Of a stretch of DNA of 48,044 bases, positions 1 through 48,044 are shown one piece after another. The stretch's first letter is position 1, and each line of letters begins with the position of its first letter. The notes under the pieces were generated by a model, which was not told where the DNA came from, did no database searches, and saw nothing but the letters and a program-made list of their open reading frames with translations. A program made the position numbers and the translations under genes. Source of the stretch: Desulfovibrio sp. (lineage in GTDB: Bacteria; Desulfobacterota; Desulfovibrionia; Desulfovibrionales; Desulfovibrionaceae); assembly GCA_017454855.1 (NCBI GenBank), contig JAFTCE010000039.1, positions 1-48,044 on the forward strand, read 5' to 3'.

Positions 1-189
1 GGTCGTGTGGTGGGTGAGATGGAAATGGCTTGGCCCCACTGCAAGATCGGCGTACTCACGTCAGAAGACAAGGCGCTGCTCTCGGCAGCGCGAGAGCGCG
101 GCTGGCGCGTGTTCTTGCTGGGCGAAGCCACCTTGCTTGCTACCCTGCGCAACCTTTTGGATGGTGAACCATGCACGCAACCCCTGTGA
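1..189 (+). CDS. C-terminal end of a gene cut by the window edge
   Basis: The first reading frame is open from base 1 to a stop at 187-189 and encodes the last 62 residues of a larger protein. The stretch around GEMEMAWPHCKIGVL, followed by AARERGWRVF, has an E...W..K pattern of the kind found at the ends of large DEAD/DEAH-type helicases or in PD-(D/E)XK-like nuclease domains. That reading is an inference from a short fragment. The frame overlaps the start of the next gene by 19 nt, so the two are probably co-transcribed and translationally coupled. The identity of the full protein cannot be settled from this window. Confidence 0.6.
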   Translation, partial: GRVVGEMEMAWPHCKIGVLTSEDKALLSAARERGWRVFLLGEATLLATLRNLLDGEPCTQPL

Positions 190-2255
190 CTATTGCTGTG
201 TCCGCAGATTTCTTCACGGCCTTCGCCGCCCTGCCCAGGCAGGAACAAGGCAAGGTCATGGCCTTTGTGGCCAAATTTCGGGAAAATCCCACGCGCACGG
301 GCTTCAATTATGAAAAACTCTACAACGCACGGGACAAGCGTTTCCGTTCCGTACGCATTGACGATTCCATCCGCTGCATCCTGCTCAAACCGGAATCCAA
401 CAACCTCTTCATGCTGCTCTGGGTGGACAGGCACGACGACGCGTACGCCTGGGCACGCAAGCGCCGCTGTGAAATTGATCCCATGACCGGTGGCCTGCAC
501 ATCGTCGTTGCCGAAGAATTCTACGAAGAAAGGCCCAAGGCCGCAGATGCCCCGGCCCCCAATGTCTGGGCCGACCTGCGCTCAGAGGATCTGACGGCCC
601 TGGGCATTGCCGAGCCCCTGCATGCCCAAGTGCGCTGCCTGCGCTCTGCGCAAGACCTGCAAGCCCTGCGCGACTATGTGTCTCCGGCCAGTTATGAGGC
701 CCTGTCCTTTCTGGAAGCCGGCGAAGCGCTGGCCGATGTCCTGGAATTGTATCAGGAAGGCATCAAGGACGCACAGCCCCAGGCTGCGTCCAGTAGGGAG
801 GACGCGGCCATGATCCAGGCCCTGAACAACCCCTATTCACGCCAGAATTTCTTTGTCAATCCCGAAGAGACGGAATTGAGCGAAATGATGCATGCGCCCC
901 TGGAAAAATGGCGCGTCTTTCTGCACCCCTCACAGCGAAGCATTGTGGAACGGGACTGGAGCGGAGCTGCCCGCATCCTGGGTGGCGCCGGCACGGGCAA
1001 AACCGTAGCGGCCCTGCACAGGGCAAAATGGCTGGCTCGCAACCGCTGTACGGGGGATGAAAAAATTTTTTTTACGACCTTCACCCACAATCTCGCCAGG
1101 GATCTGGAGCGGCAACTGACCGCCATCTGCACGCCGGAAGACCTGTCCAAGATAGAAATCACCAACCTCGACGACTGGGTCTACAAATTCCCGCAGCGCA
1201 ATTCCTACGAATATGAAATTGTTTTCTCCAACAAGGACAGCGAAAAAACCTGGGAAACAGCCATATCCATGCTCCCTCCCGACGCTGCTGCCAAAAACTT
1301 CCCGCCGTCCTTCTTCCGCGAGGAATGGGAACGCGTCATCCAGCCTCAGGAACTCATGACCCTGCAAGATTACTTCACGGCCTCACGCAAGGGCCGCAGA
1401 CAGGCCCTGTCGCGCAAGATGCGCAAAGAATTGTGGCCGGTCTTCGAGGAATTCCGCATCCTCCTCAATGAGCGCAAACAGCGCCAGCCAGCCGACGCCA
1501 TGCGTGAAGCCCGCGAACTCATCAAAAGCAACGACATGCGCCTCTACGCCCATGTCATCGTGGACGAAACACAGGACATGAGCGCGCAGGCCCTGCGCCT
1601 ACTGCGCGCCCTGGTTCCAGAGCAGGAAAACGACCTCTTTCTGGTCGGCGACGCCCATCAGCGCATCTATGGGCAAGCCATAACCCTCTCCAGCTGCGGC
1701 ATAAAAATCATCGGCAGATCCAAAAAATTGCGCATCAATTACCGCACGACCGATGAAATACGCAAAACGGCCATAGAGTTTCTGCAGACGGGCATTGCCG
1801 ACGATTTGGACGGGCAGGATGACGACGTTTCCAAAGATGTTTCCCTCATGCACGGTGCCATCCCGCAAAAGACGAACTTTCCAAGCAGTGCCAAGGCCAT
1901 TGCTGCCATGATTGCCAAGATCGAGGAAATTGCTGGCGCGGCTCCAGAATACCGCCGCAATATCTGCGTCACGGCCCAGACCAACGAGGGCGTCCAGGAC
2001 ATTGCCGCAAGGCTGGAGTCCGTGGGCCTGGGCGCCTATGTGCTGACGCGGGACAATCACGATTATGTGGACAATGACAAGGTACGTGTGGCGACCATAC
2101 ACAGGATCAAGGGACTGGAATTCGATATGGTCTTCATGCTGATCCATGAAAGCAAGGCCCAAATTGACGATGCCCTGCGCCTGGAACGGGAAAAATCCCT
2201 GCGCTATGTGGCCGCAACGCGTGCCCGCAGGGAACTGTTCATCTACACGTTCTAA
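171..2255 (+). CDS. UvrD/Rep-type superfamily 1 helicase with N-terminal RelE/ParE-like domain
   Basis: Predicted 694-aa ATP-dependent DNA helicase or translocase. SF1 motifs appear in order: Walker A GGAGTGKT at about residues 271-278, Walker B VIVDETQD at 462-469, then LVGDAHQRIYG (motif III), LRINYRTTDEI (motif IV), ATIHRIKGLEFD (motif V) and YVAATRARREL near the C-terminus (motif VI). The first ~105 residues look like a RelE/ParE toxin fold: a helical start, then a basic strand with FRSVRIDDSIRCILL and LLWVDRHDDAYAWA. Residues ~105-240 match no family I recognise. ATG 171 lies inside the previous frame, so the pair forms one transcription unit. The fusion suggests a nucleic-acid-surveillance or defence role rather than canonical UvrD repair, but this is inference. 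The helicase call is firm; the toxin-like fold is moderately supported. Confidence 0.88.
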   Translation: MHATPVTIAVSADFFTAFAALPRQEQGKVMAFVAKFRENPTRTGFNYEKLYNARDKRFRSVRIDDSIRCILLKPESNNLFMLLWVDRHDDAYAWARKRRCEIDPMTGGLHIVVAEEFYEERPKAADAPAPNVWADLRSEDLTALGIAEPLHAQVRCLRSAQDLQALRDYVSPASYEALSFLEAGEALADVLELYQEGIKDAQPQAASSREDAAMIQALNNPYSRQNFFVNPEETELSEMMHAPLEKWRVFLHPSQRSIVERDWSGAARILGGAGTGKTVAALHRAKWLARNRCTGDEKIFFTTFTHNLARDLERQLTAICTPEDLSKIEITNLDDWVYKFPQRNSYEYEIVFSNKDSEKTWETAISMLPPDAAAKNFPPSFFREEWERVIQPQELMTLQDYFTASRKGRRQALSRKMRKELWPVFEEFRILLNERKQRQPADAMREARELIKSNDMRLYAHVIVDETQDMSAQALRLLRALVPEQENDLFLVGDAHQRIYGQAITLSSCGIKIIGRSKKLRINYRTTDEIRKTAIEFLQTGIADDLDGQDDDVSKDVSLMHGAIPQKTNFPSSAKAIAAMIAKIEEIAGAAPEYRRNICVTAQTNEGVQDIAARLESVGLGAYVLTRDNHDYVDNDKVRVATIHRIKGLEFDMVFMLIHESKAQIDDALRLEREKSLRYVAATRARRELFIYTF

Positions 2256-2286
2256 CACTCTGGCCGAACGATGCCCGAGACAATGA

Positions 2287-2312
2287 CGGCGCACCTTGCC
2301 CCTGGTGCGCCG
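2287..2312. terminator. Perfect hairpin between convergent genes
   Basis: CGGCGCACC and GGTGCGCCG form a perfect 9-bp stem around an 8-nt loop, between the stop of the helicase gene (+) and the stop of the lipoprotein gene (-). It reads equally from both sides and probably ends both transcripts. There is no T tract on either strand, so intrinsic termination is not certain. Confidence 0.5.
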
Positions 2313-2327
2313 CCTGCATCGGACAGA

Positions 2328-3134
2328 TTATACCTTGGAGTCTTCATAATCCTCACAAGCGCGGCGGTAGGCTTCGCCATGGGCTGAGGTCTCCTGCTCT
2401 GCAGCGGACTTTTCCTTGGAAAGATCACCTACCTTGGTCTGCAACACCTTGCGCTGCTGCTTGGCCGTGTGCAACGTGCTGTTCCTGGTGCGGTGCCGAG
2501 CTTGCCGGGGCTTGGCATTGAGAGCGCGTTCTTCTTGGACAAAGGCCGCCTCGTACTGCTGCTCCAGGTCACGGCCACGGGTAACGGCATCGCCCATGAG
2601 GGCTATGGCTTCCTCGCGGCCCGAGGAAATTTCCGCAAATCGCCTCTGCGCCTCGTCGCGCGAGATTGCCTTGGACTTGATGGCGGCCAGCAGGGAGGCA
2701 AACTGCTGATCATAGCACTGCAGGGACGTTTTCGCCGAGGCGCTCACGATATCGAGATCGGAAATGTCCCCTTCGATATCTTGCAGATAGGCTGCCAGGC
2801 GCTTGTTTTCATCGATTTCCTTTTGCCTTGAGGCATGCATACCGCCGGTCAGACCGCCGGCCACAGCGCCCGTGGCGGCTCCGGCCACGGCGCCTTGCCA
2901 TCTGCCGCCGCTAAGCAGAAAACCCAAAGCCGCGCCGCCAAGGGTTCCTAAGGTTACGCCGGTAGCCGTCCCCTTGGCCACATCGTGTTCATGACTGCGC
3001 AGATCCTGGATGGGGCGGTAACATTGCGGATAATAGTTTACCGCTGTCTGCTGCGCGCCATAATGGCTGGCGCAGCCGGTTGTCAGCAAGGCAAGGACAA
3101 GTACGACCAACGATGCCGATGGGAAACGCTGCAT
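2328..3134 (-). CDS. Lipoprotein with glycine-zipper segment and coiled-coil tail
   Basis: A 268-aa protein starting MQRFPSASLVVLVLALLTTGC, whose hydrophobic stretch and terminal Cys form a signal-peptidase-II-like lipobox (T at -3 is slightly atypical). ATG 3134 is chosen because GGGAGGTGG precedes it and the signal peptide begins there; the frame stays open further upstream without a site. After a YYPQCYRPI segment come a glycine-rich region (about residues 45-95, GTATGVTLGTLGGAALG and GAVAGAATGAVAGG) typical of glycine-zipper membrane or oligomerisation segments, and a long charged, helical C-terminal half. Function is not recognised. It is the last gene of the minus-strand series that includes rtcB and prfH, separated from the previous gene by 104 nt. 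Confidence 0.75.
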   Translation of the reverse strand: MQRFPSASLVVLVLALLTTGCASHYGAQQTAVNYYPQCYRPIQDLRSHEHDVAKGTATGVTLGTLGGAALGFLLSGGRWQGAVAGAATGAVAGGLTGGMHASRQKEIDENKRLAAYLQDIEGDISDLDIVSASAKTSLQCYDQQFASLLAAIKSKAISRDEAQRRFAEISSGREEAIALMGDAVTRGRDLEQQYEAAFVQEERALNAKPRQARHRTRNSTLHTAKQQRKVLQTKVGDLSKEKSAAEQETSAHGEAYRRACEDYEDSKV

Positions 3135-3238
3135 AGTCCACCTCCCGTGACGATGAGCGCATGCCGTGTACGAGAACATTGCAACAAAAATTTTAGCAAT
3201 ATCCATGCCATCTACTGGCTTCAAGAGGCATTTCCTGT

Positions 3239-4408
3239 TTATTTCCGGCGCAAATGCGTCCTGTATACTTTGACTTCATGTTTTCCTTGAGGATTAATAG
3301 ACAAAAGGAAGCACTGTGTCGCCTTCCCGCTGCCGCTGCATTTCCAATGGCGCAAGGTATACATTTCAATGTTTTTGGGATTGGGGGGGCATTTTGCATT
3401 GTCGCTTTCAATGACAAGATTCTTGCCCCGGAAGCTGGCTGAAGCCCCGCCGCGACACACCAGATTGCCGTCGATGACGTGGATGCGGCCCTTGCCGCGC
3501 TTGTCAAAACACATTTCTGCCACAGCAGTTGTGGGGGGAATCCTGGCATTGTTCCAGGTACCGCCTGTAACGGGGTCAGAACGCCAGCAGCCGTCAAGAA
3601 AGGAAAGATCCTTCTTGGCCGACGCTGCAGGAGGTATTTGCACGTTTTCCCCTTTTTTGACTGCAGGCGGCGCCTTGGGCTGCTCCTTCTTCTCTGCCTG
3701 ATCTTTCTTTTCTTTCACCTGTACTTCTTTCCGCTCCGGCTCTTTTTTTGCCACTTCTGCCACAGAGCGGCCCTGGCGCGCCTCCTGTTGCGCCCGAGGA
3801 ACCGGCGTCATGGGCAGCAGTTCCCACAGCTCCACCGCCCTTGGTTCTGCTGGCTGCGCAGGCGTCGCCACCTGCGGCCCAGGTCGCACCACCTCGGGCG
3901 CAACGGCCTGCGGCTTTGCCGCCTGCGTGTCGGATCGTGTGCTTTCAGCGTGCCGGGGGACAATCGCGCCCTCGATCGCCTCCTGATTACCGCGCAGGGC
4001 ATCGTCGGGTGCTTCTCCTGGAGTATGGCGCTCGGCCTGGCCATCGGGCTTCGTCGCTTCCTGCCTGTCCGATTGTTCCGCAAAGCGCACGATTCCATAG
4101 GGCGTCAGCACACTTCCGTCCTCACGACGCGAGTATTGCCAGGCAGGTATACCGGAAGGCAGGACATACTGCCCATCGGGTTGGATGACGACGCCATCGG
4201 GCAGCAGCAGGGCGCCGTCTTCTCTGGTCACAAAGCCCCTGGGCAGCGCTGCCTCATAGATTGTGCCATCACGCAGGACAACGACAGGCCGACGTTGCAC
4301 CTTCACTTCCTGCGCAGAAGTGATGTTCTGCAATTGCTCTGCTGCCTGAAGATGCTGCGCATCCACAAAGAGCGCGGCAAAGGCAAGCAGCAGCATGATT
4401 TTTCCCAT
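3239..4408 (-). CDS. Secreted protein of unknown function with Pro/charged linker and C-terminal Cys-rich domain
   Basis: 389 aa from ATG 4408, which has GGAGG upstream and begins a classical signal peptide (MGKIMLLLAFAALFVDAQ, likely cut near LQA-AEQ). Three parts are visible. An N-terminal region carries repeated DG turns (RDGTIYEAALP, EDGALLLPDGVVIQPDG). The middle (~110-275) is low-complexity, rich in Pro, Ala, Lys and Glu, and looks like a periplasmic spacer. A C-terminal domain starts at SFLDGCWRSDP and has several Cys (MCFDKRG, LVCRGG, HWKCSG, TQCFLL), suggesting a disulfide-stabilised beta fold. I do not recognise the family. It lies 41 nt after prfH on the same strand, so it may be co-transcribed with the RNA-repair genes, although its envelope location makes a shared function unclear. 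Confidence 0.72.
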   Translation of the reverse strand: MGKIMLLLAFAALFVDAQHLQAAEQLQNITSAQEVKVQRRPVVVLRDGTIYEAALPRGFVTREDGALLLPDGVVIQPDGQYVLPSGIPAWQYSRREDGSVLTPYGIVRFAEQSDRQEATKPDGQAERHTPGEAPDDALRGNQEAIEGAIVPRHAESTRSDTQAAKPQAVAPEVVRPGPQVATPAQPAEPRAVELWELLPMTPVPRAQQEARQGRSVAEVAKKEPERKEVQVKEKKDQAEKKEQPKAPPAVKKGENVQIPPAASAKKDLSFLDGCWRSDPVTGGTWNNARIPPTTAVAEMCFDKRGKGRIHVIDGNLVCRGGASASFRGKNLVIESDNAKCPPNPKNIEMYTLRHWKCSGSGKATQCFLLSINPQGKHEVKVYRTHLRRK

Positions 4409-4449
4409 GTTCCCATCCCTCCGGCATCGTTCAAGCTCAAGGCATGCAT

Positions 4450-5064
4450 TCAACCTTTTCGAGTACTGGCCTGGATTTCCCTGTCTGTCAACCTTTCCAG
4501 AACGAAATCCATGCCGACATAGGTTCTGACGGCATTGCCCCGAACCACTTTCTGATGTTCCTGCCAGGCGGCGTCCTTCTGCCGGGCGTTTTCTGCCGCC
4601 TGCAGGGCGGCAAGCCGTGCCCGCAGGCGGGCCAGGGCGCGTTCCTTGTTCTGCTTCTGGCTGCGCTCATCGGAACAGACAACCGCAATGCCCGTTGCCT
4701 TGTGTACGACGCGGACAGCCGTCTCCACCTTGTTGACATTTTGCCCCCCGGGGCCGCCGCTGCGAAAAACGCTTACTTCCACAGCGCTGTCCTGGGCAAT
4801 CTCCTCCAGCTCCGGCACAACGCTCACATGGATAAACCAATTCTTGCGCTTATGGTGGGGACGCAGCGGGCTTTTGCACATCCAGCAGACAGTGCCGCAG
4901 ACGTCGGCCAGTCCGGTCGGCCCCTCCAGCAGAGCCGAGGCATAGGCATGATGCACGTCCACAATGCGCGTGCCAGGAAATTCTTTCACCAGGGCCGCAC
5001 TCAAGAGACGCACGGCAATTTTGCATTCTTCAGGACCCTGTCCCGATGTGATTTGCAGCAACAT
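4450..5064 (-). CDS. prfH: Peptide chain release factor homologue PrfH (ribosome rescue)
   Basis: 204 aa, the usual size of PrfH, which lacks the stop-codon-reading domains of RF1/RF2. The [10 protein letters not shown] motif at about residues 104-113 is the catalytic GGQ loop that triggers peptidyl-tRNA hydrolysis. The preceding segment with [15 protein letters not shown] is typical of PrfH, and the basic C-terminal helix ([17 protein letters not shown]) fits class-I release factors. The family releases peptides from ribosomes whose 16S rRNA has been cleaved in the decoding centre, after which a paired RtcB reseals the break. Here the rtcB stop and the prfH ATG overlap as TGATG, with GGGAG upstream; a GTG three bases earlier is an alternative start. 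Confidence 0.93.
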
Positions 5065-6179
5065 CACTTCTGGCTCCCGGCCTTAAAATTGTACACTGGC
5101 CGCAAAATATCCGTAATGTCCACGCAATCTCCCAGCGATGCGGCCAAATCCTCCCTGGTTCTATAGGCAAAAGGGGCTTCATCCAAAGTATTTTTGGAGA
5201 TGCAGCTTGCGTGTATGCCCTGCATGGCTTTTTTGAACTCGGTCAGGGTGTGCTGCTCGCGCGTTTGGGTGCGCGTGCTGATCCGCCCGGAACCGTGCGG
5301 CGCAGACCAATTCCATTCCGGATTGCCCTTGCCAAGGCCCACGATGGAGCCATCGCGCATGTTGACGGGGATGATGACGCGCTCTCCAAGGGCTGCCGAT
5401 ATGGAGCCTTTGCGCAAGATCGGTGTGCTGCCCGAAAAATCAATGTAATTGTGCGCACACTCCCACGCTGTCACGGCCTCCCACTTCATACCCCTGAGGA
5501 TGACCCTGGCAATGCGCTCCCGATTGTCCGAGGCGAACTGCTGCACCATACGCATGTCGTGCAGGTATTGCTCGCGCAAGTCGCCTTCAAGCCAGGTGAG
5601 TTCATAGGGAACATCCGTGCGACGCCCCTGCCGGAGATAGCATTCGCAGACTTCCTTGCCCAAATGCCTGCTGCCCGTGTGGATGATCAGGTAATGCGCG
5701 CCATCGCCGCCGCAGGCGATCTCCACAAAATGATTGCCTCCGCCCAAGGTACCAAAGCTTTTCCTGGCCTTGTCAACCTGAACGTGCTTCAGACAGCAGA
5801 GGTCTTCCAGCTCCCCGCAGTCCACAGGTCTCTCGTGGATGGCAAAGCCGGAGGGCACTTTTTCGGCAATAAGCCTGTCCAGCCTTGGGAACTCGGGCGA
5901 AAATCGCTCAAGACGCAGTATGGACACGCCACAGCCGATGTCCACGCCCACGAGATTGGGCATGACCTTGTCCGAAACCAGCGTCATTGTCAGTCCAATG
6001 ACGCAGCCATTGCCGGGATGGACATCCGGCATGACCCGTATTCTGTTGCCTTCCATTGCCGGGCAATCGCATATCTGCCGAATCTGAGCCACGGCATACT
6101 CGTCTATGGCCACATTGGGGTTGTCTACCGTGTACACAAGGGCGTCCGCAAACTGTCCATGAATTTCTTTTACCTGCAT
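5064..6179 (-). CDS. rtcB: RtcB-type RNA-splicing/repair ligase (PrfH-associated type)
   Basis: 371 aa, slightly shorter than the ~400-aa RtcB of E. coli. RtcB joins a 2',3'-cyclic phosphate or 3'-phosphate to a 5'-OH RNA end using GTP and Mn2+. Visible signatures are [11 protein letters not shown] (~52-62), VGVDIGCG with metal ligands Asp80 and Cys83, GGGNHF (~147-151), HTGSRH (~167-172), CAHNYID (~241-247), and PHGSGR, whose His295 is the expected guanylylated residue. GGGGAG precedes the ATG. Immediate coupling to prfH identifies it as the member of the rescue/repair pair that reseals nicked 16S rRNA. It follows the VIT/VWA gene by 100 nt on the same strand. Confidence 0.95.
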
Positions 6180-6224
6180 ACTACTCCCCTGGGAATTTTC
6201 AGGCCACGTTCAGAAGCGGCGCTT

Positions 6225-6273
6225 GGCGGCGGCACGGCCTGCACTCTAGCGGCGTGCCAGGTCGGCCACCGCC
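6225..6273 (-). other. GC-rich nested inverted repeats in the VWA-rtcB gap
   Basis: In the 100-nt spacer, GGCACG (6231-6236) can pair with CGTGCC (6253-6258), and GGCGGCGGC (6225-6233) with GCCACCGCC (6265-6273) with one wobble. The two stems are partly alternative, as in an attenuator or RNase-processed spacer. There is no U tract. It could set the rtcB:VWA ratio or be a small structured RNA; which one is unknown. Confidence 0.4.
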
Positions 6274-6279
6274 CCGGCT

Positions 6280-8571
6280 CTAGGGCCTTGTCCAATCATC
6301 AAGCAAGGCTTTAACTGTGACAATTTCCTTCGTGGATATGTTGCGTATTCCAAAACGAATGTTGCGCAGGCTGTGCCTGTCCACCTTCAGAGTATGGCGC
6401 TCAATCAACCAAAGGACGAAGATACTCCAAAGCTCTTCCATACTCCGGTTGGTTCCAGCTTGGATTTCCGTCAGCTTGTTCTGCACGTCGTCCATGAGGC
6501 CGCCCTTTTGCACAAGGGCCTGAACATCCTGCACGGATGACAAGGAAGACATCTTGTCGGCGTATTGGGCGACAAAGGTTCTGAACCGTACGGCAATATG
6601 TTCTTCGACGGCATCTTCTTCGACGGCGTTAAGTCCGTCATCCTCGCAGGCCGAAATGTTGTCTAGATTTGACAACAATAATTTCCTCGGCGAAAAACAA
6701 TGATTAAGCTCCCTTTCAAGAGGTTCTTCTGCCAGGCGACTAGCCATCTTTCTGCTCGGGGCACTCGCGCAAATACCGGCCAGCGGCTCCGCAAGACAAG
6801 CCGCCACTCCAGAACAGAACTGCACGAAAGGCGTTCGTTTGTGCGCGGGCATCTGCGGCGTCTTCTGCACCGTGGGCAGCATCGTGATCTTTTCCCCGTC
6901 GGGCCGCTCATAGACCAGGATCAGAGACGTCTCCTTGCTCATGAGCTTGTATTTGAGCGCCAACTCTTTCTTTTCCCTACTGGAATTCGCTTCTTCCAGA
7001 CGCCGCATCATGGCCAGCCGGAACAAATCGGGCGTGCTTGTCATCTCCAGACCTTCGGCCATGGCCGCATAGTCACCGCCGTCGGCTTGCCAATGTAGCA
7101 CTGGTGCCGCACTGGGCGTCCCGCCGCGCATGAGTGCGAAGCAATGCAGGGTTTCCCCGCGATACAGATAGCGGGGCGTTTTTGTCTTCCAGAGCGTTTC
7201 CCCCTGCCAGTCTATGCGGACATTATGGAAATACCCTTGGCGCATGCGGGCAAACATGCGCACAATGGCATCGGCCATGTTTTCGCGCGGCGTCACAAGC
7301 TCGCAGGCCCCGCCCGTCTTTTCGGCCAACTCCCGCAGGAGGCTTTCGGCAGGCGATGCGCCCACGCCAATGGCAAAGACACGCTGCCCGGACTTACGGG
7401 CCTGGGCTATGACGCCTTCCACATCCCAAATATCGCCGTCGGTGATCAAGAGTACGCCCGCAGGCATTTCCGCCGGACTCTCTATCTGATAAACCGCTGC
7501 AAGCGCACTTCCCATTTCCGTACCGCCCATATCGGCATAGGTCTTGTCGATGGCCTCGGAAAATTGCCCAAGGGTTTGTTTCGTGCAGGGCAGCATGCTG
7601 CCAAAAATCTGGTGTACGTCACTGCCAAAGCGTGTGTAGGAGACATAATCGCCTTCACGGAACAAGGCGCACACCTTGCGCAAGCCCTGTATGCCCTGCT
7701 CAATGCGCTCGCCGCCCATAGAACCGGAGCAATCCAGCAAAATTTTGCAGGCCAAGGGCGCGGCGGTATCGTCAGGCATGGTGGGCACAAAGCTCGCTGC
7801 GACCAGAGTTTCCTCCCCTTCTGTCACGCACTGGGCATGGGAATCGTTGACGACATCCTCAATGAGCAGAATAAAATCCCGATCCAGGGCCGCAGGCCCT
7901 TCAATGCCAAAGGACAGCCCTCCGTCGGGGAGACTTTGGGCCTGCAGCCCATGACTGGGGCACGATACCTTGCCCTTGGCCATCTGCCCGTACAGGGTGA
8001 CATGCACTCCAAAGGAATAGTGCGCAGCAGGACTGACCACCTCGGTTTCATGATCCGCCAATCCCCCCGGGCCGTGAGCATCCCCGTAGCGCTCGCTGAT
8101 CACCGTCGGGATATTCAGGCGCACCCTGTTCTGCTCCATACGCAGCATGCGCGCGCAGTGCAGTTCCACACTGACGGTTTCCCCAGCTTTGATATTGCCA
8201 AGATTTGCCGTACAGAGGCCCTTTGCGGACATCTCAACCATGATGGCACTGTCTCCGCTCAGGATGGCTGTTTCGTACTTTTGCTCGGCCTTGTGCTTTT
8301 CCACGATCTCACCGTGGAGGTGCTTGCCGTCCATGCTCGCGCTCATGCCCAGCAAGGCCGTGTCCCAGGCCAGGGGAAAGGTATAGATGACTTCCAGGGG
8401 CTTTGACGTTTCGTTTTTGTAGGTCTGTCTGATGGTGGACGAAAACAGCAGTCCGCGCACCTCCCCGGTCACCTCCACTGACTTGAAAGCTATGGCCGAT
8501 GGATTTTCGTCGTGAACGTTGCGCATGCTGCCATAGGGAAAAATCTCCGGTTCTACTATTGCTTGTGCCAT
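6280..8571 (-). CDS. VIT domain / von Willebrand factor A domain protein
   Basis: 763 aa from ATG 8571 (AAGGA six bases upstream). The N-terminal ~150 residues match a VIT domain (vault/inter-alpha-trypsin: EVTGEVRGLLFSSTIRQTY, LEVIYTFPL, GEIVEKHKAEQKY). A VWA domain follows: ILLDCSGSMGG supplies the DxSxS metal site at Asp280/Ser282/Ser284, with the MIDAS Thr in MGGTEMGSA and LLITDGD further on. The last ~200 residues are unassigned and mostly helical. No signal peptide, so it should be cytoplasmic and may act as a metal-dependent scaffold. The frame is open to an alternative ATG at 8754 that also has an AGGGA site and would add 61 Trp-rich residues. It heads the series leading to rtcB and prfH and is divergent from a WYL regulator. 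Confidence 0.88.
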   Translation of the reverse strand: MAQAIVEPEIFPYGSMRNVHDENPSAIAFKSVEVTGEVRGLLFSSTIRQTYKNETSKPLEVIYTFPLAWDTALLGMSASMDGKHLHGEIVEKHKAEQKYETAILSGDSAIMVEMSAKGLCTANLGNIKAGETVSVELHCARMLRMEQNRVRLNIPTVISERYGDAHGPGGLADHETEVVSPAAHYSFGVHVTLYGQMAKGKVSCPSHGLQAQSLPDGGLSFGIEGPAALDRDFILLIEDVVNDSHAQCVTEGEETLVAASFVPTMPDDTAAPLACKILLDCSGSMGGERIEQGIQGLRKVCALFREGDYVSYTRFGSDVHQIFGSMLPCTKQTLGQFSEAIDKTYADMGGTEMGSALAAVYQIESPAEMPAGVLLITDGDIWDVEGVIAQARKSGQRVFAIGVGASPAESLLRELAEKTGGACELVTPRENMADAIVRMFARMRQGYFHNVRIDWQGETLWKTKTPRYLYRGETLHCFALMRGGTPSAAPVLHWQADGGDYAAMAEGLEMTSTPDLFRLAMMRRLEEANSSREKKELALKYKLMSKETSLILVYERPDGEKITMLPTVQKTPQMPAHKRTPFVQFCSGVAACLAEPLAGICASAPSRKMASRLAEEPLERELNHCFSPRKLLLSNLDNISACEDDGLNAVEEDAVEEHIAVRFRTFVAQYADKMSSLSSVQDVQALVQKGGLMDDVQNKLTEIQAGTNRSMEELWSIFVLWLIERHTLKVDRHSLRNIRFGIRNISTKEIVTVKALLDDWTRP

Positions 8572-8769
8572 TGGGTATTCCTTGTTTTTTGATTTTATCT
8601 GCATCTTGCGCCGCTGCTGCATAATCTCACTGCACAATGCGCCAGCGTAGCGCCCTTGCCATTTCTCCCAAATATACCTGCCCAATGCCTCGGAAGAAAA
8701 TTTTTGCATCAGCTCCCACCACTGCGGGGGAGGCTTGGTATGTCTGTAGGACATGGCATTCCCTCGCTC

Positions 8770-8798
8770 TTGCCTTCGTGGACAACCTAGGGCATACT
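8770..8798 (+). promoter_or_regulatory. Candidate promoter of the WYL regulator gene
   Basis: TTGCCT, a 17-bp spacer and CATACT resemble a sigma-70 promoter reading toward the WYL gene. The predicted start point falls inside the palindrome at 8800-8816. Confidence 0.5.
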
Positions 8799-8799
8799 A

Positions 8800-8816
8800 T
8801 TTCCAGAATCTGGAAA
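8800..8816. promoter_or_regulatory. Perfect palindrome, probable operator
   Basis: TTTCCAGAATCTGGAAA is an uninterrupted two-fold symmetric 17-mer beginning 2 bp after the -10 element. A repressor bound here would block the WYL gene start and could also act on the divergent VIT/VWA gene. A second A/T palindrome, CAAAAAATTTTTG, lies at 8830-8842. The likely ligand is the WYL protein itself; this is inferred from position only. Confidence 0.5.
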
Positions 8817-8852
8817 AAAGAAGATATTTCAAAAAATTTTTGAGGTCTGCCC

Positions 8853-9857
8853 ATGCCCGCCAAAATGGATCCCGACGGCTCCCCCGGCGTCAAATTGCTG
8901 CGTTTTTTTCGCACGCTCCTCGTGGACAGCAACAAACACTATCAGGCCGATCTGGCCGCCAAACTCCACTGCTCACCGCAAACCATCCTGCGCATGGCCA
9001 GCGATATCGAAAGGGTCATTGGAACAAGTCTGGAAAGCGGTCTCGACAATCGACGCCGCTGGTATCGCATTGTCAGCAACAAACCCAACACCTTGGGATT
9101 GGAGTTCGAAGAACTGCGCTATCTGAGCATCTGCCGAGATCTGGCGACGCCGACCTTACCCGCACATATCCGCAAGCGCGTGGATGACACCATCCTCACG
9201 CTCTCCGTCATGATGCACGAACAGGACTCGCCGGAAGTGACTTCACACTTCGCCTTTTTCACCAAGGGACGCATAGATTATGCGCCACACTACGCCAAGC
9301 TGGAAACGCTGCTTCGGGCCATGCAGGAACGGCGCGTGTGTCTCGTGAAATACAAGGCATCGGGCAAGGCTACGGTTCGGGAACACCGCTTTGCTCCCGA
9401 TTCTTTTATCAGCATGAGTCAAGCCATATACGCCACAGGCGCGCTGTTGAGCGAAGATTTTTCCCAAGTGCGGCATTTTACGCATTTGGCAGTACACAGA
9501 ATGCAGGCCGTGGCCACCATGAACAGATACTATGAAGGTGACTTTCCCAAGGTGGCGGATGGAACCTTCGGCCTGCCGTGGCACGAACCGCGGGAGTATC
9601 ACATCCACTTCCGCGCTGGCAGAGCGGCAGACTATGTGAGTGAGCGCATTTGGGCGGATCAACAGCAACTTGAAACGCAAGAAGACGGCAGCGTCATCCT
9701 GCACATCACCACACGCAGCGAGCCAGAACTCATGGCCTGGGTACGCAGCTTCGGGGACGAAGCGTCACTACTGACACAAGGCACATTGTCTCCGTCAAAA
9801 TGCACCCCGCCAGTGTTGACAGACGTTGGCGCAGAGGCAAAAATATCTCCTGCATAG
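8853..9857 (+). CDS. WYL-domain HTH transcriptional regulator
   Basis: 334 aa. The N-terminal ~60 residues form a DeoR/HTH_11-like winged helix (LLRFFRTLLVDSNKHYQADLAAKLHC...TILRMASDIERV). Residues ~155-225 are a WYL-type ligand-binding domain (CLVKYKASG, EHRFAPDSFI, QAIYATGALL) followed by a WCX-like C-terminus. The signature Trp-Tyr-Leu is replaced by Ile-Tyr-Ala, so ligand contacts may differ. GAGGT precedes the ATG. WYL regulators often govern defence or nucleic-acid-damage genes and bind nucleic-acid ligands; here the divergent VIT/VWA-rtcB-prfH series is the obvious target. An EF-G paralogue follows 28 nt later on the same strand and could be read through. Confidence 0.85.
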   Translation: MPAKMDPDGSPGVKLLRFFRTLLVDSNKHYQADLAAKLHCSPQTILRMASDIERVIGTSLESGLDNRRRWYRIVSNKPNTLGLEFEELRYLSICRDLATPTLPAHIRKRVDDTILTLSVMMHEQDSPEVTSHFAFFTKGRIDYAPHYAKLETLLRAMQERRVCLVKYKASGKATVREHRFAPDSFISMSQAIYATGALLSEDFSQVRHFTHLAVHRMQAVATMNRYYEGDFPKVADGTFGLPWHEPREYHIHFRAGRAADYVSERIWADQQQLETQEDGSVILHITTRSEPELMAWVRSFGDEASLLTQGTLSPSKCTPPVLTDVGAEAKISPA

Positions 9858-9885
9858 CTTTAACAGATCAGGGAGGAGCCGGGCC

Positions 9886-11934
9886 ATGACCGACCCAGTG
9901 CCACAGCGCATACGCAATATCGGCATCATTGCCCACATTGACGCGGGCAAGACCACGCTTTCCGAGCGTATGCTTTTTTACAGCCGCAAAATCCACCGCA
10001 TGGGCGAAGTACACGACGGCGCGGCCACCATGGATTACATGCCCGAAGAGCAGGAACGCGGCATTACCATCATGTCTGCCTGCACGAGCTTTCAGTGGCG
10101 TGACTGTTCCATCAACCTCGTTGATACGCCCGGGCATGTGGACTTCACCATTGAAGTGGAACGCGCACTGCGCGTCCTGGACGGGGCCGTGGGAGTGTTC
10201 TGCGCCGTGGGCGGCGTGGAACCTCAATCGGAAACCGTATGGCGCCAGTCCGAAGCATTTGGCGTCCCCAAGATCGCCTTCATCAACAAGATGGACAGGC
10301 CCGGGGCAAATTTCGAAGCCGTACTCAAGGCCATGCGCCAGCGTTTACAGGCCAATGCCGCTGCCGTTGTCATCCCCCTGGGGCAAGGGGCCGAATTCCG
10401 TGGCATCCTGGATCTTATCAACGAGGAAACATTGCTGTTTTCAGCTGAGGATCAGGGACAGACCGTGATTCGGTCGCGCTTCTCGGCTGAAGAAATGGCT
10501 CTGGCCGCGCCCTGGCGTGACAGGCTGCTGGAGGCGCTGGCCGATGCGGACGACCTGTTCATGGAACGCTATCTTGAAGGGGACTTCCAGGTATGCGATG
10601 TCAAAGCAGCCCTGCGCCGCGCCACCCTGGCCAGGACGATCACCCCCGTACTCTGCGGCTCTGCCCTGCGCAACATGGGGGTGCAGCCCGTGCTGGATGC
10701 CGTTTGCGATTGGCTGCCCTCGCCTGTGGACGTGCCTTCCCCTCTTGGACATGACGACCAAGGCAGGGACATTGCCGTAGCGTTCGACACCAAGGCGCCG
10801 ACGGCGGCGCTGGTTTTCAAGGTACTGATCGAAAACGGTCGCAAGCTCTCCTTCTTGCGTCTCTACGCCGGTCGCATCAAGGAAGGTGACAGCCTGCGCA
10901 ACGCCTCCCGTCACACGGACGATCGCGTAAGCCGCATCTGTCGCCTGCATGCCGATCGCCGCGAGCAGATTCCCCAAGCGCAGGCCGGCGATATCGTGGC
11001 CGTCATTGGCCTGCGCTTTGCCCATACGGGAGAAACATATACGGATCGTGCGCGACTGCTGACCTTTGAAAGCATTGATTCCTGCGCGCCCGTACTCACC
11101 CTGGCCCTGGAGCCCCGCAATGCCGATGAAGGCAAGGTGCTGGACGAAGCCCTGGCGCGCTATGCCGAAGAAGATCCGACACTCCATGTACACATGGATG
11201 AGGAGACAGGCACGCGCACGGTTTCCGGCATGGGCGAGCTGCATCTGGACGTTTTGCTGGAACGCATGCGCCGTGAATACGGCATCAGCCCACGCGCTGG
11301 AAATCCGCAGGTAGTCTTGCGCGAGACAGTGCGCAGGGAAGCCGAGGCCGAAGCCGAATTCGATCGCGAACTGGGCAAGGAACGACATCAGGGCAAAGTC
11401 GCCCTGCACGTGCGCCCGCTGCCACGCGGCAGCGGCAACAGCATCGCGCCTGGCGATTTTCTGCCCAAGGACAGCGCCCTGGCCCGCAAACTGCTCCCCA
11501 CGGTTTTTCTGGACGCTGCCCTGGAAGGTGTGCGCGACGCCCTGCAATGCGGCGAGTTCACGGGCTTTCCCGTGGAAGACGTGGCCGTGACCCTGACGGC
11601 AGTACAGCGTCAGGAAGGGCTGACCACGGTGCCTGGCTTGCGCATGGCCGCAGCACAGGCCCTGCGCAAGGCTCTGGCTGCAGCCGCGCCGGTGGCGCTG
11701 GAACCCATCATGCGTGTGGAAATCACCGTGCCAGAAGACTTTCTGGGCGCGGCCATCAGCCTATTCACCTCCTGCAGCGGCAAGGTTGACAACATGGAAG
11801 ATGGCAATGGTCGCAAGGCTGTGCGCGGTACGGCCCCCCTGCGCAAGCTCTTTGGCTTCTCCACTGCCCTGCGTTCGGCCACGCAGGGAAGGGCAGGGCT
11901 TGTGATGTCCTTTGACCGCTTTGACCAGCCGTGA
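9886..11934 (+). CDS. Elongation factor G paralogue
   Basis: 682 aa from ATG 9886 (GGGAGGAG upstream), beginning MTDPVPQRIRNIGIIAHIDAG. The translational GTPase motifs are intact: AHIDAGKTT (G1), RGIT (G2), DTPGH (G3), NKMD (G4). Domain II, the ribosome-facing domains III-V and the expected full length are present. Differences from housekeeping EF-G: GKTTLSERM instead of GKTTTTER, and domain IV reads FDRELGKERHQGKVALHV where fusA has a GQYG-type loop. It is not in a str operon (no rpsL/rpsG nearby) and instead overlaps rsmA. It is therefore more likely a second EF-G with a specialised role (slow growth, recycling or rescue) than the main translocase; that role is inferred. Confidence 0.85.
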   Translation: MTDPVPQRIRNIGIIAHIDAGKTTLSERMLFYSRKIHRMGEVHDGAATMDYMPEEQERGITIMSACTSFQWRDCSINLVDTPGHVDFTIEVERALRVLDGAVGVFCAVGGVEPQSETVWRQSEAFGVPKIAFINKMDRPGANFEAVLKAMRQRLQANAAAVVIPLGQGAEFRGILDLINEETLLFSAEDQGQTVIRSRFSAEEMALAAPWRDRLLEALADADDLFMERYLEGDFQVCDVKAALRRATLARTITPVLCGSALRNMGVQPVLDAVCDWLPSPVDVPSPLGHDDQGRDIAVAFDTKAPTAALVFKVLIENGRKLSFLRLYAGRIKEGDSLRNASRHTDDRVSRICRLHADRREQIPQAQAGDIVAVIGLRFAHTGETYTDRARLLTFESIDSCAPVLTLALEPRNADEGKVLDEALARYAEEDPTLHVHMDEETGTRTVSGMGELHLDVLLERMRREYGISPRAGNPQVVLRETVRREAEAEAEFDRELGKERHQGKVALHVRPLPRGSGNSIAPGDFLPKDSALARKLLPTVFLDAALEGVRDALQCGEFTGFPVEDVAVTLTAVQRQEGLTTVPGLRMAAAQALRKALAAAAPVALEPIMRVEITVPEDFLGAAISLFTSCSGKVDNMEDGNGRKAVRGTAPLRKLFGFSTALRSATQGRAGLVMSFDRFDQP

Positions 11935-12743
11935 CCTCCTGCCTGACGGCAAAACATCCCCCCGCTGCCAAGAAAAGCCTTGGCCAGCATTTTTTGCGCC
12001 GGGAAGATATTTGCACGCGCATCGCCGCCCTGCTCTTTCCTACACAGGAAGACTGCATCATCGAAATCGGTCCTGGTTCGGGCGCCTTGACGCGCGCCCT
12101 TGAAGCGCAACCCCATCACAGCCTGCTCCTGCTGGAAAAAGACGCCTACTGGGCCGTCCAACGCCAGCGGCTGGCCGCTGCCGCTACGCAGGCAGTACTC
12201 ATGGATGCCTTGCACCTCGACTGGCGTCGCATAGGCCCGCAATGCCCGTGGAAAATCACTGGCAATCTGCCCTACAACATCGCCTCCCCGCTCATTTGGG
12301 ACAGCCTCTCCCGTGCCCCTTGCTGGCAACGCGCTGTCTTTATGGTGCAAAAGGAAGTGGGCCAGCGCCTTGCCGCCATGCCCGGCACAAGGCATTACGG
12401 CGCACTCTCCGTCTGGGTGCAAAGTTTCTCCAGACCGCACATCGAATTCCTCGTAGGGCCAGATGCTTTCTCCCCTCCGCCCAAGGTGGACTCAGCCGTA
12501 CTGTCTTTTGCGCCTCTGTCCGCAGAACAACGTCCGTCCTATCCGGACAGGCTGGGAAGGCTCTTGCGTATCTGCTTTCAGCAACGGCGGAAGCAAATAG
12601 GCGGCATCTTTCGCCGCAGCACCATCCCGGGGCTGGCAGAAGCCTTGCGGCGTTCAGGCCTGGATGCGGCGCTGCGGCCCGAGGCCATCTCCGTGGCGGA
12701 GTTTCAAAGGTTGACTGTTCTCTGGGCGGAAGCTGCGCGATGA
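11931..12743 (+). CDS. rsmA: 16S rRNA dimethyladenosine transferase RsmA/KsgA
   Basis: 270 aa. RsmA dimethylates two adjacent adenosines in the 3'-terminal helix 45 of 16S rRNA (A1518/A1519 in E. coli), a late small-subunit checkpoint. Signatures are KSLGQHFLRR near residue 15, the SAM-binding IEIGPGSGALT at ~44-54, and the catalytic motif IV GNLPYNIASPLIW at ~111. GTG 11931 overlaps the EF-G stop by four bases, and the stop overlaps the next ATG as ATGA, so three genes are coupled. Confusingly low homology is not seen anywhere; the full family length is present. Confidence 0.95.
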   Translation: MTSCLTAKHPPAAKKSLGQHFLRREDICTRIAALLFPTQEDCIIEIGPGSGALTRALEAQPHHSLLLLEKDAYWAVQRQRLAAAATQAVLMDALHLDWRRIGPQCPWKITGNLPYNIASPLIWDSLSRAPCWQRAVFMVQKEVGQRLAAMPGTRHYGALSVWVQSFSRPHIEFLVGPDAFSPPPKVDSAVLSFAPLSAEQRPSYPDRLGRLLRICFQQRRKQIGGIFRRSTIPGLAEALRRSGLDAALRPEAISVAEFQRLTVLWAEAAR

Positions 12744-13600
12744 CAAGCCCGCACGTTCACCTTTCTCGGAACGCCGCTCTAACGCGCATGCATGTGGCCA
12801 CGGTTCTCTTCGGCATGTCGGGCATTTTCGGCCAGCTCTGCGCCAGCTCGGCCATGACGATCGTCTGCGGTCGGGCGCTCTTTTCTGTGACGGCGCTAGG
12901 GCTTCTCTGCCTGTGGCGGCATGAAAAGCCCTGCCAAGGCTTGCGCACCAGCGGCATTGTCGGCCTTATCCTGAGCGGCGTGCTGCTCACCGCCCATTTT
13001 GTCACCTTTTTCCAGGGGATCAAACTGGGCGGCATAGCCATAGGCACATTGGGCTTTGCCTGTTTCCCCGTATTCACGGCGCTCTTTGAGTCCATTGCCT
13101 ATGGGGAAAAGCCAAGGGCAAGGGAATGGCAGACCATGCTCATGGTTGCCGCAGGTCTGTGCTGCATTGCCATGCCGGACACGGCAATCGCCGTGCAGGG
13201 CTTGCTCTGGGGCATCCTGTCCGCAGGCATTTACGGGCTTGTTGCCGTCGTCAATCGCCGCATCTCCTGCGCACTTTCCGGGACGATGGCCTGCTGGTGG
13301 CAAAACATGACCATTCTCGGCTGCCTTTTGCCATGCTCCCTGTCGGCCCTGTCCTCTGCGCCGCCCCTGGACTGGCTCTGGTTCGGCTGCCTGGGCATTC
13401 TTTGCACCGCGCTGGCCTACAGTCTCTACATCAATAGCCTGACGGCCATCAAGGCGCGGCAGGCCGCCATCGTCATTTCCCTGGAACCGGTCTACGCCAT
13501 TCTGATGGCCTGGATGCTCTTTGGCGAACAGCCTGGCATCCCGACCATTGCTGGCGGCCTGCTTGTCCTGGGCGCAGCCCTGCGTGTGCATAACCCATAG
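12740..13600 (+). CDS. EamA/DMT-family transporter, ten membrane segments
   Basis: 286 aa starting at the ATGA overlap with rsmA. The frame is open far upstream inside rsmA but is only real from 12740. About ten hydrophobic helices form two EamA halves: TRMHVATVLFGMSGIFGQL and GIVGLILSGVLLTAHFV in the first, GLLWGILSAGIYGLVAVVN and AIVISLEPVYAILMAWMLFG in the second. The EPVYA segment near the end is typical of EamA. It probably exports a metabolite across the inner membrane; the substrate cannot be told from sequence. It is the last gene of the EF-G-rsmA-EamA unit and runs convergently into the next gene. Confidence 0.85.
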   Translation: MTSPHVHLSRNAALTRMHVATVLFGMSGIFGQLCASSAMTIVCGRALFSVTALGLLCLWRHEKPCQGLRTSGIVGLILSGVLLTAHFVTFFQGIKLGGIAIGTLGFACFPVFTALFESIAYGEKPRAREWQTMLMVAAGLCCIAMPDTAIAVQGLLWGILSAGIYGLVAVVNRRISCALSGTMACWWQNMTILGCLLPCSLSALSSAPPLDWLWFGCLGILCTALAYSLYINSLTAIKARQAAIVISLEPVYAILMAWMLFGEQPGIPTIAGGLLVLGAALRVHNP

Positions 13601-13606
13601 GTAGGC

Positions 13607-14689
13607 TTATTCCCTGACCTGGGGATTGCCCGCAAGCGGTAGGCTGCCATGACGGATAAAATAATCCACCAGGCCGAACACCATTTCATTGCCGCAGAAA
13701 TGCCCCGCAGCAATGGCAGTCTTGTAGGCTGGCAGGTTGCTTTCAAAACGGCGCAGCATGTCCGGTGCAAGGGCAAGCATGTCGGCCTGCATGCCATAGC
13801 CCAGGCGTTCAATATACAAGGCATTGAAGCGTTGCTCGACCATGGCCTTCAGAGGTATGGTCAGGATGGGCTTGCCCAGGTGCAGGGCTTCCCCCATGAG
13901 CGTGTGCCCCCCGCCCTGGATCACATAGGAGCAGCCCTCCAGGAGACGCAGAAAGCCCTCTTCGCTCTTGCGCATGAAGACCACATTATCTTCCCGCCCT
14001 TCCGTGCGATCATAGCCGAACACATAGCACATTTTACGGGTAGCGGCCTTGAGAAAATCCACCAAGGCACGGTGGGTGGAGTTGCTCTGGTAGACAAGTA
14101 CATGGCCATCGTCACGGGGAGAGAGCGACAGTACGCTGTCACGCAGGATGGGCGGGGCAATGCGCACTGTGTACTTTGGCAGAACAGGCGGCGCGTAAAA
14201 AGATATAATCAGATTGTAGGCTGTGGGACGAAACAGATAGCGCGGGGTCAGACCCTGCACAAAGGCATCCCACCAGAGCGAAGGTGGCAGGTTGTGGCGG
14301 CAGCAGGTGATAATATGCTGATGATCCAAAGTCAGGCACGGCAAACCCGCAGCTTCAGCAGCGCGCGGCACGAAATATTCCAAATCGGTGATGCACACGT
14401 CAGGCCGAAAATCATCTATGATGCGCCGTGCTTCGTCGATATAGCGCTGCCTGTGCAGCAGCAAGGGGACAGCGCGGCAAATCGTTGCCGACATGTCTAC
14501 TTTGTAGTTCTTGAATACCGTCCCCAAATTGGGTACACGTCGCACAGGGAATTCCGGTTCAAGAACCCCCGGGGCGTCGTCGTTGGCCACAAAGAGGAAC
14601 TCATGCTGCCTGAGCCGCCGGGCAATGGTCAATCCACGCATGGCATGACCATGCCCTGTGCCGTGAATGCTATAGAGAACGCGTGCCAT
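13607..14689 (-). CDS. MurG/UGT-like glycosyltransferase (GT-B fold)
   Basis: 360 aa from ATG 14689 (AAGGAAG upstream). The N-terminus MARVLYSIHGTGHGHAMRGL has the Gly/His-rich acceptor loop of GT28/GT1-type enzymes. The C-terminal half carries a nucleotide-sugar site, VIQGGGHTLMGEALHLGKP, followed by a glutamine/arginine after KAMVEQR, close to the pattern in MurG and UDP-glycosyltransferases. Donor and acceptor are unknown. No membrane segment is evident. It is divergent from a GT2-family glycosyltransferase with 118 nt between the starts, where GACGTT...AACGTC form an inverted repeat (14713-14740 region). The two probably serve the same surface-glycan or protein-glycosylation route. Confidence 0.78.
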   Translation of the reverse strand: MARVLYSIHGTGHGHAMRGLTIARRLRQHEFLFVANDDAPGVLEPEFPVRRVPNLGTVFKNYKVDMSATICRAVPLLLHRQRYIDEARRIIDDFRPDVCITDLEYFVPRAAEAAGLPCLTLDHQHIITCCRHNLPPSLWWDAFVQGLTPRYLFRPTAYNLIISFYAPPVLPKYTVRIAPPILRDSVLSLSPRDDGHVLVYQSNSTHRALVDFLKAATRKMCYVFGYDRTEGREDNVVFMRKSEEGFLRLLEGCSYVIQGGGHTLMGEALHLGKPILTIPLKAMVEQRFNALYIERLGYGMQADMLALAPDMLRRFESNLPAYKTAIAAGHFCGNEMVFGLVDYFIRHGSLPLAGNPQVRE

Positions 14690-14807
14690 AATACTTCCTT
14701 GTGCTTGGAGGGGCGACGTTACCAAGTCGCATCGGCAACGTCAAACGACCCGCGCTGCATGGGTTCTCTGAACAAGGGTGCCCAAGACTGCATTTTCGGG
14801 AGCTGCA

Positions 14808-15815
14808 ATGCAAGATACGTCCATGCTGTGCAATGTCACCATCCCCGTGTTCAACCGTCCTGCCACGACTGAACAGACCATCCGGGCCTTGGCCGCGACC
14901 TCACGCACAACGCCTTTTTGCATCACCGTGGTCGACAATGGCAGCGATCAGTCCCTGGTGCAGACCCTGTGCCTTCTGCGCAAAGAAGGCTTGATTGACA
15001 ATCTTTTCTTGCTTCCTCGCAATATGGGCGTGGCCTGCGCCGTCAATGTGGGCTGGGAACTGGTGCCCGCTTCCATCTATATGAAGCTCGATAATGACAC
15101 CGCCATCATCCGACGGCACTGGCTGCGCGATCTTTTGGCCTTGTGGGCTCACGGACGCCCCGTGTCCAACCTGGGCGGGGCATTTGATACGGCCATGCTG
15201 CGCAAGACACCTGGCTGTCAGCAGACGCCCCACGGAGAACTGGGACTGTGCATAGGTAATTTGCCGGGACAAGCCATCCTGATACCCAAGGCTGTTACGG
15301 ATATACTGGGCTTCTGGAATGAAGAATACGGCTTGTACGGTGGAGAAGATGGCGACTACGGCCTGCGCATGTTGGCGGCAGGACTGCCCCAATACTACTA
15401 CCTGGGGCCGCAATACTTTACCAATCTCCACGAAGATGACGATACACGCTCCACCTATGCCCTGCACGGCATCGACAAACGCCGCCTGCACCGCGAGCTG
15501 GCCATAAAGGACAACTTGCATATGGGCCGCCTGTTTATGAACAAACTCTTTTACCAGCTGGGCCTACGCTCTCTCAAGCCCATGCGCCGCTATGCTGTGG
15601 ACGACGTGGATGCGCAGGGGCATGTGCGCCTGGTGGAGAGAAAGGAATACAAGGAATTTCAACGGGATTTGACAAAGGGAACGGCGTCGTTGCAATCTGC
15701 CTTCCGTGAACATATCATGGCATTCAGACCGGACGAAGCGACGGCATCGACCGTGCAGGCGCTGATGGCGCGTCACGGACAAGCCAGGGCATTTGCACCC
15801 AAAACGGATATGTGA
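14808..15815 (+). CDS. Family 2 glycosyltransferase
   Basis: 335 aa from ATG 14808 (GGGAG six bases upstream). The GT-A fold is visible: NVTIPVFNRPATTEQTIRAL at the start, ITVVDNGSDQ (first nucleotide-binding Asp), RNMGVACAVNVGW, and KLDNDTAI, whose DND is the metal-binding DxD equivalent, all within the first ~110 residues. GLYGGEDGDYGLRML is the catalytic-base region. The C-terminal ~110 residues are charged and helical without membrane segments. It transfers a sugar from a nucleotide donor to an unknown acceptor. The next gene, a TPR protein, starts 48 nt downstream, a pairing that is common where a glycosyltransferase modifies proteins such as flagellin, but no flagellar gene is in view. 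Confidence 0.85.
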   Translation: MQDTSMLCNVTIPVFNRPATTEQTIRALAATSRTTPFCITVVDNGSDQSLVQTLCLLRKEGLIDNLFLLPRNMGVACAVNVGWELVPASIYMKLDNDTAIIRRHWLRDLLALWAHGRPVSNLGGAFDTAMLRKTPGCQQTPHGELGLCIGNLPGQAILIPKAVTDILGFWNEEYGLYGGEDGDYGLRMLAAGLPQYYYLGPQYFTNLHEDDDTRSTYALHGIDKRRLHRELAIKDNLHMGRLFMNKLFYQLGLRSLKPMRRYAVDDVDAQGHVRLVERKEYKEFQRDLTKGTASLQSAFREHIMAFRPDEATASTVQALMARHGQARAFAPKTDM

Positions 15816-15863
15816 CAGAAAGAGCAGGAACAGCCAGCCTCTTCTTTACAAAAGGAATGAGTC

Positions 15864-16442
15864 ATGAATGCACGCAAAATACGGGAAGACCTTGGACGCA
15901 TAAAGTCCTGCTGCCAGCGTGGCGATACGAAACGCGCGCTTTTTTTGATGTTGGGAGCGCTGAAGGATTTGGAGGGCCAAACAGCCCCCAGCGATCTGCG
16001 CGGCGATTTTCGCAATGCGCTCTCTGCGCTTGCCAGCATTTCAGCCATCAAGGCGGCCCTTGGCAAAGCCCTGAACTATGTTCCAGGTTCAGAACGCGAC
16101 CTCTTGCTGCAACTCGCGGCCTTGTACCGCAACATTCTGCAACAAGAAAATGAAGAAGATTATGAAACTGCCCTGCAACGCAAACTCCAACTCGATCGCT
16201 GTTTCAACAGCGGCAAAAAATATTTGAAAGAAGGCAAACCCTCAGAAGCCGATGCCTGCTTTGCCGAGGCCCTCAAGTATTACCGTGATGAACACGCCCT
16301 TTTTGCCATGATGGCCCGCGCCATGCTGGAGGTGGGCGAACCGGTTCGCGCCTTGGGGCATGTGCGCAACGGACTCAAGATGAAACCCGACGACGCTCAG
16401 CTCAAAAGCCTTGCCAACCTCTGTACTGCCATGCGCAAGTAA
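15864..16442 (+). CDS. TPR-repeat protein
   Basis: 192 aa, AAGGAATG upstream of the ATG. The protein is almost entirely helical. Residues ~110-185 form two tetratricopeptide-like repeats (FNSGKKYLKEGKPSEADACFAEAL, then ALFAMMARAMLEVGEPVRALGHVRNGL). No signal peptide or membrane segment, so it is likely a cytoplasmic adaptor. It follows the GT2 gene closely and may be co-transcribed. Its partner is unknown. Downstream, 16443-16638 contains a small hairpin (CCTGTC/GACAGG near 16494-16509) and a TTGACT at 16523 that may belong to the hflK promoter. Confidence 0.75.
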   Translation: MNARKIREDLGRIKSCCQRGDTKRALFLMLGALKDLEGQTAPSDLRGDFRNALSALASISAIKAALGKALNYVPGSERDLLLQLAALYRNILQQENEEDYETALQRKLQLDRCFNSGKKYLKEGKPSEADACFAEALKYYRDEHALFAMMARAMLEVGEPVRALGHVRNGLKMKPDDAQLKSLANLCTAMRK

Positions 16443-16638
16443 ACACCGTGGTTCCCTTAGGCATTCCATGCTGTCCGCAAACGAGAGGCCATCCTGTCCA
16501 CCGACAGGCTTCAGGCTATCCCTTGACTTTGCTATACGTTATATGTAGTTCTTTTCTTCAAAAATCACACAATTGGCATGTGTTTCACGACCATGACAGC
16601 GGACATGGTGAACGTCCTCAAAAGCCAAAGGAAAATTG

Positions 16639-17802
16639 ATGAGCTGGGATTGGGACAAGCTGCAGGAAAAACGCCAAAAACAAGGGCAACCCCCTATCCC
16701 CCGGCGGCCAGAAACTGCTCAAGATGACGCCGGGCACAATGAAAACAAAAGGGCGCAACGCATCCCCTTTGACAGGGGCAATGGTGGAAGCGGTGGCAAG
16801 GGCGGCGGCGGGTTCCTGGACAAATTTCCCCGCATGCAATTCAACGGCGTCCGGGTTCTGGCCTTGGTGGCAGGTGTCGGCATTGTCCTCTGGCTGCTCT
16901 CGGGTATTTATATTGTGAACCCCGATGAACAAGGCGTCGTACTCCGCTTCGGCAAGTATAACCGCACCGAAGGACCAGGGCCGCACTATGCCTGGCCAGT
17001 ACCCGTGGAAACTGTGTACAAACCGCAGGTCACGCAAGTACTACGCAGCGAAGTTGGCTTTCGTTCCGTAGGACAAAGTGCTACCTTTAAACAAGGGCAG
17101 GTACGCACCATCCCTGAAGAAGCGAGCATGCTGACGGGGGATGAAAATATCGTCAATGTGCAATTCAGCGTACAATATAAGATCAGCGACGCCGTTGACT
17201 ATCTGTTCAACGTCAGTGCCCCCACGGCCCTGGTGAGCAAAGCCGCAGAGGCGGCCATGCGCGAGGTCATCGGCAACAGCCAAATAGATTCTGCCATCAC
17301 TGACGGCAAGCTGAAAATTCAGAACGAAGCCACACAGCTACTGCAGGCAATACTCAACAGATACGGCGCTGGTATTCAGGTGCTTGCCGTACAGTTGCAG
17401 GATGTCCATCCCCCGCACGAAGTTATTGATGCCTTCAAGGACGTGGCCAGCGCCCGTGAGGACAAGAGCCGCATCATCAATGAAGCCGAAGCCTACCGCA
17501 ACGAATTGCTGCCCAGAGCGCGCGGTCAGGCGGCTGCCCTGCGCAACGAGGCCGAAGCCTACAGTACAACGCGCATACGTCATGCCGAGGGCGATGCAGG
17601 ACGGTTTGACGCCTTGCGTCTTGAGTATGAAAAGGCGCCCAAGGTCACCGAACAACGGCTTTACTATGAAACGGTAGAGGATGTTCTCGCCCATGCCAAA
17701 GAGAAGGTTCTCATGGATAATCCCACTGCCGCACGCGCCCTGCCGTACATCTCGCTGCCCGGCCTAGCCCCCGTATCCCCCAAGCAGCTGGAGAAAAAAT
17801 AA
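16639..17802 (+). CDS. hflK: HflK, membrane SPFH/band-7 protein
   Basis: 387 aa from ATG 16639 (a TTG directly before it is not needed). HflK and HflC form a large membrane cage around the FtsH protease and modulate its activity. The N-terminal ~65 residues are Gly/Lys-rich and cytoplasmic, followed by one membrane segment (VLALVAGVGIVLWLLSGIYI). The band-7 domain opens with VNPDEQGVVLRFGKYNRTE and the C-terminal helical region includes the EAEAYRNELLPRARGQAAALRNEAEAY-type coiled coil (about residues 285-315). The HflK stop overlaps the HflC start by one base (TAATG). Confidence 0.93.
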   Translation: MSWDWDKLQEKRQKQGQPPIPRRPETAQDDAGHNENKRAQRIPFDRGNGGSGGKGGGGFLDKFPRMQFNGVRVLALVAGVGIVLWLLSGIYIVNPDEQGVVLRFGKYNRTEGPGPHYAWPVPVETVYKPQVTQVLRSEVGFRSVGQSATFKQGQVRTIPEEASMLTGDENIVNVQFSVQYKISDAVDYLFNVSAPTALVSKAAEAAMREVIGNSQIDSAITDGKLKIQNEATQLLQAILNRYGAGIQVLAVQLQDVHPPHEVIDAFKDVASAREDKSRIINEAEAYRNELLPRARGQAAALRNEAEAYSTTRIRHAEGDAGRFDALRLEYEKAPKVTEQRLYYETVEDVLAHAKEKVLMDNPTAARALPYISLPGLAPVSPKQLEKK

Positions 17803-18650
17803 TGGCGAAGAATCCCCTCTTGCTGGCGGTCTTTGTCCTCCTGGCCATTGCCGCCGCAAGCCAAAGTTTTTTTACCGTTCACCAGACGCAAAAGGCATTG
17901 GTACTGCAGCTTGGCGACCCACTTTCTGACATATATGGGCCGGGCCTACACCTCAAGGTTCCCTTCATTCAGAATGTCGTCTATTTTGACGCCCGAGTTC
18001 TGGATTACGAGGCGCGTTCGCGCGAGGCATTTACCGTGGATAAGAAGGCCATCGTTCTTGATAACTACGCCCGTTGGAAAATTATTGACCCCTTGCAATT
18101 CTATCGCACCATGCGCACTATTCCCGGCGCTCAGGCCCGACTGGACGACGTGGTTTACTCGCAGTTACGGGCGCTTGTGGGTGCCTATACGCTGACCCAG
18201 GTTGTGTCCTCGCACAGGGCCACCATCATGAAGGAAGTAACGGACAAAGTTTCGGCCCTGATGCACAACTATGGCGTGGAAGTTTTGGATGTCCGCATCA
18301 AGCGCACAGATTTGCCTCCAGAAAATCAGCGAGCCATCTTTGACCGCATGCGTGCCGAACGCGAACGGCAAGCCAAGCAATACCGCTCTGAAGGCGATGA
18401 AGAATCCACGCGCATCCGTTCCGATGCCGATCGCCAAAAAGCCGTTATCCTGGCAGAGGCTACACGGGCAGCGCAGATAGAGCGAGGCCGCGGCGATGCC
18501 AAGGCAGCGGGCATCTACGCGCAGGCGTACAACAAGGCACCACAGTTTTACGCTTTTCAGCGCTGGCTTGAAGCCATGCGCACAGCCTTGAAAGAAAACA
18601 GTAAAATGGTGCTGTCCAACGAATCACCCTTACTCCAGCAACAACAGTGA
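17802..18650 (+). CDS. hflC: HflC, membrane SPFH/band-7 protein
   Basis: 282 aa, partner of HflK. An N-terminal signal-anchor (LLLAVFVLLAIAAASQSFF) is followed by the band-7 domain (VHQTQKALVLQLGDP, GPGLHLKVPFIQNVVYFD, DNYARWKI) and a charged coiled coil, RMRAERERQAKQYRSEG, then ADRQKAVILAEA. The order hflK-hflC with translational coupling matches their assembly into one heteromeric complex. No FtsH gene is in the window. Confidence 0.95.
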   Translation: MAKNPLLLAVFVLLAIAAASQSFFTVHQTQKALVLQLGDPLSDIYGPGLHLKVPFIQNVVYFDARVLDYEARSREAFTVDKKAIVLDNYARWKIIDPLQFYRTMRTIPGAQARLDDVVYSQLRALVGAYTLTQVVSSHRATIMKEVTDKVSALMHNYGVEVLDVRIKRTDLPPENQRAIFDRMRAERERQAKQYRSEGDEESTRIRSDADRQKAVILAEATRAAQIERGRGDAKAAGIYAQAYNKAPQFYAFQRWLEAMRTALKENSKMVLSNESPLLQQQQ

Positions 18651-18857
18651 CGGTTGTCGCCATGAACGTTCCCTGGTGCAGGGAAACTGTCTGGCCCTGA
18701 GTACATGGCCCCCAAAGCCACCGACCATATCCACACTGTTTGCGCAACGTTTTTCTGTCCCCAAGTTCAGACGGGCGTAACGCTCTTGTCTGTTCCGCCT
18801 TCCCGCCACTGTGCCAACAAGCAGGTGGCTGCACTCTTGTCATGGATTGACAATAAC

Positions 18858-19970
18858 ATGATCTCTCACATCTTTTCTCCCACATCCGCTTTCGCACGCT
18901 GGTTGCGCTGGTCACTATGCTGCTTCTCACTTTGCGCCATGCTGCCCGCATGCAGCAATGCCCAGCAGGTTAGCGCACAGCAGAGCCAGGCGGCCAATGC
19001 CGTCCCCCCAGCAGCGCAACTGTACAACGAGCCTGCGGCCCAAGACGCATCTTCCAAACGCGCGATGAAAATCCATGCTGTATGGCTGCCCTTGCGCCAA
19101 CGGCTGGCCGCCGATGGTCTCGCAGGCCCACAGGTGGATGCCCTTTTGGCCACACTCCCCAAATCCCCCACCCAATCCCCTATGGGCAGAAAAATACGTG
19201 AACTCTATATGCGTAAGTTTTTTCCCAAGCCGCGCAGCACGGGGCGCGCATCGTATTACAAAGGCGTATTGAGTGAGACCAACGCAAAAACATGCAGGCG
19301 TTTTGCCACAGAAAATGCAGCCATCTTCACATGGGCTGAACAAAAATACGGGGTTCCTGCGTCCATAGCCGTGGCCCTACTCTTTGTCGAAACACGCTTG
19401 GGCGCGGTATTGGGCGACGTTCCAGAAAACGCCTTTTACACCCTGGCAAGCATGGCCATATGCCGAAGGAAAGAAGATATCGTCGAATGGCTGCCGCGCT
19501 TGCCAAAGCATGAACTCCATGCGGACTGGTTTGAGGCCACCATGCCCAAAAGAGCTGACTGGGCGTACAAGGAAACATATGCCCTGCTCAAGCACATGAT
19601 CCACGACCAAGTCCCACCGGAACATTTGCCCGGCTCAATTTATGGAGCCGTAGGCTTGTGTCAGTTCATGCCGTCCAATATCGCCGTGTACGGGGCAGAT
19701 GGCAACGGCGATGCCCGTGTTGACCTTTTTGATCTGGCTGACGCCGTAGCTAGTTTGGAGAATTATCTCGTCCGCCACGGATGGAGGCCAGGTTTACCGC
19801 GCGAAAAACAGCATAAGGTTCTGATGACATACAATCACGCGGCCATATACGCCAACACCATTCTGGCCTTGGCCGACATGGTGGAAGGCAAGCCCATGCC
19901 ATCGGATGCCGCAGACGTGACGCAAGCACACCCCAAAAAACGTAAAAAACATGTGCGGCAACAGCAGTAA
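18858..19970 (+). CDS. Lytic murein transglycosylase, MltB-like, probable lipoprotein
   Basis: 370 aa from ATG 18858. This start gives an N-terminal hydrophobic stretch ending CAMLPACSN, a plausible lipobox, although no good ribosome site precedes it; the frame is open back to 18705. The catalytic Glu178 is in ALLFVETRLG, and SIYGAVGLCQFMPSNIAVYG plus NGDARVDLFDLADAVASLENYL are hallmark SLT_2/MltB segments. The enzyme cleaves the MurNAc-GlcNAc bond to 1,6-anhydro ends in the periplasm. The C-terminus is a short Lys-rich tail. The 207 nt before it hold no gene I can identify. Confidence 0.88.
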   Translation: MISHIFSPTSAFARWLRWSLCCFSLCAMLPACSNAQQVSAQQSQAANAVPPAAQLYNEPAAQDASSKRAMKIHAVWLPLRQRLAADGLAGPQVDALLATLPKSPTQSPMGRKIRELYMRKFFPKPRSTGRASYYKGVLSETNAKTCRRFATENAAIFTWAEQKYGVPASIAVALLFVETRLGAVLGDVPENAFYTLASMAICRRKEDIVEWLPRLPKHELHADWFEATMPKRADWAYKETYALLKHMIHDQVPPEHLPGSIYGAVGLCQFMPSNIAVYGADGNGDARVDLFDLADAVASLENYLVRHGWRPGLPREKQHKVLMTYNHAAIYANTILALADMVEGKPMPSDAADVTQAHPKKRKKHVRQQQ

Positions 19971-19994
19971 AAAAGTCTCGCACACCATACCCCT

Positions 19995-20032
19995 GAGGGC
20001 TTCAAAAAAGTGCGCAAAAATCTTGACACTAC
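19995..20032 (-). repeat. 38-bp dispersed repeat, copy A
   Basis: Read on the minus strand from 20032, this begins GTAGTGTCAAG and ends TGAAGCCCTC. It matches 34488-34525 (+) at 35 of 38 positions and diverges immediately after. One end abuts the truncated phage gene at 20033, as expected for the terminal part of an insertion sequence left after deletion. No transposase lies beside it. Confidence 0.7.
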
Positions 20033-20260
20033 CCCGAGCTGGTTGCCGGACGCGGGCCAGACGACGATGACGACACGAGCGAGTGGCTGACATGGGCCAG
20101 CCGGATATGGTTCATGTATCCATTTCAGGCCATTGTGGGCGTGCCAGACATCGTGAACGGCGTTGCCAGCGGTTTTGACTACGCCATCAAACCTGCGGCA
20201 TCGGCCCCAGAAAACATCGTCAAAGCGACCAAGAGCATCTGGAAAGCGATAGATAGGTAA
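20033..20260 (+). pseudogene. C-terminal fragment of a large phage protein
   Basis: An open frame of 75 codons without a start reads PELVAGRGPDDDDD, then WLTWASRIWFMYPFQAIVGV, then PDIVNGVASGFDYAIKP, and ends KSIWKAIDR at a stop. The style resembles the end of very large podovirus-like internal or LPD-type polyproteins; the exact family is a guess. It is cut on its 5' side precisely where repeat copy A begins, so an insertion followed by deletion is the simplest history. No other phage gene is nearby. Confidence 0.5.
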
Positions 20261-20266
20261 ACAACC

Positions 20267-20282
20267 CCGCCCAGAAGGGCGG
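20267..20282. other. Short hairpin next to tnpB remnant
   Basis: CCGCCC-AGAA-GGGCGG is a perfect 6-bp GC stem with a tetraloop, 10 nt beyond the stop of the minus-strand tnpB remnant. IS200/IS605-type elements carry subterminal hairpins in this position, so it probably marks the right end of the element. It is not followed by a T tract. Confidence 0.5.
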
Positions 20283-20292
20283 AGCATTATAG

Positions 20293-20583
20293 TCACTTCG
20301 AGGGAAGTACTCCATTCGGACGGCTTACTGCACCCGTTGACCGCACGACGGTGCGACCAAGACTTGCAATGTTTTGACCTGCATTGAGGTCAATGTGGGC
20401 AAGCCTAGCACAAAAGGGACATGAAAAACGATATTGAGAACGATTTCAAGAAGAGCCACATACGGAACACGTCTGCGAGGTATAGGCAGGGTTATCATAG
20501 ACCATTTGGATACCAGCAGCACCAGCCTTGTATGTGATAAAGTCCTGAAGCTGACGGAACGCCCAACATTGATATGATGCGCT
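20293..20583 (-). pseudogene. tnpB (IS200/IS605 family) C-terminal remnant
   Basis: A 97-codon frame on the minus strand encodes the end of a TnpB/OrfB protein: CWAFRQLQDFITYKAGAAG, VYDNPAYTSQTCSVCGSS, then after an in-frame TGA at 20446-20448, QYRFSCPFCARLAHIDLNAG. The CxxC...CxxC zinc ribbon and the third RuvC Asp (DLNAGQNI) are recognisable. The N-terminal three quarters are gone and the internal stop confirms decay. No tnpA is present. The element is therefore immobile. Confidence 0.8.
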
Positions 20584-20600
20584 TCATATGGGGAAAAAAT

Positions 20601-20682
20601 AGTGTGTCACAACTTGGCAATCAAGGAAAAACTTTGGAGGCGGCGCTTCCTCCTCGGCATGAATGCCGAGGTTTCCGCGCCG
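20601..20682 (+). pseudogene. Second tnpB-like tail, opposite strand
   Basis: On the plus strand the frame reads SQLGNQGKTLEAALPPRHEC then RGFRAEYW, which resembles the extreme C-terminal tail of another TnpB type. It starts within 20 bp of where the minus-strand remnant begins, so two degraded elements meet back to back. The open frame runs on to 20753, overlapping the 3' end of rpsT. The assignment rests on a short tail and is moderate. Confidence 0.45.
20641..20682. repeat. Long imperfect hairpin
   Basis: CGGCGC (20641-20646) pairs with GCGCCG (20677-20682), and CCTCGGCAT (20652-20660) with ATGCCGAGG (20663-20671) around a 2-nt apex. The two stems stack with small internal loops. It is typical of an IS200/IS605 end or a REP unit. 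On the minus strand it lies about 58 bases after the rpsT stop and could act as its terminator. Confidence 0.6.
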
Positions 20683-20739
20683 AATATTGGATGAAAAAAT
20701 TTTGGATGCAGGTAAACGAGTTCAACGTACGCAATTGCC

Positions 20740-21000
20740 CTATACCGCATTAACGGCACGAGCCAAACGCGATAGTTTCCGTGCTGCTTTTCTCCAATGT
20801 ATTGCTCCTTTTCTGGCAGCTTTTGCAAGTACGGATGAAGCTACCACCAATGCATTGTTAGCCTGGTCTTTTTCATTGTTTTGCACGGCAATCCGCACTT
20901 GTTTGATCGCATTTTTCACGCGGGAACGTGCTGCACGGTTACGAGTTGCTTGTTGCAGGCTTTGTTTATGCCGTTCGAGCGCTGATTTATGGTTAGCCAC
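20740..21000 (-). CDS. rpsT: 30S ribosomal protein S20
   Basis: 86 aa, the normal S20 length. It starts at GTG 21000 (AGGAAG five bases upstream) with [20 protein letters not shown], the conserved S20 beginning, and continues as a basic all-helical protein ([15 protein letters not shown]) ending [15 protein letters not shown]20 binds the 5' and 3' domains of 16S rRNA and assembles early. A GTG start is common for rpsT in some groups and may keep expression low. It has its own promoter at 21067-21095. Its 3' end borders transposon debris. Confidence 0.95.
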
Positions 21001-21066
21001 AGCACTTCCTCCAATATGTTGAGACTGTATTTCTAGACGTAAAAAATCAGACAGTAACAAAGTCTT

Positions 21067-21095
21067 TTAATATCTCCAAACACAGTAACTGTCAA
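21067..21095 (-). promoter_or_regulatory. rpsT promoter
   Basis: TTGACA, 17 bp, TATTAA on the minus strand is a near-consensus sigma-70 promoter about 65 bp upstream of the GTG start of rpsT. Confidence 0.75.
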
Positions 21096-21170
21096 CGCAT
21101 ATCTCAAGACATGTACTGAAGAGCCAAACCTGCATAACATACTTGAATAATTATTTTTTTAAAAAAATGC

Positions 21171-21199
21171 TTGCGCTTTGCCCTAGCTGTAGCTATGTT
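21171..21199 (+). promoter_or_regulatory. Candidate promoter of the PaaK-like gene
   Basis: TTGCGC, 17 bp, TATGTT on the plus strand precedes the ligase gene by about 110 bp. It is preceded by an A/T-rich block (TTATTTTTTTAAAAAAA at 21151-21167) that could act as an UP element. Confidence 0.5.
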
Positions 21200-21311
21200 A
21201 GATGTTCCTAAGAGGTACGCCCTGCAGGTGCATGACGCCATGTCTGCCATGCACGGGTTGTATTGTGAACACTTGCACGACGTCCGCATGGACGCCACGC
21301 CTGGAGCAGGT

Positions 21312-22577
21312 ATGACACGTAAAGATCGCACTGAAGGCATTTACAGCCGCCGCGAAGTGCTGGATGAGAGTGAGCGCCGCCAATATTGCCTTATCCAACT
21401 CAAAGAACTCCTTTCCTATGCCTATCGCTATTCCGAAGACGTCAAGAAGCGTTTCGATCGTGCGCAGTTTAATGTAGAAAAATTCAAGACGCTTTCCGAC
21501 ATCAAGCATATCCCCATCCTGAAGAAAAAGGAACTTATCTTTCTTCAATCCATGGGACCGCGGCTTGGCGGCTTGCTCACCAAAGACATAGGCGATCTCA
21601 AACGCATCTTTCTTTCCCCCGGCCCCATCTTCGACCCCGAAGACCGTGGCGAAGATTACTGGGGATATACCGAGGCATTTTATTCGGTGGGCTTCCGTCC
21701 AGGTGACGTCGTGCAAAATACCTTCAACTACCAGCTCACTCCAGCGGGACTCATGTTTGAGGAGCCTTTACGCAATCTTGGCTGCGCCGTCATCCCCTCT
21801 GGACCCACAGACGCCATTACCCAGCTCGATATCATGCAGAAACTGCGCGTTTCCGGCTATGTGGGCACCCCGAGCTTTCTCATGCACCTAGCCCAGAAGG
21901 CCGAGGAAAAAGGTCTCAATCTGCGAAAGGATCTCTTTCTGGAGGTGGCCTTTGTCACCGGCGAGCGACTTTCGGAAAAAATGCGCTCCCAAATGGAAAA
22001 AAAATACGACCTGGTCATGCGTCAGGGCTATGGCACTGCCGATGTGGGCTGCATCGGCTACGAATGCTTTCACAAGACTGGTCTGCATGTAGCCAACCGC
22101 TGCTATGTGGAAATCTGCCACCCAGACACGGGAATCCCCCTGAAGGATGGCGAAGTTGGCGAAATCGTCGTGACGGCCTTCAACAAGACCTATCCGCTCA
22201 TCCGGCTGGCTACGGGCGATCTCTCCTACATTGACCGCAGCCCGTGCCAATGCGGTCGCACCAGCCCGCGACTGGGAAGCATTGTGGGCCGCGTGGACAC
22301 AACAGCCCGAATCATGGGCATGTTCGTCTACCCGCATCAGGTGGAACAGGTCATGAGCCGCTTTGAAGAAATCAAACGCTGGCAGATCGAAGTCACCAAT
22401 CCCGGCGGTATTGATGAAATGACGCTCTTTGTGGAAACCAGCGGCTTCAAACGCGAAGAAGAACTGCTGCACCAGTTCCGTGAAAAGATCAAGCTGCGTC
22501 CCGAGTTGAAAATACTCGCTCCCGGCAGCCTGCCACCGCAAATCCGGCCCATTGAAGACAAGCGTCATTGGGATTGA
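21312..22577 (+). CDS. Phenylacetate-CoA ligase family protein (PaaK-like)
   Basis: 421 aa from ATG 21312 (GGAG upstream); the frame is open to 21171 but the family begins with the segment TRKDRTEGIYSRREVLDESE. It is an ANL-superfamily adenylating enzyme that activates an aryl or related acid with ATP and CoA. Visible motifs are TPAGLMFEEPLRNLG, MRQGYGTADVGCIGYE (A5 region), PLIRLATGDLSYID (A7/A8 Asp) and GRVDTTARIMGMFVYPHQVEQVM (hinge). A CxC pair, SPCQCGRTSPR, is common in this group. In Desulfovibrio-type organisms such stand-alone ligases are frequent; no phenylacetate pathway genes flank it, so the substrate is unknown. Confidence 0.85.
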   Translation: MTRKDRTEGIYSRREVLDESERRQYCLIQLKELLSYAYRYSEDVKKRFDRAQFNVEKFKTLSDIKHIPILKKKELIFLQSMGPRLGGLLTKDIGDLKRIFLSPGPIFDPEDRGEDYWGYTEAFYSVGFRPGDVVQNTFNYQLTPAGLMFEEPLRNLGCAVIPSGPTDAITQLDIMQKLRVSGYVGTPSFLMHLAQKAEEKGLNLRKDLFLEVAFVTGERLSEKMRSQMEKKYDLVMRQGYGTADVGCIGYECFHKTGLHVANRCYVEICHPDTGIPLKDGEVGEIVVTAFNKTYPLIRLATGDLSYIDRSPCQCGRTSPRLGSIVGRVDTTARIMGMFVYPHQVEQVMSRFEEIKRWQIEVTNPGGIDEMTLFVETSGFKREEELLHQFREKIKLRPELKILAPGSLPPQIRPIEDKRHWD

Positions 22578-22603
22578 CGCATCTTTCCGGTCAGGGCTTC
22601 CAC

Positions 22604-22668
22604 CTTCCCCATCAGTCCATCTCTTTTGAGAACGCAGTTCACCGGAAACTGCTGAACTGACGGGGAAG
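22604..22668. other. Nested inverted repeats between convergent genes
   Basis: CTTCCCC (22604-22610) pairs with GGGGAAG (22662-22668), and inside it GCAGTT (22634-22639) with AACTGC (22647-22652). It lies between the ends of the PaaK-like gene and the Sel1 gene, and probably stops or stabilises both transcripts. No T tract. Confidence 0.4.
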
Positions 22669-22673
22669 CACCG

Positions 22674-24065
22674 TCAATCTTGCCTTGTCATATGATAGAC
22701 CCGTGGCACCATGTACATCAGACTCATGATGCCTCGCGTCGGCTCGAAGCGTGTCGCCACGATTACCGAACCCAGATTCCACAGATGCGCATCCTCGCCT
22801 TCGCCAGCTGAAGCCTGCCCGAAACGCTCCGTGACCATCTTGAGGATGGCAGCGCCGACCTTGTTGTTGGGAGCAACGTAATCTAATTCCAGAAAGCCCA
22901 AGGAGCCGGAGGAACCCGGGCCGTAACACAAGGCCATACGTCGCGCTCCTGGCGCAGCCTTGCCGGCCTCGTACTGGTCACAAATGTGGGCGTCATCCTC
23001 GCGCACGACCTTCACGCCAAAGCGCTTGAGGGCCTGGCGCATGGCAGTGCGATCCGTGCTGTCCAACCTTTGGCCAAAAAGTACAGCTTCGGGACGCGAT
23101 CCACCTTCTTGAGCCATTTCTTCCAGTGCGTTCATGGCGTTTCTGTCGCCGTTCATGGCAGCAGCGTAGAGCAAGAGTACGGCACGGGAAGCGTTTTTTG
23201 TCACGCCCAGCCCCATCCGATAGCAATGGCCCAGTCGAAACATGGCTTCGGTCTGCTGCTGGGTAGCTGCCCTGCTGTACCAGGCAGCAGCTGCTCTGAG
23301 ATCCTTGGGCACACCGCGGCCCAGCTCGTAAAGCATACCAAGGTTGTACTGGGCCTCGGCCTGACCCTGCCGCGCTGCAAGGTCAAACCAACGCGCCGCT
23401 TCCTCGGGGTTGGCCGCTATCCCCCTGCCCTGTTCCAACATGCGACCGTAATTGCTCATGCCAGAAGGATTCCCTTTCTTGGCGGCTTCCGCAAACCAGT
23501 GCAGGGCGCGGCCCATGTCAACCTCCACCCCCTGTCCAAGGTCATAGAGAACGCCCAGGTTGCTCATAGCCTGCCCGTCTCCTGCATCGGCCAGTTCACG
23601 CCAAATACGTCCGGCCAGAGCGTACTTGCCTGCCACATAGGCAGCATTCGCTTCGTCCATACGCGAGGACGGCGCTGGCTTGGACACATTTTCAGCCTTG
23701 GTGGCAGTTGCCTGCTGTGCCTCCTTCTCTCTGCGAGTTGATCGGCCCCTGCCCTGTGAGGTCGGCGTAGCGGCTCGCACGGAGGGCGCTGCAGGAGCTT
23801 TGGGCGCAGAGACAACGCCAGCTGGATTTTGGTTTACGGGCGATTGTGGCGCTACGGGTGCGGCCTGCACGGAGACGTTGACTGCAGGAACAACGGGCCT
23901 CTGCGAAGCCTTGACCTCTGGCCGAGCAACTTGAGGCACCGCCGGTGCGGGTGGACTTGCCGCCCAGACGGAAGTCAGCAACACTTTGGCCAGCAGAAGA
24001 AATACGCTCCAGGATGTAAACAGGGAAATAAGCCAGGCACAGGCCGCAGCTCTCCTAAAAGCCAT
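22674..24065 (-). CDS. Exported Sel1-repeat protein
   Basis: 463 aa. A long hydrophobic N-terminus (CAWLISLFTSWSVFLLLAKV) is a signal peptide or anchor, likely cut near VWA-ASP. Residues ~37-135 are a Pro/Ala-rich linker. Four Sel1-like repeats follow (~165-310): AMSNLGVLYDLGQGVEVD, GMSNYGRMLEQGRGIAANPE, AQYNLGMLYELGRGVPKDL, AMFRLGHCYRMGLGVTKN. The C-terminal ~140 residues are a separate alpha/beta domain with two Cys (HICDQYEAG, MALCYGPGSSGS). AAAGGAT precedes the ATG. It is the last gene of the MBOAT/SGNH unit, 10 nt after the SGNH gene, so it may scaffold surface O-acylation in the periplasm. Confidence 0.82.
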   Translation of the reverse strand: MAFRRAAACAWLISLFTSWSVFLLLAKVLLTSVWAASPPAPAVPQVARPEVKASQRPVVPAVNVSVQAAPVAPQSPVNQNPAGVVSAPKAPAAPSVRAATPTSQGRGRSTRREKEAQQATATKAENVSKPAPSSRMDEANAAYVAGKYALAGRIWRELADAGDGQAMSNLGVLYDLGQGVEVDMGRALHWFAEAAKKGNPSGMSNYGRMLEQGRGIAANPEEAARWFDLAARQGQAEAQYNLGMLYELGRGVPKDLRAAAAWYSRAATQQQTEAMFRLGHCYRMGLGVTKNASRAVLLLYAAAMNGDRNAMNALEEMAQEGGSRPEAVLFGQRLDSTDRTAMRQALKRFGVKVVREDDAHICDQYEAGKAAPGARRMALCYGPGSSGSLGFLELDYVAPNNKVGAAILKMVTERFGQASAGEGEDAHLWNLGSVIVATRFEPTRGIMSLMYMVPRVYHMTRQD

Positions 24066-24075
24066 ACGCTATCCT

Positions 24076-25368
24076 TTACGGCTTGCGCTTGGGGCAGCCG
24101 AAATGCATGAAGTCTATTTCGGAACGCGTACTCAATCGTTCATCAAACACCAGAGCATATCCTTTCCAGGTATGGATGACTTCATTGAGCGCTTCCATAG
24201 CAACATAGGTTTTGAGTCCGGGCCAGCGATCAGCCATGCGCCGCAACAGTCTGGCATAGGTCACTTCTCCACCGTGAAAACCGTCAAAGAATTCACAGTC
24301 GTTGGAGGCCAATGTTCGCGGATCCGTAAAATCAACCACATCGATGCCACGGCTCTGCAGCGCTTCGCGCAGCCTGAATAAATGCGGATATCCCTGTCCC
24401 TGCGCACGCATTGCTTCAAGCACTCGCGACGACAGGGGCGCTATGAAAACGAAGACCGGGATGTTTCTGGCCTTTAGGCGGCAATATATTTCGGCAAAAG
24501 CATCCAGATGCGCCTGGCTGATGCCGTCGCCGTTGCTATCATCATCTCGCTGAGGCACGCGATAGAAAGCCTTGATGCCATAAGCGACTTGCTTGAGGGT
24601 ATCCGCAAACTGATAATCAAAAGGGCGCTTCTGACCTGTACTTTCCGCAGTATAATACCATGAGCCGTCCGGGCCGAAGCCGTCATTGGTCTGCTGGGCC
24701 ATAATGCCGTATCTGTCAGTTCTAAAGCCCCCCAGGCTTTCAGGCAAGATGGGCGCCAACAGCTCCTTCGGGGAAATTTTGCCTTCCAGCAACCAGATCC
24801 AAGGTTTTTTCAGCGTCTCCAAGCCGTAGACATAGGAACCGGATGTGGGCGGTTCCTCGGCAAAGGGGTCGGCATTCCAGGTGGGCATGAACCACCAAAA
24901 GTCCAGCCCGATGATGACGGCCTGTGGACGATGGATGCGCAGCATGGCGTCAATGGTGGAACGCAGCACAGGGAGATTACCCGCTGTTCCGCCTACATTG
25001 CAAAACGGAACACGGAAATACCTACTCCGGAACTGCATGACGCGTGAAGAACCCACGACGGCGACAGTCGGCTTGATGGCGGCATAGAGCTGTAGCTTGT
25101 AGTCCACAAAATCCTGGGACACACCGGACCCGAAGACGACGAAGCCCCCCTGCCGCTGGGCAGCCACGGCGCGCTCCACGGCCACGTCACCGCTGCTATA
25201 CAGCCACCAGAGCGTATAGGGAGCAACAAGCAGGCATGTCAGCAAGGCCAAGCCTGCCAGCACACTAAAATAACGTTTGAGGTACTGGCCGCAAGCCCTA
25301 CTCTCCTCGTAGGCCATGCTTTCGCTGCTTCCTCCTCGTGCCTTGCTTTCCATGGAATCGCTGTTCAT
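24076..25368 (-). CDS. SGNH-hydrolase-like accessory protein of the MBOAT O-acyltransferase
   Basis: 430 aa. A cytoplasmic N-tail is followed by one membrane helix (VLAGLALLTCLLVAPYTLWWLY), placing the rest outside. VVGSSRVMQFRSRYF carries the block-I Ser (GSS), and EFFDGFHGGEVTYARLL the D..H dyad, so the catalytic Ser-Asp-His of an SGNH/AlgX/DltD-like enzyme is in place. LPVLRSTIDAML and AVIIGLDFWWFMP fit this group. Such proteins take the acyl group passed out by an MBOAT protein and attach it to a polysaccharide or other surface polymer. It lies 17 nt after the MBOAT gene on the same strand. The acceptor is unknown. Confidence 0.75.
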   Translation of the reverse strand: MNSDSMESKARGGSSESMAYEESRACGQYLKRYFSVLAGLALLTCLLVAPYTLWWLYSSGDVAVERAVAAQRQGGFVVFGSGVSQDFVDYKLQLYAAIKPTVAVVGSSRVMQFRSRYFRVPFCNVGGTAGNLPVLRSTIDAMLRIHRPQAVIIGLDFWWFMPTWNADPFAEEPPTSGSYVYGLETLKKPWIWLLEGKISPKELLAPILPESLGGFRTDRYGIMAQQTNDGFGPDGSWYYTAESTGQKRPFDYQFADTLKQVAYGIKAFYRVPQRDDDSNGDGISQAHLDAFAEIYCRLKARNIPVFVFIAPLSSRVLEAMRAQGQGYPHLFRLREALQSRGIDVVDFTDPRTLASNDCEFFDGFHGGEVTYARLLRRMADRWPGLKTYVAMEALNEVIHTWKGYALVFDERLSTRSEIDFMHFGCPKRKP

Positions 25369-25385
25369 GACTTCTCATAACGCTG

Positions 25386-26948
25386 TTAAAATTGGAAGTA
25401 CAAAAAGGTTGCTTGCCGTGACGACAGAAGTAAGGATGCAAAGGCCAGGCCGGCAAGCCCCATGGCCCAGGCCAGGGAAGGCCGCCAATGTAGGCGTGGA
25501 CACGTACCGTCACGCCGTCCGTAAAAAATTTCGTGGCTGTTGGGCAGTATCCAGACGGTCACACAACTTGTCAGCAACAAGGCAAATGGCTGCCAGCCCT
25601 GCACATAGCCATTGGGCAAGCAGCTCGCTCCCAATGCAGCCAGGGCTGACAGTCCTTCCACGGAAACCGCCATAGCGGTTCCTTCGGCATTGAACGGGCC
25701 GACAAACATGGCCTGATACATACGCCAGGCCCCTTCCATGCTCGCAGCGCGGAATACCACCCAGCACAAATTGATGCAGAAAAAGGTACAGGCAATGAAA
25801 AACATACGCAGAGGCAGGGCAGCCAGGACAGTCTCCAGGCGCGTATTCCTTATTTGCGCACGGAAAAAGTGGTTGATACTCAGCATGGCCCCGTGCAATG
25901 CACCCCACACAATGAATGTCCACCCTGCCCCGTGCCACGCGCCGCCCACAAGCATGGTCAGAAAGAGATTACGGTACTGCCGGAGCTTGCCTAGACGGTT
26001 GCCGCCCAAGGGTATGTACAGGAAATCACGCAGCCAGGAACCCAATGTGATGTGCCAGCGCCGCCAGAAATCCACGATACCAGTAGACTTGTACGGGGAG
26101 TCAAAATTTTCCGGCAGGCGCAGGCCCAGCATAAGTCCCAAACCGATGGCCATGTCCGTATATCCGGAAAAGTCAAAATAGAGTTGAAAAGTGTAGCACA
26201 GTGAGCCAAGCCATGCTTCCCCCCCGCTCAAGGGGAGGGCTTTTTCCGCAGCATTGAACACGGCATCGGCGTAGAGGGCAATGCTGTCGGCCAAGATCAC
26301 CTTCTTGGCCAGGCCAACAGTGAATAGGGAAAAACCTCTTGCCATGCCTTCCATCGTTGGCCAGTGCAGCATGCTCAGTTGCGGGCCCATTTGCTCATAG
26401 CGCACAATGGGTCCTGAAATGACATAAGGAAAGCAAGTAGAAAAGAGCAGATGTCGCGTCAAGCCTCGAGGTCGCACCTGCCCACGGTACACGCTGACCA
26501 GCCAGGCGATTTGAATGAAGGTGTAAAAGGAAATACCCACCGGCAAGCCCGGCGCATCGAATTGCCAATGCAGGTGCAGCAGTGCCGCGAGGTTTTGCGC
26601 AATAAAAGCGGAATACTTGAACCAGAGCAGGGGTAGAAGATTGATCGTCAGCGCCAGGCCCAGCAAGCCCTTGCGCCCCAGGCCGAACACATGACGCCTG
26701 TCCACTGCCTGCCCAAAGTCCGCATCTGCGGCGCGATCAGAGGCAAGAGCGCTGGCAAAGCCGTAGTTCACGGCCAGCATGGTCACCATAAGAACCAAGA
26801 AGTGAAGTCCCCACAAGCCGTAAAATACGAACGAAAACGCCAGCAACACCAGGGCAAGGATAGCTGTACCATAGCCCGCTGCAAGCCGCCAGCACATGAG
26901 GAGAAGGGGCAGGAAAACGAAAAGAAAGGAGTAGGAATTGAAAAGCAT
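25386..26948 (-). CDS. MBOAT-family O-acyltransferase (AlgI/DltB-like)
   Basis: 520 aa multi-pass membrane protein. N-terminal MLFNSYSFLFVFLPLLL is the classic AlgI opening. LPVGISFYTFIQIAW, PYVISGPIVRYEQM, DFSGYTDMAIGLGLMLG and DFWRRWHITLGSWLRDFLYI are family blocks, and the catalytic His is in VGGAWHGAGWTFIVWGALHG. GGAG lies eight bases before the ATG. The protein moves an acyl (often acetyl) group across the inner membrane, to be attached outside by the SGNH partner encoded next. No alginate genes are present, so the polymer modified could be lipopolysaccharide, capsule or peptidoglycan. Confidence 0.93.
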   Translation of the reverse strand: MLFNSYSFLFVFLPLLLMCWRLAAGYGTAILALVLLAFSFVFYGLWGLHFLVLMVTMLAVNYGFASALASDRAADADFGQAVDRRHVFGLGRKGLLGLALTINLLPLLWFKYSAFIAQNLAALLHLHWQFDAPGLPVGISFYTFIQIAWLVSVYRGQVRPRGLTRHLLFSTCFPYVISGPIVRYEQMGPQLSMLHWPTMEGMARGFSLFTVGLAKKVILADSIALYADAVFNAAEKALPLSGGEAWLGSLCYTFQLYFDFSGYTDMAIGLGLMLGLRLPENFDSPYKSTGIVDFWRRWHITLGSWLRDFLYIPLGGNRLGKLRQYRNLFLTMLVGGAWHGAGWTFIVWGALHGAMLSINHFFRAQIRNTRLETVLAALPLRMFFIACTFFCINLCWVVFRAASMEGAWRMYQAMFVGPFNAEGTAMAVSVEGLSALAALGASCLPNGYVQGWQPFALLLTSCVTVWILPNSHEIFYGRRDGTCPRLHWRPSLAWAMGLAGLAFASLLLSSRQATFLYFQF

Positions 26949-27044
26949 GAACGACTCCGGCGACCCTTGCCGTGCAGGCAGCTTGCAGGGTCGATGGCGC
27001 AGTAGGAGAACGACAGACGATCAGAAGAACAACACGCCTACCTG

Positions 27045-27332
27045 TCAGGGATTCAGTTCATCTCGCAGTTTTCGCGAAAGTCGAAAAACAGTGACTTTAC
27101 GTGAAGGCAAGGTGATGATTTCTTCCGTTTGGGGATTTCGCCCCTTGCGGGATGCCTTGTCGTAGCACTCGAACTTGCCAAAGCCGGTGATGAGTAAAGC
27201 ACGCTCTTCCTTAATGGCCTTCTTCATGATTGCCAAAAGTTTTTCAACGACAAGTTTAACTTCACTACGATTCTTGGACGAGGACTCGTAGATGCAATCC
27301 ACGATATCCGCCTTCGTCAGGGTTTTATCCAT
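27045..27332 (-). CDS. IHF/HU-family DNA-bending protein
   Basis: 95 aa from ATG 27332 (GGGGGA upstream), normal for the family. It starts DKTLTKADIVDCIYESSSKNR and contains ALLITGFGKFECYDKASRKGRNPQTEE, where the beta-arm RKGRNPQT inserts into the minor groove with the conserved Pro at its tip. The residue pattern is closest to IHF-alpha, but HU cannot be excluded without an alignment. It should form a homo- or heterodimer that compacts and bends DNA. It stands alone, 96 nt ahead of the MBOAT gene and divergent from the radical SAM gene. Confidence 0.9.
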   Translation of the reverse strand: MDKTLTKADIVDCIYESSSKNRSEVKLVVEKLLAIMKKAIKEERALLITGFGKFECYDKASRKGRNPQTEEIITLPSRKVTVFRLSRKLRDELNP

Positions 27333-27460
27333 ATTTCCCCCGAGGTAAAAGGGCAATTCTGCATTTCATTCCCTTGCAAGGTACACACAGGAGGCAGGCA
27401 GGGCAAGATTTTTTTCATTTGCCGCCCGGCGTTTTCCCCTGTAGTATGGAGAAATACAAT

Positions 27461-28648
27461 GTGAGTTCCCCCATGCAGCCCCATGTCTCGCCTAGCACTT
27501 CTGCGCCCCCACGGCGTCGCCGCTCCCCTGCCCTCCCTGTGGCACTTTGGACTCGCCCAGCAACAGAAATCCAAGTTTCGGCCTGCCAGGAGCGCATACC
27601 CCTGCCCGCTGCCTGGCTGCGCAGGCCCATGCGGCGCGCTGTTATCCCCATATTTCTTCCCTTTCAGGGCTGTGCCGTCCGCTGTGTTTTTTGCGCTCAG
27701 GACATCCAAACTGGCCATCGCGGATCCGCAATTATGGGCCTCCTTGCGGCTGCACGCCAAACATTGCACCAAAGAGCAAAGCGGCAAGAAAGTCCAGCAG
27801 AACTCGCCTTTTACGGAGGCACTTTCACGGCGTTGCCTGAGGAAGAACTTACTGCCTGCCTGTCCATGGCTGCGGAAGCTCTAGATCGGGGCTGGATTTC
27901 CGCCTTTCGCTGCTCCACCCGCCCTGACCGATTGAACGCCGCCATCCTCCACCGACTGCGCTCAGCCGGTTGCGACACGGTGGAACTTGGCATCCAGAGC
28001 TTTGCGCGCACAGCGCTGACTGCATCCCGACGAGGCTATGGCCCAACCTGCGCCCGAGATGCCTGTGCCCTGGTGCGTAACGCCGACTTACACCTGGGTG
28101 TCCAGCTCTTGCCCGGCATGCCCGGGCACACTCCGCCCATGTTTCTGGACGATGTAGCCCAAGCCCTGGAGGCCGGTGCGCACATGCTGCGCTTTTACCC
28201 CTGTCTTGTACTCGAAGGCACACAGCTTGCCGCACTGTGGCGCGCAGGTCGATATACTCCCTGGCCCCTAAAACGTACGCTGAACACGTTGGCGCACGGC
28301 TGGCTGGCAGCCAATGCAGCAAACGTACCCGTCATCCGCATGGGCCTTGCGCCACAGTCCGGACTGCAGCAGGCCATTCTGGATGGGCCAGTGGATCCGG
28401 CTTTGGGCAGCCGCGTCATGGGACGCGGTCTGCTCCTTGCTGCACGACGCGCACTGAAGCACTGTCATGGCCTTGGCCAGACCTTTGATCTCTTCCTGCC
28501 AGAGGCCGCCCAAGGCTGCCTCTGGGGACACAAAGGCGAACTGCGCAAAGCCTGGATTGCCCTGGGCTTACGTGCCGTCCACTATGGAAAAGAGGAAATG
28601 CCAGCCATTGGCACGATCTCGCCGTCGGCGATCCTGCAACAACCTTGA
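27461..28648 (+). CDS. Radical SAM protein with Elp3-like fold
   Basis: 395 aa from GTG 27461, chosen because GGAG lies nine bases upstream; ATG 27446 and 27473 in the same frame are alternatives without a clear site. QGCAVRCVFCAQ holds the CX3CX2C cluster motif at about Cys71/75/78, which binds the 4Fe-4S cluster that cleaves S-adenosylmethionine. AFYGGTFTALP, TRPDRLNAAIL, ELGIQSF and GVQLLPGMPG match Elp3/TYW1/HemN-like radical SAM enzymes. There is no acetyltransferase domain and no second Cys cluster, so it is not a full Elp3. The reaction is unknown. A Pro/Arg-rich N-terminal tail precedes the domain. The HD hydrolase gene follows by 15 nt. Confidence 0.85.
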   Translation: MSSPMQPHVSPSTSAPPRRRRSPALPVALWTRPATEIQVSACQERIPLPAAWLRRPMRRAVIPIFLPFQGCAVRCVFCAQDIQTGHRGSAIMGLLAAARQTLHQRAKRQESPAELAFYGGTFTALPEEELTACLSMAAEALDRGWISAFRCSTRPDRLNAAILHRLRSAGCDTVELGIQSFARTALTASRRGYGPTCARDACALVRNADLHLGVQLLPGMPGHTPPMFLDDVAQALEAGAHMLRFYPCLVLEGTQLAALWRAGRYTPWPLKRTLNTLAHGWLAANAANVPVIRMGLAPQSGLQQAILDGPVDPALGSRVMGRGLLLAARRALKHCHGLGQTFDLFLPEAAQGCLWGHKGELRKAWIALGLRAVHYGKEEMPAIGTISPSAILQQP

Positions 28649-28663
28649 CGCAAGGTGGGATAC

Positions 28664-29299
28664 ATGTCTGAGCAACACGATCAATGTGCAGAGTCCTGTC
28701 TCTCTGCCGAAGAACTGACGCAACTGAACAGAATCGTAGATTTTTTCAACGAGGTTGGCATGCTACGCCATACGCCACGCAGCGGCTACGCCTTTCTCGG
28801 TTCAGGAAAAGAAAACGTGGCGGAACATTCCTACCGAGTCAGCGTCATGGGTTATGTACTCGCACGCCTCAGCGGCGCTGATCCGTCGCGGGTCACCTTC
28901 CTCTGTCTATTCCACGACCTGCATGAGGCGCGCACCAGCGATCTCAACTATATGAACCAGCGCTACGCGACATGCCGGGCGCGAGAGGCCCTGGAGGATA
29001 GCCTTGAGGGCACCGGGCTTGAGGAAGACATTCTGCCCCTGTGGGACGAGCTGGAAGCAGCGGAAAGCCTGGAAGCCCGCCTGGCCCACGATGCGGATCA
29101 GCTTGACCTCATCTGCAACCTCAAGGCAGAACTGGACAAGGGCAATGCCTTTGCCGCCGCATGGCTGGACAGTGCCTTGCAGCGACTGCGTAGCGCTGAA
29201 GCGCGGCACATTGCCGAGATTGTACTCCACACGGATCACAACCGTTGGTGGTTTGGCCGCGTAGATCCGGAATGGTGGGTGCGCCGCAACAAAAAATAA
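28664..29299 (+). CDS. HD-domain nucleotidase (YfbR/HDDC2-like)
   Basis: 211 aa from ATG 28664 (AAGGTGG six bases upstream; a GTG at 28655 is in frame). The metal ligands are in order: His in NVAEHSYRVSVM, HD in FHDLHEARTSD, Asp in AHDADQLDLI. This fits 5'-deoxynucleotidases of the YfbR/HDDC2 group, which remove the phosphate from deoxynucleoside monophosphates. The helical remainder (LEDSLEGTGLEEDILPLW) is normal for the family. It likely forms a two-gene unit with the radical SAM protein and ends 19 nt before the convergent glnS. Confidence 0.85.
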   Translation: MSEQHDQCAESCLSAEELTQLNRIVDFFNEVGMLRHTPRSGYAFLGSGKENVAEHSYRVSVMGYVLARLSGADPSRVTFLCLFHDLHEARTSDLNYMNQRYATCRAREALEDSLEGTGLEEDILPLWDELEAAESLEARLAHDADQLDLICNLKAELDKGNAFAAAWLDSALQRLRSAEARHIAEIVLHTDHNRWWFGRVDPEWWVRRNKK

Positions 29300-29317
29300 C
29301 GACTCGACTTTCCGATG

Positions 29318-31024
29318 CTAGCCCCCCTTCTTTTCCAGCTTAGCCCATGTGTCACGCAGGGTGACGGTTCGGTTGAAAACGGGGGTTTCCTCTGTGCTGT
29401 CTCTGTCCTTGCAGAAGTAACCCAGACGCTCAAACTGCACCCTGTCGCCGACTCCGTAACTGGCCAGTGCCGGTTCCAGCAGGCCACGCACGGTTTGCAG
29501 GGAATCTGGATTCAGATTGTCCAGAAACGTCTTGCCCTCAGGGGCGGCATCGGGATTTTCCACCGCAAAAAGCTGACTGTACAGCCGTATTTCTGCGGAC
29601 AGGGCATGCTGGGCTGAAACCCAATGAATGGTTCCCTTCACCTTACGGCCATCCGGACTCTGACCACCCCGGCTTGCCGGGTCATAGGTGCAGCGCAGCT
29701 CGCATATCCGTCCCGTCGCGTCCAGCACGGCCTCGCGGCAAGTGATAAAATAGGCGTAGCGCAACCGCACCTCTGCACCGGGCGATAGCCGATGGTATTT
29801 TTTGGGCGGGTTCATTCTGAAATCTTCGCGTTCAATGTACAGCTCACGCGTAAAAGGAACCTTACGGCTACCGAAGGAAGCATCCTCTGGATGGCAGGGC
29901 ATGTCAAAAACTTCCTCCTGGCCTTCGGGATAATTTTCGATAATGACTTTTATGGGATCCAACACGGCCATGAGACGCGGAGTATGGTCATTGAGCCATT
30001 CACGTACGCAAAATTCCAGCATGGCGTACTCTACTGTGGAATCGGCCCGCGCCAGGCCAATGCGTGCGCAAAAATCTCGCACAGCCTCTGCCGGAATGCC
30101 GCGACGGCGCATGCCGCACAAGGTAGGCATGCGCGGATCGTCCCAGCCAGAGACATGGCCTTCGCGAACCAGTTGAATAAGTTTGCGCTTTGAAAGAACC
30201 GTATAGGTAACATTGAGCCGTGCGAATTCAATCTGCTGCGGATGATACACACCCAAGGTATCTAGTACCCAGTCATAGAGTTCACGATTGTTAACGAATT
30301 CCAACGTGCAGAGCGAATGCGTAATCCCCTCAATGGAATCCGAAAGGCAATGGGTATAGTCGTACATGGGATAGATGCACCAGTCCACGCCCGTGCGGTG
30401 ATGCTGTGCATGACGTATGCGGTACAGCGTAGGATCGCGCATGACCACGTTGGGCGAGGCCATATCTATCTTAGCACGCAGCACTTTTTCTCCGTCGGCA
30501 AATTCGCCTGCACGCATGCGCCGAAACAAGTTCAAATTTTCCTCCACACTGCGATTGCGCCAGGGACTCTCGCGTCCAGGCTGCGTCAGTGTGCCGCGAT
30601 ACTCTCGAATTTCCTCGGTCGAAAGGTCATCCACATAGGCCTTGCCCATCTGGATGAGTTTCTCCGCATAGGCATACAGTTGTTCAAAATAATTGGAAGC
30701 ATACAATTCGCGCTCGCCCCAGTCGCCGCCAAGCCAACGGACATCCTCACGGATGGATTCCACATACTCCCTTTCTTCCTTGACAGGATTCGTATCATCA
30801 AAGCGCAAATTGCACTGTCCGCCAAATTCACGCGCCACGCCGAAATTGAGGCAGATGGACTTGGCATGCCCCAGGTGCAAATAACCGTTGGGTTCTGGTG
30901 GAAAACGTGTTTGCACTCTGCCGTCAAAACGGCCAGAAGCATTGTCTTCCATGATGCGCGCACGGATGAAATCCGAACCAACCTTAACGTTTGCAGAGCC
31001 TTTGCTGGCCTCAAGCTCTCCCAT
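29318..31024 (-). CDS. glnS: Glutaminyl-tRNA synthetase
   Basis: 568 aa, the expected GlnRS size. It attaches glutamine to tRNA-Gln. [21 protein letters not shown] holds the HIGH-like HLGH at residues 50-53, VLSKRKL near residue 275 is the KMSKS equivalent, and the N-terminal class-I body ([18 protein letters not shown]) and C-terminal beta-barrels are complete. GGGGAG precedes the ATG. A GlnRS in this lineage, rather than GatCAB-only Gln-tRNA formation, is worth noting but not unusual for Desulfovibrionaceae-type genomes. Confidence 0.97.
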
Positions 31025-31069
31025 GATGCTCTCCCCAATGCAAAATTGCTACGATACCTGCTCAAAGCG

Positions 31070-31099
31070 AGTGTAGCCCGGGAAGGGGTCAAGACGCAA
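31070..31099 (-). promoter_or_regulatory. Candidate glnS promoter
   Basis: TTGCGT, 18 bp, TACACT on the minus strand ends about 45 bp upstream of the glnS ATG, inside the 142-nt gap after ycaO. Supports separate transcription of glnS. Match is fair, not strong. Confidence 0.4.
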
Positions 31100-31166
31100 G
31101 TATGCTGTCCTCCCCTGCCCCAAGATGCAGCAGCTCATGACGCACTTCTTTCACCTACGTACGCAT

Positions 31167-32960
31167 CTACCGAAAAAGGTTAGCGTAGCGCACAAAAAGG
31201 CGTGCGTCCGGTCGCGAGAATCTGTCAAAATCTGCCGTCAACGCAAGGCCAGGCACAATGGCGCGTACCACGGGAATATCTAAATCTCGCCGTGTTACAT
31301 CCACATAGATCGGCGTTCTCCCCTGTGCTTTCAAAACACCTTCCAACATCAGACGATTGGCAGATGCCGAAGGCAGACTATAGTCCGGTAAATCTTCCAG
31401 CATGCGAACGGGCAAACCAGTCAGACCTTTGGCAGAAGGTTGCGGCGGCTTATTCTGCGCAGTAGAATAGGGCCAAGGTGTTTCCGTGAGCGCGGCCAGA
31501 GCTGCCTTTGCTCCGCTGAGATTGGCGGCAGTGGCACGGGCTATGCTACCGTTATGCCCCAGAACAAAACACTTGTATGCAGGTATCCCTACTTCTGTTG
31601 TCAAATCCTGGAATTGGATCTGGATGCCGCAGTTGGCATAATCGTCGAGCAGAGATTGAATGCGTTTGTCACGACTAGCGAGAGTGAAACACTGCGTCCG
31701 CGAAAACGGCGTGGTAGCCTCGGCGTCACGCTCCACAACTTCCGTAAGAGCCGAAACAACTGCTTCGTCCTTGCTATTGCCAGAGGCCAGACCACTGGAA
31801 CCTCCAGACAAAAAAAATGAAGGTTCATCCAGATTGCAAAAAAGAAATACTGCTTGAGCGGGAACGAGTATGGCGTCACCAGAAGCGTCAGAAGCCGACA
31901 GCCAATGCACAACTTCATCCGCGTATGGCACTTCCAAGGGAAGACAGTTTGGATCAAAAGCAGCCAAACCTGCGGCGAGCAGTTCGGAACGTCGTGCCCT
32001 GCGCAAGGGCAGTGGATGCTTGCGATCCAGTATTTCTCCGGCCTGTGCCGCAGTGTCGCCCCTGCCAACGCTCACATAGGCGCTGGCGCGTTCCACAATT
32101 TCCATGGCATAGGAGGCACGCGCCGCCGCCAACGACAGTCCCCGGCCATAGGCTGTGGCCTTACCGCGCAACGTATAGTGCAGACGCCTGTTTTCCACAA
32201 GCACATCCACCCTCCAGTCGCGCAGCAAGGCAATGGGCGAAAGGGATGCCTCATGTCGCATTTCCGGACCATCAAGGAAGCCATGCTCCATCAAGGCATC
32301 CAATGCTCGGAGAAAGGTTTCCTGTGCTGTCGGACGAGGCACGTCAGGATCAATATGGTCAGCCATGACCTTGTGGAAGTGGGCCAGTCCAGCGGCTTGG
32401 CGCTTTATGGTCGTCCGGGCCGCATCCAGAGATTGCGTGGAAAAAAAATCTGGCAGGTGAACGTCTTCCGGTGCTGGGAGGTTATGATGCTCGCAGATAT
32501 TTTTTCTGAACAGTGCATTCCAAGCAACGGCAGCAGCATGATCCGGCAGGCATGCAGCCCTAAGATGAACTGTGGGACTATACAGGGCAAGACGGCGTGG
32601 GGCATCACATGGAAAGCCAACGAGCGTCGCAGCCTCTGATACGCTCATTTCGCCCACAAAAAACAAAGCAGCTTCTGTGAGTAAAGCCGCTACTACGGGC
32701 CGCATGAATCTGTCGGTCGCCGTATCATAGCAACTTTCAGCGAGATACCGCAAGTGTTCCAGCGATTGACTGCTCAACGTGTCAAGCAAATATAGGTGCA
32801 AAAATTCGTCCATAGGTGTCTCTTCCAACCGTTGGATGGCTGTATCAAAATTAAGTCCATCCTGCGGGATGCAAGAGTAATATCCCGTAGTGGCATCTGT
32901 ACGGGCACGGACATAGGTATAATTTATGGTCGTTAGGGCGGCATCCTTATCTCTTTTCAT
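31167..32960 (-). CDS. Stand-alone YcaO-domain protein
   Basis: 597 aa if ATG 32960 is used; no ribosome-binding site is visible before it and a terminator lies only 24 nt upstream, so the true start is uncertain. The C-terminal half has the YcaO ATP-binding signature, GLASGNSKDEAVVSALTEVV then ERDAEA. YcaO proteins activate amide oxygens with ATP to make azolines, thioamides or similar in peptides, or act in ribosomal-protein methylthiolation. The N-terminal ~230 residues (NYTYVRARTDATTGYYSC...) are helical and unlike the usual E1-like partners. No TfuA, dehydrogenase or precursor peptide gene is evident next to it. Desulfovibrio-type genomes carry such genes near glnS. The function is unknown. 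Confidence 0.82.
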   Translation of the reverse strand: MKRDKDAALTTINYTYVRARTDATTGYYSCIPQDGLNFDTAIQRLEETPMDEFLHLYLLDTLSSQSLEHLRYLAESCYDTATDRFMRPVVAALLTEAALFFVGEMSVSEAATLVGFPCDAPRRLALYSPTVHLRAACLPDHAAAVAWNALFRKNICEHHNLPAPEDVHLPDFFSTQSLDAARTTIKRQAAGLAHFHKVMADHIDPDVPRPTAQETFLRALDALMEHGFLDGPEMRHEASLSPIALLRDWRVDVLVENRRLHYTLRGKATAYGRGLSLAAARASYAMEIVERASAYVSVGRGDTAAQAGEILDRKHPLPLRRARRSELLAAGLAAFDPNCLPLEVPYADEVVHWLSASDASGDAILVPAQAVFLFCNLDEPSFFLSGGSSGLASGNSKDEAVVSALTEVVERDAEATTPFSRTQCFTLASRDKRIQSLLDDYANCGIQIQFQDLTTEVGIPAYKCFVLGHNGSIARATAANLSGAKAALAALTETPWPYSTAQNKPPQPSAKGLTGLPVRMLEDLPDYSLPSASANRLMLEGVLKAQGRTPIYVDVTRRDLDIPVVRAIVPGLALTADFDRFSRPDARLFVRYANLFR

Positions 32961-32984
32961 AGCATTGCGATACAGTTTAGCTGT

Positions 32985-33012
32985 AAAAAAAAGGCGGACA
33001 CTTCTGCCCGCC
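32985..33012 (-). terminator. Rho-independent terminator upstream of ycaO
   Basis: On the minus strand GGCGGGCA-GAAG-TGTCCGCC (8 bp, one G-T pair) is followed directly by eight T. It would end transcripts arriving from the rpsI side, and lies just ahead of the ycaO start. Confidence 0.85.
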
Positions 33013-33367
33013 AACCCTTGAAAAACTACTTGTGGGCTTTTGTCATGCTCATGTTTACAATCGGTTCCATCCGTACACTGACTCCGTCACCCTGCGGAGA
33101 GGAACAGTTCGGATTGCCCCTCCCTGAAGGAAGGGCTTATAAAAGAGGATGCCATCGGCTTCGCTGCCCGTCAAGAATATTTCCTCCCTAAAGGGAAGGT
33201 TTTAAACCAAAAAGGAATTTTTGATAAAAGCAGCACACCACTCCCTCATCCGGCGAAGGAATCCATGAACTAGGTTGAATATTCAACACGCGTAGAAAAA
33301 AATTTTTTTGCTAGTTTATGGCTTACATAACGTGCATTGCTAGAGCAGCTACGTTAGGAGAACCGCT
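33013..33367. other. 355-nt stretch without a recognised gene
   Basis: Between rpsI and the terminator this region holds two related purine/pyrimidine-asymmetric hairpins on the minus strand (33118-33135, CCCTTCCT/AGGGAGGG; and 33183-33199, CCTTCCC/GGGAGG), an A7T7 tract near 33298-33312, and one open stretch at 33026-33136. The paired hairpins and the protein-like tail suggest the end of a degraded transposon; there is no start codon that would make it a normal gene. Confidence 0.5.
33026..33136 (-). other. Short open frame with protein-like tail, no clear start
   Basis: 36 codons after an in-frame TAA read LPSGRGNPNCSSPQGDGVSV then RMEPIVNMSMTKAHK and stop. The only ATGs are internal (first at 33070) and have no good site. 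The composition is more protein-like than chance and resembles divergent C-terminal tails of transposon OrfB/TnpB proteins. Because it lies right before a YcaO gene and contains Cys and Ser, a peptide substrate is an alternative, but weaker, reading. Confidence 0.3.
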
Positions 33368-33760
33368 CTAACGTTTTGAATATTGATAACGGGCACGCGC
33401 AGCACGTAAACCGTATTTTTTACGTTCTTTTTTGCGTGCGTCACGGGTCAGAAAGCCAGCCTTTTTGAGAACAGGACGTAAACCAGGATCTACGAGCAAT
33501 AAGGCGCGTGAAATACCATGACGCACCGCTTCTGCCTGTCCCGCAACACCACCGCCCGTGACATTGACGCGCACCTCCAGCTTGTTGTCCAACTTGGCCA
33601 AGACCAAGGGCTGAAGGATAATCATCTGCAAGGTTTTGCGGGGGAAGTATTCCTCAAAAGGACGACCGTTCACGGTAATGCCACCGGAACCAGCATAGAG
33701 ACGAGTACGAGCCGTTGCAGTCTTGCGACGACCCGTACCGTATTCGAATTTTTCAATCAT
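33368..33760 (-). CDS. rpsI: 30S ribosomal protein S9
   Basis: 130 aa, standard length. [20 protein letters not shown] at the start and the tail [17 protein letters not shown] are diagnostic; the C-terminal basic tail reaches the P-site tRNA. It follows rplM by 12 nt, the universal rplM-rpsI pair. A separate ATG with good spacing is present at 33760 within the sequence GGAGCATGAAGC. Confidence 0.98.
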
Positions 33761-33772
33761 GCTTCATGCTCC

Positions 33773-34207
33773 TTACTGCGGAAATGTCAAAGGCTGGGGA
33801 TTTTGTGCCGCGTGAGGATGTGCAGGGCCAGCGTAAATTTTAAGCTTTTTCAGCATGGCACGTCCCAGACGATTTTTTGGCAACATGCCCCGTACTGCAG
33901 CAAAAAGTACATGTGAAGGAGATTTAGCAAGCATATCAGCAAGATTGGTCGCTTTCAAGCCCCCTACCCAGCCGGAATGGCGATAGTACTTCTTACTCGT
34001 CAATTTCGTACCAGTAACCTTAACTTTTTCGCAATTGATGACAACAATGAAATCCCCGTTGTCCATATGCGGGGCAAATTCAGGTTTATGTTTTCCGCGC
34101 AGTCTGTGGGCAATCTGGCTCGCCAGACGACCCAGGACTTGATCCTGTGCGTCAACGAGAAACCATTGACGGTTGATGTCCTTGGGTGTAGGGCTGAAAG
34201 TTTTCAT
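33773..34207 (-). CDS. rplM: 50S ribosomal protein L13
   Basis: 144 aa. [57 protein letters not shown] and [20 protein letters not shown] are all L13 blocks. L13 is an early 23S rRNA assembly protein and in E. coli represses its own operon. The ATG has TTAGGAG about eight bases upstream. The leader from the promoter at 34316-34344 is about 100 nt, long enough for autoregulation, though I see no documented leader motif. Confidence 0.98.
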
Positions 34208-34315
34208 GCAATAACGACTCCTAACATCTACAAATCACAACAGACTTGCAGGCTGAAAAACACGTCATGCGATGAGCTTGGAACCGAACATGACGGCATA
34301 TCTTGTGAAGAGAAT

Positions 34316-34344
34316 TTTCTATGTCTTTTTGCAGCGTAAGTCAA
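34316..34344 (-). promoter_or_regulatory. rplM-rpsI promoter and surrounding 343-nt gap
   Basis: TTGACT, 17 bp, TAGAAA on the minus strand is a strong sigma-70 match. The gap 34208-34550 between rplM and the MerR gene otherwise contains the leader, two small hairpins upstream of the promoter (CTTATCC/GGGTAAG at ~34358-34374; TAGAACCAC/GTGGACTCTA at ~34391-34412) and repeat copy B. No gene is seen in it. Confidence 0.7.
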
Positions 34345-34487
34345 GTAAATATCTCTTATCCTTCAGGGTAAGAGCAGCACAGGTTGGCCGTAGAACCACG
34401 AAGTGGACTCTATCGGTGCGGGCTGCAACGGCTCAAGGGGGCATGGAATGTTTTACGTGGTAAATATCAACACCAGTAGCAGCCGCT

Positions 34488-34525
34488 GTAGTGTCAAGTT
34501 TTTTGCGCACTATTCTGAAGCCCTC
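34488..34525 (+). repeat. 38-bp dispersed repeat, copy B
   Basis: GTAGTGTCAAG...TGAAGCCCTC, 35/38 identical to copy A (19995-20032) in the opposite orientation. It lies 25 nt from the stop of the MerR gene. It is probably the end of an insertion element once associated with that regulator. Confidence 0.7.
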
Positions 34526-34550
34526 TGCGGTCAGGACTCTGGGCAGTCTT

Positions 34551-34988
34551 TCAGTGTGATCCACAAGACAGATTTTTGCAATACGGACATTCTTCAACAC
34601 TATCGAGATTTTTCAAAATGCCGCACTCTTTCCCCTTACCGCCAGGACAGGAACCCAACAGCGCTTGTAAATGACGTTTTAAATGTGTCAATTCCGCAAT
34701 TTGCACGTCAACTTTTTCAATGTGCTTCGCCATGAGAAACGTGATCCACTCGCAGTCGATGTTTGGATTTTCTCTGAAAGCCAACATGTCACGAATTTCA
34801 GCTAATGTCATACCGATGAGACGGCAATGGCGGATAAAGCGCAGTCGTTCCACGTCCTTGGCGTCATAAATCCGGTAATTGCCTTCTGTGCGCTCCGGCT
34901 TCGCTAACAGACCCTCCTGTTCATAATACCTAATGGTCACCGTCTGGCATCCCGTCAAACGGGCCAATTCGCCGATTTTGACTTTCAC
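34551..34988 (-). CDS. MerR-family heavy-metal-type regulator
   Basis: 145 aa from GTG 34988, which has AAGGA ten bases upstream; an in-frame GTG at 35006 lacks one. The HTH opens KVKIGELARLTGCQTVTIRYYEQEGLL. Metal-sensing Cys are in the CadR/PbrR positions: NIDCEWI before the dimer helix, SCPGG and KECGILKNLDS in the binding loop, with an extra C-terminal pair ECPYC. Such proteins twist promoters with 19-20-bp spacers in response to Cd, Pb or Zn. No efflux pump or metal-binding gene adjoins it and no such promoter is evident, so it is orphaned here. It lies between leuS and the rplM region, next to repeat copy B. Confidence 0.85.
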   Translation of the reverse strand: MKVKIGELARLTGCQTVTIRYYEQEGLLAKPERTEGNYRIYDAKDVERLRFIRHCRLIGMTLAEIRDMLAFRENPNIDCEWITFLMAKHIEKVDVQIAELTHLKRHLQALLGSCPGGKGKECGILKNLDSVEECPYCKNLSCGSH

Positions 34989-35054
34989 TGCATCTGCATC
35001 CTTCACAAAGTGTCAACTCCGCCCAATCGACACCATGCCTTGTCCACTGGTGCA

Positions 35055-37568
35055 TCAACTAGCCACGATATTGACCAATTTGTCAGGAACAACCACGATT
35101 TTGCGGACAGTGCGACCGGCAAGATGCCGTTGCACTGCCGTGTCCGTCATGGCCGCCTGCTCCAGGGCATTTCTGTCTGCTCCTGAGGGCACCTGCGTCG
35201 TACCGCGCAACTTGCCATTGACTTGCAGGGCTATCGTAAGCATGTCCTGTGTCGTAGCTGCCAGATCAAAGTGCGGCATGGACTCGGTCGTCAACGGTGT
35301 GGTATGCCCCAAGCGTTCCCAGAGTTCTTCACACACATGAGGCGTCACGGGCGAAAGCAAGGTGAGTACCGTGGCCATGGCCGAAGAGAGAACGCGCCGT
35401 CCATCTTGGGAAGCGCGTAATGTTTCGCGCGCCAAATAGAGGGCGTTGACCAATTCCATCACAGCGGCGATGGCTGTGTTGAACTGAAAACGCTGGCCCA
35501 TGTCTTCAGCGCATTTTTTGACCGTAAGGTGTTCACGGCGGCGCACATCCCTGGCCTCTGGGGTGGCAGCGTCCTCAGCGCTGGACTGACACGCCTTGAG
35601 CGGTAGCAAGTACTCTTGCTCTTCGTCAAAGAGACGCCACACGCGGCCTATAAAACGCGACGCGCCTTCAATGCCTGAATCGGACCAATCAAAATCGCGT
35701 TCTGGGGGCGCAGCAAAGAGGCAGAACAGGCGTACGGTGTCTGCCCCGTATTTCGCAATCATGTCCGCAGGGGCCACAATATTGCCTTTGGACTTGGACA
35801 TCTTGCCCCCATCCTTGAGTACCATGCCCTGGGTGAGCAGATTGTTGAACGGTTCAGAGAGGTCGGGCGGATAGAAGGATATATCGCGGAGAACCTTGGT
35901 GAAAAAGCGGGCGTAGAGCAAATGCAGGATAGCATGTTCCACGCCGCCAATGTATTGATCTACGGGCAACCAGTAGCGCAGAGCCTCTGCATCGAATGGG
36001 GCTGTTTCCTGGCGCGGGCTGGCGTAGCGTGCGAAATACCAAGAGGATTCCACGAAGGTATCCATGGTGTCTGTTTCACGCCGAGCCCTTCCGCCACAAC
36101 GAGGGCAGGTGCAGGCCACAAATGTTTTTGTCTCCGGCAAGGGAGATCGGCCATCGTCGCGCACATGGACATCTAGGGGAAGCTCCACGGGAAGATTTTT
36201 TTCATCTTCTGGAACAAGCCCGCATCTTTCGCAGTACATAACAGGTATAGGCGCTCCCCAATACCGTTGACGTGATATATTCCAATCCCGGAGGCGAAAC
36301 TGCGTGCTACCCTTGCCCTTGCCCTGACGCGCAAGCTCGTCGGTAATGGCCTTTTTCGCGGCTTCGTTGGTCAGGCCGTCAAATGTTCCGGAATCGACCA
36401 ACAGGCCAGCGCCGGTATATGCAGCCGTGAGGGTTGCGCCTTCGAGCCGCTCCTGTTCCGGAGTGATAACGACGCGCACGGGCAGGTCATACTTGCGAGC
36501 AAATTCAAAATCACGCTGATCATGTGCCGGTACGCCCATAACAGCGCCCGTGCCGTAGTCAGCCAGCACGAAATTTCCCAACCACAGCGGCAGGCGTTGT
36601 CCTGTGAGCGGGTGTAGGGCATAGGCGCCTGTGAAAATGCCTTCTTTTTCCAATGTGTCAGACTGGCGATCAAGGCGATCCATATTGCGGATGCGTTGCA
36701 CAAAGGCACGTACTTCGTCGGCTTTGGCATATCCATCCAGCAAGGTTTCCACCAGCGGATGTTCGGGCGCCAAAGTGACAAAGGTAACACCGAACAGCGT
36801 GTCCGGCCTGGTCGTGAAGACAGTGAGTCCGGCCATCGTCGGCGCGGGCTTTTCCAGGCCAAAGACAATGGATGCGCCTATGGATTTGCCTATCCAGTTG
36901 CGCTGCATGGCCAGAACCCGATCTGGCCAGCCACCTTCAAGGCGGGTCAGATCTTGCAACAGTTCATCGCCATAGGCCGTGATTTTGAGAAACCACTGGG
37001 TCAAATCCTTTTGCTCAACGCGACTGTCACAACGCCAGCAAAGACCGTCGATTACCTGTTCGTTGGCCAGCACCGTGTGGCAGGATGGACACCAGTTTTG
37101 CGCCGCTTTCTTGCGGTAAACAAGGCCTTTTTCCAACAAACGTAGGAAAAACATCTGCTCCCAGCGATAGTATTCTGGGCGGCAGGTAGCAATTTCCCGT
37201 GACCAGTCATAGGAATAGCCCAAGCGCTTGAGCTGGGCGCGCATGTTGGCAATATTGGCATAGGTCCATTGCGCGGGGTGCGTTCGGTTTTTGATGGCCG
37301 CGTTTTCGGCGGGTAGGCCGAAGGCATCCCAACCCATGGGGTGCAATACGTTGTAGCCCTGCATGCGTTTGGTGCGTGCCACGACATCGCCAATGGCATA
37401 GTTGCGCACATGCCCCATATGGATATTGCCCGAGGGATAGGGAAACATCTCAAGCACATAATATTTGGGCTTGTCCGGGTCGTGGGTGCAGGCGAATGTG
37501 CGTTCATCCTGCCAGCGGGTTTGCCATTTTTCTTCGATAGCCTGAGGATTGTAGCGTTCGTATGTCAT
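35055..37568 (-). CDS. leuS: Leucyl-tRNA synthetase
   Basis: 837 aa, full length. FPYPSGNIHMGHVRNY contains HMGH at residues 50-53, KMSKSKGN lies at about 589-596, and the CP1 editing domain (TTRPDTLFGVTFVTLAPEHP, with FGVPAHDQRDFEFA-like GVPAHDQRDFEF) is intact, so mischarged norvaline or isoleucine can be removed. A CxxC zinc module (NWCPSCHTVLANEQVIDGLCWRC) is present in the insertion. It follows nusB by 15 nt. Relatives usually have lptE or holA genes next; here the MerR gene follows instead. Confidence 0.98.
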   Translation of the reverse strand: MTYERYNPQAIEEKWQTRWQDERTFACTHDPDKPKYYVLEMFPYPSGNIHMGHVRNYAIGDVVARTKRMQGYNVLHPMGWDAFGLPAENAAIKNRTHPAQWTYANIANMRAQLKRLGYSYDWSREIATCRPEYYRWEQMFFLRLLEKGLVYRKKAAQNWCPSCHTVLANEQVIDGLCWRCDSRVEQKDLTQWFLKITAYGDELLQDLTRLEGGWPDRVLAMQRNWIGKSIGASIVFGLEKPAPTMAGLTVFTTRPDTLFGVTFVTLAPEHPLVETLLDGYAKADEVRAFVQRIRNMDRLDRQSDTLEKEGIFTGAYALHPLTGQRLPLWLGNFVLADYGTGAVMGVPAHDQRDFEFARKYDLPVRVVITPEQERLEGATLTAAYTGAGLLVDSGTFDGLTNEAAKKAITDELARQGKGKGSTQFRLRDWNISRQRYWGAPIPVMYCERCGLVPEDEKNLPVELPLDVHVRDDGRSPLPETKTFVACTCPRCGGRARRETDTMDTFVESSWYFARYASPRQETAPFDAEALRYWLPVDQYIGGVEHAILHLLYARFFTKVLRDISFYPPDLSEPFNNLLTQGMVLKDGGKMSKSKGNIVAPADMIAKYGADTVRLFCLFAAPPERDFDWSDSGIEGASRFIGRVWRLFDEEQEYLLPLKACQSSAEDAATPEARDVRRREHLTVKKCAEDMGQRFQFNTAIAAVMELVNALYLARETLRASQDGRRVLSSAMATVLTLLSPVTPHVCEELWERLGHTTPLTTESMPHFDLAATTQDMLTIALQVNGKLRGTTQVPSGADRNALEQAAMTDTAVQRHLAGRTVRKIVVVPDKLVNIVAS

Positions 37569-37583
37569 GAAACATCACCCAGA

Positions 37584-38072
37584 TTACTTGGATGTGGAAG
37601 AAAAAACGGGCCGCATGAGATCGCCCTTTTCCAGCGCTTTGGCCACGGCGTCCAAAATACCGTTGACAAAAATGCCGGCCTTGTGTTCGCCAAATTGGCG
37701 GCTCAACTCCAAGGCTTCGTTGATCGTAGCTTTGGAGGGGATATCCGTGCGGAAGAGCATTTCGAAAGCGGCCAGTCGGAGCAGCGTCAGCTCAACACGG
37801 CCCATGCGCGATATCCGCCAATTGCGGGAAAAGCGCTCAATAATTTCATCCAGCAGCGCGCTGCTTTTCCAAACGCCCTCCACAAGTTCCCAAGCAAAGC
37901 CGGATGGGACGACGGGTGCAGCGTCCTCATGCAGTTCAGCTTGACCCGGCGAGCTGCAAAATATCCCTTTCAATTCGTCCAAATCGTGCGCCGGTGAAAA
38001 GGAAAGACCGTACAGTACTTGAAAGGCTAGCTGGCGCGATCGGTGACGAGATGCCGTCTTGGGGCTGGACAT
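37584..38072 (-). CDS. nusB: Transcription antitermination factor NusB
   Basis: 162 aa. RHRSRQLAFQVLYGLSFSP at the start and FRTDIPSKATINEALELSRQFGEHKAGIFVNGILDAVAK near the C-terminus (given here as a positional block, residues ~110-150) match NusB. With NusE/S10 it binds boxA RNA and supports rRNA antitermination. It sits three bases after ribH in the standard ribH-nusB arrangement. Confidence 0.95.
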   Translation of the reverse strand: MSSPKTASRHRSRQLAFQVLYGLSFSPAHDLDELKGIFCSSPGQAELHEDAAPVVPSGFAWELVEGVWKSSALLDEIIERFSRNWRISRMGRVELTLLRLAAFEMLFRTDIPSKATINEALELSRQFGEHKAGIFVNGILDAVAKALEKGDLMRPVFSSTSK

Positions 38073-38075
38073 GGG

Positions 38076-38546
38076 TTACAACTGCTCCAGGATACGGATA
38101 GTTTCCAGCATGGCGCTGGCTGCTTCCACGCCTTTGTTGCCTCCCTTGGAACCTGCACGTTCTATGGCCTGTTCGATGGTGTCGCACGTCAGAAGTCCAA
38201 AACCGATGGGGACGCCGGATTGCAGCATGCACTGGGCAAGACCCTTGCTGGCTTCGGCGCAAACATAGTCGAAATGCGGCGTCGCGCCCCGAATAACGGC
38301 GCCCAGAGCCAGTACGCCGTTGAACCGGCCAGAAGCTGCAAGCTTCTGGCAGATCAGGGGAAGTTCAAAAGCGCCGGGCACACGTACGAGCGTGATATAA
38401 GTTGCATCAAGTCCGTGGCGCTCCAAAAAATCCAATGCGCCGCTGATCAGGTGTTCCACGATAAAATCGTTGAAACGCGCGGCCGCAATGGCCACCTTGA
38501 GGCCCTTGGCATCTAGCTTGCCGATAATGGTCGTCGGCGTGTTCAT
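38076..38546 (-). CDS. ribH: 6,7-dimethyl-8-ribityllumazine synthase
   Basis: 156 aa. Lumazine synthase joins 5-amino-6-ribitylaminouracil to dihydroxybutanone phosphate, the penultimate riboflavin step. [43 protein letters not shown] (catalytic His in the HFDYV part) and GNKGVEAA are family blocks. It should form a 60-mer or pentamers. It lies after ribE with a 125-nt gap that in relatives is filled by ribBA. Confidence 0.96.
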
Positions 38547-38558
38547 GGAGCAAACTCC

Positions 38559-38651
38559 TTATGCGGGCATGCGTTTTTCGACCAGTGGCATGCCGTCATT
38601 GGTTTCCCAAAAATATCCTTCGCCATTGCGCATAAATAAATGAAAGTACAT
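38559..38651 (-). CDS. Possible 30-codon ORF in the ribE-ribH gap
   Basis: The minus strand encodes MYFHLFMRNGEGYFWETNDG then MPLVEKRMPA and stops 12 nt before the ribH ATG. An inner ATG at 38633 gives 24 residues. No strong ribosome-binding site. It is protein-like but has no recognised relatives. It may be a real small protein, a leader peptide or a chance frame. Confidence 0.3.
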   Translation of the reverse strand: MYFHLFMRNGEGYFWETNDGMPLVEKRMPA

Positions 38652-38671
38652 GCGCTGTCTTCAAGGGGCAA

Positions 38672-39340
38672 TCAGAGAAAACCGTTGCGCAGCAAAGACT
38701 CGCAGTTCAGACCGCCGTCGGCTGTCCGGGTAGTCTCTGGACGAAGGTTGTGCATACGCACCGCAAGCAGGCTGCGCAAATATTTGCCGATGAGGTCGGT
38801 TTCCATATTCACGGGGCATCCTGGACGCCAATGGTTCATGGTGGTGCGTCTTTGCGTGTCGGGGATGATGTTTACTTCCAGAAAATCCGAACCACAGGCA
38901 TTGACGGTTAAGCTTATGCCGTCCAAGCAAACGGAACCCTTGGCGATGACCTCAGGGCTAAATGCGACCGGGAACGATAGGCGGCAGCACACGGACTGAC
39001 CAGCGTTACGCAGTGCCCGTACAGTGGCTAGGCAGTCCACATGGCCACTGACCAGATGACCGCCTAGTCTGTCTCCCAGAGCCAGGGCGCGCTCCAAATT
39101 AACCCTGTGGCCTTGTTTGAGGTTCGCCAGAGTCGTGCGTGAGAGCGTTTCCGCTGAGGCATAGACAGTAAACTGCGTAGTAGTGTGGCTTTCCACCGAA
39201 AGACAAGCACCGTTGACGGCAATGGATTCTCCATCCACCAGATTGGACATCTCGAAGAGCGGGCGCAACACAAAACGCCGTTCCCCACTGCCTTGTAGCG
39301 TCAGCACTTCCCCCTGTCCTTGAACAATGCCGGTGAACAT
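38672..39340 (-). CDS. ribE: Riboflavin synthase alpha chain
   Basis: 222 aa. Dismutates two lumazine molecules to riboflavin. The two internal repeats of the family are visible: MFTGIVQGQGEVLTL with NGACLSVE in the first half, and GGHLVSGHVDCLATV with GISLTVN in the second. Starts 10 nt after ribD. The active-site Ser/His-bearing loops look intact. Confidence 0.96.
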   Translation of the reverse strand: MFTGIVQGQGEVLTLQGSGERRFVLRPLFEMSNLVDGESIAVNGACLSVESHTTTQFTVYASAETLSRTTLANLKQGHRVNLERALALGDRLGGHLVSGHVDCLATVRALRNAGQSVCCRLSFPVAFSPEVIAKGSVCLDGISLTVNACGSDFLEVNIIPDTQRRTTMNHWRPGCPVNMETDLIGKYLRSLLAVRMHNLRPETTRTADGGLNCESLLRNGFL

Positions 39341-39350
39341 GTCTCACTTC

Positions 39351-40490
39351 CTAAACGCCATTTGCAGAAGGAACCAGGCGCACGTGAACATCCTTGCCAC
39401 AGGCGTGTACATGGCTGACGCGCAACTGCAGAGCCTCATCAAGGCTCAATGGCGTACGACCACTGAACAAGGACAATGCCTGAGCGTCTCCCAAAATCAT
39501 GGGGGCCATGTGTAGGTGAAAGGCGTCTACCATGTTGGCTTCCAGCAGGCTCAAGCCAAGGCGTGCGCCGCCTTCACAGAGGACATAAGGGCAATGCAGT
39601 TCCTGACGCAGAACGCGCAGCAGGGAATGCAGATCGGGGCCAGCCTGGGCGTCGGTTTCTAGGGCCAACACGCGCACACCCATGTCGCGCAAGGCTTTGG
39701 CAGTTGTGGATGCGGCTGCCGCTGGCGAACCCATGAACACCGTTTGCTGTGGACGTTCCTTGAGCAGATGAAAATCCGCATCGGGTTGCGGTAGGCGTGA
39801 TGTGAGGATGCAAGCCAATGGTTGGCGTTCAGCCGCAACATGGCGCGCTGTAAGCCGTGGATTGTCCGTGCGGAATGTGCCGCCGCCCACCAGCACGGCG
39901 CCGCCGCAAAGGCCGATGCCCGCACGCAGGGCATGGGTTTTTTGCCGGGATTCCTCGCAGCTAATCCACTGTGATGCTCCGTTGCGCGTGGCAATACGTC
40001 CGTCGAGCGTGGCTGCCATCTTGAGCAGAACAAAGGGACGGTCTGACTGCTGCCAGACCAGAAAGTCGGCCACAAGGTCGCGACATTTTTGGCTGCAGAC
40101 GTTTTCAATGACTTCCACGCCGGCAGCGCGCAAAACTTCCGCGCCGCCCCCGGCCTCAGGATTGGGATCCGCAAGCCCTATGACGACGCGTTTGATGCCG
40201 GCCTGCACGATGGCTGATGTGCAGGGAGGGGTTTTGCCCTCGTGACGGCAGGGTTCCAAGGTGACAACGAGCGTACAGTCCGCCGGTTCAATGCCTTGCG
40301 CTGCAGCGTCCTTGAGACATTCGACTTCCGCATGTGCCTGCCCTGCGGCATGATGCCAGCCACGGGCCACTATCGCATTATCGCGAACAAGTACGGCGCC
40401 CACAGTGGGATTGGGGCAGGCCAACCATCGGCCTTTTTCAGCCAGGGAAATGGCTTCATGCATGAAGGGGGCAAATTCCAAATCAGCCAT
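39351..40490 (-). CDS. ribD: Bifunctional pyrimidine deaminase/reductase RibD
   Basis: 379 aa from ATG 40490 (GGAG nine bases upstream; the frame is open to 40607 over the previous gene). The N-terminal deaminase has the zinc triad HAEVE (His53, Glu55), [12 protein letters not shown] (Cys81, Cys90) and [10 protein letters not shown]. The C-terminal reductase has [11 protein letters not shown] and [18 protein letters not shown]. It performs steps 2 and 3 of riboflavin synthesis. It overlaps the deaminase gene upstream by eight bases. Confidence 0.96.
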
Positions 40491-40974
40491 GACGCAGTTC
40501 TCCGCTTTGGGCGCTGGTGACAGGAGGGGTGAAGGGCATACGCTCCACACGAATGCCGGCCTCGCGCAACAGACGTTCAGCGAGTTCGTCGGGATAGCAT
40601 TCGACATGGTATAGATGCTTGATCCCGCAGTTGATCAGCATTTTCGCACAGGATACGCAGGGATGCGTGGTGCAGTAGAACTCAGAACCCTGAATGGGTA
40701 TGCCCTGTATAGCTGCTTGGATAATGACGTTCTGTTCCGCATGCAGGCCGCGACAAATTTCGTGCCTCTGTCCGGAAGGGATACCCAATTGCTGTCGCAA
40801 ACAGCCTACGTCAAGGCAGTGCGGCATGCCCTGCGGGGCGCCGTTGTACCCTGTGGCGAGGATGCGTTTATCCTTGACAGCCAAAGCACCGACCTTGCGT
40901 CGAAGACATGTGGAACGTCCGCTCACCAGATAGGTGATGTTCATAAAATATTCAGGCCAGGGCATGCGCTGCAT
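40483..40974 (-). CDS. Deoxycytidylate (dCMP) deaminase, ComEB-type
   Basis: 163 aa from ATG 40974; ATG 40965 is an alternative and the ribosome site is weak. It converts dCMP to dUMP for thymidylate synthesis. Zinc ligands are His78 in GLHAEQN and Cys106/Cys109 in CTTHPCVSC, with a second Cys set ([17 protein letters not shown]) as in the allosteric zinc-binding members. The glyA-dCMP deaminase pairing fits a shared one-carbon/thymidylate role. Confidence 0.9.
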
Positions 40975-40993
40975 TGGGATATCCAAAAGAACG

Positions 40994-42232
40994 TTACCAG
41001 GTGAAGAGGGGGAAGCAGCGGGCAAATTCCTCAACCTTGCTGCGAATCTGCGCCAATGCGGCAGTATCGTCATGGCGAGCCAGGGCGTCAACAATGAAGC
41101 CGCCCACAGTGCGTATGTCGTCCTCACGCATGCCGCGCGTGGTCAAGGCCGCCGTGCCCAGGCGTATGCCAGAAGTGACAAATGGTGAGCGTGTTTCAAA
41201 AGGTACGGTATTTTTGTTGACGGTAATGCCCGCCTGATCCAGAGCATGCTCAGCATCTTTTCCGGTCATATGCGTACTGGTCAAATCCATCAGCATAAGA
41301 TGGTTGTCCGTGCCACCGGAAACAAGCGTATAGCCCGCATCTATGAGAACCTTGGCAAGGGCTGCCGCATTGTCGACAATACGCTTCTGGTAGGCAGTAA
41401 AGGCGGGCCGCAGGGCTTCGCCCAAAGCCACGGCCTTGGCAGCGATGACGTGCATGAGTGGGCCGCCCTGGATGCCAGGAAAAATTTGGCTGTTCAACGC
41501 CTTCCCCAGATCCGCATTGGAAAGGATCATGCCCCCCCGCGGGCCACGCAGCGTTTTGTGCGTGGTGGTCGTTGTGATGTGGGCAAAGGGAATGGGACTT
41601 TCGTGTAGGCCGACGGCCACGAGACCGGCGATGTGCGCCATGTCGACCATCAGCTTAGCATCCACGTCATCGGCAATGCGCCGGAAACGGGCAAAATCAA
41701 TACGGCGTGGGTACGCACTGGCCCCGGCAACGATAAGTTGCGGATGGTGTTTGCGCGCCAGGTCAGCGACCTCATCATAGTCAATGCGTCCTGTCTCTCG
41801 CTGTACGCCATAAGACACGATATGGAACAGACGCCCAGAAAAGTTTACCGGACTGCCGTGGGTGAGGTGGCCGCCGTGGGAGAGATTCATACCGAGAATG
41901 GTGTCTCCGGGCTTGAGTACGGCCAAGTATGCGGCCATATTGGCCTGGGAGCCGGAATGCGGCTGCACATTGGCATAGTCACAGCCAAAAAGTTTTTTGG
42001 CTCTGTCCAGAGCGAAATTTTCGGCCATGTCCACATATTCGCAACCGCCGTAATAGCGCTTGCCAGGATAGCCCTCCGCATACTTGTGGGTCAGTACGCT
42101 GCCTTGCGCCTGGCGTACGGCTGGCGAAACAAAATTTTCCGAAGCAATGAGTTCCAGCTTGCTGATCTGGCGGTCTGATTCCAGGGCAATGGCACGCGCC
42201 AATTCCGGATCCTGAAGAAGAATTTCATCCAT
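40994..42232 (-). CDS. glyA: Serine hydroxymethyltransferase
   Basis: 412 aa from ATG 42232 (AAGGA upstream; the frame runs open to 42310). Converts serine and tetrahydrofolate to glycine and methylene-THF. PLP Lys226 lies in [14 protein letters not shown], with [26 protein letters not shown] and [11 protein letters not shown]. The 88-nt leader before it has two hairpins (AGCGCA/TGCGCT and TGCCCG/CGGGCA) and may tune it relative to fabF. Confidence 0.97.
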
Positions 42233-42320
42233 GAGGCGGAATCCTTGTGTGAAATTGCCCGCAACACGACGGGCAGATAAAATGTGAAAGAAGCCAGGCA
42301 AGCAGCGCAAAACTGCGCTT

Positions 42321-43568
42321 TCACCCCTGCCATTTTTTGAAAATCACGCTGGCATTGGTGCCGCCGAAACCGAAAGAATTGCACATGGCATATTCACAGA
42401 CCACATGCTCCGAGCCATCGGCCATGTAGTCCAAATCACAGACAGGGTCGGGATTGTCCAGATTAATGCTACCCGGCAGCATTTCGTCATGCAGGGCCAG
42501 TACCGTAAACACAGATTCGATGCCCCCAGCTGCGCCGAGCAGATGCCCAGTCATGGATTTGGTGGCCGAAATTTTGATTTTGGGGGCATGTGCGCCAAAA
42601 ACGACCTTGATGGCTGTGGTCTCCGTGCTGTCGTTAAGCATGGTGGATGTGGCATGGGCATTGATGTGCCCAATGGCGCACGCATCTATCTGCGCATCGT
42701 GCAGAGCATTTTGCATGGCGCGCGCCATGCCTTCGCCATCCGCACGAGGGGCCGTCATGTGATAGGCATCGGCTGAAGCCCCGTAGCCCACGACCTCGGC
42801 GTAAATTTTGGCATTGCGTGCCATGGCCGAGTCTAAGGTTTCCAGCAGCAACAGCCCGGCGCCTTCGCCGATGACAAAACCATCGCGTTTGGCGTCAAAG
42901 GGGCGCGAAGCATGCGTAGGGTCGTCATTGTAATGCGTGGAAAGCGCTTTCAGGGCAGAAAAACCGGCAACGGCCAGCGGGGTGACCGTGGCCTCGACAC
43001 CGCCAGTGATGACAGCCGCAGCTCGTCCCAGGAGTATCTCGCCGTAGGCCGTACCCAAGGCATGGATAGCCGAGGCGCAGGCCGAAGTTGTGACCACGTT
43101 GGTTCCCTTGGCTCCAGTGAAAATGGAGATTTGGCCCGGCCCCATATTAGATATGAGCATGGGGATCAGGAAGGGCGAAATTTTCTTTGGACCGGCGGAC
43201 AGCAGTTTGGCGTGCCATGTTTCCAAAGTTTGCAGACCACCCAAGCCCACGCCGAGGATAACGCCTGTGTCGAAGGCATTTTGCGCAGTAATCTCGTAGC
43301 CGGAGTCTGCAAGCAGCATTTGGGCTGAGGCCATGGCAAACTGGGTAAAACGATCCATGTGGCGGGCCTGCTTTGGCGAAACATACTGTGCAGGGTTGAA
43401 GCCTTTGACCTCTCCGGCTATGCGTGAATCGTAGGCGGAAGCATCAAAAAGTGTGATGGGCGCAATACCTGATTCGCCTGCCAGAAGCTTTTCCCATGTG
43501 GTTTCCATGTCATTGGCGAGCGGTGTTACGCCGCTTATGCCGGTAATGACGACGCGTGGACGGGCCAT
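42321..43568 (-). CDS. fabF: Beta-ketoacyl-ACP synthase II
   Basis: 415 aa. Elongates acyl-ACP with malonyl-ACP. The Cys-His-His triad is Cys164 ([13 protein letters not shown]), His305 ([13 protein letters not shown]) and His342 ([13 protein letters not shown]). AAAGGAG lies seven bases before the ATG, immediately after a very stable hairpin in the acpP-fabF gap. Confidence 0.97.
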
Positions 43569-43582
43569 GCTTGCTCCTTTGC

Positions 43583-43606
43583 CGGGGGGGGGCTACGACC
43601 CCCCCG
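43583..43606 (-). other. Stable G/C hairpin in acpP-fabF gap
   Basis: CGGGGGGG pairs with CCCCCCCG around an 8-nt loop (up to 8 G-C pairs), 15 nt from the fabF start. No T tract follows in the direction of transcription. It may be an attenuator or mRNA-processing/stability element that keeps acpP mRNA abundant relative to fabF. Confidence 0.55.
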
Positions 43607-43630
43607 CTACAGTGCCACAAAAATCCCGGA

Positions 43631-43864
43631 CTATTGCTTGCTCTCGATGTAGGCCACGGCGTCCTGCACCTTCAAGATTTTCTGAGCGTCATCGTCGGCG
43701 ATTTCAATGTCAAACTCTTCTTCCATGGCCATAATCAGCTCAGTCAAGTCAAGAGAATCCGCTCCCAGGTCTTCCACGAAGGATGCTTCGGGCTTCACTT
43801 CTTCGGCGCTCACGCCCAATTGATCCACAATGATTTTTTTTACCTTTTCGGCAACCTCAGACAT
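43631..43864 (-). CDS. acpP: Acyl carrier protein
   Basis: 77 aa from ATG 43864 (GGGAGGG upstream; the frame extends ten codons further without a site). The 4'-phosphopantetheine goes on Ser37 in [20 protein letters not shown], with the acidic helix II that docks partner enzymes. The 130-nt gap to fabG suggests an extra promoter for this highly expressed gene; TTGGCA at ~43927 is a weak candidate. Confidence 0.98.
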
Positions 43865-43994
43865 AATACCCTCCCACAAGGAAATGATGTTCACCGTATG
43901 TGCAACTTGTGCATATAAACTGCCAATGAAGCGGCATTGTTCCCCATCGTCCCGTTCCCCAATATATTCCGGCGCCTATGGCCTAGGAACGCAA

Positions 43995-44759
43995 TCAGCA
44001 ATACATGCCCCCGTTGACGCCCAGCACCTGACCGGTTATGTAAGCCGCCCTGTCCGAAGCCAGAAAGGCCACGGCTTCGGCCACATCTGTGACCGTCCCC
44101 ATGCGTTTGAGGGGAATGCTGTCAATATAGCTGGCGCGCACATCTTCCGTAAGTCCTGCCGTCATGTCTGTTTCGATAAAACCCGGGGCCACGGCATTGA
44201 CCGTTATCTGGCGGGCTGCCAACTCCTTGGCGCAAGATTTGGTAAACCCCAGCAGGCCAGACTTGGATGCGGCATAGTTAGCTTGCCCGGCATTGCCCGA
44301 TTGTCCCACGACGGAGGAAATATTGATAATGCGCCCCTTGCGCGCCCGGCTCATGATTTTAGCGGCCTCACGCGTGCAGAAGAAGGCTCCGCGCAGGTTG
44401 ACGGCAAGGATGTTGTCAAAGTCCTCATCCTTCATACGGACAAGAAACACATCCTTGGTGATACCGGCATTGTTCACCAGCACGGCAAGGTCAACCTTGC
44501 CCTTGACAGCCGTAGCAAAAAACTCGGCGACATTCTGGCTAGAGGCGACGTTGACAGGAAAGGCCCATGCCTTACCACCGTCATCACGTATTTGCGTTAC
44601 CACGGCGTGTGCCTCATCCGCACGGCTGGCATAGGTGAGAAAAATCTGAAAACCGTCTCGGGCGAGCGTTACGGCGATGGCCTTTCCTATGCCGCGCGAT
44701 CCGCCCGTGACGACGGCTGTAGGTTGCGCGGAATCTGGTGTCTGGTGTTCTGTACTCAT
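43995..44759 (-). CDS. fabG: 3-oxoacyl-ACP reductase
   Basis: 254 aa short-chain dehydrogenase. TGGSRGIGKAIA binds NADPH, VNNAGITKD follows, and the Ser-Tyr-Lys triad is ISSVVGQSG...NYAASKSG. The C-terminus ends ITGQVLGVNGGMYC. The first ~12 residues are a flexible tail. fabH precedes it by 61 nt. No fabD lies in the cluster. Confidence 0.96.
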   Translation of the reverse strand: MSTEHQTPDSAQPTAVVTGGSRGIGKAIAVTLARDGFQIFLTYASRADEAHAVVTQIRDDGGKAWAFPVNVASSQNVAEFFATAVKGKVDLAVLVNNAGITKDVFLVRMKDEDFDNILAVNLRGAFFCTREAAKIMSRARKGRIINISSVVGQSGNAGQANYAASKSGLLGFTKSCAKELAARQITVNAVAPGFIETDMTAGLTEDVRASYIDSIPLKRMGTVTDVAEAVAFLASDRAAYITGQVLGVNGGMYC

Positions 44760-44820
44760 GCGTATGCCTCTATGTCCTGTCCATGAACTGCTGTGTTTCA
44801 GGGTTCTGGCAGCGCAATGC

Positions 44821-45816
44821 CTAAAAACGCAACAGGGCTGCCCCCCACGTCAGGCCCGCTCCAAAGGCTGTTGTCAGGACGCGATCCCCAGGGCGGATGC
44901 GTCCATTGTTCATGGCCTCAGCCACAGCCAGAGGGATGGAAGCAGACGACGTGTTGCCGTATTGGGCCACATTGGTAAATACCTTGTCGTCAGAAATTTT
45001 CAGACGCGCACCTACAGCTTCAATAATGCGCAGGTTGGCCTGATGTGGCACGAGAAGTTGCACGTCGTCAACGGTCAAATTGTTACGTGCGAGCAGATCT
45101 TCGCAAACCTGCGTCATGTTGCGCACGGCATGTTTGTACGTTTCACGTCCGTGCATAGTGATGAAAAAACGTTCGTCAACGGCCTCCCCCAGTTCATAGG
45201 CGCAGCTCGTTCCGCCGCCCACATGAATGAGATACTCCTTGCCACCATCGCTCATGCAGATGACATCTTCAAGACTTGCCAGCGAAGCGTCATGCCTTGC
45301 AGACAACAGGCAGGCCGTAGCCGCATCGCCAAAAAGCACACAGGTCGAACGGTCGTTCCAGTTCACGCGCCTGGTAAGCGCCTCCGTGCAGACAAAGAGA
45401 ATATGAGCGGCAGGGGTTTGGAGGAGCAAAGCTTGGCAAAGGGAAAGACCGTACAGAAAACCTGAGCAGGCTGCTCCCACGTCAAAGGCCATAACATTTT
45501 CTGCCCCTAAACGACCAGCAATAAGGCAAGCTACGGAAGGAGAGAGCATGTCCGGTGTGCAGGTAGCCACCATGACATGCGTCAACGCATCTGCTCCGAT
45601 GCCCGCATCGCTCAATGCCGCCTGTGCTGCCCTAAATCCAAGATCGGAAGCATTATCGCCCGAAGCAAGCTTGTGCCGCTGGCGTATGCCCGTGCGACTG
45701 CGAATCCATGCGTCGTTAGTGTCCACGAACTTGGCTATGTCATCGTTGGTCAGCGCCGTGTCTGGCACATGGACGCTCAAAGAGAGAATGTGACAGGATG
45801 GATTCTGCATACACAT
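44821..45816 (-). CDS. fabH: 3-oxoacyl-ACP synthase III
   Basis: 331 aa. Starts fatty-acid synthesis from acetyl-CoA and malonyl-ACP. Triad: Cys117 (VGAACSGFLYG), His258 (VPHQANLRI), Asn288 (YGNTSSASIP). Two in-frame ATGs (45816, 45810) are possible starts and neither has a strong site, so it is probably coupled to plsX, which ends 9 nt earlier. Confidence 0.97.
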   Translation of the reverse strand: MCMQNPSCHILSLSVHVPDTALTNDDIAKFVDTNDAWIRSRTGIRQRHKLASGDNASDLGFRAAQAALSDAGIGADALTHVMVATCTPDMLSPSVACLIAGRLGAENVMAFDVGAACSGFLYGLSLCQALLLQTPAAHILFVCTEALTRRVNWNDRSTCVLFGDAATACLLSARHDASLASLEDVICMSDGGKEYLIHVGGGTSCAYELGEAVDERFFITMHGRETYKHAVRNMTQVCEDLLARNNLTVDDVQLLVPHQANLRIIEAVGARLKISDDKVFTNVAQYGNTSSASIPLAVAEAMNNGRIRPGDRVLTTAFGAGLTWGAALLRF

Positions 45817-45825
45817 ACCGTGGGG

Positions 45826-46860
45826 TTAAATAGCGCGAGAAAAACGGGTGAGTTCTTCATTGGCGAGAATGGTTTCCGCCAGGCGCGCATTAGTGCCTTT
45901 ACGCACAAAAGCACCGCACATCTTGATGGCATTGGTCATGGCTTTGGCGCTGGAACGCCCGTGACAGACAATGGACAGCCCCTGAAGCCCCAGCAAGGGG
46001 GCGCCGCCATACTCGGCATAATCAATGGTCGCGGCAAAACGTTGGAATGCTTTTTTAGCAAGCATTCCGCCCAGGGCTGGCAGCATGCCGGAAGTAAACA
46101 CGCGCTTGAGCATGCGGATGAGCGAAGAGGCCAGGCCCTCGCTCATCTTGACCACCACATTGCCCACAAAGCCGTCACAGACGACCACATCTAGGTCGCC
46201 AGTAAAAATATCACGTCCCTCGGCATTGCCGGCAAAATTGATATTCTGGGCCATTTTCAAAAGATCGTAGGCTTCCTTGACCTGGCTGTTACCTTTGCCT
46301 TCCTCTTCACCGATACTCAAGATACTCACGCGGGGCGACGCGTAGCCCAAAAGATCCCGGGCAAAGGCATCACCCATGAGGCCAAACTGAAACAAATGGT
46401 AAGGACGGCAATCCACATTGGCCCCGCAATCCAGAACAACTACTGGCTCCTTTTCCGTCGGCAGGAGAGCGGCGAGCGCAGGGCGCTCCACGCCAGGCAA
46501 GCGTCCCATAATAAACATGCCGCAGGCCACGGAAGCACCAGAATGTCCGGCGCTGACCACGGCGTCGGCAGCGCCGTCCTTAACGAGACGGCAGGCCACC
46601 TGAATAGAGGCATTTTTTTTACGACGCAGGATGTCCGAAGGTTTTTCATTCATGTATACCACATCATCGGCCTGCACCACGTCGTAATGTACCCCGTCGA
46701 GGACGAGTTTTTCCAACTCGGCCTCCAGTTTGGGCACATCGCCCACAAGCTGGACGTGCAAATCAAAGCGTTTTGCGGCATCTATGGCACCGGGAACGAT
46801 CACGGAAGGGCCAAAATCCCCCCCCATGGCGTCGACGGCTATGATGGGGCGCTCGTTCAT
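45826..46860 (-). CDS. plsX: Phosphate acyltransferase PlsX
   Basis: 344 aa from ATG 46860, with the family start ERPIIAVDAMGGDFGPSVIV. PlsX makes acyl-phosphate from acyl-ACP for glycerol-phosphate acylation by PlsY. Blocks DCGANVDCRPYHLFQFGLMG, SIGEEEGKGN and VVCDGFVGNVVVKMSEG are present. It follows rpmF by 17 nt. Confidence 0.96.
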   Translation of the reverse strand: MNERPIIAVDAMGGDFGPSVIVPGAIDAAKRFDLHVQLVGDVPKLEAELEKLVLDGVHYDVVQADDVVYMNEKPSDILRRKKNASIQVACRLVKDGAADAVVSAGHSGASVACGMFIMGRLPGVERPALAALLPTEKEPVVVLDCGANVDCRPYHLFQFGLMGDAFARDLLGYASPRVSILSIGEEEGKGNSQVKEAYDLLKMAQNINFAGNAEGRDIFTGDLDVVVCDGFVGNVVVKMSEGLASSLIRMLKRVFTSGMLPALGGMLAKKAFQRFAATIDYAEYGGAPLLGLQGLSIVCHGRSSAKAMTNAIKMCGAFVRKGTNARLAETILANEELTRFSRAI

Positions 46861-46877
46861 GCAGCTAGAGGTGTTTG

Positions 46878-47060
46878 CTATTTGCTGTTGCCTGTCGCTA
46901 CTACCTTGCGACCTTTGTATGTACCGCAGTGCGGGCAGACGCAATGGGGCAGAGTGGGTTCGCCACAGGAACAATAGATGACCGTAGGCACGGCCACACG
47001 GTCATGGGATCGACGCATGCCTTTGCGGGAACGGGATTTTTTGTTTTGCTGAACGGCCAT
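46878..47060 (-). CDS. rpmF: 50S ribosomal protein L32
   Basis: 60 aa. [19 protein letters not shown] at the start and four Cys in a zinc ribbon ([19 protein letters not shown]), so it is the Zn-binding (C+) form. AAGGAG is eight bases upstream of the ATG. Confidence 0.97.
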
Positions 47061-47169
47061 AAAAAAACTCCTTTTTCACATGGAAAGCAAGAAATATGAT
47101 CATTGTTGCGAACAAGGCTCATTGCTCCGTCCACAAGCAGTATTGCATAGTCAAAAAAACAGGTATTGT

Positions 47170-47730
47170 CTAGTTATTATGCACAATGAAGCCACGAAGC
47201 GCCGCCATGCGCGGGTCACCTTCTTCTTCACGGCATGTACATGGGCCTTGGTTGAGATTGGCACCGCAATGAGCGCACAATCCCTTACAACTAGTGCAGC
47301 ATAGCGGATTTGCGGGCAGAGCGAGTACAAATTCCTCCCAACACAGCGCGGTCAGATCAAGCATGGGGACATTGTTGCACCATACGACATAGGCGTCTGC
47401 GTCCATGTCGTCTGATGAGCCATCGTTCGCGTCGTCAGAAGAGCTTGCACTCTGTTTCGCTGCAGCAAAAATTTCAAAATGTACGTCAATGGGAACTAGT
47501 GCGTCTTCGGCGCAGCGGCTACAGGGCACAACAACTCTGCCCGTCAGAGAGCCGCGTACAAGCCAACCATTGTCCACGGGCAAAATATGCCCCTGAGCCT
47601 TGAGTGCTGAGTCCACGCGGCAGTCCATATGGAATTCGAGCAAGGGTTCCTGCCAGATAGCAGGATCATCTACGGAAAAGTCCGCTCCGTCCGGAGGAAC
47701 GTCATAAAAAGAGAGACGATACTCTTGCAT
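47170..47730 (-). CDS. DUF177/YceD family protein
   Basis: 186 aa from ATG 47730 (AGAGGT upstream). The family is usually encoded just before rpmF and is linked to 23S rRNA accumulation. Cys pairs VVPCSRCAEDA and the cluster CCTSCKGLCAHCGANLNQGP (within residues ~150-175) are typical. An acidic Ser/Asp insert (SSSDDANDGSSDDMDAD) sits in the middle. The first gene of the block, it has its own promoter. Confidence 0.9.
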   Translation of the reverse strand: MQEYRLSFYDVPPDGADFSVDDPAIWQEPLLEFHMDCRVDSALKAQGHILPVDNGWLVRGSLTGRVVVPCSRCAEDALVPIDVHFEIFAAAKQSASSSDDANDGSSDDMDADAYVVWCNNVPMLDLTALCWEEFVLALPANPLCCTSCKGLCAHCGANLNQGPCTCREEEGDPRMAALRGFIVHNN

Positions 47731-47750
47731 TGCATACCTCTGATTGAATG

Positions 47751-47779
47751 AAAATACGTCCAAGCAGAGGCGTTGTCAA
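47751..47779 (-). promoter_or_regulatory. Promoter of the DUF177-rpmF-plsX-fab block
   Basis: TTGACA, 17 bp, TATTTT on the minus strand is nearly consensus. Transcription would begin about 15 nt before the ATG, leaving a leader that is little more than the ribosome-binding site. Confidence 0.8.
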
Positions 47780-47925
47780 TGTGCTTTGTCGGTGCGCATA
47801 CGCCGTCCATGTCTTTCAGCCGAGTTTACGTGCCTTGTTGCGCAACATTGCACCGAATTCGGTCAACCGACCTGCTCAAAAGCTACAGCATGGGACGACA
47901 TCGAATATCCGAATACAGCTTATTC

Positions 47926-47973
47926 AAAAAAAAGCCCCCCGTGCGCGGCTATTTTGCTGCTGCAAGGGGGGGC
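47926..47973 (-). terminator. rRNA operon terminator
   Basis: On the minus strand GCCCCCC and GGGGGGC enclose a structured loop and are followed directly by eight T. It lies 10 nt beyond the 5S end, as expected for the end of an rRNA transcript. Confidence 0.9.
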
Positions 47974-47982
47974 AACTAAATC

Positions 47983-48044
47983 GTTGACAGCGTCCTACTT
48001 TCCCACATGTTCTTATGCAGTATCATCGGCGATGGAGAGCTTAA
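47983..48044 (-). rRNA. 5S ribosomal RNA, 3' part
   Basis: The minus strand reads AAGCTCTCCATCGCCGATGA, then TACTGCATAAGAACATGTGG, then GAAAGTAGGACGCTGTCAAC. The ...CCGATGATACTGC... and GGGAAAGTAGG...  segments are the conserved loop D/E and helix regions of bacterial 5S. The gene continues beyond the window edge. Confidence 0.93.

Follow-up and report, generated by a model that had tools for sequence, protein, structure and literature searches.

The best described system close to the locus reported here is the RtcB2-PrfH pair of E. coli, which the excerpted text of PMC9223846 describes as protective against colicin E3. The two share the rtcB/prfH overlap, a GGQ release factor and the RtcB active site, but our locus carries an RtcB of another subgroup and adds a WYL regulator, a VIT/VWA protein and an operator-linked AAA+ ATPase. 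RFH-RtcB neighborhoods, interpreted as a countermeasure against effectors that target ribosomes, likewise consist of a core pair with accreted accessories, according to excerpts of Burroughs and Aravind 2019 (PMC6514570). The accessories given there (TPR, a Pol-beta-type nucleotidyltransferase, a ZnR protein and a charged helical protein) differ from ours; the main text names neither WYL nor vWA, and AAA appears in it only for CDC48 or in reference numbers.

Two further systems resemble parts of the locus. RtcR-Ro60-RtcBA operons, as excerpted from PMC7790460, also pair RtcB with a regulator of its own and a nearby VWA protein, but their RtcR is a CARF-bearing enhancer-binding activator, which is absent from the series studied here, as is a TROVE domain. 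BrxR/CapW regulators combine WYL and WCX domains with a promoter-near inverted repeat in the excerpted reports (PMC9122601, PMC9122588; see also PMC9122589). Our WYL protein shares both features, and its linkage with defense genes in a sister genome is a further likeness; it differs in its PDB matches (none for the protein, a weak one for the profile) and in the rRNA repair genes that it is predicted to govern.

Gene series and the RtcB-PrfH pair

The window, a 48,044-nt stretch of Desulfovibrio sp. DNA, encodes VIT/VWA, RtcB, PrfH, SrfA-like and lipoprotein genes in this order on the minus strand, with a WYL gene facing the series. The six open reading frames and their families are as the first-pass annotation had given them. 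RtcB (5064..6179, minus strand) matches PF01139 over the cut-off (179 bits) and keeps the metal/His and guanylylation residues of the ligase, named as in the Pyrococcus enzyme. An otherwise conserved YK is YR in this protein and in its relative at locus L047. The window RtcB is 52% identical to the L047 protein and 28% identical to E. coli RtcB2, and it falls below the cut-offs of the RtcB2-type models PRK09588 (141 vs 407 bits) and TIGR03073 (113 vs 271.8 bits). PrfH (RFH; 4450..5064, minus strand) exceeds the TIGR03072 cut-off (169.9 vs 166.65 bits), has an RF-1 domain and shows GGQ in the alignment.

The rtcB and prfH genes overlap by one base within TGATG. With plausible ribosome sites before them, the genes probably start at 3134 (lipoprotein), 4408 (SrfA-like), 5064 (PrfH), 6179 (RtcB) and 8571 or 8754 (VIT/VWA), leaving gaps of 100 nt between VIT/VWA and RtcB, 41 nt between PrfH and the SrfA-like gene, and 104 nt between the latter and the lipoprotein gene. 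A simple scan found no minus-strand terminators in these three gaps. It gave one minus-strand promoter-like match at the end of the VIT/VWA gene (6323-6295), in surroundings where such matches are near chance (7 vs 3.6 in shuffles, sd 2.1). It is plausible that the series forms a single transcript. EF-G synteny set no insertion boundaries, as 0 of 12 fetched EF-G loci share another window gene (E 1e-15).

The VIT/VWA protein and the envelope genes

The VIT/VWA gene (6280..8571, minus strand, start 8571 or 8754) encodes a protein with VIT (PF08487, 91 bits) and VWA (PF00092, 57 bits) domains, in which the MIDAS motif (DCSGS, GGTE and TDG) is conserved in the alignment. The Pfam scan detected no TROVE domain of the Ro60/Rsr type. 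The best solved matches of the protein are PARP4 (through the VIT part), an unnamed protein, ITIH proteins and a chloride-channel-like protein. A structure model from a two-row alignment is poor (mean pLDDT 46.1), the helical C-terminal part from residue ~660 on being better (blocks of 52 to 81).

Related VIT/VWA genes live in other surroundings. A MerR-like gene lies directly upstream in 10 of 11 kin loci, a count made without the matches L037-L039 and L306-L310, and none of the 11 has an rtcB or prfH match. The MerR pairing is absent in the window, where the next upstream gene is the divergent WYL gene. The first-pass annotation had considered VIT/VWA a possible Ro-like stand-in and had named its lack beside rtcB-prfH in most relatives as a sign of chance adjacency; among the matches listed, it adjoins rtcB-prfH in none of 62 non-viral relatives and none of 13 viral-contig loci. 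These counts rule it out as a conserved partner, and on gene neighborhoods VIT/VWA is an accessory that is not conserved with rtcB-prfH.

The SrfA-like protein (3239..4408, minus strand) has a signal-peptide-like N-terminus, judged by eye, and reaches 47 bits against NCBIfam SrfA_fam, below the cut-off of 150. The TagQ-like lipoprotein (2328..3134, minus strand) scores 144.5 bits against NCBIfam TagQ, below the cut-off of 300, and is matched in 56 of 61 same-genus genomes (own included). A SrfA-like gene lies near it in six of nine fetched genus loci, and rtcB or prfH occurs at none of these nine. Both genes were thus ruled out as module members, forming part of a genus-wide TagQ/SrfA set; from their distribution, they look merely adjacent and unrelated to the module. 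The names ruvA, SrfC and signal peptide were assigned by eye.

WYL genes beside rtcB-prfH in relatives

Among the matches listed, 4 of 62 non-viral relatives have a WYL gene no more than 2 kb from rtcB-prfH. Each of these four loci also carries an AAA match, compared with 2 of the other 58. Because genomes G569 and G604 share one family, the WYL cases amount to about three independent ones, and in genome G030 the adjoining WYL is a WCX-bearing fragment only. The 58 loci with no WYL in that range include 24 of 24 further same-phylum loci, which weaken the case for WYL as a general partner. L059, whose WYL is 3.9 kb off with intervening genes, was excluded from the WYL count, and L052 is truncated on its 5' side, which limits what the WYL count covers there. 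Four of the 62 have no match to the window RtcB (L043, L341, L345 and L357). At L064, AbiL-type genes lie downstream of rtcB-prfH, and L051 has an IetA-like AAA gene and a candidate-defense gene. A Shinella plasmid encodes a Ro60-type vWA protein together with RtcR, two RtcB proteins and PrfH.

These figures include 29 loci (L047-L075) from 80 listed, the list being a lower bound (at least 80). The 51 unused loci have no window-RtcB match, and most match the RF-2-like part only; L088, L093 and L115 among them match over nearly the full length. Thirteen viral loci (L201-L213) were used from 80, of which L201/L213 and L202/L203 are identical in matching, and L240, a near-full-length match, was left out. 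The single window RtcB had no relative on the viral contigs. The link of WYL to rtcB-prfH is better supported than that of VIT/VWA.

The WYL regulator and a candidate operator

The WYL/WCX transcription regulator (8853..9857, plus strand) exceeds the Pfam cut-off for WCX (39 bits); its WYL domain scores 19.8 bits, just under 21.8, and 22.8 bits, over cut-off, in the genome search. This is the domain combination of BrxR/CapW. Same-genus matches occur in 33 of 61 genomes at E<=1e-5 and in 24 of 61 at E<=1e-60 (own included), and WYL genes number only two in G000, two in G604 and four in G569. The nearest relative, from G232 (63% identity), has a type I RM operon in its vicinity. WYL orthologs occupy varied gene contexts, seen over 3.4 to 10.6 kb upstream and just 0.3 to 4.2 kb downstream. 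The WYL tree has 21 rows and carries a long-branch warning, some WYLs with stops or near-copies having been left out. A PDB sequence comparison with the single protein gave no match at E<=0.01, and its profile weakly matched two chains, both labeled simply as WYL domain-containing protein (E about 0.007).

Between the WYL and VIT/VWA genes lies a perfect inverted repeat, TTTCCAGAATCTGGAAA (8800..8816), the candidate WYL operator. It starts 53 nt before the ATG of the WYL gene, is 45 nt upstream of the VIT/VWA start at 8754 and is the sole match in the window at <=3 mismatches. In silico, this places an inverted repeat at the promoter, as for BrxR/CapW. The motif WTTCC-N7-GGAAW precedes the WYL gene at 10 of the 21 loci, compared with at most 2 in shuffles. 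These ten represent seven distinct promoters once near-copies are merged, and N7 is the only spacing enriched. The motif was not seen within 500 nt for 11 of 20 fetched orthologs, and it is >300 nt distant in three of the nine that bear it. The repeat was not found in the 300 nt before the distant WYLs of G569, G604 and L051.

An unlinked tandem AAA+ ATPase

At <=2 mismatches, the whole genome has three such sites: 8800-8816, one in a ruvA-like ORF and one before an AAA+ gene on contig C171, unlinked to the window. The backwards-repeat control gave 0 sites in the whole genome, and 60 window shuffles (2.9 Mb total) gave no site of this kind. The C171 copy (14003-14019, 2 mismatches) lies 38 nt before the gene (14058-16244), and alignment of the two promoters scores 68, compared with a mean of 33 and a maximum of 50.5 in 500 shuffles.

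The C171 gene encodes a 728-aa tandem AAA+ ATPase with two PF00004 modules (two stretches). ATPase neighbors of rtcB-prfH had been seen before the operator led to this protein. It is a full-length homolog of the ATPase beside WYL-RtcB-PrfH in G569 (38% over 730 aa) and resembles the rtcB-prfH-adjoining ATPases of G604 (47% over 205 aa) and G030 (53% over 162 aa). The AAA matches of L051 and L052 are a different, shorter ATPase, similar in the AAA module only (27-31%). Cdc48/p97, Rix7 and Afg2, the best PDB matches of the C171 protein, also have two AAA modules, but the alignment covers only an AAA module (best E-value 7e-24) and the C171 protein is bacterial. Its residues 1-250 have no PDB match among the matches listed.

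A predicted ribosome-damage regulon

Gene order, domains, active-site residues, the recurrent operator-like repeat and the ATPase homology are direct sequence observations. On this basis, the locus is probably part of a WYL-repressor-controlled ribosome-damage regulon of at least two transcription units, VIT/VWA-RtcB-PrfH in the window and the C171 ATPase. At both promoters, a WYL dimer would sit on the inverted repeat as a repressor and be released by a putative damage-derived ligand. PrfH would release peptides from ribosomes stalled by an rRNA cut, and RtcB would religate 2',3'-cyclic-phosphate/5'-OH ends. The Cdc48-like ATPase may remodel the damaged particle, perhaps with VIT/VWA as a MIDAS-type adaptor. 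The repair-rescue module with its own control that the first-pass annotation envisaged is thus retained in its regulatory part, through the WYL gene, the recurrent repeat and the WYL-linked relatives, and loses VIT/VWA as its Ro60 stand-in.

The gene order could also be fortuitous, with WYL controlling only itself and VIT/VWA, and a separately promoted, laterally acquired rtcB-prfH having landed downstream. The 0 of 62 count for VIT/VWA, the varied contexts of WYL orthologs, the weak promoter-like match before rtcB and PrfH over cut-off in just 1 of 199 family genomes all suit such an origin. We consider it unlikely, as WYL recurs beside rtcB-prfH, the AAA+ gene with the like repeat belongs to a family found beside rtcB-prfH elsewhere, and the 100-nt gap before RtcB has no terminator match. 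A narrow anti-phage role, in which infection derepresses WYL and RtcB-PrfH oppose phage or host RNases, strikes us as comparably improbable. The type I RM operon near the closest WYL and the genes at L064 and L051 point to it, as do the 48% of BrxR homologs that occur with known defense systems in excerpts of PMC9122601; against it, PADLOC models matched only WYL and the flanking helicase among seven window proteins scanned, and what the E. coli pair has been shown to counter is a colicin, according to excerpts of PMC9223846. That VIT/VWA replaces Ro60 as RNA-chaperone partner of RtcB is very improbable, given the lack of TROVE, the solved matches and the MerR-linked kin, even though Ro60 also has a VWA domain and the Shinella Ro60-type gene accompanies RtcB and PrfH.

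Within the predicted WYL regulon, we tentatively speculate on a bacterial RQC counterpart, in which one WYL switch governs PrfH, RtcB, the Cdc48-like ATPase and a VIT/VWA adaptor, and cut ribosomes might be freed, dismantled or held, and re-sealed. Eukaryotic RQC also couples Vms1, a release-factor hydrolase, to Cdc48. The regulator, its predicted operator and a like operator before an unlinked ATPase gene make the induction and helper factors of RtcB-PrfH directly testable. A defense-type switch on RtcB-PrfH genes and a distant ATPase, as predicted from these promoters, hints at a ribosome-repair pathway that extends beyond the two-gene pair.

Gene series and distribution of rtcB-prfH

Domain searches bore out the six-ORF series of the first-pass annotation in coordinates and domains: on the minus strand a VIT/VWA protein (6280..8571), RtcB (5064..6179), PrfH (4450..5064), an SrfA-like protein (3239..4408) and a TagQ-like lipoprotein (2328..3134), with a divergent WYL/WCX regulator (8853..9857, plus strand). 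Ribosome sites are plausible for the genes of the series, and in the string TGATG the end of rtcB shares one base with the start of prfH. PrfH retains GGQ, and RtcB its metal and guanylylation residues; Tyr-Arg replaces the conserved Tyr-Lys, as in RtcB of a Lachnospiraceae relative (L047). The latter (52% identity) and RtcB of a viral-contig locus (L201, 46%) are nearer to the window RtcB than is E. coli RtcB2 (28%) and are likewise paired with PrfH. This genome also encodes another RtcB (G000:C107:4215-5306, L001), 27% identical to the window RtcB. A UvrD-like helicase (171-2255, plus strand) adjoins the module, and its N-terminal part of ~240 aa has no assigned family. By eye this part looked toxin-like, but its first 150 aa returned nothing notable from Pfam or from PDB sequences.

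Around this Desulfovibrio genome the rtcB-prfH pair is rare and sporadic. Among 199 family genomes, one has a PrfH that scores above the TIGR03072 cut-off, and one more real pair (G030, L005) falls slightly under it. The window PrfH as query has matches at E 1e-26 in 4 of 395 phylum genomes; nearer PrfH queries found 9 of 37 genomes in the G569 family and 18 of 291 in the G279 order, counts that include these centre genomes. The 62 non-viral loci compared comprise 29 from named genomes, taken from among the matches listed, five plasmid records and 28 from the window's phylum (G030, G569, G279, G604 and 24 more). In a Desulfobulbaceae MAG (L064, 2294-5205), AbiL-type genes (AbiLi, AbiLii models) follow rtcB-prfH, and a Shinella plasmid (L044, 1092-8597) clusters RtcR, a Ro60-type vWA protein, RtcB, a second RtcB and PrfH.

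VIT/VWA and envelope genes

VIT/VWA had been proposed as a stand-in for the Ro60-like partner of RtcB. The co-occurrence check speaks against this: VIT/VWA lies near rtcB-prfH in 0 of 62 non-viral and 0 of 13 viral-contig loci, and a domain search found no TROVE domain in the window protein. Across 11 loci with VIT/VWA kin, some on short contigs, there is no rtcB or prfH match, and in 10 of them a MerR-like gene is immediately upstream. VIT/VWA was thus discarded as a conserved partner. The MerR-VIT/VWA pair itself recurs (L045, L046, L188, L189, L191-L195, L305). VIT/VWA may begin 61 aa further upstream (8572-8754, minus strand); such an N-terminal extension is absent from aligned relatives and matches no Pfam family.

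The two envelope genes, previously left unexplained at the end of the module, need no rtcB-prfH module to account for them. The lipoprotein is matched in 56 of 61 same-genus genomes (own included), at up to 69% identity elsewhere, and an SrfA-like gene is near it in 6 of 9 fetched genus loci, none of which has an rtcB or prfH match. At L297, SrfB (PF07520) comes next after this set.

WYL regulator and candidate operator

The most informative neighbour of the series is the WYL gene. Of the 61 same-genus genomes, 33 have a match to it at E 1e-5, 24 of these at E 1e-60; VIT/VWA, RtcB and PrfH occur in none of 20 fetched neighbourhoods, covered mostly on the upstream side. The closest WYL (G232, 63%) has a type I restriction-modification operon nearby, which begins ~1.3 kb off on the divergent side.

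Between WYL and VIT/VWA, the inverted repeat at 8800..8816 (TTTCCAGAATCTGGAAA) is a candidate WYL operator and the sole such site in the window at ≤3 mismatches. Its form, [AT]TTCC-N7-GGAA[AT], is present in 10 of 21 WYL loci, the window among them, at ≤500 nt upstream of the gene (dinucleotide shuffles: mean 0.07 loci, maximum 2); alternative spacings from 2 to 13 each occur in ≤2 of the 21. With one trio and one pair of near-copies each merged, the 10 promoters come to seven distinct ones, and within 500 nt upstream the form is absent from 11 of the 20 fetched orthologs.

The majority of rtcB-prfH loci manage without WYL. Of the 62 relatives, 4 have it ≤2 kb from the pair: L051, from Bacteroidales, with a divergent WYL; G030, with a WCX fragment; G569, with two WYL genes; and G604. 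An AAA match accompanies each of these, versus 2 of the other 58 loci (L052, L341). Such an overlap has a chance of ~3 in 100,000 assuming independent loci; the true support is weaker, because G569 and G604 belong to one family and the ATPase in L051 and L052 is a different, shorter type. In a tree, which carries a long-branch warning, the rtcB-linked WYLs are not one clade (three changes required, two forced by well-supported branches), and WYL control of the pair therefore seems to have more than one origin. On one 4-kb contig, G030 (L196) carries the RNA-repair gene Hen1 together with AAA, RtcB, PrfH and the WCX-bearing fragment.

A second locus with an AAA+ ATPase

With the exact repeat as query, the 2.95-Mb genome yields three places at ≤2 mismatches: the window, C171:14003-14019 on another contig, and a position within a ruvA-like ORF. 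From the end of the C171 site it is 38 nt to the start codon of a gene for a 728-aa protein with two AAA modules. Similarity between the promoter of this gene and that of VIT/VWA extends past the repeat: their alignment scores 68, against a mean of 33 and a maximum of 50.5 in 500 shuffles. The ATPase aligns with that of G569, encoded immediately before WYL-RtcB-PrfH (38% over 730 aa), with that of G604, between WYL and RtcB (47% over 205 aa; open frame only ~220 aa), and with that of G030, located before RtcB (53% over 162 aa). These neighbours had been observed before the repeat led to the C171 gene. Its top solved-structure matches are Cdc48/p97-type, followed by Rix7 and Afg2.

Proposed mechanism

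According to passages of PMC9223846, the E. coli RtcB-PrfH pair protects against colicin E3, whose cut in 16S rRNA falls within the decoding centre. Excerpts of a 2019 survey of RFH-RtcB neighbourhoods name other accessories (PMC6514570), and the portions of the PrfH/RtcB literature examined (PMC1586002, PMC9223846, PMC4012209, PMC7790460, PMC6514570, PMC7824862, PMC12606134, PMC11090510, PMC9503650) do not join WYL or AAA+ to RtcB-PrfH; we do not claim absence from print.

CapW and BrxR are described in part of their reports as repressors acting at inverted repeats (PMC9122588, PMC9122601). On this model, we infer that the WYL protein represses both the VIT/VWA and the C171 ATPase promoters and that a ligand would release it. 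In eukaryotic RQC, as excerpted from PMC6514570, Cdc48 acts together with a release-factor hydrolase. We hypothesize, in parallel, that the AAA+ protein may remodel the damaged ribosome. AAA+ proteins often use MIDAS-type adaptors, as in MoxR-VWA and midasin. VIT/VWA, with its MIDAS motif, could be the adaptor of this AAA+ protein, and together with RtcB-PrfH they would form a WYL-repressed ribosome-damage regulon.
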